A stretch of DNA of 54,116 nucleotides, taken from positions 1 through 54,116 of the forward strand of contig JAFVAI010000113.1 of the NCBI GenBank assembly GCA_017480545.1. The letters run 5' to 3'. The position numbers and the translations under genes are program-made. Shown in pieces: positions 1-54,116 of this stretch (its first letter is position 1; each line of letters opens with the position of its first letter). Origin of the DNA: Schwartzia sp. (in: firmicutes). Its GTDB lineage: Bacteria; Bacillota; Negativicutes; Selenomonadales; Selenomonadaceae. A model generated the notes under the pieces. It saw nothing but the letters and a program-made list of their open reading frames with translations, searched no databases and was not told where the DNA came from.

Positions 1-2
1 AC

Positions 3-2588
3 GAACTCTATATCAGCCTTGGCTTGGACATCGCCCGCCTCCAGTTGGATTTCGACACGGCGGGAAAGACAGTATCGCAGGCGGTGGCTCGGCTCGGTAG
101 CAAAGCCAATCAGATAAAGCTGAAGATGGACGTTGACCTCGCCAAACTGGAAGGTGTCGGCACGGAGCTGGACAAGCTGAAGGTCAAGCACCAAGCCATC
201 AATCAGCAGTTGGACATCCAGCGGAAGAAAGAGGAAATCCTCGCCGCCGTCCTCCGGGATGCCCAAAAGACCTCCGGCAAGGACAGCGATGCGGCGCACA
301 GAGCGGAAACCAATCTCCTGAAACAACAGCGGATTGTGGCACAGACGGAAGCGGAAGTCCGAAAGCTGAACGCCGATATGCAAAAACTCGGCGGCACAAT
401 CACCCAGACAACGGCGAAAGCCGGTAGTTTCGGTACGACCATGACCGCCGGGCTTGCCAAGGCAAGAAGCGGTGTGTCCAGTCTCACGGGAGGCTTTTCT
501 TTGCTCTCCGCAAAAGCGGCTGCGGCAATGGCAATCCTCTCCACCGGGGCAGGGCTGTTCTCCCTCACCAAAAGTGCGATGGAGGCCGGGGAGAATTTCT
601 ATCGGCTGACAAAACGGCTCCATGCATCGGCGGCAGAGGCCGGGCAACTGAACCGCACGTTTCAGCTTGCGGGAATGGACGTGATGACCGTTATCCCTCT
701 CATCGCTCGTTTAGATAAGCAAGTGGAGCTTGCAGGGGAATCCGGCAACGACACCACCAAGGCCATGGAGCGCTTTGGCATATCTATTCTCGATTCCGCC
801 GGGAATCTCCTGCCCCTCAATGAGCAGTTGGCGCAGCTTGCCAAGGGCTACGCTTACGCCACCGAGATGGGACAGGAGGAAGCATATACAGCGGAAATCC
901 TCGGCGCAAGGGGCGCGGCGCTCATTCCTCTCTTGGAGCAGTACGATGACCTCATGAAGGTTGCCGCTAGCGTCAAGACCACAGGGCTGATGAATCCCGA
1001 AGAGAGCCACAAAACTTGGCTTCAGTGGAAAGCGATGGAAATGGAGATGTCCCAGCTGAAGTCGGCCTTCGGGACGGCTCTCCTTCCCCTCGCTACGGAA
1101 CTCATGCCAAGTGTCACAGACTCCTTTCGAGAAATGGTGAAGGTCATCGGTGACAACAAGGAAACCATCAAGGATGCCGTGAAGGGCTGGGGTTCGGCTC
1201 TCAAGACCGTAGCGGAGCTTTTGGTGTTCATCGGCGAACAGCTGCACGTCATATCCGAAAGAGCACAGGCCAACAAGTGGCTCATCGACAATCACCCTGC
1301 GGCATCTCCCCTTATCGCCGTGCCTATCCTCGGTGGGGCTGTCCTCGACCAGATGTACGGGGATGAATATAAGGCATACCTCGAAGAGCAGAAAGCCCTG
1401 CAGGAGAAGGCAAAAGCGGAGAAAGATGCCGCTGCCGAGGCTGAGAAAAACAAACGTGCCCAGTTCGAGAACGCCACAGCCGCCAAGAAACGAGCCGAGG
1501 CAGAAAAGAAAGCCGCCAAAGCTACCGAGGAGGCAACGAAGGCCAATAAGCAACTCACCGACAGCTTGTATGATTTGACGCACACCGAATTGGAGAAATC
1601 CCTTCACGACATCACCAAGGAAATCGAGCAGTTCAAGGAAAAGGGCGCGGATGTAGATTTACTGGACGAATACAAATTAGCGAGGCAGGCAAAAGTTTAT
1701 GAGGATTTTCAACGAAACGTGGTGGACAGCACTCAGGCTGTTTATCGAACGGAGCTTCAGAATCAGCTGGCGAATATTGACCGGGAGATGGCGTCATACC
1801 GTCAGAAGGGACTGGACGAGGTTTCGGCAACTCAATGGGCAGAGGCCAGTAAAGCCCGTGTCATGGAGCAATGGGAAAATGAGGTTGCATCAAAAATCAA
1901 TTCCGTGTGGAAAACGGAACTTCAGAACCGCTTGGATGATATCGAGCGGGAGAAACAGGCTTGGATTCAAAAAGGGCTGGATGAAGTCAAGGCGACGCAA
2001 TGGGCAGAAAAGGAAAAGCTCGATGCCAAGCGCAATGCGGCGCTCCAAGTCCTCCAATCCCAGAAAGAGGAATTCAAAGCCTATCTCCAAGGCGGCGAGC
2101 GAGGTTTAGCGGATTACTACAAAGCCGCTCACGGCTTCACAATGGACGACCTTCGCATGACGCCGGAGCAGTTGGCAGGATTTCAGCAGGCAAGGAAATC
2201 CATGCTCGAAAACATCCTGCCCAACTTCCGTGACCCCGCCGTCATAGCCGCCGAGCAGGAGGAAATGAAGCGCAACTTCCGTATGAGCGTAGGCGGCAGG
2301 GAATACAGCTATGATGAGGTTATGGGGAGCATGAACTCGGAACTTAAGGGCATCCGTCAGCAGATGGACAAACTCGGCTCCGCTCCCGTATCGCAGGACG
2401 GTGCCGGAGGTTCTCAAAGTCAGCAGGTTTCCGACAACCGCCAAGTGACCGTCCAAGTGAATATCCAAAACGCCGTGACACAGGATAATGACGGGATGCG
2501 GATGCTTGCCGACCAAGTGGCTGACCGCATCAAACCTGCTGTGGAAAATGCTCTGGGAGGTGGAGACAATTCATATTCAAGTTGGTGA
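3..2588 (+). CDS. Phage tail tape measure protein, 5' end cut by window
   Basis: This is the tail length-determining protein, which also helps DNA ejection. The open frame runs from the window edge (reading ELYISLGLDIARLQ), so the true start is probably only a few codons upstream and the TTG at 24 is not the start. Visible parts are an Ala/Lys/Glu-rich coiled-coil N-terminal region (about residues 30-130), a small hydrophobic stretch (about 150-185), a middle region, a Lys/Glu/Ala coiled coil (about 450-510) and three 55-residue tandem repeats (about 520-685). The length of about 860 residues is ordinary for a siphophage or myophage tape measure. It is followed by small tail genes, as usual. 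Confidence 0.88.
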   Translation, partial: ELYISLGLDIARLQLDFDTAGKTVSQAVARLGSKANQIKLKMDVDLAKLEGVGTELDKLKVKHQAINQQLDIQRKKEEILAAVLRDAQKTSGKDSDAAHRAETNLLKQQRIVAQTEAEVRKLNADMQKLGGTITQTTAKAGSFGTTMTAGLAKARSGVSSLTGGFSLLSAKAAAAMAILSTGAGLFSLTKSAMEAGENFYRLTKRLHASAAEAGQLNRTFQLAGMDVMTVIPLIARLDKQVELAGESGNDTTKAMERFGISILDSAGNLLPLNEQLAQLAKGYAYATEMGQEEAYTAEILGARGAALIPLLEQYDDLMKVAASVKTTGLMNPEESHKTWLQWKAMEMEMSQLKSAFGTALLPLATELMPSVTDSFREMVKVIGDNKETIKDAVKGWGSALKTVAELLVFIGEQLHVISERAQANKWLIDNHPAASPLIAVPILGGAVLDQMYGDEYKAYLEEQKALQEKAKAEKDAAAEAEKNKRAQFENATAAKKRAEAEKKAAKATEEATKANKQLTDSLYDLTHTELEKSLHDITKEIEQFKEKGADVDLLDEYKLARQAKVYEDFQRNVVDSTQAVYRTELQNQLANIDREMASYRQKGLDEVSATQWAEASKARVMEQWENEVASKINSVWKTELQNRLDDIEREKQAWIQKGLDEVKATQWAEKEKLDAKRNAALQVLQSQKEEFKAYLQGGERGLADYYKAAHGFTMDDLRMTPEQLAGFQQARKSMLENILPNFRDPAVIAAEQEEMKRNFRMSVGGREYSYDEVMGSMNSELKGIRQQMDKLGSAPVSQDGAGGSQSQQVSDNRQVTVQVNIQNAVTQDNDGMRMLADQVADRIKPAVENALGGGDNSYSSW
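1584..2078 (+). repeat. Three 165-bp (55-residue) tandem repeats in tape measure gene
   Basis: Units begin at 1584, 1749 and 1914, exactly 165 nt apart. Units 2 and 3 share TELQN, then a D/E-rich helix, then QKGLDEV and ATQWAE. Unit 1 (TELEKSLHDITKEI) is more diverged. The units look like helical segments. Gain or loss of one would change tape length without breaking the frame. Confidence 0.8.
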
Positions 2589-2901
2589 TGTACAGACTCT
2601 TGAGGTGGAAAACTGGCAGATTGTCCCGGATGACCGCCAACAGCAGATTGAGATTGTCGGCGGCGTAGCAGTGCAGGATTTCGGACACGTTGAACAGGGC
2701 GATAAGGTTTCCTGCTCCGTCACGGTTTTGGCTGACGGCTGGGAAACCATCAAGGGCTATTGGGACAATCGGACGCTCGTCAATATTTCCGATGAGGCGG
2801 GGGTTGTGTGGAGCGATATGCGCGTGGTGGTCAAAAGCTACCAGTATGTTCCCCACTTCCCCAAGGCAGTAAAAGCGACACTTGAATTTTGGAGGTTATG
2901 A
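2548..2901 (+). CDS. Small phage tail protein, function unassigned
   Basis: This frame overlaps the end of the tape measure gene. ATG 2548 and GTG 2560 are both possible starts; a GGAGG-like site at 2556-2563 could even serve a start near 2569, so the start is uncertain. The product is about 117 residues, with the core TLEVENWQIVPDD, a beta-rich middle and an aromatic C-terminus (ATLEFWRL). I do not recognise a named family with confidence. Its place directly after the tape measure and the beta-rich composition suggest a distal-tail or tail-adaptor role, which is inference. There is no signal peptide or membrane segment. Confidence 0.6.
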   Translation: MLWEVETIHIQVGDVQTLEVENWQIVPDDRQQQIEIVGGVAVQDFGHVEQGDKVSCSVTVLADGWETIKGYWDNRTLVNISDEAGVVWSDMRVVVKSYQYVPHFPKAVKATLEFWRL

Positions 2902-2903
2902 CA

Positions 2904-3323
2904 ATGGCAAATCAGCTTCACATCTATTACGGCAATCCTACTTCCGGCATGACGGATGGCACGGAGGCATCTTCCGGCACGGAGCTTTCTCCCATCGCCG
3001 TCACCCTCGATGCCAGCCAAGCCGAGGCGAAAGCGGTGAAATGCGCCGTGCGCTGTGACACGGGCTACTACATCGAGGGCAATACCACCATCAGCTTTGT
3101 CGGTACGAACACGGCAAAATGGAAAGTGGCCGAGGATAACAACTATGCCGATGCCGCAGCAGCTCTCTCTAACGCCACATGGCTGGACACTATCGCCCTT
3201 GCCAATGTGGATTCCTCGAACACCATCTTTTGGGTCAAGGCCATGTCCAGCACGGACGAAAATCCGCAGAACGATACGTCTGTCGATGTCCAAGCCGAGG
3301 GGCTTGTGGTGGCATCGTTGTAG
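2904..3323 (+). CDS. Phage structural protein, small, Thr/Ser/Ala-rich
   Basis: The start ATG 2904 has a GGAGG at 2891-2895 with good spacing; the ATG at 2898 is too close to it. The product is 139 residues and begins MANQLHIYYGNPTSGM. It has low charge, many Thr/Ser/Asn residues and alternating beta-type segments, as in virion surface or tail decoration proteins. The family is not identified. It lies between the short tail gene and the tandem fibre-like genes and is likely part of the same late transcript. Confidence 0.65.
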   Translation: MANQLHIYYGNPTSGMTDGTEASSGTELSPIAVTLDASQAEAKAVKCAVRCDTGYYIEGNTTISFVGTNTAKWKVAEDNNYADAAAALSNATWLDTIALANVDSSNTIFWVKAMSSTDENPQNDTSVDVQAEGLVVASL

Positions 3324-3333
3324 GAGGTGCATT

Positions 3334-4266
3334 ATGTCCTTCAAATACATAAATCCCGGCTATGCGGAACTCCTCGATGTGCAGGGCGGCACGACTGTCA
3401 CCGATGCAACCAAGAGCAAGACGGGCATCTGCTTCTACCAGCCCACTGACAAAAAGGGTCTGACACTCGCCGAAACTCCCACGGGGTTGTACGGCAAGTT
3501 TGATGTGTATATCGGCAACGATTACAACAGTTTTTCCACAAAAATAGTTTTGCTCCGCTCCAACGGCTACACTGAAAACGGCATTGGCTTTGTGAAGTCC
3601 AGCAATGCCATGTACTTCATGCGCTACTACAACGGCAATTCCAGTGTCGGCACAAAAGCCTATATATCAAGCCCTGAAACGCTGAACCTCAAGCTGGATG
3701 CCGTCAACACCTTTTGGTTTCGTGTGGCCACCGGCTCGGAAGGATATCTCGAAATTTACTCCAACGGGGTGTCCGTAGAGAAATATGATTTCGCCATCGA
3801 TTTTGCCACATCCCTCACATTGGTGGTTTACGCCAGCAACTCCAACGGCGCAATTTCCAATCTTATTTTGTCGGATACGGAAATCCACAAAAAAGAACAG
3901 GTGGTCATTCTCCCGATAAGCAATACGGAAACCACCATGACCGCAGGGGAGGACGGGAAGTACATCGCGGGAGCAGACGGGCAGATACTCCTGCAAGCCG
4001 TGGACACGGCATCTTTAATTGCCGAGTACGGAGCAGACTCCGACATCAATGGCATAGCCGTCATTGGCAATCCCGCCTACCGCACGGCAGAAGGTTTGGC
4101 AAATTTGACGGCACTTTCCCATGATGGAACTGCCATCACGGAATTCGGCACGAAAATTGCTCCCCAAAGCACATCGGGCATGGTGGGTATCGGCAAGGTT
4201 ATGTCTATGAAACTCCCCGCCTTGGCAAACTATAAATTTGGATGGAAGGCCGGTGTTAGCTCATGA
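3334..4266 (+). CDS. Tail/fibre-like protein, copy 1 of a tandem pair
   Basis: ATG 3334 is preceded by TAGGAGGTG at 3321-3329. The product is 310 residues, begins MSFKYINPGYAELLDVQGG and ends WKAGVSS. The first 220 residues look like a lectin-like or concanavalin-type beta sandwich (FYQPTD, LYGKFDVYI, FWFRVATG, LEIYSNG), which is inference. The last 100 residues have IxxYGxxSxxxGIAVxGNPAYRT. The next gene has the same plan, so the two arose by duplication. A role in host-surface binding is plausible from position and composition. Confidence 0.65.
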   Translation: MSFKYINPGYAELLDVQGGTTVTDATKSKTGICFYQPTDKKGLTLAETPTGLYGKFDVYIGNDYNSFSTKIVLLRSNGYTENGIGFVKSSNAMYFMRYYNGNSSVGTKAYISSPETLNLKLDAVNTFWFRVATGSEGYLEIYSNGVSVEKYDFAIDFATSLTLVVYASNSNGAISNLILSDTEIHKKEQVVILPISNTETTMTAGEDGKYIAGADGQILLQAVDTASLIAEYGADSDINGIAVIGNPAYRTAEGLANLTALSHDGTAITEFGTKIAPQSTSGMVGIGKVMSMKLPALANYKFGWKAGVSS

Positions 4267-5204
4267 GGTATATCAATCCCGGTTATGCCGAATTTTTAGA
4301 CGTGGATGGCGGCATGACCATTGAAAGCACCACATACAATCCAACGAACGGAGTGGCGTTTTACCAGCCCACAGACATTGAGGGTGTGAATATCGCCAAC
4401 ACCGTGAGCGAGTTCTACGGCAAATTTGATATCTTTCTTCCGCAAATCAGTTCTCTTCCGTCAAATTATTTCGCCAAAGTTGGCATCTACAAGCCGGGGA
4501 ACACGAATGCGGGGCTGAACGGCGTGGGCTTGTATAAGTACAGCAGTTCCTACATCCACGTAAAATCTCTCGTCCTTGGCAGCAACGACAAAACCATCAC
4601 CAACAGCGATGCAGCTTTCAATTTTGGCGGCATCAACCACTTCTATTTTTACTTCAAGGCTCGGAGTGAAAGTACTGCCGACGGAGAGTATTTCATCTAC
4701 ATGAACGGCACAAAAATACTGGAAGCCACGGGGAAATGGATATACATGGATAACACCACCAAGTTGGTGATTTTTGCCTGTGATGCCACACCCATCTCCA
4801 ATATTATCCTCGCCGACGAGGAAATCAGCATGAGGGAGCAGATACAAGCCGTACCGCTTGGCTCTCCCGTGACTGACATGATTGACCGGGAGGACGGCAC
4901 ATACCTTGCCGATGCAGCAGGACAGCAGATTTTGCAGACCGTTGATGTTGCCTCGCTCATTTCCCAATACGGTGGAACATCACGGGTGACGGGAATTGCC
5001 GTCGGAGGAAATCCCGCTTATCGGACGGGAGAGGGAATTACCACGCTCACAGGACTGTCCAAGGCAAGCGGCGAATTGCAAACCGAGCATGGAGCAAAGA
5101 CGCTCAGGACAAGCACGACAGCAGGAACGGTGGATTGCTATTCCGTGAATACCACAATCGCAGATATGGCGGGCTTGCAGTTGGGGTGGAAAGCCGGGGT
5201 GTAG
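4263..5204 (+). CDS. Tail/fibre-like protein, copy 2 of a tandem pair
   Basis: The start overlaps the stop of copy 1 (ATGA at 4263), so the two are translationally coupled. The product is 313 residues, begins MRYINPGYAEFLDVDGG and ends LQLGWKAGV. It shares with copy 1 the N-terminal motif, a FYQPTD segment, an FYGKFD segment and the C-terminal GIAVGGNPAYRT block. The middle parts differ much more than the ends, which would fit diversification of a binding domain between conserved attachment ends. The precise function is unknown. Confidence 0.65.
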   Translation: MRYINPGYAEFLDVDGGMTIESTTYNPTNGVAFYQPTDIEGVNIANTVSEFYGKFDIFLPQISSLPSNYFAKVGIYKPGNTNAGLNGVGLYKYSSSYIHVKSLVLGSNDKTITNSDAAFNFGGINHFYFYFKARSESTADGEYFIYMNGTKILEATGKWIYMDNTTKLVIFACDATPISNIILADEEISMREQIQAVPLGSPVTDMIDREDGTYLADAAGQQILQTVDVASLISQYGGTSRVTGIAVGGNPAYRTGEGITTLTGLSKASGELQTEHGAKTLRTSTTAGTVDCYSVNTTIADMAGLQLGWKAGV

Positions 5205-5207
5205 CAA

Positions 5208-7748
5208 ATGGGAATCATCGTTCAGCCAACAGCGTACATCTCTTGGATTCCCAAGGGCAACGTTGTCCTAAAGCCTACGGATGCATACATCACATGGCTG
5301 CCTCTCGGCACGATTCATCTTAAGCCGCAAATAACCGCCAGTTGGATTCCCATGGGGACAATCACCATAAAACCGCAATTGATGGCGGCTCTTGTCCCAG
5401 ATAGCGTCCAACGGGTCAAAGTCGATACCTTCCGCAAAATCGGCAAAACAAATGCTGTCATGGGAGATACGGCAAGGCATACGGGCAAGCCGGACAATAT
5501 TTCGGCAGACACCAACAGAGCCGTAGCTAAGATGGAAACCATCGGCAGCGATACCATGCGCCATGTCAAAGCGGAGAGAACAGCCACAGCCGATACCAAC
5601 CGCCGAGCCTATCTCCCCGTTGGCGTATTTGTACAGCCGCAAGCCTATATCTCGTGGATTCCCAAGGGAAACATCGTCCTTGCCCCTACGGACGTTTACA
5701 TTTCGTGGTTGCCCTTGGGGAAGATTGAGATTAAGCCGCATATCGCTGCGGCGTGGGTTCCTATGGGGACGATTGCCATTAAGCCCATGTTGGCGGCGAC
5801 CTATATCCCGGCAAATCGAGTAGTGCAGATAACGGCTGATACCAACCGCAGGACGGCTCTGCCCAATTACCTCACAGGAGATACCAAAAGAAGAATAAAC
5901 CGCTCCAATACTGCCATAGCCGACACCAGACGGCAAGTGCAATCGCCGTATATCGCTTGGGCTGTTGGTGATTTGCTCCGCAAGCTGACGCTGTCGAATA
6001 TCGCTACAGCAGATACACGGCGGACGCTCGGCGGCGAATGGGCTGTCGCTCTCGCCGATACTCAGCGTATCACCGGGGCGAATTATCAAGTTCTGCGAGT
6101 AGATACTTGGGTGGGAACAGGCAAAACCGAGCGCATCGCTTTCGACACCAAGAGAACACCGGGGATCGGAAATATTATCAGCGGTGACATCCTCCGCTTG
6201 GTGGGCTTAGGCGAACCGACAAAAGCCGATGCCTTGCGGACGGTTATAAAGCAGGAGATAGTTCCTGCCGACACTTCCATTCGTGTGCCATTGGTATTGG
6301 AATATGTGAATCGGAGCCAGCCGGTCAAAGCAAAGGCAAAGCGGCTTAAAGCTACAGCCGCTACTCCCATTACGCAGAACTTCTGCGACCACGGCATCCG
6401 CTCCTTTTCGATGGTGCTGGGGGAACTTACGCTCTCCGATACTTTCCAACTGGAAACGGTCATGCCGATGGAGATTGACGATGCGGTGCAGGGGCAGATT
6501 TTCGATTACCGCTTCCATTTTCTCGTGGAGGAAACAAGCCAGCGGGATTTGGTGCAGACCGTCAAGGGAATGTACAGCAAGGACGCTCTCCTATACACGG
6601 CGATAAATGCCACCGTGGATGAACTCAATGTGTCAGTCTATGCTCGGCAGATTGCCACGGCTCTTGGACTCACGCTCAATATAGTATGTGACGATTTCAT
6701 TCCTTCCCAGAATTTCGAGAACAGCGGCATGACCTATCAGGACATGATATCGGCTCTTTTCGGCTGGACATCGAAACTCCCGCAGCGGCAAATCAATGTG
6801 TTCATTCGCGGCGATACCCTCAACATCATTCAGCGGGGCTTGGAGAAATCCGTGGTGGATATTTCGGACTGGCCGCACAGCCGTCCCACCATCGAGCGGA
6901 AACTTGTCCGCTCCATTTGGCACAGCAACAACAACGAAGATCCCGACAACCAAGCCCACAACGAGGAGGACGATGCGCCGATTCCCTTCACGGGGACGAT
7001 TTCCTTCGAGGACATCAGCTATACCTATGAGGACGGCTATCTGGTGCGGGAGAAGAACGAGGACGGCGAGACTTCCTACTACTACCAAAACGAGTATGAC
7101 CGGGATGGAAATATGACGGGGAAATATGTCAGCCGCAAGGAAACACAGAATAAGGACGGCTCCAAGAGCGAGGTCGAATATGTGTATGCCGCGACCGCCA
7201 ACAATATCTATCTGTTCAAGGAGCGGGAGCGAAAACGAGAGCCGAAGGACACTCCCTCCTATATGGAAGAGTGGGATTCCGAGCGCATCACTTACCACGC
7301 CCCTATTGGCTATGGCTGGTATGCCACCACGGTGTATGAGGACGGCGAGAGAGTCGGAAGTTCCCTCTCCCAAGGCGCTCCCGGCGGCAAGGCCAGCCAG
7401 TACACCATCGACCAGTCCTCGTTAGGTTTCGGCTCCCACTATTCCTCGTATTATGACGAGGACGATGCCCAATACTCCTCGCTGATTGACACAGAATTTC
7501 CCGTCAAGGGCGAGGAGTATCTTGCGATTCTGACTCAGGCCATCGAATGGCTGAATCGGAAGGTGCAGGAGACTGTCACCGTGGAGATACACGCCAATAT
7601 CCGAGATGGCGTGCCTGATGTGGAACATATCGTGGATTTTACCGAGCGGATTCGCTTCGATGGCAACGAGTATTTTCTGGTTTCCAATTCCGTGGAGCTA
7701 AATCCACGGAGCCTTAAGCAAACTATCAAAATGACGAGGTGGTACTGA
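5208..7748 (+). CDS. Large tail hub-like protein with N-terminal repeats
   Basis: The product is 846 residues with a weak ribosome site. Residues 5-64 and 142-201 are two copies of a block containing AYISWIPKGN, then WLPLG, then PMGTI and IKP, spaced 137 residues apart. Residues 72-358 contain about sixteen degenerate [A/G/V]DTxR motifs. From about residue 390 the protein changes character and resembles phage tail hub or late-control proteins (FLVEETS, ALGLTLNIVCDDFIPSQNF, NVFIRGDTLNI), ending in a hub-like C-terminus (RSLKQTIKMTRWY). The hub assignment is by general resemblance only. It probably sits at the tail tip and may contact the host cell. Confidence 0.6.
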   Translation: MGIIVQPTAYISWIPKGNVVLKPTDAYITWLPLGTIHLKPQITASWIPMGTITIKPQLMAALVPDSVQRVKVDTFRKIGKTNAVMGDTARHTGKPDNISADTNRAVAKMETIGSDTMRHVKAERTATADTNRRAYLPVGVFVQPQAYISWIPKGNIVLAPTDVYISWLPLGKIEIKPHIAAAWVPMGTIAIKPMLAATYIPANRVVQITADTNRRTALPNYLTGDTKRRINRSNTAIADTRRQVQSPYIAWAVGDLLRKLTLSNIATADTRRTLGGEWAVALADTQRITGANYQVLRVDTWVGTGKTERIAFDTKRTPGIGNIISGDILRLVGLGEPTKADALRTVIKQEIVPADTSIRVPLVLEYVNRSQPVKAKAKRLKATAATPITQNFCDHGIRSFSMVLGELTLSDTFQLETVMPMEIDDAVQGQIFDYRFHFLVEETSQRDLVQTVKGMYSKDALLYTAINATVDELNVSVYARQIATALGLTLNIVCDDFIPSQNFENSGMTYQDMISALFGWTSKLPQRQINVFIRGDTLNIIQRGLEKSVVDISDWPHSRPTIERKLVRSIWHSNNNEDPDNQAHNEEDDAPIPFTGTISFEDISYTYEDGYLVREKNEDGETSYYYQNEYDRDGNMTGKYVSRKETQNKDGSKSEVEYVYAATANNIYLFKERERKREPKDTPSYMEEWDSERITYHAPIGYGWYATTVYEDGERVGSSLSQGAPGGKASQYTIDQSSLGFGSHYSSYYDEDDAQYSSLIDTEFPVKGEEYLAILTQAIEWLNRKVQETVTVEIHANIRDGVPDVEHIVDFTERIRFDGNEYFLVSNSVELNPRSLKQTIKMTRWY
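5220..5811 (+). repeat. Internal duplication (WIPKGN block) in tail hub gene
   Basis: The block at 5220-5397 is repeated at 5631-5811, offset 411 nt (137 residues). Both copies encode VQPxAYISWIPKGN followed by VL-PTD-YI-WLPLG and a PMGTI-IKP segment. Within each block the WxPxG unit itself recurs three times, suggesting a repeating beta-turn module. Confidence 0.75.
5421..6290 (+). repeat. Degenerate DTxR peptide repeats in tail hub gene
   Basis: In translation the motif recurs as VDTFRK, GDTARH, ADTNRA, SDTMRH, ADTNRR (twice), GDTKRR, ADTRRQ, ADTRRT, ADTQRI, VDTWVG, FDTKRT, GDILRL, ADALRT and ADTSIR. Most are 13-19 residues apart and interrupted once by the second WIPKGN block. This periodicity suggests a stacked or solenoid-like structure. 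Confidence 0.7.
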
Positions 7749-8026
7749 TGAACGGAGTAGACGGCTTGGCAGACAGCGTCAAACGGGCAATCCGCAACGT
7801 GAAGAAGGGCTACAAGACAAATGCTCAACGGGGACGGATTGTAGAAAACGGCTTGAAGGAAGCGGGAACGAACAAGCGGGTGTTCCTCGTGGAAGTCAGC
7901 GGCAGCAACCGCCGTTATTTCTGCAAAGCGGCTGTGGATGTGGATACCAGCGTTGGGCGCTTGGTTTGGTTTCTCCCTACGGAAGATAAGACCAGTGCAA
8001 TTTCTGGAGTCATCGTGGGAGCGTGA
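7748..8026 (+). CDS. Small phage protein, function unknown
   Basis: ATG 7748 overlaps the upstream stop (TGATG), with GAGGTGG at 7735-7741. The GTG at 7739 is inside the ribosome site and less likely. The product is 92 residues, with a basic N-terminal helix (LADSVKRAIRNVKKGY) and a C-terminal beta-rich part ending SAISGVIVGA. No family is recognised. It is coupled to the tail hub gene and likely acts in tail or baseplate assembly, which is inference from position. Confidence 0.6.
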   Translation: MNGVDGLADSVKRAIRNVKKGYKTNAQRGRIVENGLKEAGTNKRVFLVEVSGSNRRYFCKAAVDVDTSVGRLVWFLPTEDKTSAISGVIVGA

Positions 8027-8030
8027 TGTT

Positions 8031-9230
8031 ATGCATCAAGTCCGAGTGACCGCCGTCAACGGGCGAAAAATTCAGGCTGACGGGAAATGGCTGACGGCTA
8101 TCGGCAACAATGCCGTATCTGTCGGAAATCTCGTCTGGACGGACGGCAAATGCGTCTACGGCCATCACTCTGATGCCGGAGGCGCATCTACGATAATCGG
8201 CAGCAAGCCGGATGAGATACCGCTCCTTATCGGCAAGTACACATATTCCGAGGGAAATCAATACGGGAGCTACTCTGCCAAGAAAGGCGTCAAGATATTC
8301 GGCACCGGGGAAAAGCACGATGGCATGATAAACACCAAGAGCCGATTTGCCTTGGTTGACAACGACGAGGAGCAGGGCAGATATTGGCGGGATGTCAATA
8401 TGGATTCCAATGGCAATGTTTACAGAATCAGCAGGGGTTACGCCGATTATTTCGAAGGTTCGAGCAATGTCATAGGGAAAGATGTCGAGGTCATTGTCAA
8501 CGGCGGCTGTGTATCCTCCTTCAGTGTTCAAGACTACTTGGATGACGTGAAAGCGGATGCCGAGGCTCGAGTCGGTAACACCAACAAAGGGGACAGCGCA
8601 TCATCGGCCATCAACGGCAAAATTTTCTCCGCCGATGATTATTGGCTCATTGTTCATGCCGTAGGAACGGCGCATAAGTATATTGACTACTATCCCTATC
8701 TCACGGCCGGTTCATTGACTTGCTATATTGTAAGGCGATGGCTTTTGACTCCCCAAAGCAGCACCCTCATCTACGAGGAAAGCGTTTATTGTCACGGCTG
8801 GCCGCTCGATAACTGGGGTTGGGATTGCGAGATTGATTATTCGCCACCGAGGATTCTTGAGGTTCGCTTGCCGCTGGGAGACGGATATTATTATGTCCTC
8901 GGCGGCAATCCCACCCCATCCATAACGACTTCTCCACATCGCGGCGTGGGAGTGTACTTCATCGAGTATGGCGGCTACACGGCGTATGTCTATTCGCCGG
9001 AGGATAAGCTGATTGCAACCCTGTCCGAGGAAACCATCGGTCGCTGGATAAGTGCCACCAGCCATATTTCCCTGTACAAACTAAGCGGCGACAAATACAT
9101 CATAGCCGTCAAGGACTACGGCCTGTTCATTGCCCAAAACGGGAAATTGACATCGCTTGATGTGAAACCTTACAACTGGCGGCTCTGTCCGCTGAAGAAT
9201 ATAAAGTCTTGGAAAAAGCAGGAGGGATGA
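8031..9230 (+). CDS. Phage tail/fibre-like protein, function unassigned
   Basis: ATG 8031 follows GTGGGAG at 8015-8021. The product is 399 residues and begins MHQVRVTAVNGRKIQADGKW. The N-terminal 60 residues look like a small beta domain with VGNLVWTDGKCVYGHHSDAGG; the rest is rich in Tyr, Gly, Trp and Asp, typical of tail-tip or receptor-contact proteins. I see no peptidase, amidase or glycosidase motif, so I do not call it an endolysin. It lies just before the holin, the usual slot for the last structural gene. Confidence 0.6.
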   Translation: MHQVRVTAVNGRKIQADGKWLTAIGNNAVSVGNLVWTDGKCVYGHHSDAGGASTIIGSKPDEIPLLIGKYTYSEGNQYGSYSAKKGVKIFGTGEKHDGMINTKSRFALVDNDEEQGRYWRDVNMDSNGNVYRISRGYADYFEGSSNVIGKDVEVIVNGGCVSSFSVQDYLDDVKADAEARVGNTNKGDSASSAINGKIFSADDYWLIVHAVGTAHKYIDYYPYLTAGSLTCYIVRRWLLTPQSSTLIYEESVYCHGWPLDNWGWDCEIDYSPPRILEVRLPLGDGYYYVLGGNPTPSITTSPHRGVGVYFIEYGGYTAYVYSPEDKLIATLSEETIGRWISATSHISLYKLSGDKYIIAVKDYGLFIAQNGKLTSLDVKPYNWRLCPLKNIKSWKKQEG

Positions 9231-9234
9231 GTTT

Positions 9235-9627
9235 ATGGATACTTTGCTCGATATCAGATTCTGGTCTGCCGGAGCGGGAGCCGCATTGGGAGACTATCTC
9301 GGCAGTTTCGACAGCCTCATGTATGCGCTCGTGGCATTCATCGTCACGGACTATGTGACGGGAGTCCTCTGCGCCATCGTGGAACGCAACCTGTCCTCTG
9401 CCATCGGCTTCAAAGGCATCTGCCAGAAGGTCTTTATCCTCGCCCTTGTCGGCGTGGCCAATGTCCTCGATGTCCATGTGGTAGGCGGCGGGTGCGTCCT
9501 CCGCTCGGCAGTCATCTTCTTTTACTGCGCCAACGAGGGCATCTCCATCGTGGAGAATGCCGCTCGGATTGGCTTGCCCGTGCCGGACAAGCTGACGGAG
9601 GTCATGAAGCAGCTCAAGAATAAGTGA
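9235..9627 (+). CDS. Phage holin (toxin-secretion/lysis holin family)
   Basis: The 130-residue product makes holes in the inner membrane at lysis. It has hydrophobic segments at about 27-48, 66-85 and 88-105 and the pattern AFIVTDYVTGVLCAI followed by GFKGICQKVFILALVG, characteristic of the Cph1/phage phi-LC3-type holin family known from Firmicute phages. AGGAGGG at 9221-9227 supports ATG 9235. A terminator follows directly, and no endolysin gene lies next to it, although this family usually precedes an amidase. Confidence 0.85.
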   Translation: MDTLLDIRFWSAGAGAALGDYLGSFDSLMYALVAFIVTDYVTGVLCAIVERNLSSAIGFKGICQKVFILALVGVANVLDVHVVGGGCVLRSAVIFFYCANEGISIVENAARIGLPVPDKLTEVMKQLKNK

Positions 9628-9641
9628 ATAGCGGTTGTGTC

Positions 9642-9679
9642 TTGCCCACGGGGGAATTTCCTCTGTGGGCAATATTTTT
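9642..9679 (+). terminator. Rho-independent terminator after holin
   Basis: TTGCCCAC at 9642-9649 pairs with GTGGGCAA at 9665-9672, followed by ATATTTTTG. It ends the phage late operon. Confidence 0.8.
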
Positions 9680-9680
9680 G

Positions 9681-9790
9681 TGCCGTAACGATGGGGGTTG
9701 ATTTTTTCGGTAGAGCATGAAAGGGGAAGGACATCTCAAACTGCCAGAATCCGCTCCGTAACGATAGGGGGTTAAATTTTTATCTGGTAA
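9681..9790 (+). repeat. Two direct repeats CCGTAACGAT..GGGGTT in intergenic region
   Basis: CCGTAACGATGGGGGTT begins at 9683 and CCGTAACGATAGGGGGTT at 9755; both are followed by an AT-rich tract. They fill the 210-bp gap between the holin terminator and the HTH/zinc-ribbon gene. Related CATAACGAT sequences occur next to the attachment junction at about 15309-15380, so these may be binding sites for a phage-encoded protein. Confidence 0.6.
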
Positions 9791-9837
9791 TTGAGAGGGA
9801 AATCAAATCTGTACCTTTCAGAAGGAGCCGAAAGGTT

Positions 9838-10257
9838 ATGACCGATAGCCAGAAAATCCAAATTGCCAAAATGCGTACAGCCGGGGACGGCTATGGCACA
9901 ATTGCCCAGAAACTGGGCATACCGCTAAACACCGTAAAGTCCTTTTGCCGCAGGAACGACATCGGCGGCGATATAGCTCCTGCCGCCAAGGTTACGAAGG
10001 AAATCACACATTGCGAAAATTGCGGCAGAGAGATACGGCAGATTGCCAAGAAGAAAAAGAAACGCTTTTGTTGCGACAAATGTCGTAATGCGTGGTGGAA
10101 CAGTCATCTCGGTCAAGTCAAGCGAAAAACCGTCTACCACTTCACCTGCCCTCAATGCGGCAAAGAGTTTCATATCTATGGCGATAACCGCAGAAAATAC
10201 TGTAGCCATTATTGTTACATTGCCGCTCGGTTCAAAGGCGGTGACGGCCATGAGTAA
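9838..10257 (+). CDS. Small HTH plus zinc-ribbon protein of recombination module
   Basis: The 139-residue product has an N-terminal helix-turn-helix resembling sigma-70 region 4 or Hin-type HTH (IAKMRTAGDGYGTIAQKLG, then NTVKSFCRR). Two cysteine clusters follow: CENCGREI...CCDKC and CPQCGKEF...CSHYC, each likely binding zinc. It sits upstream of the SHOCT protein and the serine recombinases and overlaps the next gene. A likely role is DNA binding in control of the recombination module or as directionality factor, which is inference. Ribosome site AAGGAG at 9822-9827. Confidence 0.7.
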   Translation: MTDSQKIQIAKMRTAGDGYGTIAQKLGIPLNTVKSFCRRNDIGGDIAPAAKVTKEITHCENCGREIRQIAKKKKKRFCCDKCRNAWWNSHLGQVKRKTVYHFTCPQCGKEFHIYGDNRRKYCSHYCYIAARFKGGDGHE

Positions 10258-10420
10258 AGAAGATATGCGCCGTGAAAAACTGTATCAGACCACCATGCAC
10301 ATTGCCAGAAAAATGCTCACGGAAGGTATCATTTCGGAAGAAGAATATCAGCGTGTCGATAAAATCTTCCTCGAAAAATATAAGCCGGTTTTCGGCACAT
10401 TATTTTCCAACACCCGTTGA
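10250..10420 (+). CDS. SHOCT-domain-like small protein
   Basis: ATG 10250 overlaps the previous stop by 8 nt. The product is 56 residues: MSKEDMRREKLYQTTMHIARKML, then GIISEEEYQRVDKIFLEKY. The last part is the short amphipathic helical pair seen in SHOCT-type proteins, which often lie next to serine recombinases in Firmicute mobile elements. It is probably an accessory to the recombination module. The exact role is unknown. Confidence 0.7.
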   Translation: MSKEDMRREKLYQTTMHIARKMLTEGIISEEEYQRVDKIFLEKYKPVFGTLFSNTR

Positions 10421-10471
10421 CTTTGCGCCGATTTAGAGCAATATATGGTAGCAAAGCGGGAGGTGATTGGA

Positions 10472-12247
10472 ATGCCGAAAATAACGAAGGTTGAACAGAG
10501 TGTGCCTTCCATCAAGCAAAAAAAGAAGGTGGCGGCCTACGCCCGGATTTCCATGGAATCGGAGCGAATGAACCATTCCTTGTCGGCGCAAGTCAGCTAC
10601 TACAGTTCCTTGATACAAAAGAACCCGGATTGGGAATATGCAGGCGTGTTCGCGGACAACGGCATAAGCGGCACGGGCATAGCCAAACGTACAGAATTTC
10701 AGCGTATGATTGAAGCCGCCGACAACGGCGAGATTGAAATTATACTGACTAAATCCATACAGCGTTTCGCAAGAAATACGGTTGATTTGTTGGAAACCGT
10801 CCGTCATTTAAAGGACATTGGCGTGGAGGTACGGTTCGAAAAAGAAAACATAAACTCCATGAGCGGAGACGGCGAACTCCTCTTGAGCATCCTCGCAAGT
10901 TTTGCGCAGGAGGAAAGCCGCTCCATTTCGGAAAACTGCAAGTGGGGTATCCGAAAGCGATTTGAGCAAGGCATCCCCAACGGACATTTCAGAATTTACG
11001 GCTATCGTTGGGAGGGAGAACAACTGGTGATTGTCCCAGAGGAAGCCGCCATCGTGAAGCGGATTTTTCAAAACTTCCTTGACGGCAAGTCACGGTTGGA
11101 AACGGAGCGGGAATTTGCCGCAGAGGGAATAACCACACGGGATGGATGCCGTTGGGTGGATTCCAACATCAAAGTGGTTTTGACAAATGTCACATACACG
11201 GGGAATATGCTCCTGCAAAAGGAATATATAGAAAGTCCCATCACCCACAAACGAAAAAAGAATCGTGGGGAACTGACGCAGTATTTGGTTGAAAACAGCC
11301 ATGAGCCGATTATCGACAAAGCCGTTTTTGACTATGTGCAGGAAGAAATGGCGCGGCGAAGGGAACTGGGGCCTCTTGCCAATAAATCTATCAACACATC
11401 TTGCTTTACGGGAAAAATAAAATGCCCGTCCTGCCATATAAGCTATATGCACAATTTACGGCAGGATAAGGGATTTCAGGAATTTTGGTGTTGCGGCTCA
11501 CGGAAAAAGAAGGGTGGGCATTGCAACATTGGCGGCACGATTAACCACAAAAAGCTCAAAAAGGTTTGTGCGGATGTTATGGGGCTGGATGATTTTGATG
11601 AAGCCGCTTTCCTTGCAAGCGTGGATTTTATCAATGTTCCGAAAAAATATGTTCTTGAATTTCACATGAAGGACGGGCGCATCATCGCGAAGGATTGTCC
11701 CAATACCGGGCATCGGGATTGCTGGACGGCAGAATACCGGGCAATCACATCGGCAAAACGCAAACAGAATCCGACTTGCAGAAAATCCTCCGTTATGACG
11801 GGAAAAATAAAATGCGTCCATTGCGGCTGTAATTTCCGCAATCAGATAAGCAAATCCAGCGGGACGGATGGCACAAAACATCATCATTGGCGGTGCGCCG
11901 AGCATAACGGCTGCAATACAATAGGACTTCGTGATGACCATCTTCGGAAAATGATAGCGGATGTCCTCGAAATAAGAGAATTTGACGAAAATATCTTCAA
12001 TGAACAGATAGACCACATCGATGTTCTTTCGGCATCCGAAATAGTGATTTGTTTCAAGGGCGGCAGAAAAATCAATCGCACATGGATCCGTCCGAAACGG
12101 GAAGGAAAACCGTGGACGGATGAACAGAGAGCAAAGTTTAAGAAGTCCATTCAAAAATCGTATACGCCGGAGAAAAGGAAGCAAATGAGCGAACACATGA
12201 AACAAATCAGGAAGGAGCGTGGCAAGGCATGGCGCAAAGAAGAGTGA
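10472..12247 (+). CDS. Large serine recombinase 1, two zinc ribbons
   Basis: This is a site-specific serine recombinase (resolvase/integrase type). ATG 10472 has GGGAGGTG at 10458-10465; the ATG at 10445 lacks a site. The product is 591 residues. The catalytic N-terminal domain has YARIS with nucleophile Ser27 and the arginine motif RFARNT. The recombinase domain spans about 150-290. Unusually, two zinc-ribbon segments follow: CPSCHISY with CCG and HC further on, and CVHCGCNF with a later CAEHNGC. The C-terminus is Lys/Arg-rich. It overlaps recombinase 2 by 19 nt. Together they are candidates for phage integration and excision. Confidence 0.92.
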   Translation: MPKITKVEQSVPSIKQKKKVAAYARISMESERMNHSLSAQVSYYSSLIQKNPDWEYAGVFADNGISGTGIAKRTEFQRMIEAADNGEIEIILTKSIQRFARNTVDLLETVRHLKDIGVEVRFEKENINSMSGDGELLLSILASFAQEESRSISENCKWGIRKRFEQGIPNGHFRIYGYRWEGEQLVIVPEEAAIVKRIFQNFLDGKSRLETEREFAAEGITTRDGCRWVDSNIKVVLTNVTYTGNMLLQKEYIESPITHKRKKNRGELTQYLVENSHEPIIDKAVFDYVQEEMARRRELGPLANKSINTSCFTGKIKCPSCHISYMHNLRQDKGFQEFWCCGSRKKKGGHCNIGGTINHKKLKKVCADVMGLDDFDEAAFLASVDFINVPKKYVLEFHMKDGRIIAKDCPNTGHRDCWTAEYRAITSAKRKQNPTCRKSSVMTGKIKCVHCGCNFRNQISKSSGTDGTKHHHWRCAEHNGCNTIGLRDDHLRKMIADVLEIREFDENIFNEQIDHIDVLSASEIVICFKGGRKINRTWIRPKREGKPWTDEQRAKFKKSIQKSYTPEKRKQMSEHMKQIRKERGKAWRKEE

Positions 12248-13809
12248 CGGCAATCCCCGCTACCATCAGCCGATATACGGCAATGCCAATCAGCAATCCT
12301 CGAAAGCGGCGCGTAGCCGGATATGCCCGTGTCTCCACCGACCACGAAGACCAAGCCACCAGCTATGAAGCGCAGGTTGATTATTACACCAACTACATCA
12401 AGGGCAGAGATGATTGGGAGTTCGTTCACATATATACGGACGAGGGAATCAGCGCAACGAACACGAAAAAGCGCGAAGGATTCAAGTCCATGATAGCCGA
12501 TGCTTTGGCGGGAAAAATCGATTTAATCATAACGAAATCGGTCAGTAGGTTCGCGAGAAATACCGTTGATAGTCTGTCGACAATCCGCAAATTAAAGGAT
12601 GTTGGCTGCGAATGTTATTTTGAAAAAGAAAATATCTGGACGCTGGATACAAAAGGAGAACTTTTAATTTCCATAATGAGCTCATTAGCACAGGAGGAAA
12701 GCCGGAGCATATCGGAGAACGTTACTTGGGGACAAAGAAAGCGTTTTGCCGACGGAAAAGTCAGTTTTGCTTACAGCAGATTTCTCGGTTTGGACAAGGA
12801 TAAAGAAACGGGGAAAATTGTGATAAACCCGGAGCAAGCGGAAACCGTAAAATTGATTTATCACCTTTTCCTCGAAGGAATGACACCACATTCCATTGCT
12901 ACGGAACTTACAAGCCGTGGAATCAAAACACCCACGGGAAAAGAGGTGTGGAATCAGCAGACGGTGCGGCGAATTTTATCCAACGAAAAATACAAAGGCG
13001 ATGCCTTGCTCCAGAAGGAATTTACCGTGGACTTTTTGCAAAAGAAGGTCAAAAAGAACGAAGGAGAAGTCCCCCAGTACTACGTGGAGGGCAATCACGA
13101 GGCCATTATCAGCCCGGCGGTGTTTGATTTGGTGCAAGCCGAGATAGAGAAGCGCAACGGCAAAGGGACACGGTACAGCGGAGTGAGCATTTTCTCCAAC
13201 AAAATCAAATGCGCCGACTGCGGCTCTTGGTTTGGCGCCAAGGTATGGCACTCCACCGACCGCTACCGCAGGGTCATCTACCGTTGCAACCGCAAATACA
13301 ATGGCGAGAAGTGCAAAACACCCCACGTGACCGAGGAGGAAGTCAAGGCGGCTTTCGTCTCGGCGTACAATAAACTGGTGAACGAGAAGAAGGAAATCGT
13401 AGCCAACGCCGAGATTATCCGCAGGACGCTGTGCGTCACCGACGGCTTGCAGGAGGATAAACGACGATTGGAGAGCGAGATGGCGGTGTTGGTGGACATG
13501 ACGCAGAACATCATCGCCGAAAATGCCCGTATCGCCCAAGACCAAGAGGAGTACCAAAAGCGGTACGACGGGCTGGTGGCAAAGTACGATGCCGCCAAAG
13601 CAAAATACGACGAAACGATAGCCGCCATATCAGCCAAGGAAGCCCAGAGCGCACAGCTCGAAGCCTTCATCAAGGTTCTGCGAGAGCGGGACGGCGCAAT
13701 CGAGGACTTCGACGAGAGTCTTTGGGGCAGCATGGTGGAGAGCGTCACGGTGGGCAGGGAGAAGGAGATGACGGTTGCCTTCCGGGACGGCACACAGATA
13801 CAGGCTTGA
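12229..13809 (+). CDS. Large serine recombinase 2
   Basis: The 526-residue product has catalytic motif YARVST with Ser36, the RFARNT helix, a recombinase domain (about 190-300), a zinc ribbon (CADCGSWF with later CNRKYNGEKC, about 330-365), a long coiled coil (about 385-480) and a C-terminal beta tail. This is the standard large serine integrase plan. The start ATG 12229 lies inside the end of recombinase 1, implying coupled translation. The first 700 nt are about 43% G+C and the last 700 near 60%, so the gene may be a recombinant of two sources. It is followed by a terminator. Confidence 0.92.
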   Translation: MAQRRVTAIPATISRYTAMPISNPRKRRVAGYARVSTDHEDQATSYEAQVDYYTNYIKGRDDWEFVHIYTDEGISATNTKKREGFKSMIADALAGKIDLIITKSVSRFARNTVDSLSTIRKLKDVGCECYFEKENIWTLDTKGELLISIMSSLAQEESRSISENVTWGQRKRFADGKVSFAYSRFLGLDKDKETGKIVINPEQAETVKLIYHLFLEGMTPHSIATELTSRGIKTPTGKEVWNQQTVRRILSNEKYKGDALLQKEFTVDFLQKKVKKNEGEVPQYYVEGNHEAIISPAVFDLVQAEIEKRNGKGTRYSGVSIFSNKIKCADCGSWFGAKVWHSTDRYRRVIYRCNRKYNGEKCKTPHVTEEEVKAAFVSAYNKLVNEKKEIVANAEIIRRTLCVTDGLQEDKRRLESEMAVLVDMTQNIIAENARIAQDQEEYQKRYDGLVAKYDAAKAKYDETIAAISAKEAQSAQLEAFIKVLRERDGAIEDFDESLWGSMVESVTVGREKEMTVAFRDGTQIQA

Positions 13810-13819
13810 CGGGACTTTC

Positions 13820-13853
13820 GGCGCAGGGCTTCGGCTCTGCGCCTAATTTTTTT
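13820..13853 (+). terminator. Rho-independent terminator after recombinases
   Basis: GGCGCAG at 13820-13826 pairs with CTGCGCC at 13837-13843 and the inner stem continues around TTCG. It is followed by TAATTTTTTT. It separates the recombination module from the esterase. Confidence 0.9.
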
Positions 13854-13920
13854 ACTTTCTTAAGCAGGAGATTTGTATTTGATGGTAGAATGTTATAGGG
13901 TTAAGTAGGATTGGAGGTCG

Positions 13921-15237
13921 ATGAAATTGAGTCGTAAAAAGAATTTTTTGACGTGGGCAGCGAAACTATGCTGTTGCTTAACCATGTCAATGACGGGATT
14001 TGGTATGATAACAGGAACTGCTTTTGCCGATGGGGTTCAGGATGTTGAAGCTATAAGTGAAGTGTTCGGAGACGGAGAGCATCTCTCAGCAGTCATTCTT
14101 TCCTACGATAAGCCTATTTTGAAAGAATCTGTGTCGATTGATGATTTTTGTGTGACAAATCGTGTCATTAAAGATGCCTATGTCAGCAAGTTCCCACAAA
14201 AAGGAAATCGTGGGGATAGTGATGGCATTTATGTAGTATTGGAACTCGAAGCATTACCATTGGCAGAGCAAGGCGTGGAATCCCATTCGGCAGAAGACCG
14301 TGCCGCAAGAGAAGAACAGGGCTTTCACGGACCAACACTGGGAAGTCATGGGAATCCACAGCCGCTTGCCGTAGTTTCTGCCGAAGTCCGGCAGAATGGC
14401 ATAGTAAAAGCAACGGATGGCAGTTTGTACCCGCCAACGGAGAACAAATCATCTTCCCACACACATCAACTGGTGATAGAGGATTTCGCACAAGGGACAT
14501 TTGAGGATGCAAAGCAGGACAACGCAAAACTCATGTATAATCTCTATGTTCCGAAAAACCGTGCCCCACAGAAGAAATATCCTCTTGTCGTATTCATGCA
14601 CGACGCTGGGGTGGTATCTCCCGAAATAAAGGCAACACTCAGTCAGGGCAAGGGTGCAGTCATATGGGCATCTGAAGAATGGCAAGAAAAGCATCCTTGT
14701 TTCGTGCTTGCGCCTCAATATGACACGGTCATTGTGGATGACAAATACCAATATGGCCCGGAATTAGACAGAACGGTTCATTTAATTGAGCATCTCGTCA
14801 ACGAATATCCCATTGACCGACATCGCATATATAATACGGGACAGTCAATGGGCGGAATGACTTCGATTGCAATGGATGTAAAATATCAAGATTTCTTTGC
14901 CGCATCATACCTTGTGGCTTGCAAATGGGATGCCAATGTAACCATGCCGCTCGGCAATCAGAACATATGGGCTGTAGCATCTGAGGGCGATCCGGGAGCC
15001 GCTCCGAGCATGAAGGAGATTTTAGGTAATTTGGAACAATCCGGCGCAAAGGTATTGCGCATGACGGCTGACTTGGAACAAGGGGATTCAAAAATCAATG
15101 AGATTGCTGCCGATATGATTCGCCCCAATTGCCATATCTACTATACATTGTATACTGGCGGAAGCCATCGCTCCACATGGCAACACGCATACGATTTATT
15201 GCCGGCAATGGAATGGATTTTCTCGCAACGCCGATGA
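13921..15237 (+). CDS. Secreted alpha/beta-hydrolase esterase or peptidase (cargo)
   Basis: The 438-residue product has a signal peptide (basic start, hydrophobic core, AFA cleavage near residue 37). Residues 40-195 form an N-terminal domain of unknown type, and 200-438 an alpha/beta-hydrolase with LYVPKNR..KKYPLVVFMHDAG, nucleophile elbow GQSMGG (Ser309) and a C-terminal histidine (His416 in GGSHRSTW). This plan matches the secreted predicted-peptidase/esterase group (COG4099-like); the substrate cannot be told. Ribosome site GGAGGT at 13913-13918. It lies between the phage integrases and the attachment junction, has low G+C and its own upstream terminator, so it is a cargo (moron) gene. Confidence 0.75.
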   Translation: MKLSRKKNFLTWAAKLCCCLTMSMTGFGMITGTAFADGVQDVEAISEVFGDGEHLSAVILSYDKPILKESVSIDDFCVTNRVIKDAYVSKFPQKGNRGDSDGIYVVLELEALPLAEQGVESHSAEDRAAREEQGFHGPTLGSHGNPQPLAVVSAEVRQNGIVKATDGSLYPPTENKSSSHTHQLVIEDFAQGTFEDAKQDNAKLMYNLYVPKNRAPQKKYPLVVFMHDAGVVSPEIKATLSQGKGAVIWASEEWQEKHPCFVLAPQYDTVIVDDKYQYGPELDRTVHLIEHLVNEYPIDRHRIYNTGQSMGGMTSIAMDVKYQDFFAASYLVACKWDANVTMPLGNQNIWAVASEGDPGAAPSMKEILGNLEQSGAKVLRMTADLEQGDSKINEIAADMIRPNCHIYYTLYTGGSHRSTWQHAYDLLPAMEWIFSQRR

Positions 15238-15303
15238 ACGATTTATGGTAGAATTCAGCGCATCCTAACGGGCGAGATGATTGAAACAAGGTTTATTTAT
15301 CAT

Positions 15304-15384
15304 ACTCACATAACGATGAACCCTAAATCGTTATGAGGGGTGTGCAAAATTTGCAACCGGTTGCGTGTGCATCGTTATGTGAGT
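15304..15384 (+). repeat. Inverted repeats with CATAACGAT motif beside attachment junction
   Basis: ACTCACATAACGATG at 15304-15318 is repeated inverted and perfect at 15370-15384. A third inverted copy (ATCGTTATG, 15328-15336) forms a 9-bp dyad with the first. The motif resembles the CGTAACGAT repeats at 9683 and 9755. Position suggests binding sites for recombinase or an accessory factor. Confidence 0.65.
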
Positions 15385-15402
15385 TTAAGGGCTTTCGTTA
15401 CG

Positions 15403-15427
15403 TTGTATCATTTAAGACACGGCAATA
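15403..15427. other. Prophage-hsdM junction (attR region)
   Basis: The hsdM frame is open from 15416 (GAC ACG GCA ATA GAA CCC) but meets an in-frame stop TAA at 15413-15415, with phage-side sequence beyond. The crossover therefore lies close to 15413-15425. The exact core cannot be fixed because attL is outside the window. Confidence 0.7.
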
Positions 15428-16333
15428 GAACCCGCCTGCGGCACGTCGGGCTTTCTCGTGGCGGCCAGCGACTATCTGCGGGAGACGCAAAAGCAGGACG
15501 TCTTCTTCGTTCATGAAAACAAAGCGCATTATATGAGCAGTATGTTCCACGGCTACGACATGGATCGCACCATGCTCCGCATCGGCGCCATGAACATGAT
15601 GACCCACGGCGTGGAGAATCCAAAGATTGAATATCGGGACAGCCTTTCCGACCAAAACCCGGACAAAGAGAAGTACAGCCTGATTCTCGCCAATCCGCCC
15701 TTCAAGGGGAGCCTCGACGCCGATATTGTCGCGGCGGATCTCTTGAAAGTCTGCAAGACGAAAAAGACGGAGCTGCTTTTCCTCGCGCTGTTCCTGCGGA
15801 TGCTGAAAGTCGGCGGGCGGTGCGCCTGCATCGTGCCCGATGGTGTGCTCTTCGGCTCGTCCAAAGCGCACAAGGACATACGAAAGGCCATCGTGGACAG
15901 CAACCGCCTCGAAGCGGTGATCTCCATGCCCTCCGGCGTATTCAAGCCCTACGCGGGCGTGTCCACCGCCGTCCTGATTTTCACCAAGACGGGCCACGGC
16001 GGCACGGACAAGGTTTGGTTCTACGACATGAAGGCCGACGGCTACACCCTCGACGACAAGCGGAGCGCGACGGAAGAAAACGACATTCCCGACATCCTCG
16101 CCCGCTTCCGCGCGTTGGACAAAGAAAAAGACCGCAAGCGCACCGAGCAGAGCTTCTTCGTGCCTGCGGAGGAGATACGGAAAAACGGGTATGACCTCTC
16201 CGTCAACAAGTACAAGGAGGTCGAATATCAGGCGGTGGAGTACCCGCCGACGAAGGAACTCATGGGCGAGATTGAGGAGTTGCAGAAGGAATTGGCGGGA
16301 GAATTGGCGAAGTTAAGGGAAATGATAGGATAA
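15416..16333 (+). pseudogene. hsdM: hsdM 3' fragment (type I DNA methyltransferase), split by prophage
   Basis: Type I modification subunit, an N6-adenine methyltransferase. The frame resumes at DTAIEPACGTSGFL, which is methylase motif I (AdoMet binding), and contains motif IV NPPF at 15692-15703. It runs to a normal C-terminus, 305 residues in all. The N-terminal helical half (normally about 150-200 residues) is missing and should lie on the far side of the prophage. GTG 15458 is a chance start inside motif I. As it stands the methylase cannot work; excision of the phage could restore it. Followed 19 nt later by the MNT-HEPN fusion. Confidence 0.88.
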
Positions 16334-16352
16334 AACGCAAGGGGGCTTTCGT

Positions 16353-17066
16353 GTGTATGGGCTGACGCCGGAGCAGTGCAAGCTGTTGATGGACACATTG
16401 GCGAGATATCGGGAATGCATTGTAGAAGCGAGGATTTTTGGCTCCCGCGCGCGGGGGGACTATACGAAAACCTCAGACATAGACTTGGCGGTTTCGCTCT
16501 GCCATCCTGTCTTGCCGGATTTGGCCGAAGCCTTGGACAACAGCCTTCTGCCCTATAAGGTAGATATTATCGACATGAACGCCGCAAAAAATGATAAGCT
16601 TACAGAAAATATCAGCCGCGATGGAAAGCTGCTGTTTCGCACAGAAAAAGGAGTAGTATTGATGACGGTCGAGCAAATTAAAATGAAACTGGAAGAATAT
16701 GAAAAAGCGGTCGCAAAACTCGAAGCTGCGCTGAAAAAAGATGCGGCGACGGACGACTTGTATTTGGACGGTGTAATCCAAAGGTTTGAATTTTGCTTTG
16801 AGTTGGCATGGAAGCTGATGAAAGCGTATCTCGCCTACGACGGCATTGAGGCGAACAGTCCGCGCGCGAGCATCCGGGAAGGATTCGTGGCGGGGCTTAT
16901 CACGGACGCGGAGGCATGGCTCGATATGTTGGAAAAGCGCAATCTGTCCAGCCACACTTACGACGAAAAGACAGCGTTGGATATATATGAACACATAAAA
17001 AACGACTACGCGCAAATGTTGACGGCTTTGCGCGAGGATATGAATGTACGACTGGCGAAGAAATGA
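16353..17066 (+). CDS. MNT nucleotidyltransferase fused to HI0074-type HEPN protein
   Basis: One 237-residue frame joins two proteins that are normally separate genes. Residues 1-100 are a minimal nucleotidyltransferase (GSRARGDY, then DIDLAV; Gly30-Ser31, Asp42, Asp44). Residues 104-237 are the HI0074/HepT-type substrate-binding HEPN partner, with an Rx4H motif RNLSSH (Arg196-His201). The start GTG 16353 has AAGGGGG at 16339-16345. An internal ATG at 16662 has its own AAAGGAG at 16647-16653, so the HEPN half may also be made alone. Such pairs act as toxin-antitoxin modules in which the MNT AMPylates the HEPN RNase (family knowledge). Confidence 0.82.
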   Translation: MYGLTPEQCKLLMDTLARYRECIVEARIFGSRARGDYTKTSDIDLAVSLCHPVLPDLAEALDNSLLPYKVDIIDMNAAKNDKLTENISRDGKLLFRTEKGVVLMTVEQIKMKLEEYEKAVAKLEAALKKDAATDDLYLDGVIQRFEFCFELAWKLMKAYLAYDGIEANSPRASIREGFVAGLITDAEAWLDMLEKRNLSSHTYDEKTALDIYEHIKNDYAQMLTALREDMNVRLAKK

Positions 17067-17087
17067 AAAGTTAAGGGAAATGATAGG

Positions 17088-18167
17088 ATGAAACCGCAAT
17101 ATACTTTCGATGAATTGTTCTCAGATGAAACAAGACGGGGGACGAAAATTCCTGCCTCGGCATACAAAACTAAGGGCAAATACCCTATCATTGACCAAGG
17201 GAAGGGAACTATTGCAGGATATACAGATGAAGCAGAGGGACTGTTCACGGATGTTCCCGCAATCATTTTCGGCGATCATACCCGTATTGTGAAGTATGTG
17301 GATGTGCCTTTTTTCATTGGCGCAGACGGCGTGAAAATTCTGTCCGTGAAGAAGGCGAAGGATAACCCAAAATATTTCTTTTATGCCTTAAAAAATGCAC
17401 GAATCCCCGATACAGGATATAATCGTCATTTCAAATGGCTCAAAGAACAAAAGTTTCTTCGTCCCGCTATTGATGAACAAAACAGCATTGTGGAGCGATT
17501 AGATGCAACGTTACACCTCATAAATAATACTGAGAGTCAACTTGTAAAACTTGACGCCCTCGTCAAATCACGGTTTATCGAGATGTTTGGGGATTTGCCT
17601 CTATCTTGTGCGATGAAAGATGTGTGCAAGATTATAACGGACGGAACACATCAACCGCCAAAATTTGTGCGTGAGGGAATCCCTTTTATTTTCGTGTCAA
17701 ATATCGTTCAAGATCGTTTGACATACGATGCCGAAAAATATATTGATGATGTCACTTATAGTGAACTTGTAAAGCGGACACCTATTGAAATAGGCGATGT
17801 TTTGCTTTCAACTGTCGGTTCATATGGCCATGCGGCTGTTGTAGAGAATGAACGCAAATTTTTATTTCAGCGTCATATAGCGTATTTGAAACCTGACCGC
17901 GAAAAAATCAATAGTCGATTTATGCACGCGCTACTGTTGAGTGATGGGGTTCAAAGACAGATTGAATCAAAAGTGAAAGGAATTGCTCAAAAGACGCTTA
18001 ATCTATCGGAAATCAAGTGTTTGCAAATCCCTTTGCCATCATTGCCCCATCAAAACCAATTCGCCGACTTCGTAACCCAAGCCGACAAATCGAAATTGGC
18101 AATTCGCAAGCTGCTGGAAAAGCAGGAGCTTTTGCGGGCGTCATTGATGCAGGAGTATTTCGGGTAG
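17088..18167 (+). CDS. hsdS: Type I restriction specificity subunit HsdS
   Basis: It gives DNA-sequence recognition to the type I complex. The 359-residue product has two target-recognition domains (about 1-130 and 180-320), each followed by a helical spacer; the central spacer contains LVKLDALVKSRFIEMFGD and the C-terminal one LEKQELLRASLMQEYFG. The TRDs are lower in G+C than flanking genes, as usual for exchanged specificity modules. ATG 17088 overlaps nothing and has a weak site. The last 52 nt are repeated at 18661-18712 beyond the DUF559 unit. Confidence 0.9.
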   Translation: MKPQYTFDELFSDETRRGTKIPASAYKTKGKYPIIDQGKGTIAGYTDEAEGLFTDVPAIIFGDHTRIVKYVDVPFFIGADGVKILSVKKAKDNPKYFFYALKNARIPDTGYNRHFKWLKEQKFLRPAIDEQNSIVERLDATLHLINNTESQLVKLDALVKSRFIEMFGDLPLSCAMKDVCKIITDGTHQPPKFVREGIPFIFVSNIVQDRLTYDAEKYIDDVTYSELVKRTPIEIGDVLLSTVGSYGHAAVVENERKFLFQRHIAYLKPDREKINSRFMHALLLSDGVQRQIESKVKGIAQKTLNLSEIKCLQIPLPSLPHQNQFADFVTQADKSKLAIRKLLEKQELLRASLMQEYFG

Positions 18168-18660
18168 AGATAAAAAAGTCCGCCCCCTTCGGGGGCGGGG
18201 GACCGCCGTAGGCGGTGGTGGGGGGCGCATAACATTGTCCATACCAAAGAATCCAAAACTCCTGCCGAGAGCAAAAACCATGCGTCGGAATATGACGAAA
18301 GAAGAATGTCATTTATGGTTTGATTTTTTGCGAGGTTACAAACCACGCTTCAAGCGTCAGCGAATCGTAGGCAATTATATTTTGGATTTTTTTTGCGAGC
18401 AAGCCAAGCTGGCTGTCGAGGCTGACGGCAACCAGCACTATGAAGAGAAGGGAAGGTTGTATGATGCGGAACGTGATTTGTATCTCCTGAATCAGGGCAT
18501 CATCGTTCTCAGATTTTCCAATCGTGATATTTGGGAGAGGTTTGAAGGGATAAAGATTCAAATTGACGAGGAAGTAAAGAAACGGTGGCATCCCCCCACC
18601 ACCGCTTCGCGGTTCCCCGCCCCCCAAGGGGCGGACAAAAATCGGTGCTTCGACGGCTCT
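18167..18660 (+). mobile_element. DUF559-nuclease unit with inverted double-hairpin ends
   Basis: Between the two 52-bp copies lies a unit with near-mirror ends. Left (18178-18225): hairpin CGCCCCC-TTC-GGGGGCG, then hairpin ACCGCC-GTA-GGCGGT, then GGTGGGGGG. Right (18592-18635): CCCCCCACC, hairpin ACCGC-TTC-GCGGT, then CCGCCCC-CCAA-GGGGCGG. The ends are inverted copies of each other. A single gene for a Vsr-like nuclease fills the interior. The arrangement suggests a small mobile or homing-type element; mobility itself is inference. Confidence 0.65.
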
Positions 18661-18693
18661 TGGAAAAGCAGGAGCTTTTGCGGGCGGCATTGA
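18235..18693 (+). CDS. DUF559 endonuclease-domain protein
   Basis: This is a Vsr/PD-(D/E)xK-like nuclease domain of the DUF559 family. The core (about residues 1-117) reads MSIPKNPKLLPRAKTMRRNM, then IVGNYILDFFC and LAVEADGNQHY, with Asp51, Glu62, Asp64 and His68 as likely metal-site residues. The start is TTG 18235, since the family usually begins with an IPxNPKL segment there. There is no stop before the right hairpin, so the last 35 residues (PPTTASRFPAPQGADK and on) are translated repeat and hsdS remnant. Biochemical role is not established. Confidence 0.75.
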   Translation: MSIPKNPKLLPRAKTMRRNMTKEECHLWFDFLRGYKPRFKRQRIVGNYILDFFCEQAKLAVEADGNQHYEEKGRLYDAERDLYLLNQGIIVLRFSNRDIWERFEGIKIQIDEEVKKRWHPPTTASRFPAPQGADKNRCFDGSWKSRSFCGRH

Positions 18694-18727
18694 TGCAGGA
18701 GTATTTCGGGTAAGGAAGGGAAACAAT

Positions 18728-19024
18728 ATGGTTTTTACTGCCGATGAAATTCGCACAAAATTGACGCCCATCATGGAAAAAAACGAGGTGCGGCGTGCGG
18801 TGCTGTTCGGCTCCTATAGCAAGGGAACGGCCACGGAATTAAGCGACGTCGATATCATGGTGGACAGCCCGCTGCGGGGACTGGATTTCTTTGGCTTTGT
18901 AGAGGATATTCGTGAAAGATTGGACGATAAAGAAGTGGACGTGATAGACGCGGTGGAAATTATCCCGAACTCGCCGATAGAAAAAGAGATCAACGCAAGC
19001 GGAGTGGAAATTTATGCAAGATAA
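18728..19024 (+). CDS. MntA-type minimal nucleotidyltransferase (antitoxin)
   Basis: The 98-residue product has the nucleotidyltransferase signature FGSYSKG with SDVDIMVD (Gly28-Ser29, Asp40, Asp42). Family members AMPylate and neutralise a partner HEPN toxin. A ribosome site GGAAGGG precedes ATG 18728. It overlaps the next gene by 11 nt, the usual arrangement for mntA-hepT. It lies inside the type I RM operon between the duplicated hsdS end and hsdR. Confidence 0.85.
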   Translation: MVFTADEIRTKLTPIMEKNEVRRAVLFGSYSKGTATELSDVDIMVDSPLRGLDFFGFVEDIRERLDDKEVDVIDAVEIIPNSPIEKEINASGVEIYAR

Positions 19025-19445
19025 GGATACGGTTATTGTCAACAAACTGCTCAATTATAGCGACGATATATCCAATTATATTGCAAATTTGGGCAAGACG
19101 GCATTTATAAATGACAGCAAGACAATGGCGGCTTGCGCGTTTTGCTTGGGGCAAATTGGCGAATTGACCAATGATATTTGCTATGCCGGGGAATTGCAAC
19201 AGGATATTCGAGTAACGGAAGCAAAGCCTCTGCGGGATGGCATGATGCTGGTTACATTTTCCACGGGCGAAAAAAGATTATTGGATACGAGGAAACTGGA
19301 AGGCGCGGCTTTCCGTCCGCTCACCGATGAGGAAATAGTCAATCGTCCTGTCTTGTTTCACGGGGTTATTACTTGGGACGACGGTAAAATTGACATCGCA
19401 CCGGAAACGGTTTACAGGGAAAGCTACGCATATTGCGAAGATTGA
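19014..19445 (+). CDS. Truncated HepT joined to a DUF2442 domain
   Basis: Residues 1-57 match the first two helices of HepT toxins (NYSDDISNYI, then AACAFCLGQIGELTN). Where HepT normally continues to its Rx4-6H RNase motif, the protein instead becomes a DUF2442-type domain (about 65-143: VTEAKPLRDGMMLVTFSTGE, then FRPLTDEE and ETVYRESY). The catalytic HEPN half is therefore absent. The chimera probably arose by deletion fusing two neighbouring genes. Toxicity is unlikely; binding to the upstream MNT protein might remain. Overlaps mntA by 11 nt. Confidence 0.72.
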   Translation: MQDKDTVIVNKLLNYSDDISNYIANLGKTAFINDSKTMAACAFCLGQIGELTNDICYAGELQQDIRVTEAKPLRDGMMLVTFSTGEKRLLDTRKLEGAAFRPLTDEEIVNRPVLFHGVITWDDGKIDIAPETVYRESYAYCED

Positions 19446-19471
19446 CGGATTTGCAATGGGGAGACTTTGCC

Positions 19472-22092
19472 ATGACCAACTTCGACCTCTTCACAAAAGA
19501 AAAGGACTTCGCCGCCTTTGCCGAGGCGGCGGTGGCGGCGGAGCGCATTTATCGGATCGACCCTGCGGCCTGCGCTTTGAATTGCCGCCGGGCGATGGAG
19601 TGCGCCGTGAAATGGATGTACTCGGTGGACGACGCGCTTTCCCTGCCTTATCAGGACAAGCTGGTCAGCCTGATGAATACCGAAGACTTCCGAAGCATCG
19701 TGGACGAGAATCTGCTCCGCCGGATGGATTTTATCCGCCTGACGGGAAACGCCGCCGCCCACGTCGGCAGGAAAATCACGAAGGAACAAGCCGCGCTGTG
19801 CTTGGAGAATCTCTATATCTTTCTCGACTTTGTGGCGTATTGCTACGGCAGCGACTATCAGGAGAAGCCCTTTGACGCTTCGCTCTTGGAGCAGGAGACG
19901 CCCGCGGCGACGCCCGCGGAAAAGTCCGAAGCGGAACTGAAACTCGAAGAACTGATGAAAGAAAACGCTGCCCTGCGGGAAGAGCTGACCGCGCGGCGGG
20001 AGGAACAGCGGCAGACCTATGTGACAAAGCCGCTGGAAATCTCCGAATACAAGACGCGAAAGCTTTATATCGACGCCATGCTGGAGGACGCCGGATGGGT
20101 GGAAGGAAGGAACTGGATCAACGAATACGAGTTGCCGGGGATGCCGAACAAGTCCGAAGCGGGCTTTGCCGATTATGTATTGATGGGCGACGACGGGCGC
20201 ATCTTAGCGGTCATCGAGGCGAAGCGCACCTGCGTGGACGTTTCCAAAGGACGGCAGCAGGCGAAGCTCTACGCGGACAGTATCGAGCAGAAGCAGGGAC
20301 GCCGTCCGGTGGTGTTCCTGACCGATGGCTTCGATACCCGCATCGTGGACAACCAATACCCGGAACGGAAAGTTGCCGCCATTTATTCCAAGCGCGACCT
20401 CGAAAAGCTGATGAATTTGCGGAAGATGCGCACCTCGCTCCAAAACGTCATGGTGGACCGGAAAATCGCGGGCCGGTACTACCAGACGGAAGCCGTCAAA
20501 GCCGTTTGCGAGAGCTTCGGCCAAAACCGCAGGAAAGCCCTGTTGGTCATGGCGACCGGCAGCGGCAAGACGCGGACGGTCATCGCGCTCTGCAAGGTGC
20601 TTCTGGCGCAGGGCTGGGCGAAGGACATTCTGTTTTTGGCGGACCGCAATTCTTTGGTGACACAGGCGAAGCGGAGCTTCGTCAATCTGTTGCCGGAGTT
20701 TTCCGTGACGAATCTTTGCGAGGAAAAGGCGGGCTATACGGCTCACGGCGTTTTTTCCACCTATCAGACGATGATGAACTGCATCGACGCGGTGCGCGAC
20801 GAGGAAGGGAAACTGTTTTCCTGCGGCCATTTCGACCTCGTGATTTGCGACGAGGCCCATCGGTCGATTTACAACAAGTACAAGGACATTTTCAATTATT
20901 TCGACGCGCCGCTGGTGGGGCTGACCGCGACGCCGAAGGACGACATCGACAAAAATACCTACGCCTTGTTCGAGCTGGAGAACGGCGTACCGACCTACGG
21001 CTACGATCTGGCGCAAGCGGTCAAGGACGGCTTCCTCGTGGATTTCCTTTCCGTGGAAACGACGCTGAAGTTTCTCCAACAGGGCATCGCCTACGACGAG
21101 CTTTCCGACGAGGAAAAGCGAATCTATGAGGACACCTTCGCGGACGAGCACGAGGAAGTCCCGGAGCGGATCGCCTCCTCCGCGCTGAACCAGTGGCTTT
21201 TTAATGAGGACACCATCCGGGAAGTCCTGCACGTCCTGATGGAGCACGGGCTGAAAATCGACTACGGCAACAAGCTCGGCAAGACGATTATTTTTGCCAA
21301 GAACCACCGCCACGCGGAAATGATCTTGAAGGTTTTCGGCAAAGAGTACCCGCATCTTGTCGGCTGGGCGAAGGTCATCGACAATTACACGAAATACGCG
21401 CAAAGCGCCATCGACGAATTTTCCGACCCGAAGAAGCTGCCGCAGATCGCGATTTCGGTGGATATGCTAGACACGGGCATCGACGTCCGGAAGTCTTGAA
21501 CCTCGTGTTCTTCAAGAAGGTCATGAGCAAGGCGAAATTCTGGCAGATGATCGGACGCGGCACACGGCTCTCTCCGGGATTGATGGACGGCGCGGACAAA
21601 ACGAAATTCTGCATTTTCGATTTCTGCGGGAATTTCGAGTTTTTCCGCATGAACAAGGGACGGGCGGCGGTGAATACGCTTCCGATTCAAGGGGCGATTT
21701 TCAGCTTGCAATTTGAGATTGCCTTCAAGTTGCAGGATTTGGCGTACCAAACGGAGCCGTTGCTTGCGTTCCGCAAGTCGCTGGTGGAGGAATTGACCGG
21801 GAAGGTCAAAGCGCTGAACCGAGAGAATTTCGCGGTGCGACAGCATCTGAAAGTCGTGGACACATACGCGGCGGCGGAAAATTATTTGTCGCTGACTTAC
21901 GAGGACACGCTGAACGTGCGGGAGGAACTGGCGCCGCTGATCGAACCGGAAAACGACGAGGCGTCGGCCCTTCGCTTTGACGCGCTGATGTACGGCATTG
22001 AGCTGGCGTATCTCTTTGCGGATGTGGCCGTTTGGGCGGGGATCAGGAAAGCCATCGAGAAAGTCAACGCCAACGCGGTGAAAGCGGCGTGA
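19472..22092 (+). pseudogene. hsdR: hsdR, type I restriction subunit, frameshifted
   Basis: This is the ATP-dependent translocase/nuclease subunit of the type I enzyme. ATG 19472 has GGGGAGA just upstream. An N-terminal DUF4145-like region is followed by the HsdR nuclease domain (VIEAKRT near residue 253), Walker A GSGKT (about 363) and the DEAH box (about 460). At 21485-21499 the frame reads GIDVRKS-stop, while family sequence expects GIDVPEVLNLV; restoring one C at 21487-21488 joins it to the downstream frame (FWQMIGRGTR, 21496-22092). The gene is thus broken by a one-base deletion, unless this is a sequencing error. Confidence 0.88.
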
Positions 22093-22126
22093 TATATTAT
22101 TTAGGAAAGGAATGTGAGAGGAAAAT

Positions 22127-22570
22127 ATGAAAGCGGTGGTAACGCGGGTGCGCGAGGCGTCGGTGACAATCGGCGGCGAGTGCCGCGGGAAAATCGGGAA
22201 CGGATTTTTGGTGTTACTGGGCGTCGGGCCCGACGATACGGAGCGGGAGGCGGACTGGCTCGCGGACAAAGTCTGCGGCCTTCGCGTGTTCGAGGACGAG
22301 GCGGGCAAGATGAATCTTTCCCTTGCGGCGGTCGGCGGCGCGCTCATGGTCGTGTCCCAGTTCACGCTCTACGCGGATCTCAAAAGTCGGCGCCCGGGCT
22401 TTTCCAAGGCGGCGAAGCCCGGCGTGGCGGAGCCGCTGTACGAGCGGTTCATGGAGGCTTGCAGGGCGTTGGGCTTCACCGTGGAGCACGGAGAATTCGG
22501 GGCGGACATGCAGGTCGCTTCGGTCAACGACGGCCCGGTGACGCTGCTGTTCGACACCGACGGGAAATAA
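22127..22570 (+). CDS. dtd: D-aminoacyl-tRNA deacylase
   Basis: It hydrolyses D-amino acids and glycine mischarged on tRNA. The 147-residue product is full length, with the family motifs SQFTLYAD in the middle and NDGPVT near the C-terminus, and starts MKAVVTRVREASVTI. GAGAGGAAA precedes ATG 22127. It is chromosomal in base composition, unlike the RM island just upstream, and marks the island's right border. A multi-hairpin segment and a bidirectional terminator follow. Confidence 0.95.
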   Translation: MKAVVTRVREASVTIGGECRGKIGNGFLVLLGVGPDDTEREADWLADKVCGLRVFEDEAGKMNLSLAAVGGALMVVSQFTLYADLKSRRPGFSKAAKPGVAEPLYERFMEACRALGFTVEHGEFGADMQVASVNDGPVTLLFDTDGK

Positions 22571-22574
22571 TACT

Positions 22575-22703
22575 ACTCTCTGTTAAGATTTTTAAATCTT
22601 TACAGAGAGTGCATGAGACGTCAGCCGAGCCGTAGGCTCGGCTGTAGCCTGCGAAGCAGGCGTATCTCAGGTCAAAATTTTATTTAAAATTTTGGTCTGA
22701 GAT
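22575..22703. repeat. Cluster of four perfect hairpins downstream of dtd
   Basis: ACTCTCTGT/ACAGAGAGT (22575-22610, with inner AAGATT/AATCTT), CAGCCGAGCC/GGCTCGGCTG (22622-22644), GCCTGC/GCAGGC (22647-22661) and ATCTCAG/CTGAGAT (22664-22703, with inner AAAATTTT arms). They are packed end to end in 130 bp with no gene. It could be a structured RNA or a small repeat element; nothing identifies which. Confidence 0.6.
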
Positions 22704-22709
22704 AAGTAT

Positions 22710-22755
22710 AAAAATCGCCGCGCCGGAGAAATTTTCTCCAACGCGGCGATTTTGT
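22710..22755. terminator. Bidirectional terminator between dtd and DUF1858 gene
   Basis: AAAATCGCCGCG pairs with CGCGGCGATTTT and the inner GGAGAA/TTCTCC extends the stem. It has an A-tract on one side and a T-tract on the other, so it serves the convergent genes. Confidence 0.9.
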
Positions 22756-22764
22756 TGTCCTTCG

Positions 22765-22965
22765 TTATGCCTGCGGAACAACGTCGTTGAGCCCCTTCAT
22801 CAGACCGTCGATGTCGATGCCGTGCGCCAACGCGCCCTGCTCGATATTCTCGAAATGCGCGGCGGCGCAGCCGAGGCAGCCCATGCCGGAATTCATGAAA
22901 ACCTCGACCGTGTCGGGGTATTTCTGAACGACCTCCATAATGCTCATGTCCTTCGTAATCGTCAT
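22765..22965 (-). CDS. DUF1858 domain protein
   Basis: The 66-residue product reads MTITKDMSIMEVVQKYPDTV, then NSGMGCLGCAAAHFENIEQG, the typical DUF1858 pattern with a CxxC-like GCLGCA motif that may bind a metal or act in redox. The start is ATG at 22963-22965 (minus strand) behind a perfect AAGGAGG; longer upstream frames are not supported. A likely -10 TATACT lies upstream on the minus strand at about 23011. Function is unknown; related proteins often accompany hybrid-cluster or redox proteins. Confidence 0.9.
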   Translation of the reverse strand: MTITKDMSIMEVVQKYPDTVEVFMNSGMGCLGCAAAHFENIEQGALAHGIDIDGLMKGLNDVVPQA

Positions 22966-23096
22966 GCCAAAGACCTCCTTTGCCGGTAAATTTTCGATTT
23001 GATTGGTATAGTATACCACGTTTTTTTTCGGCAGGGTAGCTTTTTTTCTCCGGGCGGGGTACAATAAACCGGAAAAAATCATGGGGAGGAATGCAT

Positions 23097-23930
23097 GTGC
23101 GTCATATCGCGGAGCAAATGGCCGCGCGCTGGAAGTGGGCGCTTTTGCTCGTCGCCCTGCTCGTATTGCCGTGCCTTTTCTTGCGGCAGGGAAGCGGGCA
23201 GGCGGCGGGGACGGCGGACAGCGTCGGCGGGCCGAAAGTGATCGTGCTCAATTATCATAAAATCGAAAACGGGGCCAATTCCCTCTTTATTCCGCCGTCG
23301 GAGTTCGAGCGGCAGATGGCGTTTCTCGCGCAGAACGGTTACCACACGATTACGCCGCACGAGCTTTACATGGCGTTCACGGACGACGGGCCGCTGCCGA
23401 CGAATCCGGTGCTGATTACCTTCGACGACGGCTATGCCGACAATTATACGAACGCGTATCCCATCCTGAAAAAGTACGGGCTGAAGGCGACGATTTTCGT
23501 CATCACGAGCCTCCTGGACAAGAGCTACCCCGGCTATCTGACTTGGGGACAGGCGGCGGAAATGGAGGCTTCCGGCGTGATCGCCATCGAGTCGCACACG
23601 GTGACCCACGGTTCGCTGACCGATTTGACGGACGAACAGATCCGCTCCGAGCTGACGGGATCGAAGCATGAAATCGAGCAAAGGTTGGGCAAGGAGGTGG
23701 AGTTCCTCGCGTACCCGACGGGCGCGTACAACCTCCATATCGCGAGGCTTGCCAAGGAGGCGGGCTACAAGGGCGCGTTCACGATCCGCAACGGCAATAT
23801 GGACCGCGCGACGAATTTCTACGCCATTGAGCGTGTGCCGATTTTTCAAACGGCGGATACGTTCTCGTCGTTTTTGGAGCGGCTGAAATTCGTCCCTCTG
23901 TTCGAGCGGTTGGGGTGGCACAAGAATTGA
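23097..23930 (+). CDS. Membrane-anchored polysaccharide deacetylase
   Basis: This is a NodB-type carbohydrate esterase (family 4) acting outside the inner membrane. It has an N-terminal signal anchor (about residues 10-28), then the catalytic domain with TFDDGYADN (metal and base aspartates) and SHTVTHG (metal-binding histidines), then a C-terminal LAYPTGAYN. GTG 23097 is preferred because ATG 23091 abuts the ribosome site GGGGAGGA at 23083-23090. It is about 277 residues. It may deacetylate peptidoglycan or another cell-surface glycan; the substrate is not shown. A terminator follows. Confidence 0.88.
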   Translation: MRHIAEQMAARWKWALLLVALLVLPCLFLRQGSGQAAGTADSVGGPKVIVLNYHKIENGANSLFIPPSEFERQMAFLAQNGYHTITPHELYMAFTDDGPLPTNPVLITFDDGYADNYTNAYPILKKYGLKATIFVITSLLDKSYPGYLTWGQAAEMEASGVIAIESHTVTHGSLTDLTDEQIRSELTGSKHEIEQRLGKEVEFLAYPTGAYNLHIARLAKEAGYKGAFTIRNGNMDRATNFYAIERVPIFQTADTFSSFLERLKFVPLFERLGWHKN

Positions 23931-23949
23931 AATCATAAAAATAAGTCGC

Positions 23950-23992
23950 AAGTCCCTTAAGAACATGAACATGTTCTTCGAGGGGCTTTTTT
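23950..23992 (+). terminator. Terminator after polysaccharide deacetylase
   Basis: A compound stem: AAGTCCCTT with inner AAGAACATG pairs to CATGTTCTT and GAGGGGCTT, then TTTTTT. Confidence 0.85.
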
Positions 23993-24110
23993 ATGCAAAA
24001 AAACAGGAGGGGGGATGGGCGGTTTTTCCTAATCCCGTTTTCAAAAGGATGAAAAAGGCCGTTTTTTCGAACGTTATAGAGCGAACGTTCCCTGAAAACC
24101 ACGATTTTGT

Positions 24111-24171
24111 GTGGGGAAAATCCAAAAAAATGATGCACAAAGTGGGGGAAAGTGGTAGAATGTGGATGCTG
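24111..24171 (+). promoter_or_regulatory. MraZ-box-like repeats and mraZ promoter
   Basis: GTGG-starting 10-mers sit head to tail at 24142 (GTGGGGGAAA), 24152 (GTGGTAGAAT) and 24162 (GTGGATGCTG); a further GTGGGGAAAA is at 24111. MraZ is known to bind direct GTGG/TGGG-type repeats at 10-bp period before its own operon. A -10 TAGAAT (24156-24161) lies inside the middle repeat, so binding would block transcription. The rest of the 23993-24219 gap holds a CGAACGTT direct repeat (24068, 24083) of unknown meaning. Confidence 0.75.
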
Positions 24172-24219
24172 AATCCAAAAAAGGGAGTTCGCAAGACTCC
24201 CGTCGGGTGGTGACTGGAA

Positions 24220-24651
24220 ATGCTCATGGGCGAGTACGCGCATACGATTGACGCGAAAGGACGCATTATCCTTCCGGCGGATTTTCGCGCGGCGCTCGGG
24301 GAGCATTTTGTCATCATCAAGGGGCTGGACCAATGCCTTTTCATTTACGGCGAAAACGAGTGGGCGATTCTGGAGCAGAAACTTCGCCAGTTGCCGCTGA
24401 CGAAACCGGAAGCGCGCCGTCTCGTTCGCCATTTCTTTTCGGGCGCCCGCGTCCTGGAGTGCGACAGGCAGGGGAGATTCCTCGTGCCGGGCAATCTCAG
24501 GAGCTTCGCGAAGCTTGAGAAGGATGTCGTTCTGACCGGTGTATCGAACCGCGTCGAGGTCTGGAGCAAGGCCGAGTGGGATCGTTATATCGCGATGGAG
24601 GACGAGTCGACGGAGGAATTCGCGGCGACGCTTTCGGATCTTGGGATTTGA
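24220..24651 (+). CDS. mraZ: Transcriptional regulator MraZ
   Basis: It is the DNA-binding repressor of the division and cell-wall cluster. The 143-residue product has the two tandem AbrB/SpoVT-like halves: GEYAHTIDAKGRIILPADFR and LECDRQGRFLVPGNLR. Start MLMGEY at ATG 24220 matches the family. It is the first gene of the dcw cluster, and the operator repeats just upstream fit autoregulation. rsmH begins 3 nt after its stop. Confidence 0.96.
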   Translation: MLMGEYAHTIDAKGRIILPADFRAALGEHFVIIKGLDQCLFIYGENEWAILEQKLRQLPLTKPEARRLVRHFFSGARVLECDRQGRFLVPGNLRSFAKLEKDVVLTGVSNRVEVWSKAEWDRYIAMEDESTEEFAATLSDLGI

Positions 24652-24653
24652 AA

Positions 24654-25610
24654 ATGAGCGACGCGGTTTTTCAACACGTCAGCGTCATGCCGAAGGAGAC
24701 CGTCGAAGGGCTCCTGTCCACGACGGCAGGCGTTTACGTAGACTGTACGTTGGGCGGCGCGGGGCATGCGCTCCGCATCGCTTCGCGGCTGTCTCCGGCT
24801 GGGTGGCTCATCGGGATCGACCAGGACGCGGCGGCTGTCGCGGCGGCACAGGCCCGGCTCCGGGACGTGCCCTGTCGGGTGAGCATCGTGCATGACAATT
24901 TCAAGAATCTCGAAGAGATTCTGGGGGAGCTTGGCGCGACTGCCGTGGACGGGGTGCTGTTCGATCTTGGGGTGTCCTCCTATCAGATCGACACGGCGGA
25001 GCGCGGCTTCTCCTATATGCACGACGCGCCGCTCGATATGCGCATGGATGAAAGGCAGAAGCTCACGGCGTACGAGATTGTGAATACGTATTCCGAGGAA
25101 GAGCTGGGCCGCATTTTTCATGAATACGGCGAGGAGCGTTGGGGAAAGCGCATTGCCGCCTTCATTGCAGAAATGCGGAAAGAGACCCCTGTCAGAACGA
25201 CGGCGGAGCTGGTGGACATCGTCTGCCGGGCTATGCCGAAGGCCGTTCGGAGGGCAGCCGCCGGGCATCCGGCGAAGCGCGTGTTTCAGGCGATTCGCAT
25301 TGAAGCGAACGACGAGCTCTCCATCTTGGACGCGTCCATCCGAACGGCGGTCCGTCATTTGCGGCCGGGGGGCCGCGTTGCGGTCCTGACCTTCCATTCG
25401 CTGGAAGACCGGATCGTAAAAAATTCGCTGCGAGATATGGCGCGGGGCTGCGTCTGCCCGCCGGGACTTCCCGTTTGCGTCTGCGGCCACCGGCCGGAAA
25501 TCCGCCTTTTGGGGAAGGCGGGGAAGCCGGGGGCGGATGAGCTCAGGGGAAATCCGCGGGCGAAGAGCGCGAAGCTCCGTCTGGCGGAAAAAATTTCGGG
25601 GGCGGAATAG
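24654..25610 (+). CDS. rsmH: 16S rRNA (cytosine-1402-N4) methyltransferase
   Basis: It methylates C1402 of 16S rRNA using AdoMet. The 318-residue product has VDCTLGGAGHA (AdoMet loop), GVLFDLGVSS and VLTFHSLEDRIVK motifs. ATG 24654 follows the mraZ stop by 2 nt, so translation is probably coupled; starts further upstream would overlap mraZ. The C-terminus NPRAKSAKLRLAEK is typical. Length is normal for the family. Confidence 0.96.
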   Translation: MSDAVFQHVSVMPKETVEGLLSTTAGVYVDCTLGGAGHALRIASRLSPAGWLIGIDQDAAAVAAAQARLRDVPCRVSIVHDNFKNLEEILGELGATAVDGVLFDLGVSSYQIDTAERGFSYMHDAPLDMRMDERQKLTAYEIVNTYSEEELGRIFHEYGEERWGKRIAAFIAEMRKETPVRTTAELVDIVCRAMPKAVRRAAAGHPAKRVFQAIRIEANDELSILDASIRTAVRHLRPGGRVAVLTFHSLEDRIVKNSLRDMARGCVCPPGLPVCVCGHRPEIRLLGKAGKPGADELRGNPRAKSAKLRLAEKISGAE

Positions 25611-25710
25611 GGGACGTCGGCGGCGCCGAGGTTTTGGCGTCGCCGGTGAATTTCGCGGCCCCGCAGGGAACTGTCGTCGACAGATTCGCAGGCAGAAGGG
25701 GGAAAAATTG

Positions 25711-26088
25711 ATGCCGCAGGCAGCAAGACAAGTGTGGTCAGAGGAGACGGAGGAAAGAAGGGTCGTCCGAAAGCTTCCCAAGCGGCGCCCGACGACGGCC
25801 GTGCGCGCGCATGTGGATACGGAGCTGCGGGCCAAGGCGTTCGTCATGTTTTTGATTTTCGCGTTGACGGCGGCGGTGACTCTGATTCGGAGCGAGGAAA
25901 GCGCGATGCGGGGGTATGAGCTGGTGCAGCTGCGCCAGCAGGCGAGGCAGTTGGAACAGGAGAACAGGAACATTGAGCTTTATATCGCGGAAATGAAGGC
26001 ACCGCAACGCATCAAGGATCGGGCGATCAACGAGCTCGGCATGGTAGTGCCGAAAGAATTTTATTTTGCCGCCGAAAGCGACAGATAA
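25711..26088 (+). CDS. ftsL: Cell division protein FtsL
   Basis: A small bitopic divisome protein. The 125-residue product has a basic N-terminal cytoplasmic part (ERRVVRKLPKRRPTT), one membrane span (about residues 46-62), then an extracytoplasmic coiled coil (YELVQLRQQARQLEQENRN) and a C-terminal segment ending in FAAESDR. Start ATG 25711 has GAAGGGGGA upstream. It is weakly conserved, so the name rests on size, topology and position after rsmH. Unusually it is followed by a terminator, and no ftsI/spoVD gene comes next. Confidence 0.85.
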   Translation: MPQAARQVWSEETEERRVVRKLPKRRPTTAVRAHVDTELRAKAFVMFLIFALTAAVTLIRSEESAMRGYELVQLRQQARQLEQENRNIELYIAEMKAPQRIKDRAINELGMVVPKEFYFAAESDR

Positions 26089-26097
26089 GGGAGATAT

Positions 26098-26124
26098 AAA
26101 GCGCTGCCGGGGCAGCGCTTTTTC
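26098..26124 (+). terminator. Strong terminator inside the dcw cluster
   Basis: AAAGCGCTGCC (26098-26108) pairs with GGCAGCGCTTT (26111-26121), followed by T residues. It divides mraZ-rsmH-ftsL from murE onwards. Confidence 0.9.
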
Positions 26125-26149
26125 TTTGCATAAGGAGCAAAACTACGTT

Positions 26150-26181
26150 CTCTATAAAAATTTTATGATACGCCGTATAAT
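26150..26181 (+). promoter_or_regulatory. Likely murE operon promoter
   Basis: A perfect TATAAT at 26176-26181 lies in the AT-rich gap after the terminator, 41 nt before the murE start. The -35 region is poor (TATAAA near 26153), so strength is uncertain. Confidence 0.5.
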
Positions 26182-26222
26182 ACAGTTTTATAGTACAAAT
26201 TTTGTTTTTGGGAGGAAACGGC

Positions 26223-27710
26223 ATGAGAAAGAAGCTTGCAAAGCTGGCGGCGCTGGTAAAGGGCGCGAGGGTGATCGGCGACGCGAATACGTTCGTCACC
26301 GATATTGTGCAGGACTCGCGGCTGGCGTCGAAGGGCGCGCTGTTCGTCTGCGTGGCGGGTGAGCACGTGGACGGGCACAAGTTTATCCCCGATGTTCGTT
26401 TGAAGGGCGCGGCCGCGATTTTGACGGAGCGGGACATCGAGCCGCCGAGCGGCCTGGCCGTGCTGAAGGTGCCGAATCTCGACGAAGCATTGCAAATGAT
26501 CGTGCCGTTCTTCTTTGATCTGCCATCCCAACGGCTCCGCATGATCGGCATCACGGGGACGAACGGCAAGACGACGACGAGCTTTCTGCTGCGTTCGATC
26601 CTGCGCCGTGCGGGGCACAAGGTCGGCCTGATCGGTACCATCCAGACGATGATTGAGGAAAAGCGTCTGCCGAGCCAGAATACGACGCCGAACATCGTCG
26701 ACCTCCAACGCCTGTTGGCGCAAATGGTCGAGGAGGGCATCGAATACGTGGTGATGGAGGTTTCGTCCCACGCGCTGGCGCAGAACCGCGTGGCGGGCTG
26801 CGAGTTCGATACGGCGGTGTTCACGAATTTCACCCAGGACCATCTCGATTACCACAAGACGATGGAAAACTATCTCGAAGCGAAGGCGAAGCTGTTTGAC
26901 AGTCTCGGCGGGCCGGGCATCAAGCCGGACAAGACGGCGGTGGTGAATCTTGACGACGAGCAGGCGGGCTATATTCTCGAACGTTCCGCCTGCAATCATA
27001 TCACTTACGGGTTGGGCGACGAGTCGGCGGATATTCGCGCGGTGGACATCGGGCTTGGGCCGTTGGGCTCGACCTTCACGATTCAGGGCGCCTTTGGTCG
27101 GCTCCCGGTCCGGACGAAAATCGCCGGGCTCTTCAATATTTATAATGTGCTTTCGGCGACGTGCGCGGCGGCGGCGGAAAAGGTGCCGTATGAAACGATC
27201 GGCGAGGCCGTTTCGGAGTTCCGGGGCGTCCCGGGGCGTTTCGAGGCTGTGGACGCGGGCCAGCTTTTCCATGTGGTGGTCGACTATGCGCACACACCGG
27301 ACGGGCTTTCCAATATTTTGCACACGGCCCGGGACATCACCGAAAACCGCATCATCACGGTGTTCGGCTGCGGCGGCGACCGCGACCGTTCGAAGCGCCC
27401 GATCATGGGCCGCATCGCGGCGCAGCTTTCCGATATCGTAATCACGACCTCGGACAATCCGCGCACGGAGGATCCCGAGGCGATTCTCGCCGAGATCGAA
27501 GCCGGCGTCGCGGAAACAATCGGCATGAAAACACATGAAAAGGTCACGGATCGCCGCGAGGCGATTTATCTGGCAATTTCCCTCGCGCAGGCGGGCGATA
27601 CGGTCGTCATCGCCGGCAAGGGGCACGAGGATTACCAGATTATCGGCACGGAGAAAATTCATTTCGATGACCGAGAGGTGGCCCGTGAGGCGCTGGGAGG
27701 GCACAACTGA
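26223..27710 (+). CDS. murE: UDP-MurNAc-tripeptide synthetase (meso-DAP adding)
   Basis: It adds the third residue to UDP-MurNAc-L-Ala-D-Glu in the cytoplasm. The 495-residue product has ATP loop GTNGKTTT (from Gly112), the Mur central domain ([20 protein letters not shown]) and the C-terminal DNPR motif (Asp411-Arg414), which marks meso-diaminopimelate specificity. ATG 26223 has GGGAGG at 26211-26216. It overlaps murF by one base. Confidence 0.96.
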
Positions 27711-29083
27711 TGCCGCGGTTTGCGTTGGGGGAAATTCAAAAGGCGACGGGGGCCACCGTCTCGGGCGGGGCCGGTACGGTTTTTGGCGATGTGACGACGG
27801 ACACGCGCACGATTGAAAAAGGGGCGCTTTTCGTCGCGCTCAAGGGCGAGCGGTTCAACGGCGAGGACTTTTTGCGGCAAGCGTGCGAGGCCGGCGCGGC
27901 GGGCGTTCTCGTCTCCGACGGTTGCCCGGCGGAAAAGGCGGCGGGGCTTCCGGTTCCCGTGCTGCGCGTACCGGACACGCTGAAAGCTTATCAGGACATC
28001 GCCCACGCGCACAGGGCGCGCTTTGCGCTGCCCGTCGTCGCGATCACCGGATCGAACGGCAAGACGACGACGAAGGACTTGACGGCGTCGGTGCTTGGCG
28101 CGAACTTTCCGACGCTCCGCACCGAGGCGAATTTCAACAACGAGATCGGCCTGCCGAAAACCCTGCTCGGCCTTCGGAGCGAGCATCGCGCGGCGGTGGT
28201 GGAAATCGGCATGCGCGGCCTTGGGCAGATTGCGGCGATGGCGCCGATGGCCGCGCCGACCGTCGGCGTAGTGACCAACGTCGGCGAGACGCATATTGAG
28301 TTGCTGGGTTCTTTGGACAATATCGCGAAGGCCAAGGCGGAAATGGTCGAGGCAATCCCGGCGGGCGGCACGGTGGTCCTGAACGCGGGCGATCCGCGCG
28401 TCTCGGCAATGCGCGAAAAGGCCGCAGCTGGTGTCGCCGTGGCGACCTTCGGCGAAAGCCGGGGCGCGGACGTGCGCGGCACGGAAATAGAGCCGGACGG
28501 TATGGGGACACGATTCACCGCAGTCTTTCCCGACGGAGCGCGGCAGACGTATCGCCTGCCGCTTCCGGGGCGGCACAATGTTTCCAACGCTTTGGCGGCC
28601 CTCGCTGTCGGCCGCGCGCTGGGGCTTTCCCCGGAGGCGATGGCGGCAGGGCTGGAAGCGCCCGCGATGTCGGGCGCGCGTTTCGCCTGCGAGAAACGCG
28701 GGGATATTACGATTATCAACGACGCCTATAACGCGAGTCCGCTTTCCATGAGCGCGGCGATCCGCACGATGAAGGAAATCGCGGCCGGGCGTCGGGTCGC
28801 GGTGCTCGGCGATATGCTGGAGCTCGGCGATTTCGCGAAAGAAGCCCATCGACGCGTCGGCGGGGAACTGGCGGCGTCGGGCGCGGCGGCGCTGGTGACG
28901 CGCGGCCCGCTGGGCGAGGAGATCGCCGCCGGAGCGGAGGCGGCGGGCATGGCCGAAGTGTACCGTTGCGCGTCCCATGAAGAAGCGGCGGCAACGCTGA
29001 AAAAAATCCTGCGTCCCGGCGATACGGTGCTTTTCAAAGGATCCCACGGGATGCACATGGAACAAATCATTGATCTGTTGTAA
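27710..29083 (+). CDS. murF: UDP-MurNAc-tripeptide--D-Ala-D-Ala ligase
   Basis: It adds the D-Ala-D-Ala dipeptide to complete the pentapeptide. The 457-residue product has [10 protein letters not shown] (from Gly114), the NFNNEIGLP motif typical of MurF, and [13 protein letters not shown] near residue 340. ATG 27710 overlaps the murE stop (TGATG). mraY follows 14 nt later. Confidence 0.96.
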
Positions 29084-29097
29084 AGCGGGGGATTTCT

Positions 29098-30054
29098 ATG
29101 GAAATTTCTGTCGCGTTGAAGGCGGCGATCGTTTCCGCGTTGGTGGTTCTCGTTTCGGGCCCGTTCGTGATTCCCGAGCTGCGAAAGCTGAAATTCGGGC
29201 AGAGCATCCGGGACGAGGGACCGAAAAGTCATCAGGCGAAAAGCGGGACACCGACCATGGGCGGCGTGATGATTCTCGCCGCGCTGACGGTGGGAACGCT
29301 TTGCGCGACGGGGCCGGAGCCTTCTGTGCTGCTGGCTTTGTTCGTGACGCTGGGACATGGCGCAATCGGCTTTGTCGATGATTATATCTCGGTGGTGAAA
29401 AAGCGGAATCTCGGCCTGCGTCCCCGACAAAAGCTGGCGGCGCAGATCGGCATGGCGGCGATTGTGGCGATTGTCGGTTCGCGCTTTTTCGACGTGACGA
29501 CGAGCTGTTGGATTCCTTTTGCCAACGTGGTCGTGGACTTTGGCGTGTTCTATTATCCGCTCCTCTTTTTCGCAATGGTCGGCGCTTCGAACGCGGTGAA
29601 TCTCACGGATGGCTTGGACGGTCTGGCGACAGGAACCGTGGCCGTCGCCGCGATTTGCTATGCGGTCGTCTGCGTTTCGTTCGGGAAGGCGGCTCTCGCC
29701 GCCTTCTGCATTGCCGTGGCTTCTGCCTGTCTCGCGTTTTTGCGTTTCAACGCGCACCCCGCGAAGGTGTTCATGGGCGATACGGGTTCCCTGGCCCTCG
29801 GCGGCGCGTTGGCCGCGGTGGCGATCCTGACGAAGACGGAATTTTTGCTTGGGATTCTCGGCGGCGTCTTCGTCATCGAGACGCTGTCCGTCATCATTCA
29901 GGTTATTTCGTTCCAGACGACGGGCAAGCGGGTATTTCTGATGAGTCCTATTCATCACCATTTCGAGCTTTTGGGCTGGCCGGAGACGAAGGTCGTCCGC
30001 ACGTTCTGGGCGGCGGGCGTGGGATTCGGCCTGTTGGCATTGTTACTAATATAA
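29098..30054 (+). CDS. mraY: Phospho-MurNAc-pentapeptide transferase
   Basis: An integral membrane enzyme that moves phospho-MurNAc-pentapeptide onto undecaprenyl phosphate, giving lipid I. The 318-residue product has about ten hydrophobic segments and the family motifs [35 protein letters not shown] and [12 protein letters not shown] 29098 follows GGGGGAT. Standard length and position. Confidence 0.96.
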
Positions 30055-30070
30055 ATAGGAAGTGTTGATT

Positions 30071-31444
30071 GTGGACTTGGCGAATCAAAACGTGCTGGTG
30101 GTCGGGCTCGGCATCAGCGGTATGGCGGCGGCGCGTCTGGCAAAGCGCTTCGGCGCGGAGGTCGTCGTCAGCGACGCGAAGGAAGCGGACAAACTCGGTG
30201 ACGAGCCGAAAACGCTCCGAAGCGAAGGAATCCGCGTCGTATGCGGCCCGCAGGAGCTTTCCCTCCTCGACGGCGTCGACCATATTATCGTGTCCCCCGC
30301 TGTGCCGGTGCGCATCCCGCTCCTGCAGGAGGCGTATAGACGCGGCATGGACGTGGAGAGCGAGGTGGAGTTCGCGTATCATATCGCGAAGTCCCCGATT
30401 CTCGCCATTACCGGGACGAACGGGAAGACGACCACGACGACGCTCGTGGGGAAATTGATGGAAACGGCTTTTCCCGTCGTCGGCGTCGGCGGCAATATCG
30501 GCGTACCGCTTTCGGAAGAGTGCCTGCGCGTCGGCGGGGGCGGCTGCGTCGTCGCCGAGATTTCCAGCTACCAGATGGAAGCGACCGACGATTTTGTCCC
30601 CCATGTGGCGGCGGTGTTGAACGTGACGCCCGACCATGTGGTGCGCCACGGCACTCTCGAAGTCTATCAGCAGATGAAGGAGAAATTGTTCGCGCAGCAA
30701 ACGGAAAAAGATTTCCTCGTGCTGAACTATGACGACCAGAAGACCCGGGACATGGCAAAGCGCGCGCCGGGAACCGTCTGCTTTTTCAGCCGGTCGGAGC
30801 TTTTGGGCGAGGGCGCGTTCGTCAAGAACGGGACGCTGACGATGCGCTGGGACGGAAAAGAGATTCCGGTCCTGCCGGTGGACGACCTCCAGATTCGCGG
30901 CGGGCACAACGTGGAGAATGCGTTGGCGGCGATGGCGATGGCCTATCTCGCGGGGGCGGAGCCGAACAAAATCGCGGCGGTGCTGCGCGCGTTCACGGGG
31001 GTGGAGCATAGGATCGAGGCGGTGCTTTCCTGCGATGGCGTTTCTTATTGGAACGACTCGAAAGCCACGAATACGGACTCGGCGATCAAGGCGTTGGAAA
31101 GCTTCACGGAACCCATCGTGCTTCTGGCGGGTGGCGACGACAAAATGACCGACTTGACGGAATTCATGCGCCTCGTCAAAGACAAATGCCGCGCGTTAGT
31201 GCTTGGCGGCAATGCGGCGGCCCGGTTCAAGGAAGCAGCTGTCGCTGCGGACTTTCCGCGGGACAAAATCTTTGAAGCGGGGTATTCCATGGAAAAGGGC
31301 GTGGAACTGGCGCGGGCAGCGGCGCAGCCGGGCGACGCGGTGCTGCTTTCCCCGGCCTGCGCCAGCTTCGATATGTATTCGGGCTTTGAGGAGCGCGGGC
31401 GCAATTTCAAGGACATTGTGCGCCGCATGGCGGGAAACAAGTAA
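30071..31444 (+). CDS. murD: UDP-MurNAc-L-alanine--D-glutamate ligase
   Basis: It adds D-glutamate to UDP-MurNAc-L-Ala. The 457-residue product (from GTG 30071) has an N-terminal Rossmann fold [26 protein letters not shown] (from about residue 115) and the C-terminal FEERGRNFKDIV motif. GTG 30062 is an alternative start three codons upstream; GTG 30071 is better spaced from AGGAA at 30057. In most Firmicutes ftsW/spoVE follows; here murG begins 12 nt after the stop. Confidence 0.94.
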   Translation: MDLANQNVLVVGLGISGMAAARLAKRFGAEVVVSDAKEADKLGDEPKTLRSEGIRVVCGPQELSLLDGVDHIIVSPAVPVRIPLLQEAYRRGMDVESEVEFAYHIAKSPILAITGTNGKTTTTTLVGKLMETAFPVVGVGGNIGVPLSEECLRVGGGGCVVAEISSYQMEATDDFVPHVAAVLNVTPDHVVRHGTLEVYQQMKEKLFAQQTEKDFLVLNYDDQKTRDMAKRAPGTVCFFSRSELLGEGAFVKNGTLTMRWDGKEIPVLPVDDLQIRGGHNVENALAAMAMAYLAGAEPNKIAAVLRAFTGVEHRIEAVLSCDGVSYWNDSKATNTDSAIKALESFTEPIVLLAGGDDKMTDLTEFMRLVKDKCRALVLGGNAAARFKEAAVAADFPRDKIFEAGYSMEKGVELARAAAQPGDAVLLSPACASFDMYSGFEERGRNFKDIVRRMAGNK

Positions 31445-31456
31445 GGGGCGTTTTTC

Positions 31457-32602
31457 GTGCGGATCATCGTTTCCGGCGGCGGCACCGGCGGGCATATCTA
31501 CCCCGCCCTGACCATCGTGCGGGCTATTCAAAAGCAAATACCGGACGCGGAGTTCCTTTACGTCGGCACGAAAGACGGCTTGGAGGCGGACCTCGTGCCG
31601 AAGGAGGGAATCCCCTTTGAGACGGTCAACATCCAGGGCTTCAAGCGGAGCCTGACACCGGAAAATCTCCTGCGCGGTGCGCGGGCTTTTGGCGGTGTGA
31701 TGAAAGCGATGGGCATCGTGCGCCGATTCCGGCCGGATGTCGCCGTCGGCACGGGAGGGTACGTCTGCGGCCCCATCCTGCTGGCGTCGAGCCTCGCGGG
31801 AATCCCCACGCTGATCCAGGAGCAAAATGTGATGCCGGGGGTCACGAACCGTTTCCTTTCGCGTTTTGTTTCCTGCGTCGCGATGGGGACGAAAGAAGCG
31901 GCGGAACATTTTCCCAAAGGGAAACGAATTTTCACCGGGAATCCCGTCCGCGAGGAAGTCCTGCGGGCGCGGCGCGAGGCAGGGCAGGAGAGTTTCGGCC
32001 TCGACCCGGCGGCGAAAACGGTGCTGGTGTCGGGCGGCAGCCGCGGGGCGCGCAGCATCAACCGTGCGATGGTCGGTGTGCTGGCGCATTACGCGGGAAA
32101 GCCGGGGGTGCAAATCTTGCATGTGACGGGCAAGGCCGGTTACGACGACACAATAGCGCGATTGCAGAAGGCAGGCGTTGATTTGTCCGGCGCGGGCAAT
32201 CTCTCCGTGCGGCCGTACCTTTACGATATGCCGCAGGCGCTCGCCTGCGCCGATGTGGCGGTATTCCGGGCGGGCGCCATCGGCATCGCGGAGCTGACGG
32301 CCCGCGGGGTGCCGTCGGTGTTGGTGCCGTACCCGTATGCGGCGGCGAACCATCAGGAAATGAACGCCCGCGCCGTGGCCTCGAAAGGCGCGGCCCGCAT
32401 GATCCTCGACAAAGAACTGACGGCGGAGCGGCTGCTTTCGGTGTTGGCGGAGCTTTTGAGCGAGGACGCAAAATTGAAACGCATGGCGCAGGCGGCGAAA
32501 CGGCTGGGGCGCCCCAAGGCGGCGGACAAGATCGCGAGCCGGGTCATTCGGCTGGCGAAAGGAACTCATGAACTCGTGACTGTCGGAGAACGTCGCTCTT
32601 AA
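31457..32602 (+). CDS. murG: Lipid II synthase MurG (GlcNAc transferase)
   Basis: It adds GlcNAc to lipid I on the inner face of the membrane. The 381-residue product has SGGGTGGHIYPAL at the N-terminus, GGYVCGPILLAS, LIQEQNVMPGVTNR and FTGNPVREEV, then SGGSRGARSIN and the acceptor/donor site RAGAIGIAEL with NHQEMNA. GTG 31457 is the start. The final codons fall in a 20-bp tandem duplication, so the C-terminal residues VGERRS may be recent. Confidence 0.95.
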   Translation: MRIIVSGGGTGGHIYPALTIVRAIQKQIPDAEFLYVGTKDGLEADLVPKEGIPFETVNIQGFKRSLTPENLLRGARAFGGVMKAMGIVRRFRPDVAVGTGGYVCGPILLASSLAGIPTLIQEQNVMPGVTNRFLSRFVSCVAMGTKEAAEHFPKGKRIFTGNPVREEVLRARREAGQESFGLDPAAKTVLVSGGSRGARSINRAMVGVLAHYAGKPGVQILHVTGKAGYDDTIARLQKAGVDLSGAGNLSVRPYLYDMPQALACADVAVFRAGAIGIAELTARGVPSVLVPYPYAAANHQEMNARAVASKGAARMILDKELTAERLLSVLAELLSEDAKLKRMAQAAKRLGRPKAADKIASRVIRLAKGTHELVTVGERRS

Positions 32603-32622
32603 TCGGAGAACGTCAATCTTGC
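32583..32622 (+). repeat. 20-bp tandem duplication at murG 3' end
   Basis: TCGGAGAACGTCGCTCTTAA at 32583-32602 is followed by TCGGAGAACGTCAATCTTGC at 32603-32622 (16 of 20 identical). The murG stop lies at the end of the first copy. Confidence 0.75.
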
Positions 32623-32638
32623 AAGGGAGGAAGCGTCG

Positions 32639-34033
32639 ATGCTTCAGGGAATCCGGAAAATACATTTTATCGGCGTCGGGTGCGCGGGCATGAGCGCGCT
32701 GGCGCGAATCCTGCTGGACAAAGGATATGAGGTCTCCGGCTCCGACCGGAAGATGTCCGCCGTCGCGGAGCAGCTCGCGGCGCGCGGCGCGAAAATTTTC
32801 GAGGGGCATGATGCGGCGAACGTGAAGGGCATGGACGCGGTCGTCGTATCGACGGCGATTCCCGAGGACAACGTGGAGGTCGTGGCGGCAAAAGCGCAGG
32901 GCCTTCGCCGTCTGCATCGGTCGGATGTCAACGCGGCGCTTTTGAACGCGGCGAAGGGGATTGCCGTCGCGGGCGCCCACGGCAAGACCACGACGACTTC
33001 GATGATCGGCTTGATTCTCGAACACGGGGGTGTCGACCCGACCATCATCATCGGCGGGCAGGTCGATTATCTGGCGGACGGCAACGCGAGGCTCGGGCGC
33101 GGCGAATATCTGGTGTCGGAGGCGGACGAGAGCGACGGCTCGTTCCTGAAGCTGCTTCCCCGTATCGCGGTGGTCACGAACGTCGAGAACGACCACATGG
33201 ACCACTACGGTACGATGGAGAATATCAAAAAGGCGTTTCGGCAGTTCCTTGAAAATACGGATGAAAAAACGGGAACCTGCGTCCTTTGCGCGGACAACGA
33301 AAATCTGCGGGAAATCTCGAAGGGGCTTTCGCGCCGCGTCGTCCTTTACGGCACAGCGGAAGATGCCGAGTACCGGGCGGTCAATATTGCGCCGGACGGG
33401 GCGGGCGTGGCCTTCGATGTGGAGCGGGGCGGCAAGCAACTCGTCCGCGTCCGTCTGAACATACCTGGCCACCATAACGTACTGAACGCGCTGGGCTCCG
33501 TTGTGACGGGAATCCTTTGCGGGGTTTCGCCGGAAAAGGCGGCGGAGGCGTTGGCGCTGTTCCACGGCGCGAAGCGGCGCTTCGAGACGAAAGGCCGCGC
33601 GTCCGGCGTCTGGATCGTGGACGACTATGCGCACCATCCGACGGAGATTGAGGCGACGCTGAAGGCGGCGCGGCAGACGAAGCCGAAGCGGCTGATTTGC
33701 GCGTTCCAGCCCCATCGCTATTCCCGTACGCAGCTCCTGCAAAAGGAATTCGGCGGTGCGTTCGCGGATGCGGATCTTTTGATTTTGACGGATATTTATT
33801 CGGCGGGGGAAGCGCCCATTGCGGGCGTCAGCGGCGAGACCATCCTTTCCGCCGTCGAAAAGACAACGGGGCAGCCGGTAAAATATATCGCGGCGCGGAC
33901 GGACATCGCGGATTATCTCGCGACTGCCGTCCGGGACGGCGACCTCGTGATAACAATGGGCGCCGGCGATATTTGTCGGACCGGGGAAGAATTGCTGGAG
34001 CGGTTGCGTGGCCGTGCGGAGGAAAAGGAATAG
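32639..34033 (+). CDS. murC: UDP-MurNAc--L-alanine ligase
   Basis: It starts the stem peptide by adding L-Ala to UDP-MurNAc. The 464-residue product has HFIGVGCAGMSALARIL, GAHGKTTTTS (from Gly112), FNPDHLDHY-like NVENDHMDHYG, and DDYAHHPTEI with AFQPHRYSRT. ATG 32639 has GGGAGGAAG upstream. ddl starts immediately after the stop. murB, which often follows murC in Negativicutes, is not here. Confidence 0.95.
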   Translation: MLQGIRKIHFIGVGCAGMSALARILLDKGYEVSGSDRKMSAVAEQLAARGAKIFEGHDAANVKGMDAVVVSTAIPEDNVEVVAAKAQGLRRLHRSDVNAALLNAAKGIAVAGAHGKTTTTSMIGLILEHGGVDPTIIIGGQVDYLADGNARLGRGEYLVSEADESDGSFLKLLPRIAVVTNVENDHMDHYGTMENIKKAFRQFLENTDEKTGTCVLCADNENLREISKGLSRRVVLYGTAEDAEYRAVNIAPDGAGVAFDVERGGKQLVRVRLNIPGHHNVLNALGSVVTGILCGVSPEKAAEALALFHGAKRRFETKGRASGVWIVDDYAHHPTEIEATLKAARQTKPKRLICAFQPHRYSRTQLLQKEFGGAFADADLLILTDIYSAGEAPIAGVSGETILSAVEKTTGQPVKYIAARTDIADYLATAVRDGDLVITMGAGDICRTGEELLERLRGRAEEKE

Positions 34034-34966
34034 ATGGGCACAAAGAAAATCGTTGTCGTCATGGGCGGGCCGTCTTCGGAGGCGGCCGTCTCGCGACGGA
34101 GCGGGGCCGCGATTCTGGCGGCGCTTCGCGAAAAAAATTATGAGGCGGAAGGGCTGGAGTTCGTGCCAAAAACTTTTTCCGTGGATATCCAGCGTCTCTC
34201 GCCCGATATCGTATTCAACGCGATGCACGGGGCGTACGGCGAGGATGGGCGTGTGCAGGCGACGCTGGATCTGATGGGGGTGCCCTGCACGGGTTCCGGC
34301 GTTTTGGCCTCGGCCATGACCATGGACAAGGCGGCGGCCAAGCGGGTCATGCTGGGGGCGGGCATCTCCACGCCAAAAGCGATCTCCTGCCGTGTTTCGG
34401 AACGGGCCGGCCTTCGGGCGCGCATTCTTCGGGAGATGTCTGTGCCCCTAGTGGTCAAGGCGACGACGCAAGGCTCCAGCATCGGCGTCGTCGTCGTCAA
34501 GGACGCGGCGGAGCTTCCCGACGCGTTGGAGGAAGCGTTTTCCTATGGCGACGAAGCGTTGGTCGAGGAATTCATTGACGGGCCGGAGCTGACGGCGGCG
34601 GTCTGGGGAACGCCGGAAACGTGCGACGCGCTGCCTGTCATCGAGATTACCACGGAATCCGGGCGCTACGATTACGAAAGCAAGTACACGGTCGGCGCGT
34701 CCCACCATATCATTCCCGCGCGCATCAGCGCGGAGGCGATGGCGCGGACGCGGGAAACGGCGGAGCAAACATTCCGCGTCTTCGGCTGCCGGGGCGTCGC
34801 CCGCGTCGACATGATGCTCTCGACGGAGGGTGTGCCTTACGTCATAGACATCAACACGGTGCCGGGCATGACGGAAACCTCATTGGTGCCGGACGCGGCA
34901 AGGGCGGCGGGCATCAGCTTCGCCGACTTTTGCGAACGGTTGGTGGAAATGGCGGCGGCAGAGTGA
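34034..34966 (+). CDS. ddl: D-alanine--D-alanine ligase
   Basis: It makes the D-Ala-D-Ala substrate for MurF. The 310-residue product is an ATP-grasp enzyme: VVMGGPSSEAAVS, FNAMHGAYGEDG, VVKATTQGSSIGV, the loop YDYESKYTVG whose Tyr fits D-Ala (not D-lactate) specificity, and DINTVPGMTETSLVP. ATG 34034 directly follows the murC stop. Family length is normal. Confidence 0.95.
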   Translation: MGTKKIVVVMGGPSSEAAVSRRSGAAILAALREKNYEAEGLEFVPKTFSVDIQRLSPDIVFNAMHGAYGEDGRVQATLDLMGVPCTGSGVLASAMTMDKAAAKRVMLGAGISTPKAISCRVSERAGLRARILREMSVPLVVKATTQGSSIGVVVVKDAAELPDALEEAFSYGDEALVEEFIDGPELTAAVWGTPETCDALPVIEITTESGRYDYESKYTVGASHHIIPARISAEAMARTRETAEQTFRVFGCRGVARVDMMLSTEGVPYVIDINTVPGMTETSLVPDAARAAGISFADFCERLVEMAAAE

Positions 34967-35026
34967 CGCGTTGCAGGGCATCATCTTCCGGTTTCCCGTA
35001 GAACTTGTACAAAGGAGGTGACGGCG

Positions 35027-35809
35027 ATGGACGAGGAACAGGTTCGCGGCGCGGCGTTGGGCGGCACGGAAGTTCACGAAACGCCCCGAAAATGGCAATG
35101 GCTGTTCCAAGTGTTCGGCTTTTTGGGATTGGTTGCCGTGGCGGTCGCCGCTGTTTCCTATCTGCCCGTGTTCACACTCGGCTCGATTTCCATCGCGGGC
35201 AATTCTTACATCCCCGCCGAGGACATTTGCCGCATCGCCGGAATTTACAAGGGACAGCATATGTTCCAGGTGGAAACGGACAAGGCGGTGCAGAATCTCC
35301 GAAAGGATCTCCGCATCGAGCAGGCCGTCGTCAAGCGGACGTTTCCGAACGGCATCGTCATTGAAGTGGAGGAGCGACGTCCGGTCGCCTGCGTGGCCTG
35401 TGAATTCGGCTTCCTCGACCTCGATCGCGGCGGCATGGTGCTGAACGCTTACCGTGTCCGCCATTTGCAGACGATCCCGCTTCTGGTGGGCGTCGAGGTG
35501 CGCGACCTCTACATCGGGGATCAAATCAAGGACGGGCAGACGATGCTCGCGCTTTCGTATCTTTCGATGCTTGACGACCTGACGCTTTCGCAGATTGTCG
35601 AGGTGAGCCTTGCCGACCCGCAGCACGTGTTGGCGCGCACGACCAACGCGGCCGAGATTCGCGTCGGCGTCTTGGAGCGGCTGGAGGAAAAAGCGCAGTT
35701 GACGAAAAGCTTTCTCGAAGATCTCCGGGCGACGAAACGCCCCATCGAATATATCGATCTGACATACAAGAATCCAGTCATTCCGAAGCAGGAAGGCGGA
35801 CAAAAGTGA
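35027..35809 (+). CDS. ftsQ: Cell division protein FtsQ/DivIB
   Basis: A bitopic divisome protein. The 260-residue product has a short cytoplasmic N-terminus, a membrane span (about 27-48: FQVFGFLGLVAVAVAAV), a POTRA domain (SISIAGNSYIPAEDI to about residue 120, with FPNGIVIEVEERRPVA) and a beta-rich FtsQ domain. ATG 35027 has AAAGGAGGTG with ideal spacing. It is expressed in series with ddl and the DUF881 gene. Confidence 0.9.
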   Translation: MDEEQVRGAALGGTEVHETPRKWQWLFQVFGFLGLVAVAVAAVSYLPVFTLGSISIAGNSYIPAEDICRIAGIYKGQHMFQVETDKAVQNLRKDLRIEQAVVKRTFPNGIVIEVEERRPVACVACEFGFLDLDRGGMVLNAYRVRHLQTIPLLVGVEVRDLYIGDQIKDGQTMLALSYLSMLDDLTLSQIVEVSLADPQHVLARTTNAAEIRVGVLERLEEKAQLTKSFLEDLRATKRPIEYIDLTYKNPVIPKQEGGQK

Positions 35810-35825
35810 GGCGCATCGAAAAAAA

Positions 35826-36527
35826 ATGACAGCTTATAAACGGGGGCAATTTTCCATCGCTTTCGTCTGCATGGTGCTCGGCTTCATGTTGGCTCTGCAG
35901 TTTCGCATCGCGATGGATCAGAAAGCGTCTCTTCCGTACCAGAGGGTGGAGGAACTTTCCGCTCGCCTGATCGAGACCGAGAAAGAACGCGACGCCCTCC
36001 AGGAGCAGGTCGCGAACTTTCGGCAGGCCCAGCCGGCGCCCGGCGGCTCGGAAGGAGAGCAGATCCTGAAGGAGCTGCGCCTGCGTTCCGGCATGACGCC
36101 TCTCGTCGGTCCCGGCGTCGTCGTGACCATCGACGACAGCAAAATCCAGTCCAAGGCGGGCGAAAACCAGAATCTCTACATCATTCACGACGACGATCTC
36201 CTGAAGGTCATCAACGAGCTTCGGGCGGCGGGTGCGGAGGCGATTTCCGTCAACGGCCAGCGGCTCGTGTCGACATCGGAAATCCGCTGCGCGGGGCCGA
36301 CGCTTTCTGTGAATAATGTGCGTTCGGCGCCGCCGTATGAGATCCGCGCCATCGGCGACAGCGTGACACTGGAAAACGCGCTTCGCATGCGCGGCGGCGT
36401 CATGGAGACGCTGCAGGTCTGGGGGATCCAGCTCGAAGTCAAGGCGGCGCAGGAAATCGTCGTTCCCGCTTATAAGGGCGCGGCAAAATTCAGCTACGCG
36501 AAAGAAGCGGAGGAGGCGGCATCATGA
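35826..36527 (+). CDS. DUF881 family membrane protein
   Basis: The 233-residue product has one N-terminal membrane span (about residues 9-25), a coiled coil (about 38-68: VEELSARLIETEKERDALQE) and the extracytoplasmic DUF881 domain (GPGVVVTIDDSK, IHDDDLLKVINELRAAGAEA, SVNGQRLV). The family commonly lies between ftsQ and ftsZ in Firmicutes and Actinobacteria, paired with small basic protein. Exact function is unknown; a division role is inferred from position. It overlaps sbp by 4 nt. Confidence 0.9.
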   Translation: MTAYKRGQFSIAFVCMVLGFMLALQFRIAMDQKASLPYQRVEELSARLIETEKERDALQEQVANFRQAQPAPGGSEGEQILKELRLRSGMTPLVGPGVVVTIDDSKIQSKAGENQNLYIIHDDDLLKVINELRAAGAEAISVNGQRLVSTSEIRCAGPTLSVNNVRSAPPYEIRAIGDSVTLENALRMRGGVMETLQVWGIQLEVKAAQEIVVPAYKGAAKFSYAKEAEEAAS

Positions 36528-36859
36528 TCCTTGCTCTGCTCGGCCTGTCCGTCGGCCTGCTTTTGGGCAGTTTATGCCCGCTGACCATTCCGGTTACGTA
36601 TTCCAAGCTGTTTTCCGTCGCGCTGCTGGCCGCGTTGGACTCCGTTTTCGGCGGCTTCCGCTCGGCGCTCGACGACCGCTTCGACAACACGGTCTTCATG
36701 TCGGGTTTCTTTGTCAACGGCCTTTTGGCGGCGTTTCTCGTCTATGCGGGCGACCGGCTCGGCATTGACCTTTACTATGTCGCACTGCTCGCTTTCGGCC
36801 TCCGCATCTTTCAGAATCTTGCCATCATCCGGCGGTATTATTTGCGAAAGCATCGGTAA
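36524..36859 (+). CDS. sbp: Small basic protein, DUF1290
   Basis: A 111-residue integral membrane protein with three hydrophobic stretches (about 1-25, 28-42, 58-75) and a basic C-terminus (IIRRYYLRKHR). The DUF1290 pattern LLGSLCPLTIPVTYSKLFSV and ALDSVFGGFRSALDD is clear. The start overlaps the DUF881 stop (ATGA). It is the last gene before the separate ftsZ promoter. Function is unknown. Confidence 0.9.
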   Translation: MILALLGLSVGLLLGSLCPLTIPVTYSKLFSVALLAALDSVFGGFRSALDDRFDNTVFMSGFFVNGLLAAFLVYAGDRLGIDLYYVALLAFGLRIFQNLAIIRRYYLRKHR

Positions 36860-36922
36860 CGCGATATTGCAAATAAAAATCGAAGCAATACAGGACCACG
36901 ACCGGGGCGGATTAAAAATTCG

Positions 36923-36980
36923 CCATGAAAATTTCATGGAAAAAGCTAGGCTTGCATGAAACGAGCTTTCATAGTAGAAT
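36923..36980 (+). promoter_or_regulatory. ftsZ promoter with paired ATGAAA/TTTCAT dyads
   Basis: The -35 TTGCAT (36952-36957) and -10 TAGAAT (36975-36980) are 17 bp apart. Dyad 1, CCATGAAA-A-TTTCATGG, is at 36923-36939; dyad 2, ATGAAA-N5-TTTCAT, is at 36956-36972 inside the promoter spacer. Their centres are 33 bp apart, about three helical turns, as expected for two operators bound by one regulator. The regulator is unknown. Confidence 0.7.
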
Positions 36981-37062
36981 ATGAGGGATAAGACAGAAAT
37001 TTTCCATACGCGTTTGCGCGCGGCAGTTATAGGGCGATTTGGCTCGGCATGGAGGGGTATTT

Positions 37063-38205
37063 GTGATTGAATTGGACGAGGCGGTATTCAACGACATGGC
37101 CAAAATCAAGGTAATCGGCGTGGGCGGCGGCGGCTCCAACGCCATTGACCGAATGATTTCTTCCGGCTTGAAAGGTGTCGAATTCATCGCCATCAATACA
37201 GACGCGCAGGCATTGACGAAATCCCTTGCGCCCAAGCGTTTGCAGATCGGCGAGAAACTGACGCGCGGGCTGGGCGCGGGCGCGCGTCCGGAAATCGGCG
37301 CGGCGGCGGCTGAAGAAAGCCGCGATGAAATCATCGCGGCGGTGTCCGGCGCGGACATGGTGTTCATCACCGCCGGCATGGGCGGCGGCACCGGAACGGG
37401 CGCGGCCCCGATTGTCGCGGCGTGTGCGCGGGAAGCGAACGCGCTGACCGTGGGCGTCGTCACGAAGCCGTTCAAATTTGAAGGCAAGCGGCGTATGCTG
37501 AACGCGGATATGGGCATCCGCAATCTGAAGGAAGCCGTCGATACGATCATCACGATTCCGAACAATCAGTTGTTGCAGATTGTCAGCCGCAATACGCCGA
37601 TGATGGAGGCGTTCCGCATTGCCGATGACGTGCTGCATCAAGGTGTGCAGGGCATTTCCGACCTTTTGGTGGTGCCGGGTCTGATCAACTTGGACTTCGC
37701 CGACGTGCAGTCCATCATGAAGGAAGCCGGTACCGCACTGATGGGGATTGGCGAAGGCTCCGGCGACAACGCGGCGACGGCGGCGGCGCAGGAGGCGGTG
37801 CAGTCCCCGTTGCTCGAAATGTCCATCGAGGGCGCCCACGGCGTACTGCTGAACTTCACCGGTTCGGCGGATAAACTCAGCATTTATGATGTCAACGAGG
37901 CGGCGGCGGAAATCCAAGAGCAGGTTCATCCCGACGCGAATATCATCTTCGGCGCGGCTCTCGACGATACGTTGGGCGATACGGTGCGCGTGACGGTCAT
38001 TGCCACCGGATTCGACAACATCGAGGACACGGTGGGGGTTCCGGCACAGGCGGCCGCCAATCAGGCAGCGAATCCGCAGCCGCAGAATGCGCAGCAGCCC
38101 CGGCAGCCGAACGTGGCGCAGCCGCAGCAGGCTCCGCAGCCGGTGGCTCCCTTCGGAGGGAATTTCGATTCCCTGCAAATCCCTGATTGGTTGCGTCATA
38201 AATAA
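37063..38205 (+). CDS. ftsZ: Cell division GTPase FtsZ
   Basis: It forms the division ring. The 380-residue product has [15 protein letters not shown], the tubulin signature [10 protein letters not shown] (from Gly107), [15 protein letters not shown] and a long Gln/Pro/Asn-rich linker (about 318-365). The C-terminal peptide is IPDWLRHK, where partners usually bind. GTG 37063 has GGAGGGG at 37051-37057; upstream starts lack a site. No ftsA precedes it. Confidence 0.97.
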
Positions 38206-38246
38206 TTTGGCGGTTGGCCGCGCCGTGAGGCAGCGGAGAAATTTCG

Positions 38247-38276
38247 GCGCGGCGGGTCTTTCCCGCCGCGCTTTTT
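38247..38276 (+). terminator. Terminator after ftsZ
   Basis: GCGCGGCGGG (38247-38256) pairs perfectly with CCCGCCGCGC (38262-38271), then TTTTT. Confidence 0.92.
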
Positions 38277-38301
38277 ATGAAGAATTTCGGAGGAAGCGTT
38301 T

Positions 38302-39324
38302 ATGAAACGGTATACTTCGCTCCTTTTTCTGGCGTTCGTCCTCGTGCTCGGCACGGTGCTCGGAGCGACGCTCCTTTCGGGGCATGCCGACCGCCCACCG
38401 GGCGGATCCGATCGAATGGTCACGGTTTACACGACTATGCCGCCGGAGCAGGCGGGACTTTTGGCTTCAGAGTATGAAAAGACGGCGAAGGTCGGCATCC
38501 GTTTTGTCCCCATGACGGGGGATGAGCTTGTAGGACGATTGCGGAAAGAGGGCAAACAACCGGGCGCGGATCTCGTGCTCGCCGACAGCGGCGTGATGAA
38601 AAAAGGGGCGGCGTTGGGCGCTTTCGTTCCGTATCTTTCGGAAGGGACGGACTCGGTGGCGGACGCGCTGAAGGACGAAGAGGGTGCGTGGACCGGTGTC
38701 TGGTATGACCCGGTCGTGTTTTGCATGAACAGCGATTATATGCGGAACTTGCCCCGGATTCCGGAGACTTGGGCGGAATTCGCCGCTTATCCCGATATGC
38801 GGGTAGGCCTGACCGATTTTCTCGCCGCCGACGCGGCGTCCAATCTTTATTTTACGATGATTTCCGTTTACGGCGAGCAGGAAACCCTGCGCCAGCTTTC
38901 GGCGATCCACCCGAAGGTTGTGCAGTACGTGAAATTCCTTTCCACGCCGGTTCGCATGGCGGGCATGGGCGAGGTGGACGCTTCCGTGGCCGTGCAGAGC
39001 GAAACCCTCCGCTATCTCGCGGACGGCTATCCGGTTCGCATCGTTTACCCGACGGACGGCACCGCCTATATGCTGACGGGCGCGGGCCTTTTGCGGGAAG
39101 GGCGGCCCCAGGCGCAGGAATTTTTCGAGTGGCTGCTCTCCGACGGCGCGCAGATGACGCTGCAACGGGAAAATGTGTTTTTCGTCCCCGCCAATCCAGG
39201 GACACTGGCCTACAAGCAATTTGCGGGCAAAAATGTCGTGCTGTTTGACGCGGCCCCGAACTTTACGGCGGAGGAGCGGGGCAAGCTGCTCGACCGTTGG
39301 CTGCAAAACGTGAGATTCAAATGA
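38302..39324 (+). CDS. ABC-type substrate-binding protein (iron/small-molecule type)
   Basis: The 340-residue product has an N-terminal signal segment (about 4-26) and the periplasmic-binding-protein family 1/AfuA-like pattern: VTVYTTMPPEQAGLLASEYE, ADLVLADSG, GVWYDPVVFCMNSD and a later YPTDGTAYM. It should bind a ligand outside the inner membrane and deliver it to an ABC importer, but no permease or ATPase gene is adjacent. The ligand cannot be decided from sequence. It starts just after the ftsZ terminator with GGAGGAAG upstream of ATG 38302. Confidence 0.82.
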   Translation: MKRYTSLLFLAFVLVLGTVLGATLLSGHADRPPGGSDRMVTVYTTMPPEQAGLLASEYEKTAKVGIRFVPMTGDELVGRLRKEGKQPGADLVLADSGVMKKGAALGAFVPYLSEGTDSVADALKDEEGAWTGVWYDPVVFCMNSDYMRNLPRIPETWAEFAAYPDMRVGLTDFLAADAASNLYFTMISVYGEQETLRQLSAIHPKVVQYVKFLSTPVRMAGMGEVDASVAVQSETLRYLADGYPVRIVYPTDGTAYMLTGAGLLREGRPQAQEFFEWLLSDGAQMTLQRENVFFVPANPGTLAYKQFAGKNVVLFDAAPNFTAEERGKLLDRWLQNVRFK

Positions 39325-39328
39325 AGGC

Positions 39329-39372
39329 AAACCACAAGTCCGGCAATCCTGTCGGCGGCTTGTGGTTTTTCT
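39329..39372 (+). terminator. Terminator after substrate-binding protein
   Basis: AAACCACAAG (39329-39338) pairs with CTTGTGGTTT (39359-39368), followed by TTCTTTT. Confidence 0.88.
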
Positions 39373-39497
39373 TTTGGCTTTCGCGATTCTTTTGCAATCC
39401 ATTTCTTTATTTTGCGTTCGTTTTTTGCTATACTTCTATATAAGTTTTGCCCGCCATTTTGCGGGCGCAAGGTTCTGGAATTTGGAGGGAGAAGCGA

Positions 39498-40826
39498 GTG
39501 AAAGCCGGTATTGTCAGCCTGGGATGCGCGAAGAATCTCGTCGATACGGAGGTCATGCTCGGCCTTTTGCGTCAAGCGGGGATTGAATTGACGAAGGAGC
39601 CGGGCGAGGCGGATATTTTGATCGTCAATACCTGCGCGTTTATCGAAACCGCGAAGCAGGAAGCCATCACGACGATTCTCAATATGGCGGAGTACAAGAC
39701 GAAGGGAAAGTGCCGTTCGTTGATTATCGCCGGGTGTCTCGGCCAACGGTACGGCCAGGCGCTGCTGGACGAGTTGCCGGAGGCGGACGCCATCGTCGGC
39801 GCGGGCGCGTGGGACCGCATCGTGGAGGCGGCGGAGGAAACGCTGCGCGGTCACAAGGCGGTCATCCTGGGGGACTCGAAGCTCGTCTACAACGCGCGTA
39901 CGCCGCGTATTTTGACGACACCCGGCTACACGGCGTATCTGAAAATCGCCGAGGGTTGTGACAACCGCTGCTCATTTTGCGCGATCCCGATGATTCGGGG
40001 GCGGTACCGCAGCCGTGCCGTCGAGGATATCGTCGAGGAAGCGAAACATCTCGCGGCGGACGGGGCCGTGGAGCTGAACCTGATCGCGCAGGACACGACG
40101 GCTTATGGGCGCGACCTTTACGGCGAGGCTTCACTGCCGCGCCTGCTCAAGGAACTGGTGAAAATCGACGGCGTCCGCTGGATTCGCTGCCTGTATTCCT
40201 ATCCCCGCTTTTTCACCGACGAGCTGATCGACACCATCGCTTCGGAGCCGAAGATTGCCAAATATGTGGATTTGCCGCTCCAACACGCCGACGATGGAAT
40301 ATTGCGCCAAATGCGCCGTCCCGACACACGGGCCTCGATGGAAGCACTGCTGGAAAAAATCCGCGCCCGGATTCCGGGCGTCGCGCTTCGTTCTACGTTC
40401 ATCGTCGGCTTTCCCGGCGAAACGGACGAACAGTTTGACGCGCTCCGGTCGTTTTTGGAGGAGCAGAGGTTCGACAAGGCGGGGATTTTCACATACTCGG
40501 CGGAAGAGGGGACGGCCGCGGCGGAGCTTCCCGGCCATGTGCCCGAGAACGTCATGCAGGAGCGGTACCATGCATTGATGAGCCTCCAGTGCAAGATTTC
40601 CGAGGAGATCAATCAATCGCTGGAAGGGAAGGAACTGGAGGTGCTCGTCGAGGGCCGCGAGGCGGATCAGGAAAATGTCGCTTACGGCCGCTCCCGGCGC
40701 GAAGCGCCGGAGGTGGACGGGCAGGTATTCATAGAAGGCTGCGGCGACGTGAAACCCGGCGATATAGTGCGCGTCCGCGTTTCCCAAGGCTTCACCTACG
40801 ATGTGGTGGGCGAGCCGTTTCCTTAA
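39498..40826 (+). CDS. rimO: Ribosomal protein uS12 methylthiotransferase
   Basis: A radical-SAM enzyme that methylthiolates Asp88 of ribosomal protein S12. The 442-residue product has the N-terminal UPF0004 domain (GIVSLGCAKNLVDTE, VNTCAFIETAKQEA), the radical-SAM cluster CDNRCSFC (Cys154, Cys158, Cys161), and a C-terminal TRAM domain. CAKNLVD and IETAKQEA distinguish RimO from MiaB. GTG 39498 has GGAGGGA at 39484-39490; frames further upstream are spurious. About 60 bp separates it from cinA. Confidence 0.95.
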   Translation: MKAGIVSLGCAKNLVDTEVMLGLLRQAGIELTKEPGEADILIVNTCAFIETAKQEAITTILNMAEYKTKGKCRSLIIAGCLGQRYGQALLDELPEADAIVGAGAWDRIVEAAEETLRGHKAVILGDSKLVYNARTPRILTTPGYTAYLKIAEGCDNRCSFCAIPMIRGRYRSRAVEDIVEEAKHLAADGAVELNLIAQDTTAYGRDLYGEASLPRLLKELVKIDGVRWIRCLYSYPRFFTDELIDTIASEPKIAKYVDLPLQHADDGILRQMRRPDTRASMEALLEKIRARIPGVALRSTFIVGFPGETDEQFDALRSFLEEQRFDKAGIFTYSAEEGTAAAELPGHVPENVMQERYHALMSLQCKISEEINQSLEGKELEVLVEGREADQENVAYGRSRREAPEVDGQVFIEGCGDVKPGDIVRVRVSQGFTYDVVGEPFP

Positions 40827-40889
40827 ATTCACGTTAAAACTCGCGGAAGCCGCGCACACTTCACGGGTTTTTCAGAGAGAAGGGCGATT

Positions 40890-42137
40890 ATGATTGCGGA
40901 GCTTGTGACGACGGGGAGCGAATTGCTGCTCGGGCAGATTGTCAACACGAACGCGGCCTATATGGCGCGGGAGTTGAACAAGGTGGGCGTCGATGTCTGT
41001 TTCCAGACGACGGTGGGCGACAACCGTGCCCGTATGAAAGAAGTTTTGTTGCACGCCCTGTCCCGCGCCGACCTTGTGATTACTTCCGGCGGCCTTGGGC
41101 CAACCCGGGGCGACATCACGAAGGAGGTTTCGGCGGAGGTCATGGGCCGCGGGATGGCGCTCAATGAGGAATGCGCGGCGCGCCTCCGGGCCGATTTTGC
41201 GCGTACCGGGCGGGAAATGACGGAGAACAATCTGCGGCAGGCCATGATTCCCGAGGGCGCGCATATTTTCGTCAATCACGCGGGCACCGCGCCGGGCGTG
41301 GCGATGGAGCGGGACGGCAAGCTGCTCGTCAATCTGCCCGGCCCGCCGTCGGAAATGAAGGACATGCTCCATCGGAGCTTGTTGCCGTATCTGGCGGAAA
41401 AATACGGCACCATTGCCGCCACCGTTTCGCGTGTGCTGCACACCTTCGGCATCGGGGAATCGAAGCTGGAAACGACCCTCGATGATTTAATCCTGGCGCA
41501 GAAAAATCCGACGTTGGCGCTGTTGGTTCGTCCCACGGGCGTCGTCGTCCGAATTACGGCGAAAGCGGAAAACGAGGAAGCGGCGCTGCGCCTCATTGCC
41601 CCGTTGGAAAAAGAAATCCGCGGTCGGCTCGGCAATTTTGTTTACGGCGCGGACAAAGAAACGATGGAAGAAATTGTCGGCGGGGAACTGAAAGCCCGCG
41701 GCCTTTCCGTGGCGACGGCGGAGTCCTGTACGGGCGGTCTTGTGGCCAGCCGTTTGACCGACGTGGCCGGGAGCAGCGGATACGTCCGGGGCGGCATCGT
41801 TTCCTACACGGATGCGGTGAAGGCGGAGGCGCTTGGCGTCAGCCGCGAGATGCTCGCCCGCGAAGGCGCGGTTTCCGAGCCGGTTGCGCGGGCCATGGCG
41901 GAGGGCGCGCGGCGCGTGCTGGGCGCGGATATTGCCGTCAGTACCACGGGCCTTGCGGGGCCGGGCGGCGGCACGGACAAAACGCCCGTCGGCACTGTCT
42001 TTCTCGCGGTGTCGGGCGAAGCCGGGACCGTCGCGGAAAAACATCTCTTCACGGGCAACCGCGCACAGGTCAAGTTCCGCGCGTCGCAGGCCGCGCTTGC
42101 GGCGCTCGGTGGATATATACGGAAGTGTGGAAAATGA
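40890..42137 (+). CDS. cinA: CinA, nicotinamide-nucleotide amidase / ADP-ribose pyrophosphatase family
   Basis: The 415-residue two-domain protein has an N-terminal COG1058/MoCF-like domain (VTTGSELLLGQIVNTNAAYM, TSGGLGPTRGD), a linker, and a C-terminal amidase domain (ATAESCTGGLVASRLTDV, GLAGPGGG, PVGTVF). Known members recycle pyridine nucleotides. It sits between rimO and a secreted protein, as often near competence genes in Firmicutes. A small CGCGG-AAG-CCGCG hairpin lies in the gap after rimO but lacks a convincing U-tract. Confidence 0.93.
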   Translation: MIAELVTTGSELLLGQIVNTNAAYMARELNKVGVDVCFQTTVGDNRARMKEVLLHALSRADLVITSGGLGPTRGDITKEVSAEVMGRGMALNEECAARLRADFARTGREMTENNLRQAMIPEGAHIFVNHAGTAPGVAMERDGKLLVNLPGPPSEMKDMLHRSLLPYLAEKYGTIAATVSRVLHTFGIGESKLETTLDDLILAQKNPTLALLVRPTGVVVRITAKAENEEAALRLIAPLEKEIRGRLGNFVYGADKETMEEIVGGELKARGLSVATAESCTGGLVASRLTDVAGSSGYVRGGIVSYTDAVKAEALGVSREMLAREGAVSEPVARAMAEGARRVLGADIAVSTTGLAGPGGGTDKTPVGTVFLAVSGEAGTVAEKHLFTGNRAQVKFRASQAALAALGGYIRKCGK

Positions 42138-42166
42138 TTTTTGGATATTTTGAGGAGGACTTTTAC

Positions 42167-42910
42167 ATGGACTGGAAAAAGACGATGAAAATGACCTTTG
42201 CGGCGGCGTTGGCGGCTTTTGCCCTCGCCATGCCGACGGCCTTTGCGGCGGAGGAAACGGGAATCACGCCCGGGGCGCCCACTGCGGAGGAGCAGGCGCA
42301 GATGACGCCGGAGGAGGCGTTGCAGGCGTATGTCGACAGCGGCTACAAATACACGAGCCAACGGTACGGCTATTCCATCGTTTGCCCGGTCAAGCCGACG
42401 GTCGTTCCGCTGAGCGTTCTGTTCGGGGATGCCAGTGAAAAAGGCGATGTGCTGATTTTCAAGAGCAACGGTTACGATATTGCTTACGGTTGGATTGTCA
42501 TGGTCGACGCCTTCGACGAGGCGACGATCCCGGCGGATATCATCAGCCAGCCGGAGGACAAGCAAAAGGCCTTCATTGAAAAGTTCATGGAAAGCTCTCC
42601 CTATGAATTCGTCCGGCTGACCGAGGTGGACGGGCGTTCGGGGGTTTACGCGGTCACGGCCAAGGAGATCGAGGTCGATACGAACGGCGACGGCAAGATG
42701 GACGAGGTCATGACGGCGGAGTCGCAGATGGTCAGGACGTTCTTCCGCGGCGCGTATGGCGGAAAGTTCGGCGTCATGCTGATGGACAACCCGCAGCTGA
42801 CCAAGGAGGGCATCGCGCTCTATCAATTCGGTGTACTGACTTTCCAGGAGTGGCCGACAAAGATGCAGAACGGCGAAAACGTCGGCAAAGACAAGAAAAA
42901 CAAAAAATGA
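42167..42910 (+). CDS. Secreted protein of unknown function
   Basis: The 247-residue product has a clean signal peptide (FAAALAAFALAMPTAFA, cleavage near residue 25). ATG 42167 has GAGGAGG at 42152-42158; the frame reaching back into cinA is not used. The mature part begins with a low-complexity acidic region, then GYKYTSQRYGYSIVCPVKP. It carries an isolated DTNGDGKMDEV segment, which resembles a dockerin/EF-hand calcium loop, but only one copy. I do not recognise the family. A terminator follows. Confidence 0.8.
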   Translation: MDWKKTMKMTFAAALAAFALAMPTAFAAEETGITPGAPTAEEQAQMTPEEALQAYVDSGYKYTSQRYGYSIVCPVKPTVVPLSVLFGDASEKGDVLIFKSNGYDIAYGWIVMVDAFDEATIPADIISQPEDKQKAFIEKFMESSPYEFVRLTEVDGRSGVYAVTAKEIEVDTNGDGKMDEVMTAESQMVRTFFRGAYGGKFGVMLMDNPQLTKEGIALYQFGVLTFQEWPTKMQNGENVGKDKKNKK

Positions 42911-42918
42911 GGATTGTT

Positions 42919-42950
42919 GACGCGGAGATGTTTCCCCGCGTCTTTTTTTT
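42919..42950 (+). terminator. Terminator after secreted protein gene
   Basis: GACGCGG (42919-42925) pairs with CCGCGTC (42936-42942), then eight T residues. Confidence 0.9.
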
Positions 42951-42979
42951 TGCGAAGAATCCGGATGATGTGGTATAAT
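42951..42979 (+). promoter_or_regulatory. Extended -10 promoter for PhzF-family gene
   Basis: TGGTATAAT ends at 42979, an extended -10 element with perfect TATAAT (42974-42979) and a weak -35. It lies 118 bp before the gene; the leader carries a GCGCGAA direct repeat and a segment looking like part of a tRNA D-arm. Confidence 0.55.
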
Positions 42980-43097
42980 ATGAGCACTTAGGGAACGCAA
43001 GCCGAAGGCGAAGCGCGAACTTAGCGCGAATATATGCCCTTGTGGTGTAATGGATCGAGTTCCGAGTGTATCGACAGCAAGGAGGACTGGCGTCAAG

Positions 43098-43880
43098 ATG
43101 AAACAATATGTAGTTGACGCGTTTACGGAGAAACCGTTTTCCGGCAATCCGGCGGCGGTTTGCGTGACGGAGGAAACGCTTCCCGAAGATTTTATGAGGA
43201 ACCTGGCGGCGGAAAACGGCCTTTCGGAGACGGCGTTTCTCGTGCGGGAAGGGGACGGCTGGCGGCTCCGTTGGTTCACGCCGGGGACGGAGGTCGACCT
43301 TTGCGGCCACGCGACGCTGGCCTCGTCTTTTGTGATGCTGAATTATTACGAGAAAGAAAAGGAAAGCGTACGGTTTTACACGAAGAGCGGGACATTGACC
43401 GTCGCGAGGAGGGACGGGCGGTATGAAATGGATTTTCCGCTCACGCCCCAAAGGGAGATACCGGTTACGAACCACATGGAGGCGGCTTACGGCGTCCGTC
43501 CCGTCAAGGCGCTTCTGGGAAAGGATCTCGTCTGCGTTTTTGCCGACGAGAAGGAAGTGCGGCGCATGACGCCGGATCAGATCCTGCTCCAAACGCTGGA
43601 CGGCAGGGTCCAAAATGCCACCGCGCCCGGCGCGGAAAGCGACTGCGTGTCGCGGAGCTTCGCGCCGAAGCTGTTCATTCCCGAGGATCCGGTTTGCGGT
43701 TCGGCCCATTGCCAAATCGCCGCCTATTGGGCCGAGACTGCGGGCAAGAAAGAAATTCACGCCTATCAGGCGTCAAAACGGGGCGGGCATCTTTATTGCC
43801 GGATGGCGGGAAACGGGCGCATCGCCATCAGCGGCGCGGCGGCGCTGGTATCCATCGCGGAAATCGCGCCGAAACCGTGA
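43098..43880 (+). CDS. PhzF-family isomerase
   Basis: A diaminopimelate-epimerase-fold enzyme of the PhzF/YddE family; substrate unknown. The 260-residue product reads YVVDAFTEKPFSGNPAAVC, then NGLSETAFLVR with the catalytic Glu44, WFTPGTEVDLCGHATLAS and PVCGSAHCQIAAYW, all standard. ATG 43098 has AAGGAGG 11 nt upstream; earlier in-frame starts are not needed. It is convergent with the LysR gene across a shared terminator. Confidence 0.9.
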   Translation: MKQYVVDAFTEKPFSGNPAAVCVTEETLPEDFMRNLAAENGLSETAFLVREGDGWRLRWFTPGTEVDLCGHATLASSFVMLNYYEKEKESVRFYTKSGTLTVARRDGRYEMDFPLTPQREIPVTNHMEAAYGVRPVKALLGKDLVCVFADEKEVRRMTPDQILLQTLDGRVQNATAPGAESDCVSRSFAPKLFIPEDPVCGSAHCQIAAYWAETAGKKEIHAYQASKRGGHLYCRMAGNGRIAISGAAALVSIAEIAPKP

Positions 43881-43888
43881 GACAAAAC

Positions 43889-43936
43889 AAAAAGGCTGCC
43901 ACAAGAAGAAATTTTTCTTCCCGTGGCAGCCTTTTT
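43889..43936. terminator. Bidirectional terminator between PhzF and LysR genes
   Basis: AAAAAGGCTGCCAC pairs with GTGGCAGCCTTTTT around an A/T-rich loop with inner AAGAAG/CTTCTT-type pairing. Confidence 0.93.
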
Positions 43937-43969
43937 GCGATTCGGGTTTTCTTTTTTACGATTGCGCGT

Positions 43970-44860
43970 TTATTCAATCAGCGTCTTTTTGCAAAAGTCC
44001 ATAAAGGCGTCAGCCGCTTTTGAGATGTAGCGCTCTTTTTTCCAGGCGAGCCCGATGTCGAAGTGCATCGGCCGCTCGAAGGAGAGAACGCGAAAGCCCT
44101 CTGCGTCCTTCGTTACGCAGTCCAAGAGCCAGGCGAGGCCGATGCTGTTTTCAATCAGGTGCTTGATGATTTCGATTTGGTTCGATTCGAGCACGACGTT
44201 CGGCGCGACGCCCTCGGCGGCGCAACGGTCGGCCATCATGCGGCGGATGAAAGAGCCGTGCTTCATGACAATCAGGTTTTCGCCGTCGAAGTCCGAGAGG
44301 CGCAGGGAAGAACGCGCGGCTAGCGGCGAGTCCGTCGGCACACAGGTCATCAGCTCGGAGGTGCACATGGGAAAGGTGTTCAGCGTGGAGGGGATGTCCG
44401 ACAGGATGATGATGCCGAAGTCCAGTTCCCCGGCTTCGAGGTTTTCGCGGATGGCCATCGAGCCTTCCTCGTAGAGGTAAATGGAAAGGTTCGGGTAGAG
44501 CTTTTGGAAGCTGGAACAGATGCGCGGGAAAAGGTAAGCACCGATCATCGGCGGGATGCCGATGCGGATATTGCCCTTGGCGAGGTTCTTGTAGTCGTCC
44601 AGTTCCCGGAGCGCGTCGTGCAGGGTGTCGAGCGCCGGCTCGATGCGGCGCAGGAAAATTTCGCCCTCGGCGGTCAAAAGAACCTGTTTTTGGCTGCGGT
44701 CAAAGAGGCGCAACCCGAGCAGGGCTTCCAGCTTTTGGATGGCGACGGTGATGTTCGGCTGGGAAACGCCCAGCTCCGCCGCGGCGCGCGTCAGGTTCCT
44801 GAGTTTGGCGGTCATGCGGAAGTATTCGAGCTGTCGCAGTTCCATCGGCAGTTTTTTCAT
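43970..44860 (-). CDS. LysR-family transcriptional regulator
   Basis: The 296-residue product has an N-terminal winged helix (LEYFRMTAKLRNLTRAAAEL, SQPNITVAIQKLEALLGLRL) and a C-terminal periplasmic-binding-like effector domain. Closest in style to the CynR/GltC/ CysB-type group. Its target is unknown; a 27-bp dyad lies upstream of its own start. The start is the ATG at 44860 (MKKLPMEL) or the MELRQL codon 15 nt further in. It is divergent from motA. Confidence 0.92.
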   Translation of the reverse strand: MKKLPMELRQLEYFRMTAKLRNLTRAAAELGVSQPNITVAIQKLEALLGLRLFDRSQKQVLLTAEGEIFLRRIEPALDTLHDALRELDDYKNLAKGNIRIGIPPMIGAYLFPRICSSFQKLYPNLSIYLYEEGSMAIRENLEAGELDFGIIILSDIPSTLNTFPMCTSELMTCVPTDSPLAARSSLRLSDFDGENLIVMKHGSFIRRMMADRCAAEGVAPNVVLESNQIEIIKHLIENSIGLAWLLDCVTKDAEGFRVLSFERPMHFDIGLAWKKERYISKAADAFMDFCKKTLIE

Positions 44861-44904
44861 ATGGCTCACACACTTTCTTTATGCTTCTCGCAGGAAACAT
44901 TTAT

Positions 44905-44931
44905 CTATATGATAATAATTATATCATATAG
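44905..44931. promoter_or_regulatory. Dyad with likely LysR promoter
   Basis: CTATATGAT (44905-44913) and ATCATATAG (44923-44931) form a perfect 9-bp inverted repeat spaced 9 bp. TATAAT on the minus strand lies inside it. It is a good candidate for autoregulation. The rest of the 44861-45126 gap holds GCCCT-N7-AGGGC (44997-45013) and a possible motA -10 TACACT near 45026. Confidence 0.6.
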
Positions 44932-45126
44932 TTTTCTGTGGCGCTATAAAAATTTGTTTGCCGGGAAATTTTTTCGCTTTGCGAAAAAAATCAATTAGCC
45001 CTAGCAAAAAGGGCGCTGTTGTGCTACACTATAGGCTGTGAAGAAATCGTCTCTGGAAACGAAGGGCGCGCAGGGAAACGCGCTCCGTGATTTTCCGCGA
45101 TAGGCGCGAAAAGGAGAGGACTTGTT

Positions 45127-45903
45127 TTGGAAACATCAACCGTTGTCGGCCTTGTCATGGGTGTCATTGCAATTTTCGTCGGTATGGTCATCAAAGGAGC
45201 GCCGCTTTCGTCGCTGAACAATCCGGCGGCGTTCCTGATTATCATCATGGGGACGATTGCCTGTCTCTTCACGGGTTTCCCGATGGAGCACATGAAAAAG
45301 GTCCCAAAGTTTTTCGGCAAGGTTATCAACCGTCCGAAGCTTCGCGAGCCGGGGGAGGTTTTGCAGCAGTTCGTCGAGCTTTCGCAGATTGCGCGTCGTG
45401 AAGGCATCCTCGCTTTGGAGAGCAAGGTGCAGGAGATTGAGGATCCGTTCTTTCGCGCCGGCCTCGGCATGGTCATCGACGGCATGGATCCGGAGTTCGT
45501 TTCGGATGTCTTGGACGCGGAGCTGACGGTCATGCAGGCTCGCCACGCGGAAGCGCGCTCGACATTCCGTCAGGCCGGTACTTACGCGCCGACGTTGGGC
45601 GTTCTGGGTGCCGTGGTCGGCCTGATCGCCGCGCTCGGCAACATGAACGATATCGACGCGCTCGGCCACGCCATCGGCGCGGCGTTCATCGCGACGTTGC
45701 TTGGCATTTATACAGGCTATGTGCTTTGGCTTCCGTTCGAGAACAAGCTGAAAATCTTTTCGGAAATGGAAATCAGCCAAAAGCGCATGATTATTGAAGG
45801 GATCCTCTCGCTGCAAGCGGGCGATTCGCCGACGGCGATCGAGGCGAAGCTGATGGTATTCATTCCGCAGTCCGCGCGCGAAGGAATCAAGACGGAGGGA
45901 TAA
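45127..45903 (+). CDS. motA: Flagellar motor stator protein MotA
   Basis: A proton- or sodium-channel stator subunit. The 258-residue product has four hydrophobic segments (about 3-22, 33-50, 152-172, 184-205), the cytoplasmic loop with charged residues for rotor contact, and the conserved TYAPTLGVLGAVVGL. The start is TTG 45127, behind GGAGAGG at 45113-45119; no ATG is suitable. motB follows 3 nt later. Confidence 0.92.
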   Translation: METSTVVGLVMGVIAIFVGMVIKGAPLSSLNNPAAFLIIIMGTIACLFTGFPMEHMKKVPKFFGKVINRPKLREPGEVLQQFVELSQIARREGILALESKVQEIEDPFFRAGLGMVIDGMDPEFVSDVLDAELTVMQARHAEARSTFRQAGTYAPTLGVLGAVVGLIAALGNMNDIDALGHAIGAAFIATLLGIYTGYVLWLPFENKLKIFSEMEISQKRMIIEGILSLQAGDSPTAIEAKLMVFIPQSAREGIKTEG

Positions 45904-45906
45904 TAT

Positions 45907-46710
45907 ATGGCGAAGAAAAAGAAACACGGCCCGCCTCACGAGGAAGAAGCGGGCGAGGCTTGGTTGCTTCCGTATTCTGATTTGATGACTCTTCTCATGG
46001 CGCTTTTCCTTTGCCTTTTCTGTATGTCGAAGATGGACAGCGGCAAGGCGGCGGCGATGGGAGCGGCGTTTGGGAAAGCGTTCGGCATCGGCGGCGGAGG
46101 AGGCGGTCTTTTGCCGGGACTCGGCCTTGCGGTGTATCCGCATCGGGATGGTGCCGGCGACGGGAATACGGACGGCGACGGGGGAGAGGACACCGGAAAC
46201 CGCGCGTATCTCGCGGAAAACGAGACGCTGGAGCATCTCAAGGAGACGATGGACCGGTACATCGTGACGAACCATCTGAAAGAAGAACTGAAGACGACAC
46301 TGACCGAAGAGGGGCTGATGATCCGCATCAAGGAGACGGCGCTTTTCCCGTCCGGCTCGGCGGATCTGGTGAACGAGTCGCAGTTGGTCGTCCCTGTGGT
46401 GGCGGGGCTCTTGGCCGCGATCCCCGAGCGGGTCATCATTTCCGGGCACACGGACAATGTGCCGATTGCCACGGCGCAATACCCGTCCAACTGGGAACTG
46501 TCGTCGGCTCGTGCAATGACGTTCATGAAGGCGCTTTTCGCGTCGAACGCGACGCTGAACCCCGCGCGGTTCAGCGCGATCGGTTACAGCGAGTACCGTC
46601 CGGCGGCGACGAACGACACCGAAGAGGGGCGCGCGAGAAACCGGCGCGTAGAGATCATGATTGCGCGTTCCTTCAAGATGGCGGAAGGGACGTTGGTTGC
46701 AAAGCAGTGA
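45907..46710 (+). CDS. motB: Flagellar motor stator protein MotB (OmpA-like)
   Basis: The peptidoglycan-anchored stator partner. The 267-residue product has a basic N-terminus, a single membrane span with the channel aspartate (LPYSDLMTLL, Asp25), a Gly-rich and acidic linker (GIGGGGGGLLPG, DGAGDGNTDGDGG) and a C-terminal OmpA-like domain (ISGHTDNVPI, NWELSSARA). It is an operon with motA and ends at a terminator. No other flagellar genes are in the window. Confidence 0.92.
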   Translation: MAKKKKHGPPHEEEAGEAWLLPYSDLMTLLMALFLCLFCMSKMDSGKAAAMGAAFGKAFGIGGGGGGLLPGLGLAVYPHRDGAGDGNTDGDGGEDTGNRAYLAENETLEHLKETMDRYIVTNHLKEELKTTLTEEGLMIRIKETALFPSGSADLVNESQLVVPVVAGLLAAIPERVIISGHTDNVPIATAQYPSNWELSSARAMTFMKALFASNATLNPARFSAIGYSEYRPAATNDTEEGRARNRRVEIMIARSFKMAEGTLVAKQ

Positions 46711-46712
46711 AC

Positions 46713-46744
46713 AACAGGCTGTCGTTTTTTAACGACAGCCTGTT
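46713..46744 (+). terminator. Terminator after motB
   Basis: AACAGGCTGTCGTT (46713-46726) pairs perfectly with AACGACAGCCTGTT (46731-46744) around TTTT. The downstream T-run is short, but the stem is long. Confidence 0.8.
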
Positions 46745-46766
46745 TATGTAAGCGGAGGGAAACAGC

Positions 46767-48317
46767 ATGAAAATCGCGTTGGCCGAGGAAATGCGCCGCA
46801 TCGACAAGATGGCGGCGGAAGTCTACGGGATCGACGAAACACTTTTGATGGAAAACGCGGGACGCGCGGCGGCGGACGCTCTGACTGGGCTTCTGGGCGA
46901 CGTGCAGGGGCGGACGGTCTGCGCGTTGGCGGGCAGCGGCAACAACGGCGGCGACGCTTACGCGGCGGTGCGCCACCTTTTGAGCCGGGGCGCGAAAGTC
47001 GCGATCTACGCGGTGGGGAATATCGACCATCTGGGCGCGGCGGCGAAAAAAAATTATGAAATTTGCAAAAAGCTCGGCGTTCCGATTCGATTCCTGAAAG
47101 AGGATCGCGACTGGGAAAAGCTCAGGATTTATCTTCGCCTCGCGGACGGTGTGTTGGACGGCATCCTAGGCACGGGGCTCAAGGGGCCGCTTCGGGAAAC
47201 GGAGGAGCGGCTGATCCGCATGGTGAACGAAGAGGCCCGCCATGTGGTCGCTATCGATGTACCCAGCGGGGTGGACGCGGACACGGGCACGGCCCATGGC
47301 GTAGCGATTCTGGCGGAGACAACAGCGACCTTTGGGCTGCCCAAGGCGGGATTGTTTTTCTGCCCCGGCGCGGCCTGCGCGGGAAAAATCGTGGTGGACT
47401 CCATCAGCCTGCCCACCTCGCTTTTGGAGGACAAGGGGATTTCGCAGGAGTATATGGACGACGCTATGGCGCAGGCGCTTTTGCCCGCGCGAGCGGCGGA
47501 CGCCCATAAGGGAGTCTGCGGGCGCGTGTTGGCGGTGGCGGGATCCCGCGGCATGACGGGCGCGGCGGCGATGGCCGCAGCGGCGGTGCTGAAGGCCGGC
47601 GCAGGGATCGTCACGTTGGCGACGGCGGACAGCGTCGCGGATATCCTTGCGTCGAAGCTGACGGAGGTCATGACGAATCCGCTGCCGGAAATCCGTTCCG
47701 GTGTGCTGGGCGAGACGGCAATCGACGCATTGGCGGCGCTGCTCCCGAAATGCGATACGGTACTGATCGGGCCGGGGCTCGGACGCGCGTCGGAGACGGG
47801 GGCATTGGTGCGCCGCTTTGCCGCGCGCGTACAGGCGCCCCTGATTCTCGACGCGGACGCGCTTTACGCCTTTTGCGGCCATACAGAGGAATTGGCGAAG
47901 CTCGGAAACCCGCTGATTATGACGCCGCATCTCGGCGAAATGGCGGAGCTTTTGGGCGTCAAAGCGGGACAACTGCGGGAGAACCTCGTCGCCCACGCGC
48001 GGAAGGCATCGGCGGACTGGCGGGCGATTCTCGTGGTCAAGAGCGAATGCACGATTGTCGCGTTCCCGGACGGGCGCGTCTATTTCACCTCGAAGGGCAA
48101 TCCGTCCATGGCGACGGCGGGCGCGGGAGACGTACTTGCCGGGGCGGTCGCGGGCCTGGCAAAAGAGGCGGGGCCGGAAGCGGCGGCACTCCTCGGCGTG
48201 TACCTGCATGGTTTCGCCGGAGACTTGGCGGCGGAGGAAAAGGCGGAAGGCCTGATGGCCGGAGACATCCTCGAACGCCTGCCGGAAGCAAGGCGCCGCC
48301 TGAAGACCGGGGCATGA
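46767..48317 (+). CDS. nnr: Bifunctional NAD(P)HX epimerase/dehydratase
   Basis: It repairs hydrated NADH and NADPH. The 516-residue fused protein has an N-terminal YjeF epimerase domain (about 1-215; MENAGRAAADAL, GSGNNGGDAYAAVRHL, IDVPSGVDADTG) and a C-terminal ADP-dependent dehydratase domain (about 225-516; VLAVAGSRGMTGAAAM, LIGPGLGR, TPHLGEMAELLG, ATAGAGDVLAGAV). ATG 46767 has a GGAGGG site. A terminator follows. Confidence 0.95.
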   Translation: MKIALAEEMRRIDKMAAEVYGIDETLLMENAGRAAADALTGLLGDVQGRTVCALAGSGNNGGDAYAAVRHLLSRGAKVAIYAVGNIDHLGAAAKKNYEICKKLGVPIRFLKEDRDWEKLRIYLRLADGVLDGILGTGLKGPLRETEERLIRMVNEEARHVVAIDVPSGVDADTGTAHGVAILAETTATFGLPKAGLFFCPGAACAGKIVVDSISLPTSLLEDKGISQEYMDDAMAQALLPARAADAHKGVCGRVLAVAGSRGMTGAAAMAAAAVLKAGAGIVTLATADSVADILASKLTEVMTNPLPEIRSGVLGETAIDALAALLPKCDTVLIGPGLGRASETGALVRRFAARVQAPLILDADALYAFCGHTEELAKLGNPLIMTPHLGEMAELLGVKAGQLRENLVAHARKASADWRAILVVKSECTIVAFPDGRVYFTSKGNPSMATAGAGDVLAGAVAGLAKEAGPEAAALLGVYLHGFAGDLAAEEKAEGLMAGDILERLPEARRRLKTGA

Positions 48318-48339
48318 ACCGGTGCGGAATGGAAACGGG

Positions 48340-48366
48340 GGACACGATTTTGTCGTGTCCTCTTTT
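48340..48366 (+). terminator. Terminator after nnr
   Basis: GGACACGA (48340-48347) pairs with TCGTGTCC (48353-48360), then TCTTTTT. Confidence 0.88.
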
Positions 48367-48412
48367 TGTTGCCGTGCATTGTGGCTGTATCTATTTCTTG
48401 CCAATCTCTTCC

Positions 48413-48441
48413 TTGCATGAATTAAAGTAATCCTATACAAT
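48413..48441 (+). promoter_or_regulatory. Promoter for single-chain RM gene
   Basis: TTGCAT (48413-48418), 17-bp spacer, TACAAT (48436-48441). The start codon lies 35 nt downstream with ACGGAGGA before it. Confidence 0.75.
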
Positions 48442-48476
48442 GATTGTAAATATTTGCATTTTACGGAGGAACACCG

Positions 48477-51400
48477 ATGATTACCCCGGAAAATTTTGCC
48501 GAAGCCTTGCGCGTGATGGGCTTTGCCAAGAACGGCAACAGCTATGAAAAGGAGTTTCCCGCCTTTGGCGCGAGCCTCAAAGCCGACGTCAAAGCGCAAA
48601 AGCTTTTTTATCCCGAAACGATCAAGGGACGGGAACGCAACGGTTATTACGACGAGGCGCACAAAGAAAACCTCGTCGTGTTCGAGTGCGTGAACCGCCT
48701 CCTTGAAAAAGGCTACCGCCCCGAGCATATCGAACTGGAAAAGGAATGGCACCTCGGCCACGACGCGAAAAGCGGGCGCGCCGATATTTGCGTGACGAAC
48801 GCCGACGGGAAAATGCTCTGCATCGTCGAGTGCAAGACCGCCGGACGGGAATATCAAAAAGCGCTTTCCAATATGAAAAACGACGGCGGACAGCTTTTCT
48901 CCTACTGGCAACAGGAAAGAGGCTGCGCGTGGCTGCTTCTTTACGCTTCCGATTTTGCGGACGGCAGCATCGTCTGCACGACGGAAAGCGTCGATTGCCA
49001 CGACGACAACAACATCCTGCTCTCCGCAAAGAAAAACGACACTGTCAAGCTCTACAAAAACGCCCATACGGCAGAGGAGCTTTTCGCCGTATGGGACGAA
49101 ACCTATGACAAACGGCTCTCCGGCGATGTGGTTTTCCGTGATGACACCGTCGCCTATCAGATTGGCCTGAAGCCGCTCCGCAAAAAGGATCTCGCCGACT
49201 TCAAGGACAAAGAAAGCGTCGTCAACGACTTCGAGGAAATCCTGCGCCACAACAACGTCTCGGACAAGGAAAACGCTTTCAACCGCCTCGTCGCCCTCTT
49301 CATCTGCAAGCTCGTGGATGAAATCGAAAAGAAGGAAGAGGACGTCGTGGAGTTCCAGTACAAGGTCGGCACCGACACTTACGAATCTCTGCAAGACCGC
49401 TTGCAGCGGCTTCATAAAGACGGCATGGAAAAATTCATGAACGAAAAAATTTTCTATGTCGAGGAAGATTACGCCGATACGCTGGTCAAGCAGTATACCG
49501 GGCAGAACCGCCGCAAAATGATTGCCGAATTGAAGCAGACGCTTCGCATTTTGAAATTCTACACGAACAACGACTTCGCTTTCAAGGACGTACACAACGA
49601 AGAGCTTTTCTATCAAAACGGCAAAATCCTCGTCGAAGTCGTCCAGCTTTTCGAGCCGTACCGCATCATTGGTGCGGGCGACCTCCAGACCCTCGGCGAC
49701 CTCTTCGAGCAGCTTTTGAATAAAGGGTTCAAGCAAAACGAAGGGCAATTCTTCACGCCCGTACCGATTTGCCGCTTTATTTGGGACAGCCTGCCATTGG
49801 ACGCGCTGATTTTCCGGGCGAATTGTCAAGCTAAGCGCGAAAACGAAGCGAAAATCCCCAAAATCGTCGATTACGCTTGCGGCGCGGGCCATTTCCTATC
49901 GGAAGGCTTTGTCGCTGTAAACGCTTGCCTTGCTCGGCATAAGGTGGAAAATCCGTCTGCAACTTGGGCGGATAGCAAACTCTACGGCATTGAAAAGGAT
50001 TACCGCCTTGCCCGCGTATCGAAAATCGCGCTCTTTATGCACGGCGTGGACAAGGAGGTCGGCAATATCATCTTCGGCGACGGGCTGGAAAACTACCGGG
50101 ACAAAGGCGTCGTCCCGAACGCTTTTGACATCCTCGTGGCGAATCCGCCCTATGCCGTCTCTGCGTTCAAGCAGCACTTGAAACTTCGGGACAATGATTT
50201 TGCGATTCTATCGAAAATTTCAAACGACGGCTCCGAGATTGAGACGCTTTTCGTCGAGCGCATCGCCCAGCTTGTCCGGCCGGGCGGCGTCGCGGCGGTT
50301 ATCCTGCCCAGCAGCATCTTGAACAAGGAAAACGGGAGCTTTATCGGCGCGCGGGAATCGCTTTTGACGAATTTTTATCTTCGCGCCGTCGCCCAATTTG
50401 GCAGCAAGACTTTCGGCGCGACGGGCACAAATACCATCGTCGTGTTCCTGCAAAAATTCGACGAGCCGCCGAAGCGCATCGACCTCGTGACGGACAGCGT
50501 GGACGCTATCCAAGAAAACCGGACGCTCACCGATTGGGAGGACAAGGAGATTTTCGAGGGCTATCTCGCGAAAATCGGCGTAGCGGAGGCGGATTATCGG
50601 GCGTTCCTTTCGCACGGGCGCAACTATGACGGGTGGGAGGACGTGCCCTATTTCGCCGCCTACGCGTCGGCGTTCCTTGCGTCGAACGAGTACACGGCAA
50701 AGGCAAAACAGCGGAGCTTTCTGCAAGCCTCCGAGGACGAGCGACGGGCGTGGGCGAACGCGCATTTTTACGAGTTCGCCGGCAAGCGCGAATCCGAAAA
50801 GCTGACTTTCTTCGGCCTTTGCTATCGCCAAACGACACTGATTATCACCGCGCCCGACGACAACAAAGGGCAGGAGGAATTTTTAGGCTACACATGGAGC
50901 AACCGCAAGGGGCAGGAGGGCATACAGGTCAAGACAGAGGGCGGCATGATGTACCGCCCCGACGACCGCACCGCTACGGACACGCTCGCCGCCCTTGTGC
51001 GGAAAAGTTACGCCGAGACGGAAGCAGACGTTCCCGCGCTGTCGGCGTATTACCATTATTTGCCACTCGTGGATATGCTGGACTTCAGCGGTGTGGAGTT
51101 CAACAAGGCAATCAAGACGACAAAAATTTCTGATGTTTCAATTCAGCTTAATAGGGCATTTAATACCGAACTTTTAGAAAAAATCGTTGATATTAACACA
51201 AAAACTTTTGACCCGAATACTACGCCAAATGAACAATATCATTATGTCGATATTGGCTCTATTGAAAATCATAAGTTGAATTATTCTACCGTAATAATGG
51301 GATCTAACGCTCCTTCAAGGGCGAGACGCATTGCAAATGAAAATGATGTTATCATCTCCACGGTAAGACCGAATCTCAAAGGCTTTGCCATCGTTAAAGA

Positions 51401-52325
51401 TATGCCCCAAAACACTTTGTTTTCAACAGGCTTTGCTGTTTTGTCCTCCAAAGACCAGCATATCATTTTGAACGAGTTCCTATTTATTTCGTTCATGTAT
51501 GATTCAATACTCATGGAGCAAATGCGCTCAAAGATGGGAAAAGGTTCATATCCAAGTATCAATCAAAATGACATCAAAAATTTTTATCTATTGCTTCCGT
51601 CCCTTGCGATGCAAAAGAAAATCATAAAGGAATTTCATGCGTTGGATAAGCAGATAGAGGAACAGGACACGACTGTCCAAAAATGCGATGAGGAGATAAA
51701 GGCGAAGTTTGTTGAGATGTTCGGAAATATACAACCTCCGGTTGACAATATTCCTCTTCACGAAGTATGCCAAATTATCCGTGGCGTTACATATGATAAA
51801 AAGAACGAGGTAAAAAATTCCTCCAATAATGCAATCCTAACGGCTGATAATATTACTCTTGACGGTCAATTTGAGTTGAAAAAAGTTATCTATATTGATG
51901 ATAATATCATATTGGACAATCAGAAGCACTTGCAAAAGAATGACATTTTTATCTGTTTATCCAGCGGCAGCATAAGTCATGTTGGAAAAACAGCCTATAT
52001 TTCTTCTGATATTGATTTTTATGCAGGAGGTTTTATGGGGATTCTTCGCATGAAAGATTCCTCGCGGATGTTATCGCTATTCCTGTTTCATGCTTTACAG
52101 ACACAGGATGCAAAGTCATATTTTAGAGAAAATGCTACGGGAACGAATATTAAGAATTTATCGAGTACGATAGGGAATATGTTGATTATGTGTCCCAATA
52201 CAAGTTTACAAAACCAATTCGCCGCCTTTGTCGAAGAGCGCGACAAGACAAAGCAAAAAGCCCAAAAGCGCAAGGAAGCCTTGCTTTTGCAGAGGGAACA
52301 GGCGATAGAGAAGTATTTTAGGTGA
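48477..52325 (+). CDS. Single-chain restriction-methylation-specificity protein (type IIG-like)
   Basis: The 1282-residue polypeptide carries all three functions. An N-terminal nuclease domain has a PD-(D/E)xK site (Asp103 in GRADICV, then Glu118-Cys-Lys120 in VECKTA). Residues about 230-800 form the N6-adenine methylase, with motif I YACGAGHFL (near 467) and motif IV NPPY (556-559). Residues about 880-1282 form an HsdS-like pair of target-recognition domains with the central spacer IKAKFVEMFGN. The nucleotide sequence from about 51110 to 52200 is much AT-richer than the rest, as expected when TRDs are exchanged. No frameshift is seen, so it is likely active. Confidence 0.88.
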   Translation: MITPENFAEALRVMGFAKNGNSYEKEFPAFGASLKADVKAQKLFYPETIKGRERNGYYDEAHKENLVVFECVNRLLEKGYRPEHIELEKEWHLGHDAKSGRADICVTNADGKMLCIVECKTAGREYQKALSNMKNDGGQLFSYWQQERGCAWLLLYASDFADGSIVCTTESVDCHDDNNILLSAKKNDTVKLYKNAHTAEELFAVWDETYDKRLSGDVVFRDDTVAYQIGLKPLRKKDLADFKDKESVVNDFEEILRHNNVSDKENAFNRLVALFICKLVDEIEKKEEDVVEFQYKVGTDTYESLQDRLQRLHKDGMEKFMNEKIFYVEEDYADTLVKQYTGQNRRKMIAELKQTLRILKFYTNNDFAFKDVHNEELFYQNGKILVEVVQLFEPYRIIGAGDLQTLGDLFEQLLNKGFKQNEGQFFTPVPICRFIWDSLPLDALIFRANCQAKRENEAKIPKIVDYACGAGHFLSEGFVAVNACLARHKVENPSATWADSKLYGIEKDYRLARVSKIALFMHGVDKEVGNIIFGDGLENYRDKGVVPNAFDILVANPPYAVSAFKQHLKLRDNDFAILSKISNDGSEIETLFVERIAQLVRPGGVAAVILPSSILNKENGSFIGARESLLTNFYLRAVAQFGSKTFGATGTNTIVVFLQKFDEPPKRIDLVTDSVDAIQENRTLTDWEDKEIFEGYLAKIGVAEADYRAFLSHGRNYDGWEDVPYFAAYASAFLASNEYTAKAKQRSFLQASEDERRAWANAHFYEFAGKRESEKLTFFGLCYRQTTLIITAPDDNKGQEEFLGYTWSNRKGQEGIQVKTEGGMMYRPDDRTATDTLAALVRKSYAETEADVPALSAYYHYLPLVDMLDFSGVEFNKAIKTTKISDVSIQLNRAFNTELLEKIVDINTKTFDPNTTPNEQYHYVDIGSIENHKLNYSTVIMGSNAPSRARRIANENDVIISTVRPNLKGFAIVKDMPQNTLFSTGFAVLSSKDQHIILNEFLFISFMYDSILMEQMRSKMGKGSYPSINQNDIKNFYLLLPSLAMQKKIIKEFHALDKQIEEQDTTVQKCDEEIKAKFVEMFGNIQPPVDNIPLHEVCQIIRGVTYDKKNEVKNSSNNAILTADNITLDGQFELKKVIYIDDNIILDNQKHLQKNDIFICLSSGSISHVGKTAYISSDIDFYAGGFMGILRMKDSSRMLSLFLFHALQTQDAKSYFRENATGTNIKNLSSTIGNMLIMCPNTSLQNQFAAFVEERDKTKQKAQKRKEALLLQREQAIEKYFR

Positions 52326-52363
52326 TTGTATGTATATCATCGACGATGAAGGAGCGACTTGAA

Positions 52364-52642
52364 TTGACAACGTACGAGGAATTTCTCGAAGGGCAGCTCA
52401 AAGATCCGGAGCTTAAAGCGGAGTATGACGCTTTGGAGCCGGAATTTGCGATTATCCAGGCGATGATTGACGCCCGGAAGGAAAGCGGGCTTACGCAAAA
52501 AGAGTTGTCTGCGCGAACGGGGATTGCCCAAGCGGACATCAGCAAATTGGAACGCGGGACGGCAAACCCTTCGCTTCGGACGCTTCAACGTTTAGCGGCG
52601 GGCATGGGGCGGAAGCTCAAAATCGAGTTCGCCGCTCTATAA
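52364..52642 (+). CDS. HigA-like XRE-family regulator, no toxin partner
   Basis: The 92-residue product begins MTTYEEFLEGQLKDPELKAE, the typical HigA/RelE-partner antitoxin N-terminus, followed by an XRE helix-turn-helix (SGLTQKELSARTGIAQADIS, KLERGTANPSLRTLQRLA). TTG 52364 is the best start, with AAGGAG at 52349-52354; ATG 52346 has no site. No RelE/HigB-type toxin lies on either side. It overlaps the RM gene's transcript and might act as a control protein of that gene, which is inference. Confidence 0.8.
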   Translation: MTTYEEFLEGQLKDPELKAEYDALEPEFAIIQAMIDARKESGLTQKELSARTGIAQADISKLERGTANPSLRTLQRLAAGMGRKLKIEFAAL

Positions 52643-52688
52643 ATGCGAATCATGGCAGTGGCAGTATATACAAAATCCGTCGATTCTG

Positions 52689-52697
52689 TGTTATAAT
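52689..52697 (+). promoter_or_regulatory. Extended -10 promoter of ilvE
   Basis: TGTTATAAT at 52689-52697 is an extended -10 with perfect TATAAT (52692-52697), 58 bp before the ilvE start. The -35 is weak. No leader peptide or T-box is evident in this short gap. Confidence 0.6.
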
Positions 52698-52754
52698 ATA
52701 AAAATCGTCAAACAGTATCAAATAAGATTAACTTTGCAAGGGGATGGATTTACA

Positions 52755-53825
52755 ATGGCGGAGATCAGGTTTGTGAAAGCGGAGACGCTCAAGGAGAAGC
52801 CGGACGTTTCGAAGATTGGGTTCGGTACGCACTTCACGGATTACATGTTCGAGATGGATTATACGGAAAAGGACGGCTGGCATGACGCGCGTATTATTCC
52901 GTATGGCGATTTGGCGGTCAGCCCGGCGAATACGACGCTGCATTACGGGCAGGCGGTGTTTGAGGGGTTGAAGGCGTATCGGCAGGGGAACCGCGCCGTG
53001 ATGTTCCGCCCGAAGACGCATTTGGAGCGCATGGAGAATTCCTGCCGTCTTCTCGATATTCCGGAGTTCCCGATGGAGACGGTGCACGAGGGCTTGAAGC
53101 AGCTCGTCGCATTGGAAAAGGAGTGGATTCCGAAGGAAAAGGGACAGAGCCTTTATATTCGTCCGTTTATTTTCGCCGACGATCCGTTTTTGGGTGTGAG
53201 CGTCAGCAACTCGTACAAGCTCCTGATTATCCTGTCCCCGGTGGCGGCGTATTATGCCCACGGTTTCGCCCCGGTCAAGATCATGGTGGAGGACACTTAT
53301 GTGCGCGCGGTGCGCGGCGGCCTCGGCGAGGCGAAGACGCCGGCGAATTACGCGGCGAGCCTCCACGCCGGTCTCGTCGCCCATCAGAAGGGCTATGACC
53401 AGACGCTTTGGCTGGACGGCGTGGAGCGCAAGTATATCGAGGAAGTCGGCTCGATGAATATCCTGTTCAAGATTGGCGGCAAGGTGGTCACGCCGGAGCT
53501 GGACGGCAGCATCCTGAACGGCGTCACGCGCCGCACGGTGCTGGCGGTGGCGAAGGAATGGGGCGTGCCGACGGAGGAACGCAAGATTTCCGTGGACGAG
53601 ATCATCGACGGCTACAAGAGCGGCGCGTTGGAAGAGGTCTTCGGCTCCGGCACGGCGGCGGTCATTTCCCCGGTGGGCGTCTTGGGCTACAAGGGCCATG
53701 ACATGGTCATCGGCGGCGGCAAGATCGGCCCCTTCGCGCAGAGGATGTATGATTACATCGAAGGGCTGCACATCGGCGAGGTCGAGGACAAGTACGGCTT
53801 CATCGAGACGGTGGCGGAATACTGA
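52755..53825 (+). CDS. ilvE: Branched-chain amino acid aminotransferase
   Basis: A PLP enzyme that transfers amino groups between glutamate and Leu, Ile or Val. The 356-residue product is of the fold-IV, eukaryote-like BCAT class: HYGQAVFEGLKAYR, YIRPFIFA, the PLP lysine in GEAKTPANYAAS (Lys194), KYIEEVGSMNIL and FGSGTAAVISPVG. ATG 52755 has AAGGGGA 10 nt upstream. It stands alone with its own promoter and terminator. Confidence 0.95.
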   Translation: MAEIRFVKAETLKEKPDVSKIGFGTHFTDYMFEMDYTEKDGWHDARIIPYGDLAVSPANTTLHYGQAVFEGLKAYRQGNRAVMFRPKTHLERMENSCRLLDIPEFPMETVHEGLKQLVALEKEWIPKEKGQSLYIRPFIFADDPFLGVSVSNSYKLLIILSPVAAYYAHGFAPVKIMVEDTYVRAVRGGLGEAKTPANYAASLHAGLVAHQKGYDQTLWLDGVERKYIEEVGSMNILFKIGGKVVTPELDGSILNGVTRRTVLAVAKEWGVPTEERKISVDEIIDGYKSGALEEVFGSGTAAVISPVGVLGYKGHDMVIGGGKIGPFAQRMYDYIEGLHIGEVEDKYGFIETVAEY

Positions 53826-53844
53826 TAAAACGCATGCAGACAGA

Positions 53845-53888
53845 AAAATCCCGGCGGGAAGCGGAAAATACTCCCGTCGGGATTTTTT
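53845..53888 (+). terminator. Terminator after ilvE
   Basis: AAAATCCCGGCGGGA (53845-53859) pairs with TCCCGTCGGGATTTT (53872-53886) with one mismatch, then T residues. Confidence 0.9.
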
Positions 53889-53932
53889 TGCGTTGTCGCG
53901 GTCTTGAAATTTTGGCCGAAGACGAGCATCGA

Positions 53933-53994
53933 GGAAACGCCGAACAAGAATCTTCGGTATGGCCGCGAATCGGCCTAAGGAAACGCCGAACAAG
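53933..53994. repeat. 16-bp direct repeat GGAAACGCCGAACAAG
   Basis: Identical copies at 53933-53948 and 53979-53994, 46 bp apart, each followed shortly by CTTCGG. A GGCCG-N5-CGGCC hairpin (53961-53975) lies between them. No coding frame is supported here. Confidence 0.7.
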
Positions 53995-54003
53995 TCCCTT
54001 CGG

Positions 54004-54111
54004 CCCACGCCGGGTCTTTTTCCGCCATGCTGCGTCAGATGCCGTTCGACGTAGCGATGCTACGCCTTCGCGGCCTCTTCCTTGCCTGACGAAAAAATCC
54101 CTCGGCGTGGC
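54004..54111. repeat. Fold-back element with nested palindromes
   Basis: CCACGCCG (54005-54012) pairs with CGGCGTGG (54103-54110), the adjacent GGG-T/A tracts also pair, CGTCAG (54033-54038) pairs with CTGACG (54086-54091), and the centre is CGTAGC-GAT-GCTACG (54050-54064). It spans about 106 bp of gene-free sequence at the right edge and looks like a dispersed repeat or MITE-like unit. Confidence 0.65.
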
Positions 54112-54116
54112 CTCGA

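Follow-up and report, generated by a model that had tools for sequence, protein, structure and literature searches.

Introduction

Intrastrand triplex motifs, described as TMECO and earlier as PIT elements, are dispersed, intergenic repeats built from a C-arm, a loop, a G-arm, a linker and a G-rich third strand of the purine motif (Holder et al. 2015, PMC4666352). TMECO, with a 3-nt linker, is present in 23 copies in E. coli MG1655; its triplex was demonstrated in vitro by CD and NMR, with no stable triplex in vivo (PMC4666352). The same authors describe triplex repeats as unstable sites, report no mobility gene around the TMECO sites, and cite an earlier test that found neither promoter nor terminator activity for such repeats (PMC4666352). 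Their ITxF search admitted loops of 1-6 nt, and the words 'DUF559' and 'nuclease' do not occur in the main text of that paper (PMC4666352).

In REP/REPIN-RAYT systems, a dedicated nuclease gene is flanked by short palindromic repeats that are also dispersed as gene-less, often inverted copies. The locus described here has the same arrangement, but RAYT is a tyrosine (HUH) transposase, whereas the nuclease at this locus, DUF559, is PD-(D/E)XK-like. The DUF559 protein YcjD of E. coli was assigned to the PD-(D/E)XK group, and its profile picked up Vsr (PMC1189080). VsrA of Caulobacter, also a DUF559 protein, has been connected with predicted mismatch repair; it is responsible for an SOS response in cells without a cytosine methylase (PMC12907096), which is consistent with DNA cutting in vivo. 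Among the papers listed from the open-access literature, preprints aside, none joined DUF559 or ycjD to palindromic, hairpin or triplex repeats in its title or the start of its abstract.

Results

Layout of the DUF559 unit

The window, a stretch of 54,116 nucleotides from Schwartzia sp., carries at 18178-18640 what is likely a mobile element with one DUF559 gene between two inverted double-hairpin ends. This unit of ~460 bp lies between hsdS (17088-18167) and a nucleotidyltransferase gene that starts at 18728, and its parts and neighbours are as follows.

17088 to 18167, plus strand: hsdS, type I specificity subunit (Pfam Methylase_S, E 1.3e-22); the unit sits after its stop codon
18093 to 18166, plus strand: hsdS 3' end, left copy by sequence comparison, with a 52-nt core at 18115-18166
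18178 to 18227, plus strand: left end, with hairpin A (18180-18198), hairpin B (18202-18216) and the mirror tail GGTGGGGG (18217-18224) toward the gene
18235 to 18693, plus strand: DUF559 nuclease gene, with a TTG start or an inner ATG and the motif DFFCEQAKLAVEADGNQH; its frame crosses the right end
18593 to 18640, minus strand: right end, with hairpin A, hairpin B and mirror tail, the tail toward the gene
18639 to 18712, plus strand: hsdS 3'-end-like right copy, whose first ~14-20 nt also follow right ends elsewhere in congeners

Each end consists of a hairpin A with a C-arm and a G-arm, a hairpin B and a G-rich tail, and the tails point to the gene. The original prediction had proposed inverted double-hairpin ends around a single nuclease gene with no transposase, and this description held. 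The 23-nt arms of the two ends are 91% complementary, and both ends are predicted to fold as two hairpins (DNA energies of -17.2 and -14.7 kcal/mol, with 9/200 and 0/200 shuffles as good). The gene is a DUF559 gene by Pfam (E 1e-26; 93.4 bits for PF04480 against a curated cut-off of 20.6), and the open reading frames of the unit include no other of transposase size. The proposed read-through of the right end was also found, since the frame traverses this end and stops at 18693, within the right hsdS copy. An exact pattern of the left end matched once in the window, at the left end itself, with 0 matches expected. A known RNA family could be discounted, the sole match in 17900-18900 having an E of 0.86 and, at 15 bits, falling below the gathering score of 37.

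The unit lies in a type I restriction operon (15458-21499) encoding an N6-methylase, HsdS and a ResIII/HsdR-like protein. Two nucleotidyltransferase genes are interleaved with the operon subunits, at 16353-17066 (substrate-binding domain) and 18728-19024 (Polbeta).

A model of the enzyme domain (17 sequences, mean pLDDT 86.4) resembles three known structures, those of NGO0050 of N. gonorrhoeae (3hrl), I-Bth0305I (3r3p; sequence E 8e-5, TM-score 0.72) and Vsr (1cw0; TM-score 0.67). The nuclease motif D-F-x-C...E-x-D-G..H was recovered by regular expression in 151/155 DUF559 domains, that of the window gene included. A DUF559 gene of N. gonorrhoeae, which is perhaps NGO0050 itself, has triplex-type repeats downstream.

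Inverted repeats accompany DUF559 genes

The association of repeat and nuclease was measured with a general detector based on the mirror tail, which is the source of the main pairing figures. The detectors were designed on 75 DUF559 genes of the window's own family; named, plasmid-collection and phylum loci were added later. Among 80 named DUF559 loci, a repeat lay within 450 bp upstream in 70/79, downstream in 69/76 and on both sides in 60/75, in a set biased to the query's close kin because it comprises the best 80 of 548 confirmed relatives, at least 8 of them also in the own-family set. Named records from Pectinatus brassicae, Anaerovibrio lipolyticus and Selenomonas montiformis are almost identical in sequence to own-family members, which suggests that the window derives from a Selenomonas relative. 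The corresponding figures for the 75 own-family genes were 57/74, 52/72 and 38/71, and a first detector had given 51/74 upstream and 44/72 downstream. At control loci of Vsr genes, all 19 of them Vsr by Pfam (80.7 to 103.5 bits, cut-off 27), neither detector placed a repeat on either side (0/19 each); the general detector found 4 repeats in 55 kb of these loci, every one more than 1 kb from the gene. Weaker, partial DUF559 matches (open frames of 120-1694 residues) likewise had none (0/7). Repeat density at the named loci was 6.97 per kb within 150 bp of the gene and 0.10-0.14 beyond 450 bp, and over the locus sets it fell from 5.5-7.0 per kb beside DUF559 to 0.1-0.6 beyond 450 bp.

The nearest repeat was oriented toward the gene at most named loci (67:4 upstream, 69:4 downstream), and this preference was weaker in the own family (42:15 and 43:12). 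A search of 100 relatives gave 39 full-length DUF559 matches, and inverted similarity between the flanks reached a score of 25 in 19/38 DUF559 loci vs 0/19 Vsr loci. Moreover, the lineage of the nuclease tracks the sequence of the repeat, also under permutation within genomes (p 0.0018).

Among 13 loci chosen for diversity from 43 matches in a plasmid collection, 10 had detector repeats within 200 bp of the gene, two cyanobacterial loci had shorter repeat versions recognised by eye only, and the detector found no repeat at a Thermoactinomyces locus. Repeats were present somewhere in the locus in 6/7 phylum loci scanned. Outside Bacillota the repeats face the gene in Azospirillum, Sinorhizobium and Photobacterium, face away in both Deinococcus loci, Klebsiella and Neisseria (nearest intact repeat), and are ambiguous in Sphingomonas, Synechocystis and a truncated Lelliottia gene. 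Because of this mixture, inward-facing ends are perhaps no general rule.

Triplex-type repeats flank DUF559 with tails outward in the two Deinococcus loci (L251, L258). Tandem arrays of repeat pairs follow DUF559 in Photobacterium (L255) and N. gonorrhoeae (L250), with periods of ~147 and ~281 bp.

The tail mirrors the G-rich arm of hairpin A

The G-rich tail mirrors the G-rich arm of hairpin A in the letters of a purine-motif triplex, at 8/8 positions in both window ends. Over a set of 125 distinct repeats, reading the tail outward from hairpin B gives the G-arm in reverse. Opposite G in the arm the tail has G 637, A 43, T 23 and C 21 times; opposite A it has A 143, T 54, C 8 and G 7 times; and opposite C it has T 13, C 10, A 4 and G 1 times. 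The G-G and A-A counts are inflated because the alignment was picked for identity, which does not inflate the excess of T over A. The tail letters observed here are those of a third strand in the antiparallel purine motif.

A test blind to the tail gave the same picture. Of 212 distinct nearest hairpins, 42.9% had a perfect mirror-code tail within 40 nt, compared with 3.8% when the arm was left unreversed (direct), 3.1% with shuffled letters, and 9.3% with tails dealt from other loci (maximum 14.6% among 200 deals). As predicted from the sequence, the geometry is that of a fold-back third strand, in which the tail would start at the end of the G-arm and hairpin B would serve as the turn. The linkers of the window ends, of 18 and 16 nt, fold as hairpin B; they are a variant, the linker being mostly 3 nt at DUF559 loci outside Bacillota. 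The window ends follow the purine-motif code of the triplex motif but exceed its 1-6-nt loops, and ends linked by hairpin B fall outside the published search because of that restriction (PMC4666352). An in-vitro triplex is that of TMECO (PMC4666352), whereas the window ends are known from their predicted fold. The mirror tail and the link to known triplex repeats are points beyond the original prediction.

We also considered a role of the ends as transcription terminators, which would insulate a short foreign gene, with folding at the RNA level and ordinary transfer of the gene. A T-run often follows hairpin A on one strand, as it does on the minus strand of the window left end and in the Clostridia-family right end GGGAGCCTTTTTT. 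On the gene's strand, the hairpin of the window right end is not followed by a T-run; hairpin B and the mirror tail would be superfluous in a terminator, and gene-less inverted pairs and empty sites (described below) would be left unexplained. Together with the lack of promoter or terminator activity in the earlier test cited by Holder et al. (PMC4666352), this makes a terminator role quite improbable.

TMECO and ycjD in E. coli

In E. coli, TMECO copy 9 (1351204-1351239, NC_000913.3) occupies the interval from fabI to ycjD. It is ~170 bp away from the end of ycjD, a gene that both its annotation and Pfam assign to DUF559. The rough chance that one of 18 sites adjoins a given gene is 1%, taking 3600 intergenic spaces. 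Strain 118UI has a complete repeat overlapping the ycjD 3' end, an arrangement also seen between the window right end and its gene, and a second repeat lies further down. No repeat was found at two E. coli loci without ycjD (three stretches). By our own reading of Table 1 of Holder et al., the tails point inward in 4/5 E. coli inverted pairs (PMC4666352). E. coli chromosomes with ycjD had a median of 16 matching places (n=25) and those without it 2 (n=14), a comparison of 39 of 40 entries sampled from 5365 records (one plasmid dropped) that is confounded by phylogroup. Since gene and repeat adjoin in distant bacteria, E. coli included, DUF559 is the likely engine of the repeat family.

The ycjD locus was set aside as an empty-site test, as the ycjD-less genomes examined have an efflux operon at this position (PMC12817139); with ycjD replaced in this way, the locus is not a simple insertion. 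On the start side of ycjD in E. coli K-12 (L240), the detector found no triplex repeat. A long palindrome, TCACCTCATTCTGACAAGA..., extends across the ycjD start at ~2761-2802 of the same locus.

Gene-less and deleted copies

The original prediction proposed to check whether the end sequences recur with and without DUF559 genes, and they do. In the window's own genome (G000, 115 contigs), similar ends form a gene-less inverted pair on contig C33. On contig C95 (L009 1860-2345), an array of partial hsdS 3' ends parted by triplex-type hairpins follows another hsdS, again without DUF559; in congeners the ends occur with the gene. The two other full-length DUF559 genes of G000 have other double-hairpin families, with repeats on both sides at C109 and on one side at C115, where the other side is lost to the contig end. 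An internally deleted copy in G006 (C18, L124) keeps both ends. Such copies, and a gene-less inward pair in G117, resemble MITEs; unlike MITEs, the full copy has no transposase gene, and there is no short fixed target duplication. The same two features, no DDE transposase gene and no short fixed target duplication, set the unit apart from insertion sequences of that type.

In Pectinatus brassicae, two DUF559 genes with identical domains lie 596 bp apart (L149, G128:C27), and the surrounding DNA has 92 matches in the genome.

Occupied and empty sites

One site could be compared among 14 congeners in the genus of G119. DUF559 and repeats are present there in four (G119, G123, G045 and G122), a repeat pair without a gene in one, and the locus is free of repeats in the other nine. 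In G119 the insertion follows a stop codon directly; its ~950 bp include a repeat array next to the gene. The gene-less pair of G117 (L277 1505-1661, contig C4) faces inward at the position of the occupied site, as would be expected of a deletion derivative or a first settler. Junctions were read in 6/9 empty genomes: the aligned flanks are 2 bp apart in G125 and are separated by 52-158 bp of other sequence in G121, G124, G116, G120 and G126. G121 and G124, empty at this site, carry DUF559 elsewhere in the genome. In the genus of Pectinatus, the element of the G128 site is missing from G015 and G043, as judged from match coordinates alone. Close relatives with and without the element at one site, as expected of a mobile element, were therefore found at a locus other than that of the window.

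In a Clostridia family, 12 copies of 441-443 bp that are 89-98% identical have 8 distinct left flanks, grouped by eye after one locus (L219) was dropped because its right motif was not found. The left edge of these copies is sharp (AAAAG|CCTCCC) and the right edge ragged, with 46 to ~130 shared bp past the right repeat. Eight unrelated left flanks of near-identical copies are not what allele homing, one option of the original prediction, would give. DUF559 shares fold and sequence with the homing endonuclease I-Bth0305I and with Vsr, but unlike homing elements these units show no intron or intein, end in folded repeats and have insertion sites that are not one allele. Transfer RNA genes were discarded as targets of the Clostridia family, with ARAGORN tRNAs in just 3/24 loci.

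Outer direct repeats were detected at 18/93 elements (15 distinct), compared with 1/93 in inverted orientation and 1/558 among mismatched pairs; the 18 include 3 loci counted twice and 2 with an unmasked hairpin inside the repeat. In two distinct loci (66 and 158 bp) the direct repeats touch both ends; elsewhere they are up to 155 bp off, and none was seen at the G119 site. Variable length and distance suggest repair instead of a fixed staggered cut.

These sites also bear on whether DUF559 could be a host genome-maintenance nuclease, acting in Vsr-like repair or non-B DNA surveillance and protecting the cell from the repeats. Its fold is near that of Vsr, Caulobacter VsrA is linked to predicted mismatch repair and an SOS response (PMC12907096), and triplex repeat sites are unstable (PMC4666352). 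A housekeeping gene would hardly be as patchy as DUF559, found in 48/189 family genomes at E 1e-20, nor would it be expected to sit between inverted repeats of preferred orientation or to occupy a site in some congeners and be missing from it in others. We regard a maintenance role as improbable.

The hsdS copies around the unit

The presence of 52-bp hsdS copies on both sides of the unit, as first noted, was corroborated: they agree at 51/52 nt, and an extended alignment (18093-18166 vs 18639-18712) agrees at 64/74. Their reading as a simple duplication made by the present insertion did not survive comparison with other genomes. The right copy is as close to the hsdS of G006 (65/74) as to that of its own genome (64/74). 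Its opening letters also stand behind right ends in G001, G004, G006, G009 and G010, five congeners with no hsdS gene in the displayed stretch at those places. A stretch near ACAAARATCGGTGC also trails right ends at unrelated sites. We therefore rejected a plain or fresh target-site duplication. In G006 and G001, a right end, an hsdS fragment and a left end are lodged inside pieces of a DUF559 gene. Because the hsdS stretch follows right ends elsewhere and because of these permuted copies, the hsdS piece probably travelled along with the element. The loci concerned (L123 1201-1921, G006:C4; L128 1361-2101, G001:C37) have a circularly permuted unit, as expected of a circle or a tandem array.

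The original prediction of a minimal element, with DUF559 its only gene and folded DNA at its ends, is thus supported, except for the origin of the 52-bp copies. It had also proposed to look for empty sites that lack both the unit and one copy. Empty sites do exist at the other locus described above; at the hsdS site itself, congener G007 has one hsdS 3' end with neither the unit nor a second copy. Different genes follow its hsdS, so that it was not accepted as a clean empty site and is only suggestive.

Copy number and the nuclease

In the genus of G119, the repeat pattern was counted 24, 6, 24, 16, 21, 27 and 57 times in genomes with DUF559 and 1, 0, 1, 0, 1, 0 and 9 times in those without, and the reversed-pattern control gave 0 in all 14 genomes. 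Counts by DNA match separate the two groups fully (7 vs 7, exact p 0.00058, with no phylogenetic correction); such tests are phylogenetically non-independent because related genomes share both gene and repeats. The genome with 9 repeats, G126, has no full-length DUF559. The richest of the genus, G124 (57 repeats), has a TAG stop within its DUF559 gene, so that copy number can outlast the enzyme. Copies of the window family occur in 12/189 genomes, including all 4 with a recognised window-type nuclease (G000, G001, G006 and G041). Window-type repeats without a cognate nuclease number 51 in G012, which has another DUF559 type only, 8 in G217, 8 in G035 and 4 in G219, and four further genomes have one copy each and no cognate nuclease.

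Gene-less repeats are more numerous than DUF559 genes and persist without DUF559. Together with the RAYT-REP precedent (PMC3733652), this would suit a spread of the repeats by other machinery, such as a RAYT-type HUH transposase or replication slippage, with DUF559 as mere cargo, perhaps one of several kinds. Cargo would hardly be paired with the repeats in several phyla, nor would its lineage be expected to follow the repeat sequence within genomes. RAYT in particular was dismissed as the mobilizer, since the repeat-rich G124, G121 and G122 (57, 16 and 21 repeats) have no Y1_Tnp match and G017 has 8 matches and 1 repeat. Spread by other machinery is on this evidence rather unlikely. The repeats themselves also differ from REPs. 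GTAG REPs carry a GTAG head, whereas the window ends have no unpaired GTAG head and have a mirror tail. CGTC-tagged REPs were excluded as the same repeat, since their description gives loops of 4-5 nt and a short CCA tail, without a third strand (PMC3733652).

Discussion

The explanation that we favour, and hold to be reasonably probable, is that a DUF559 gene, related to Vsr and I-Bth0305I, forms a mobile element with inward-facing hairpin-triplex repeats, and that the nuclease acts on the folded ends and moves both the element and its gene-less copies. The genomes display the pairing of gene and repeat, the inward orientation in Bacillota, the mirror code, gene-less pairs, deleted copies, an occupied and empty site, varied flanks and, in one genus, the difference in copy number; from these we infer that DUF559 acts on folded ends.

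When an end becomes single-stranded, for example at a replication fork, hairpin A would form and take up the tail as its third strand, the chain turning through hairpin B or a 3-nt linker. DUF559 would then recognise and bind a pair of ends and nick or cut the structure, and host repair or replication would insert a copy elsewhere, in the window just after a gene's stop codon. Insertion may sometimes duplicate tens of bp of flank or take along DNA beyond the right end, here the hsdS piece. The ragged right edge and the long, variable duplications favour such a repair or replication route.

We know of no class of mobile element that has either this type of enzyme or this type of end, and on that basis the system would be new in kind. 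If 'repeat plus dedicated nuclease' is taken as the kind, it may instead be a variant of the REP-RAYT kind.

The role of DUF559 proteins such as YcjD of E. coli, which have a nuclease fold, is not settled. At close to even chances, we suggest that a class of bacterial mobile elements with intrastrand-triplex ends has standalone DUF559 genes as its autonomous core; the nuclease would read the fold and be the missing mobilizer of triplex repeats in hundreds of bacterial genomes, including E. coli. The system is small, consisting of one domain of ~110 residues and one repeat of ~45 nt. If recognition of the fold proves true, this would be to our knowledge the first case of a DNA triplex serving as the substrate mark of a mobile element. 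The adjacency of gene and repeat across phyla unites two orphans, DUF559 and the triplex repeats, as one testable system.
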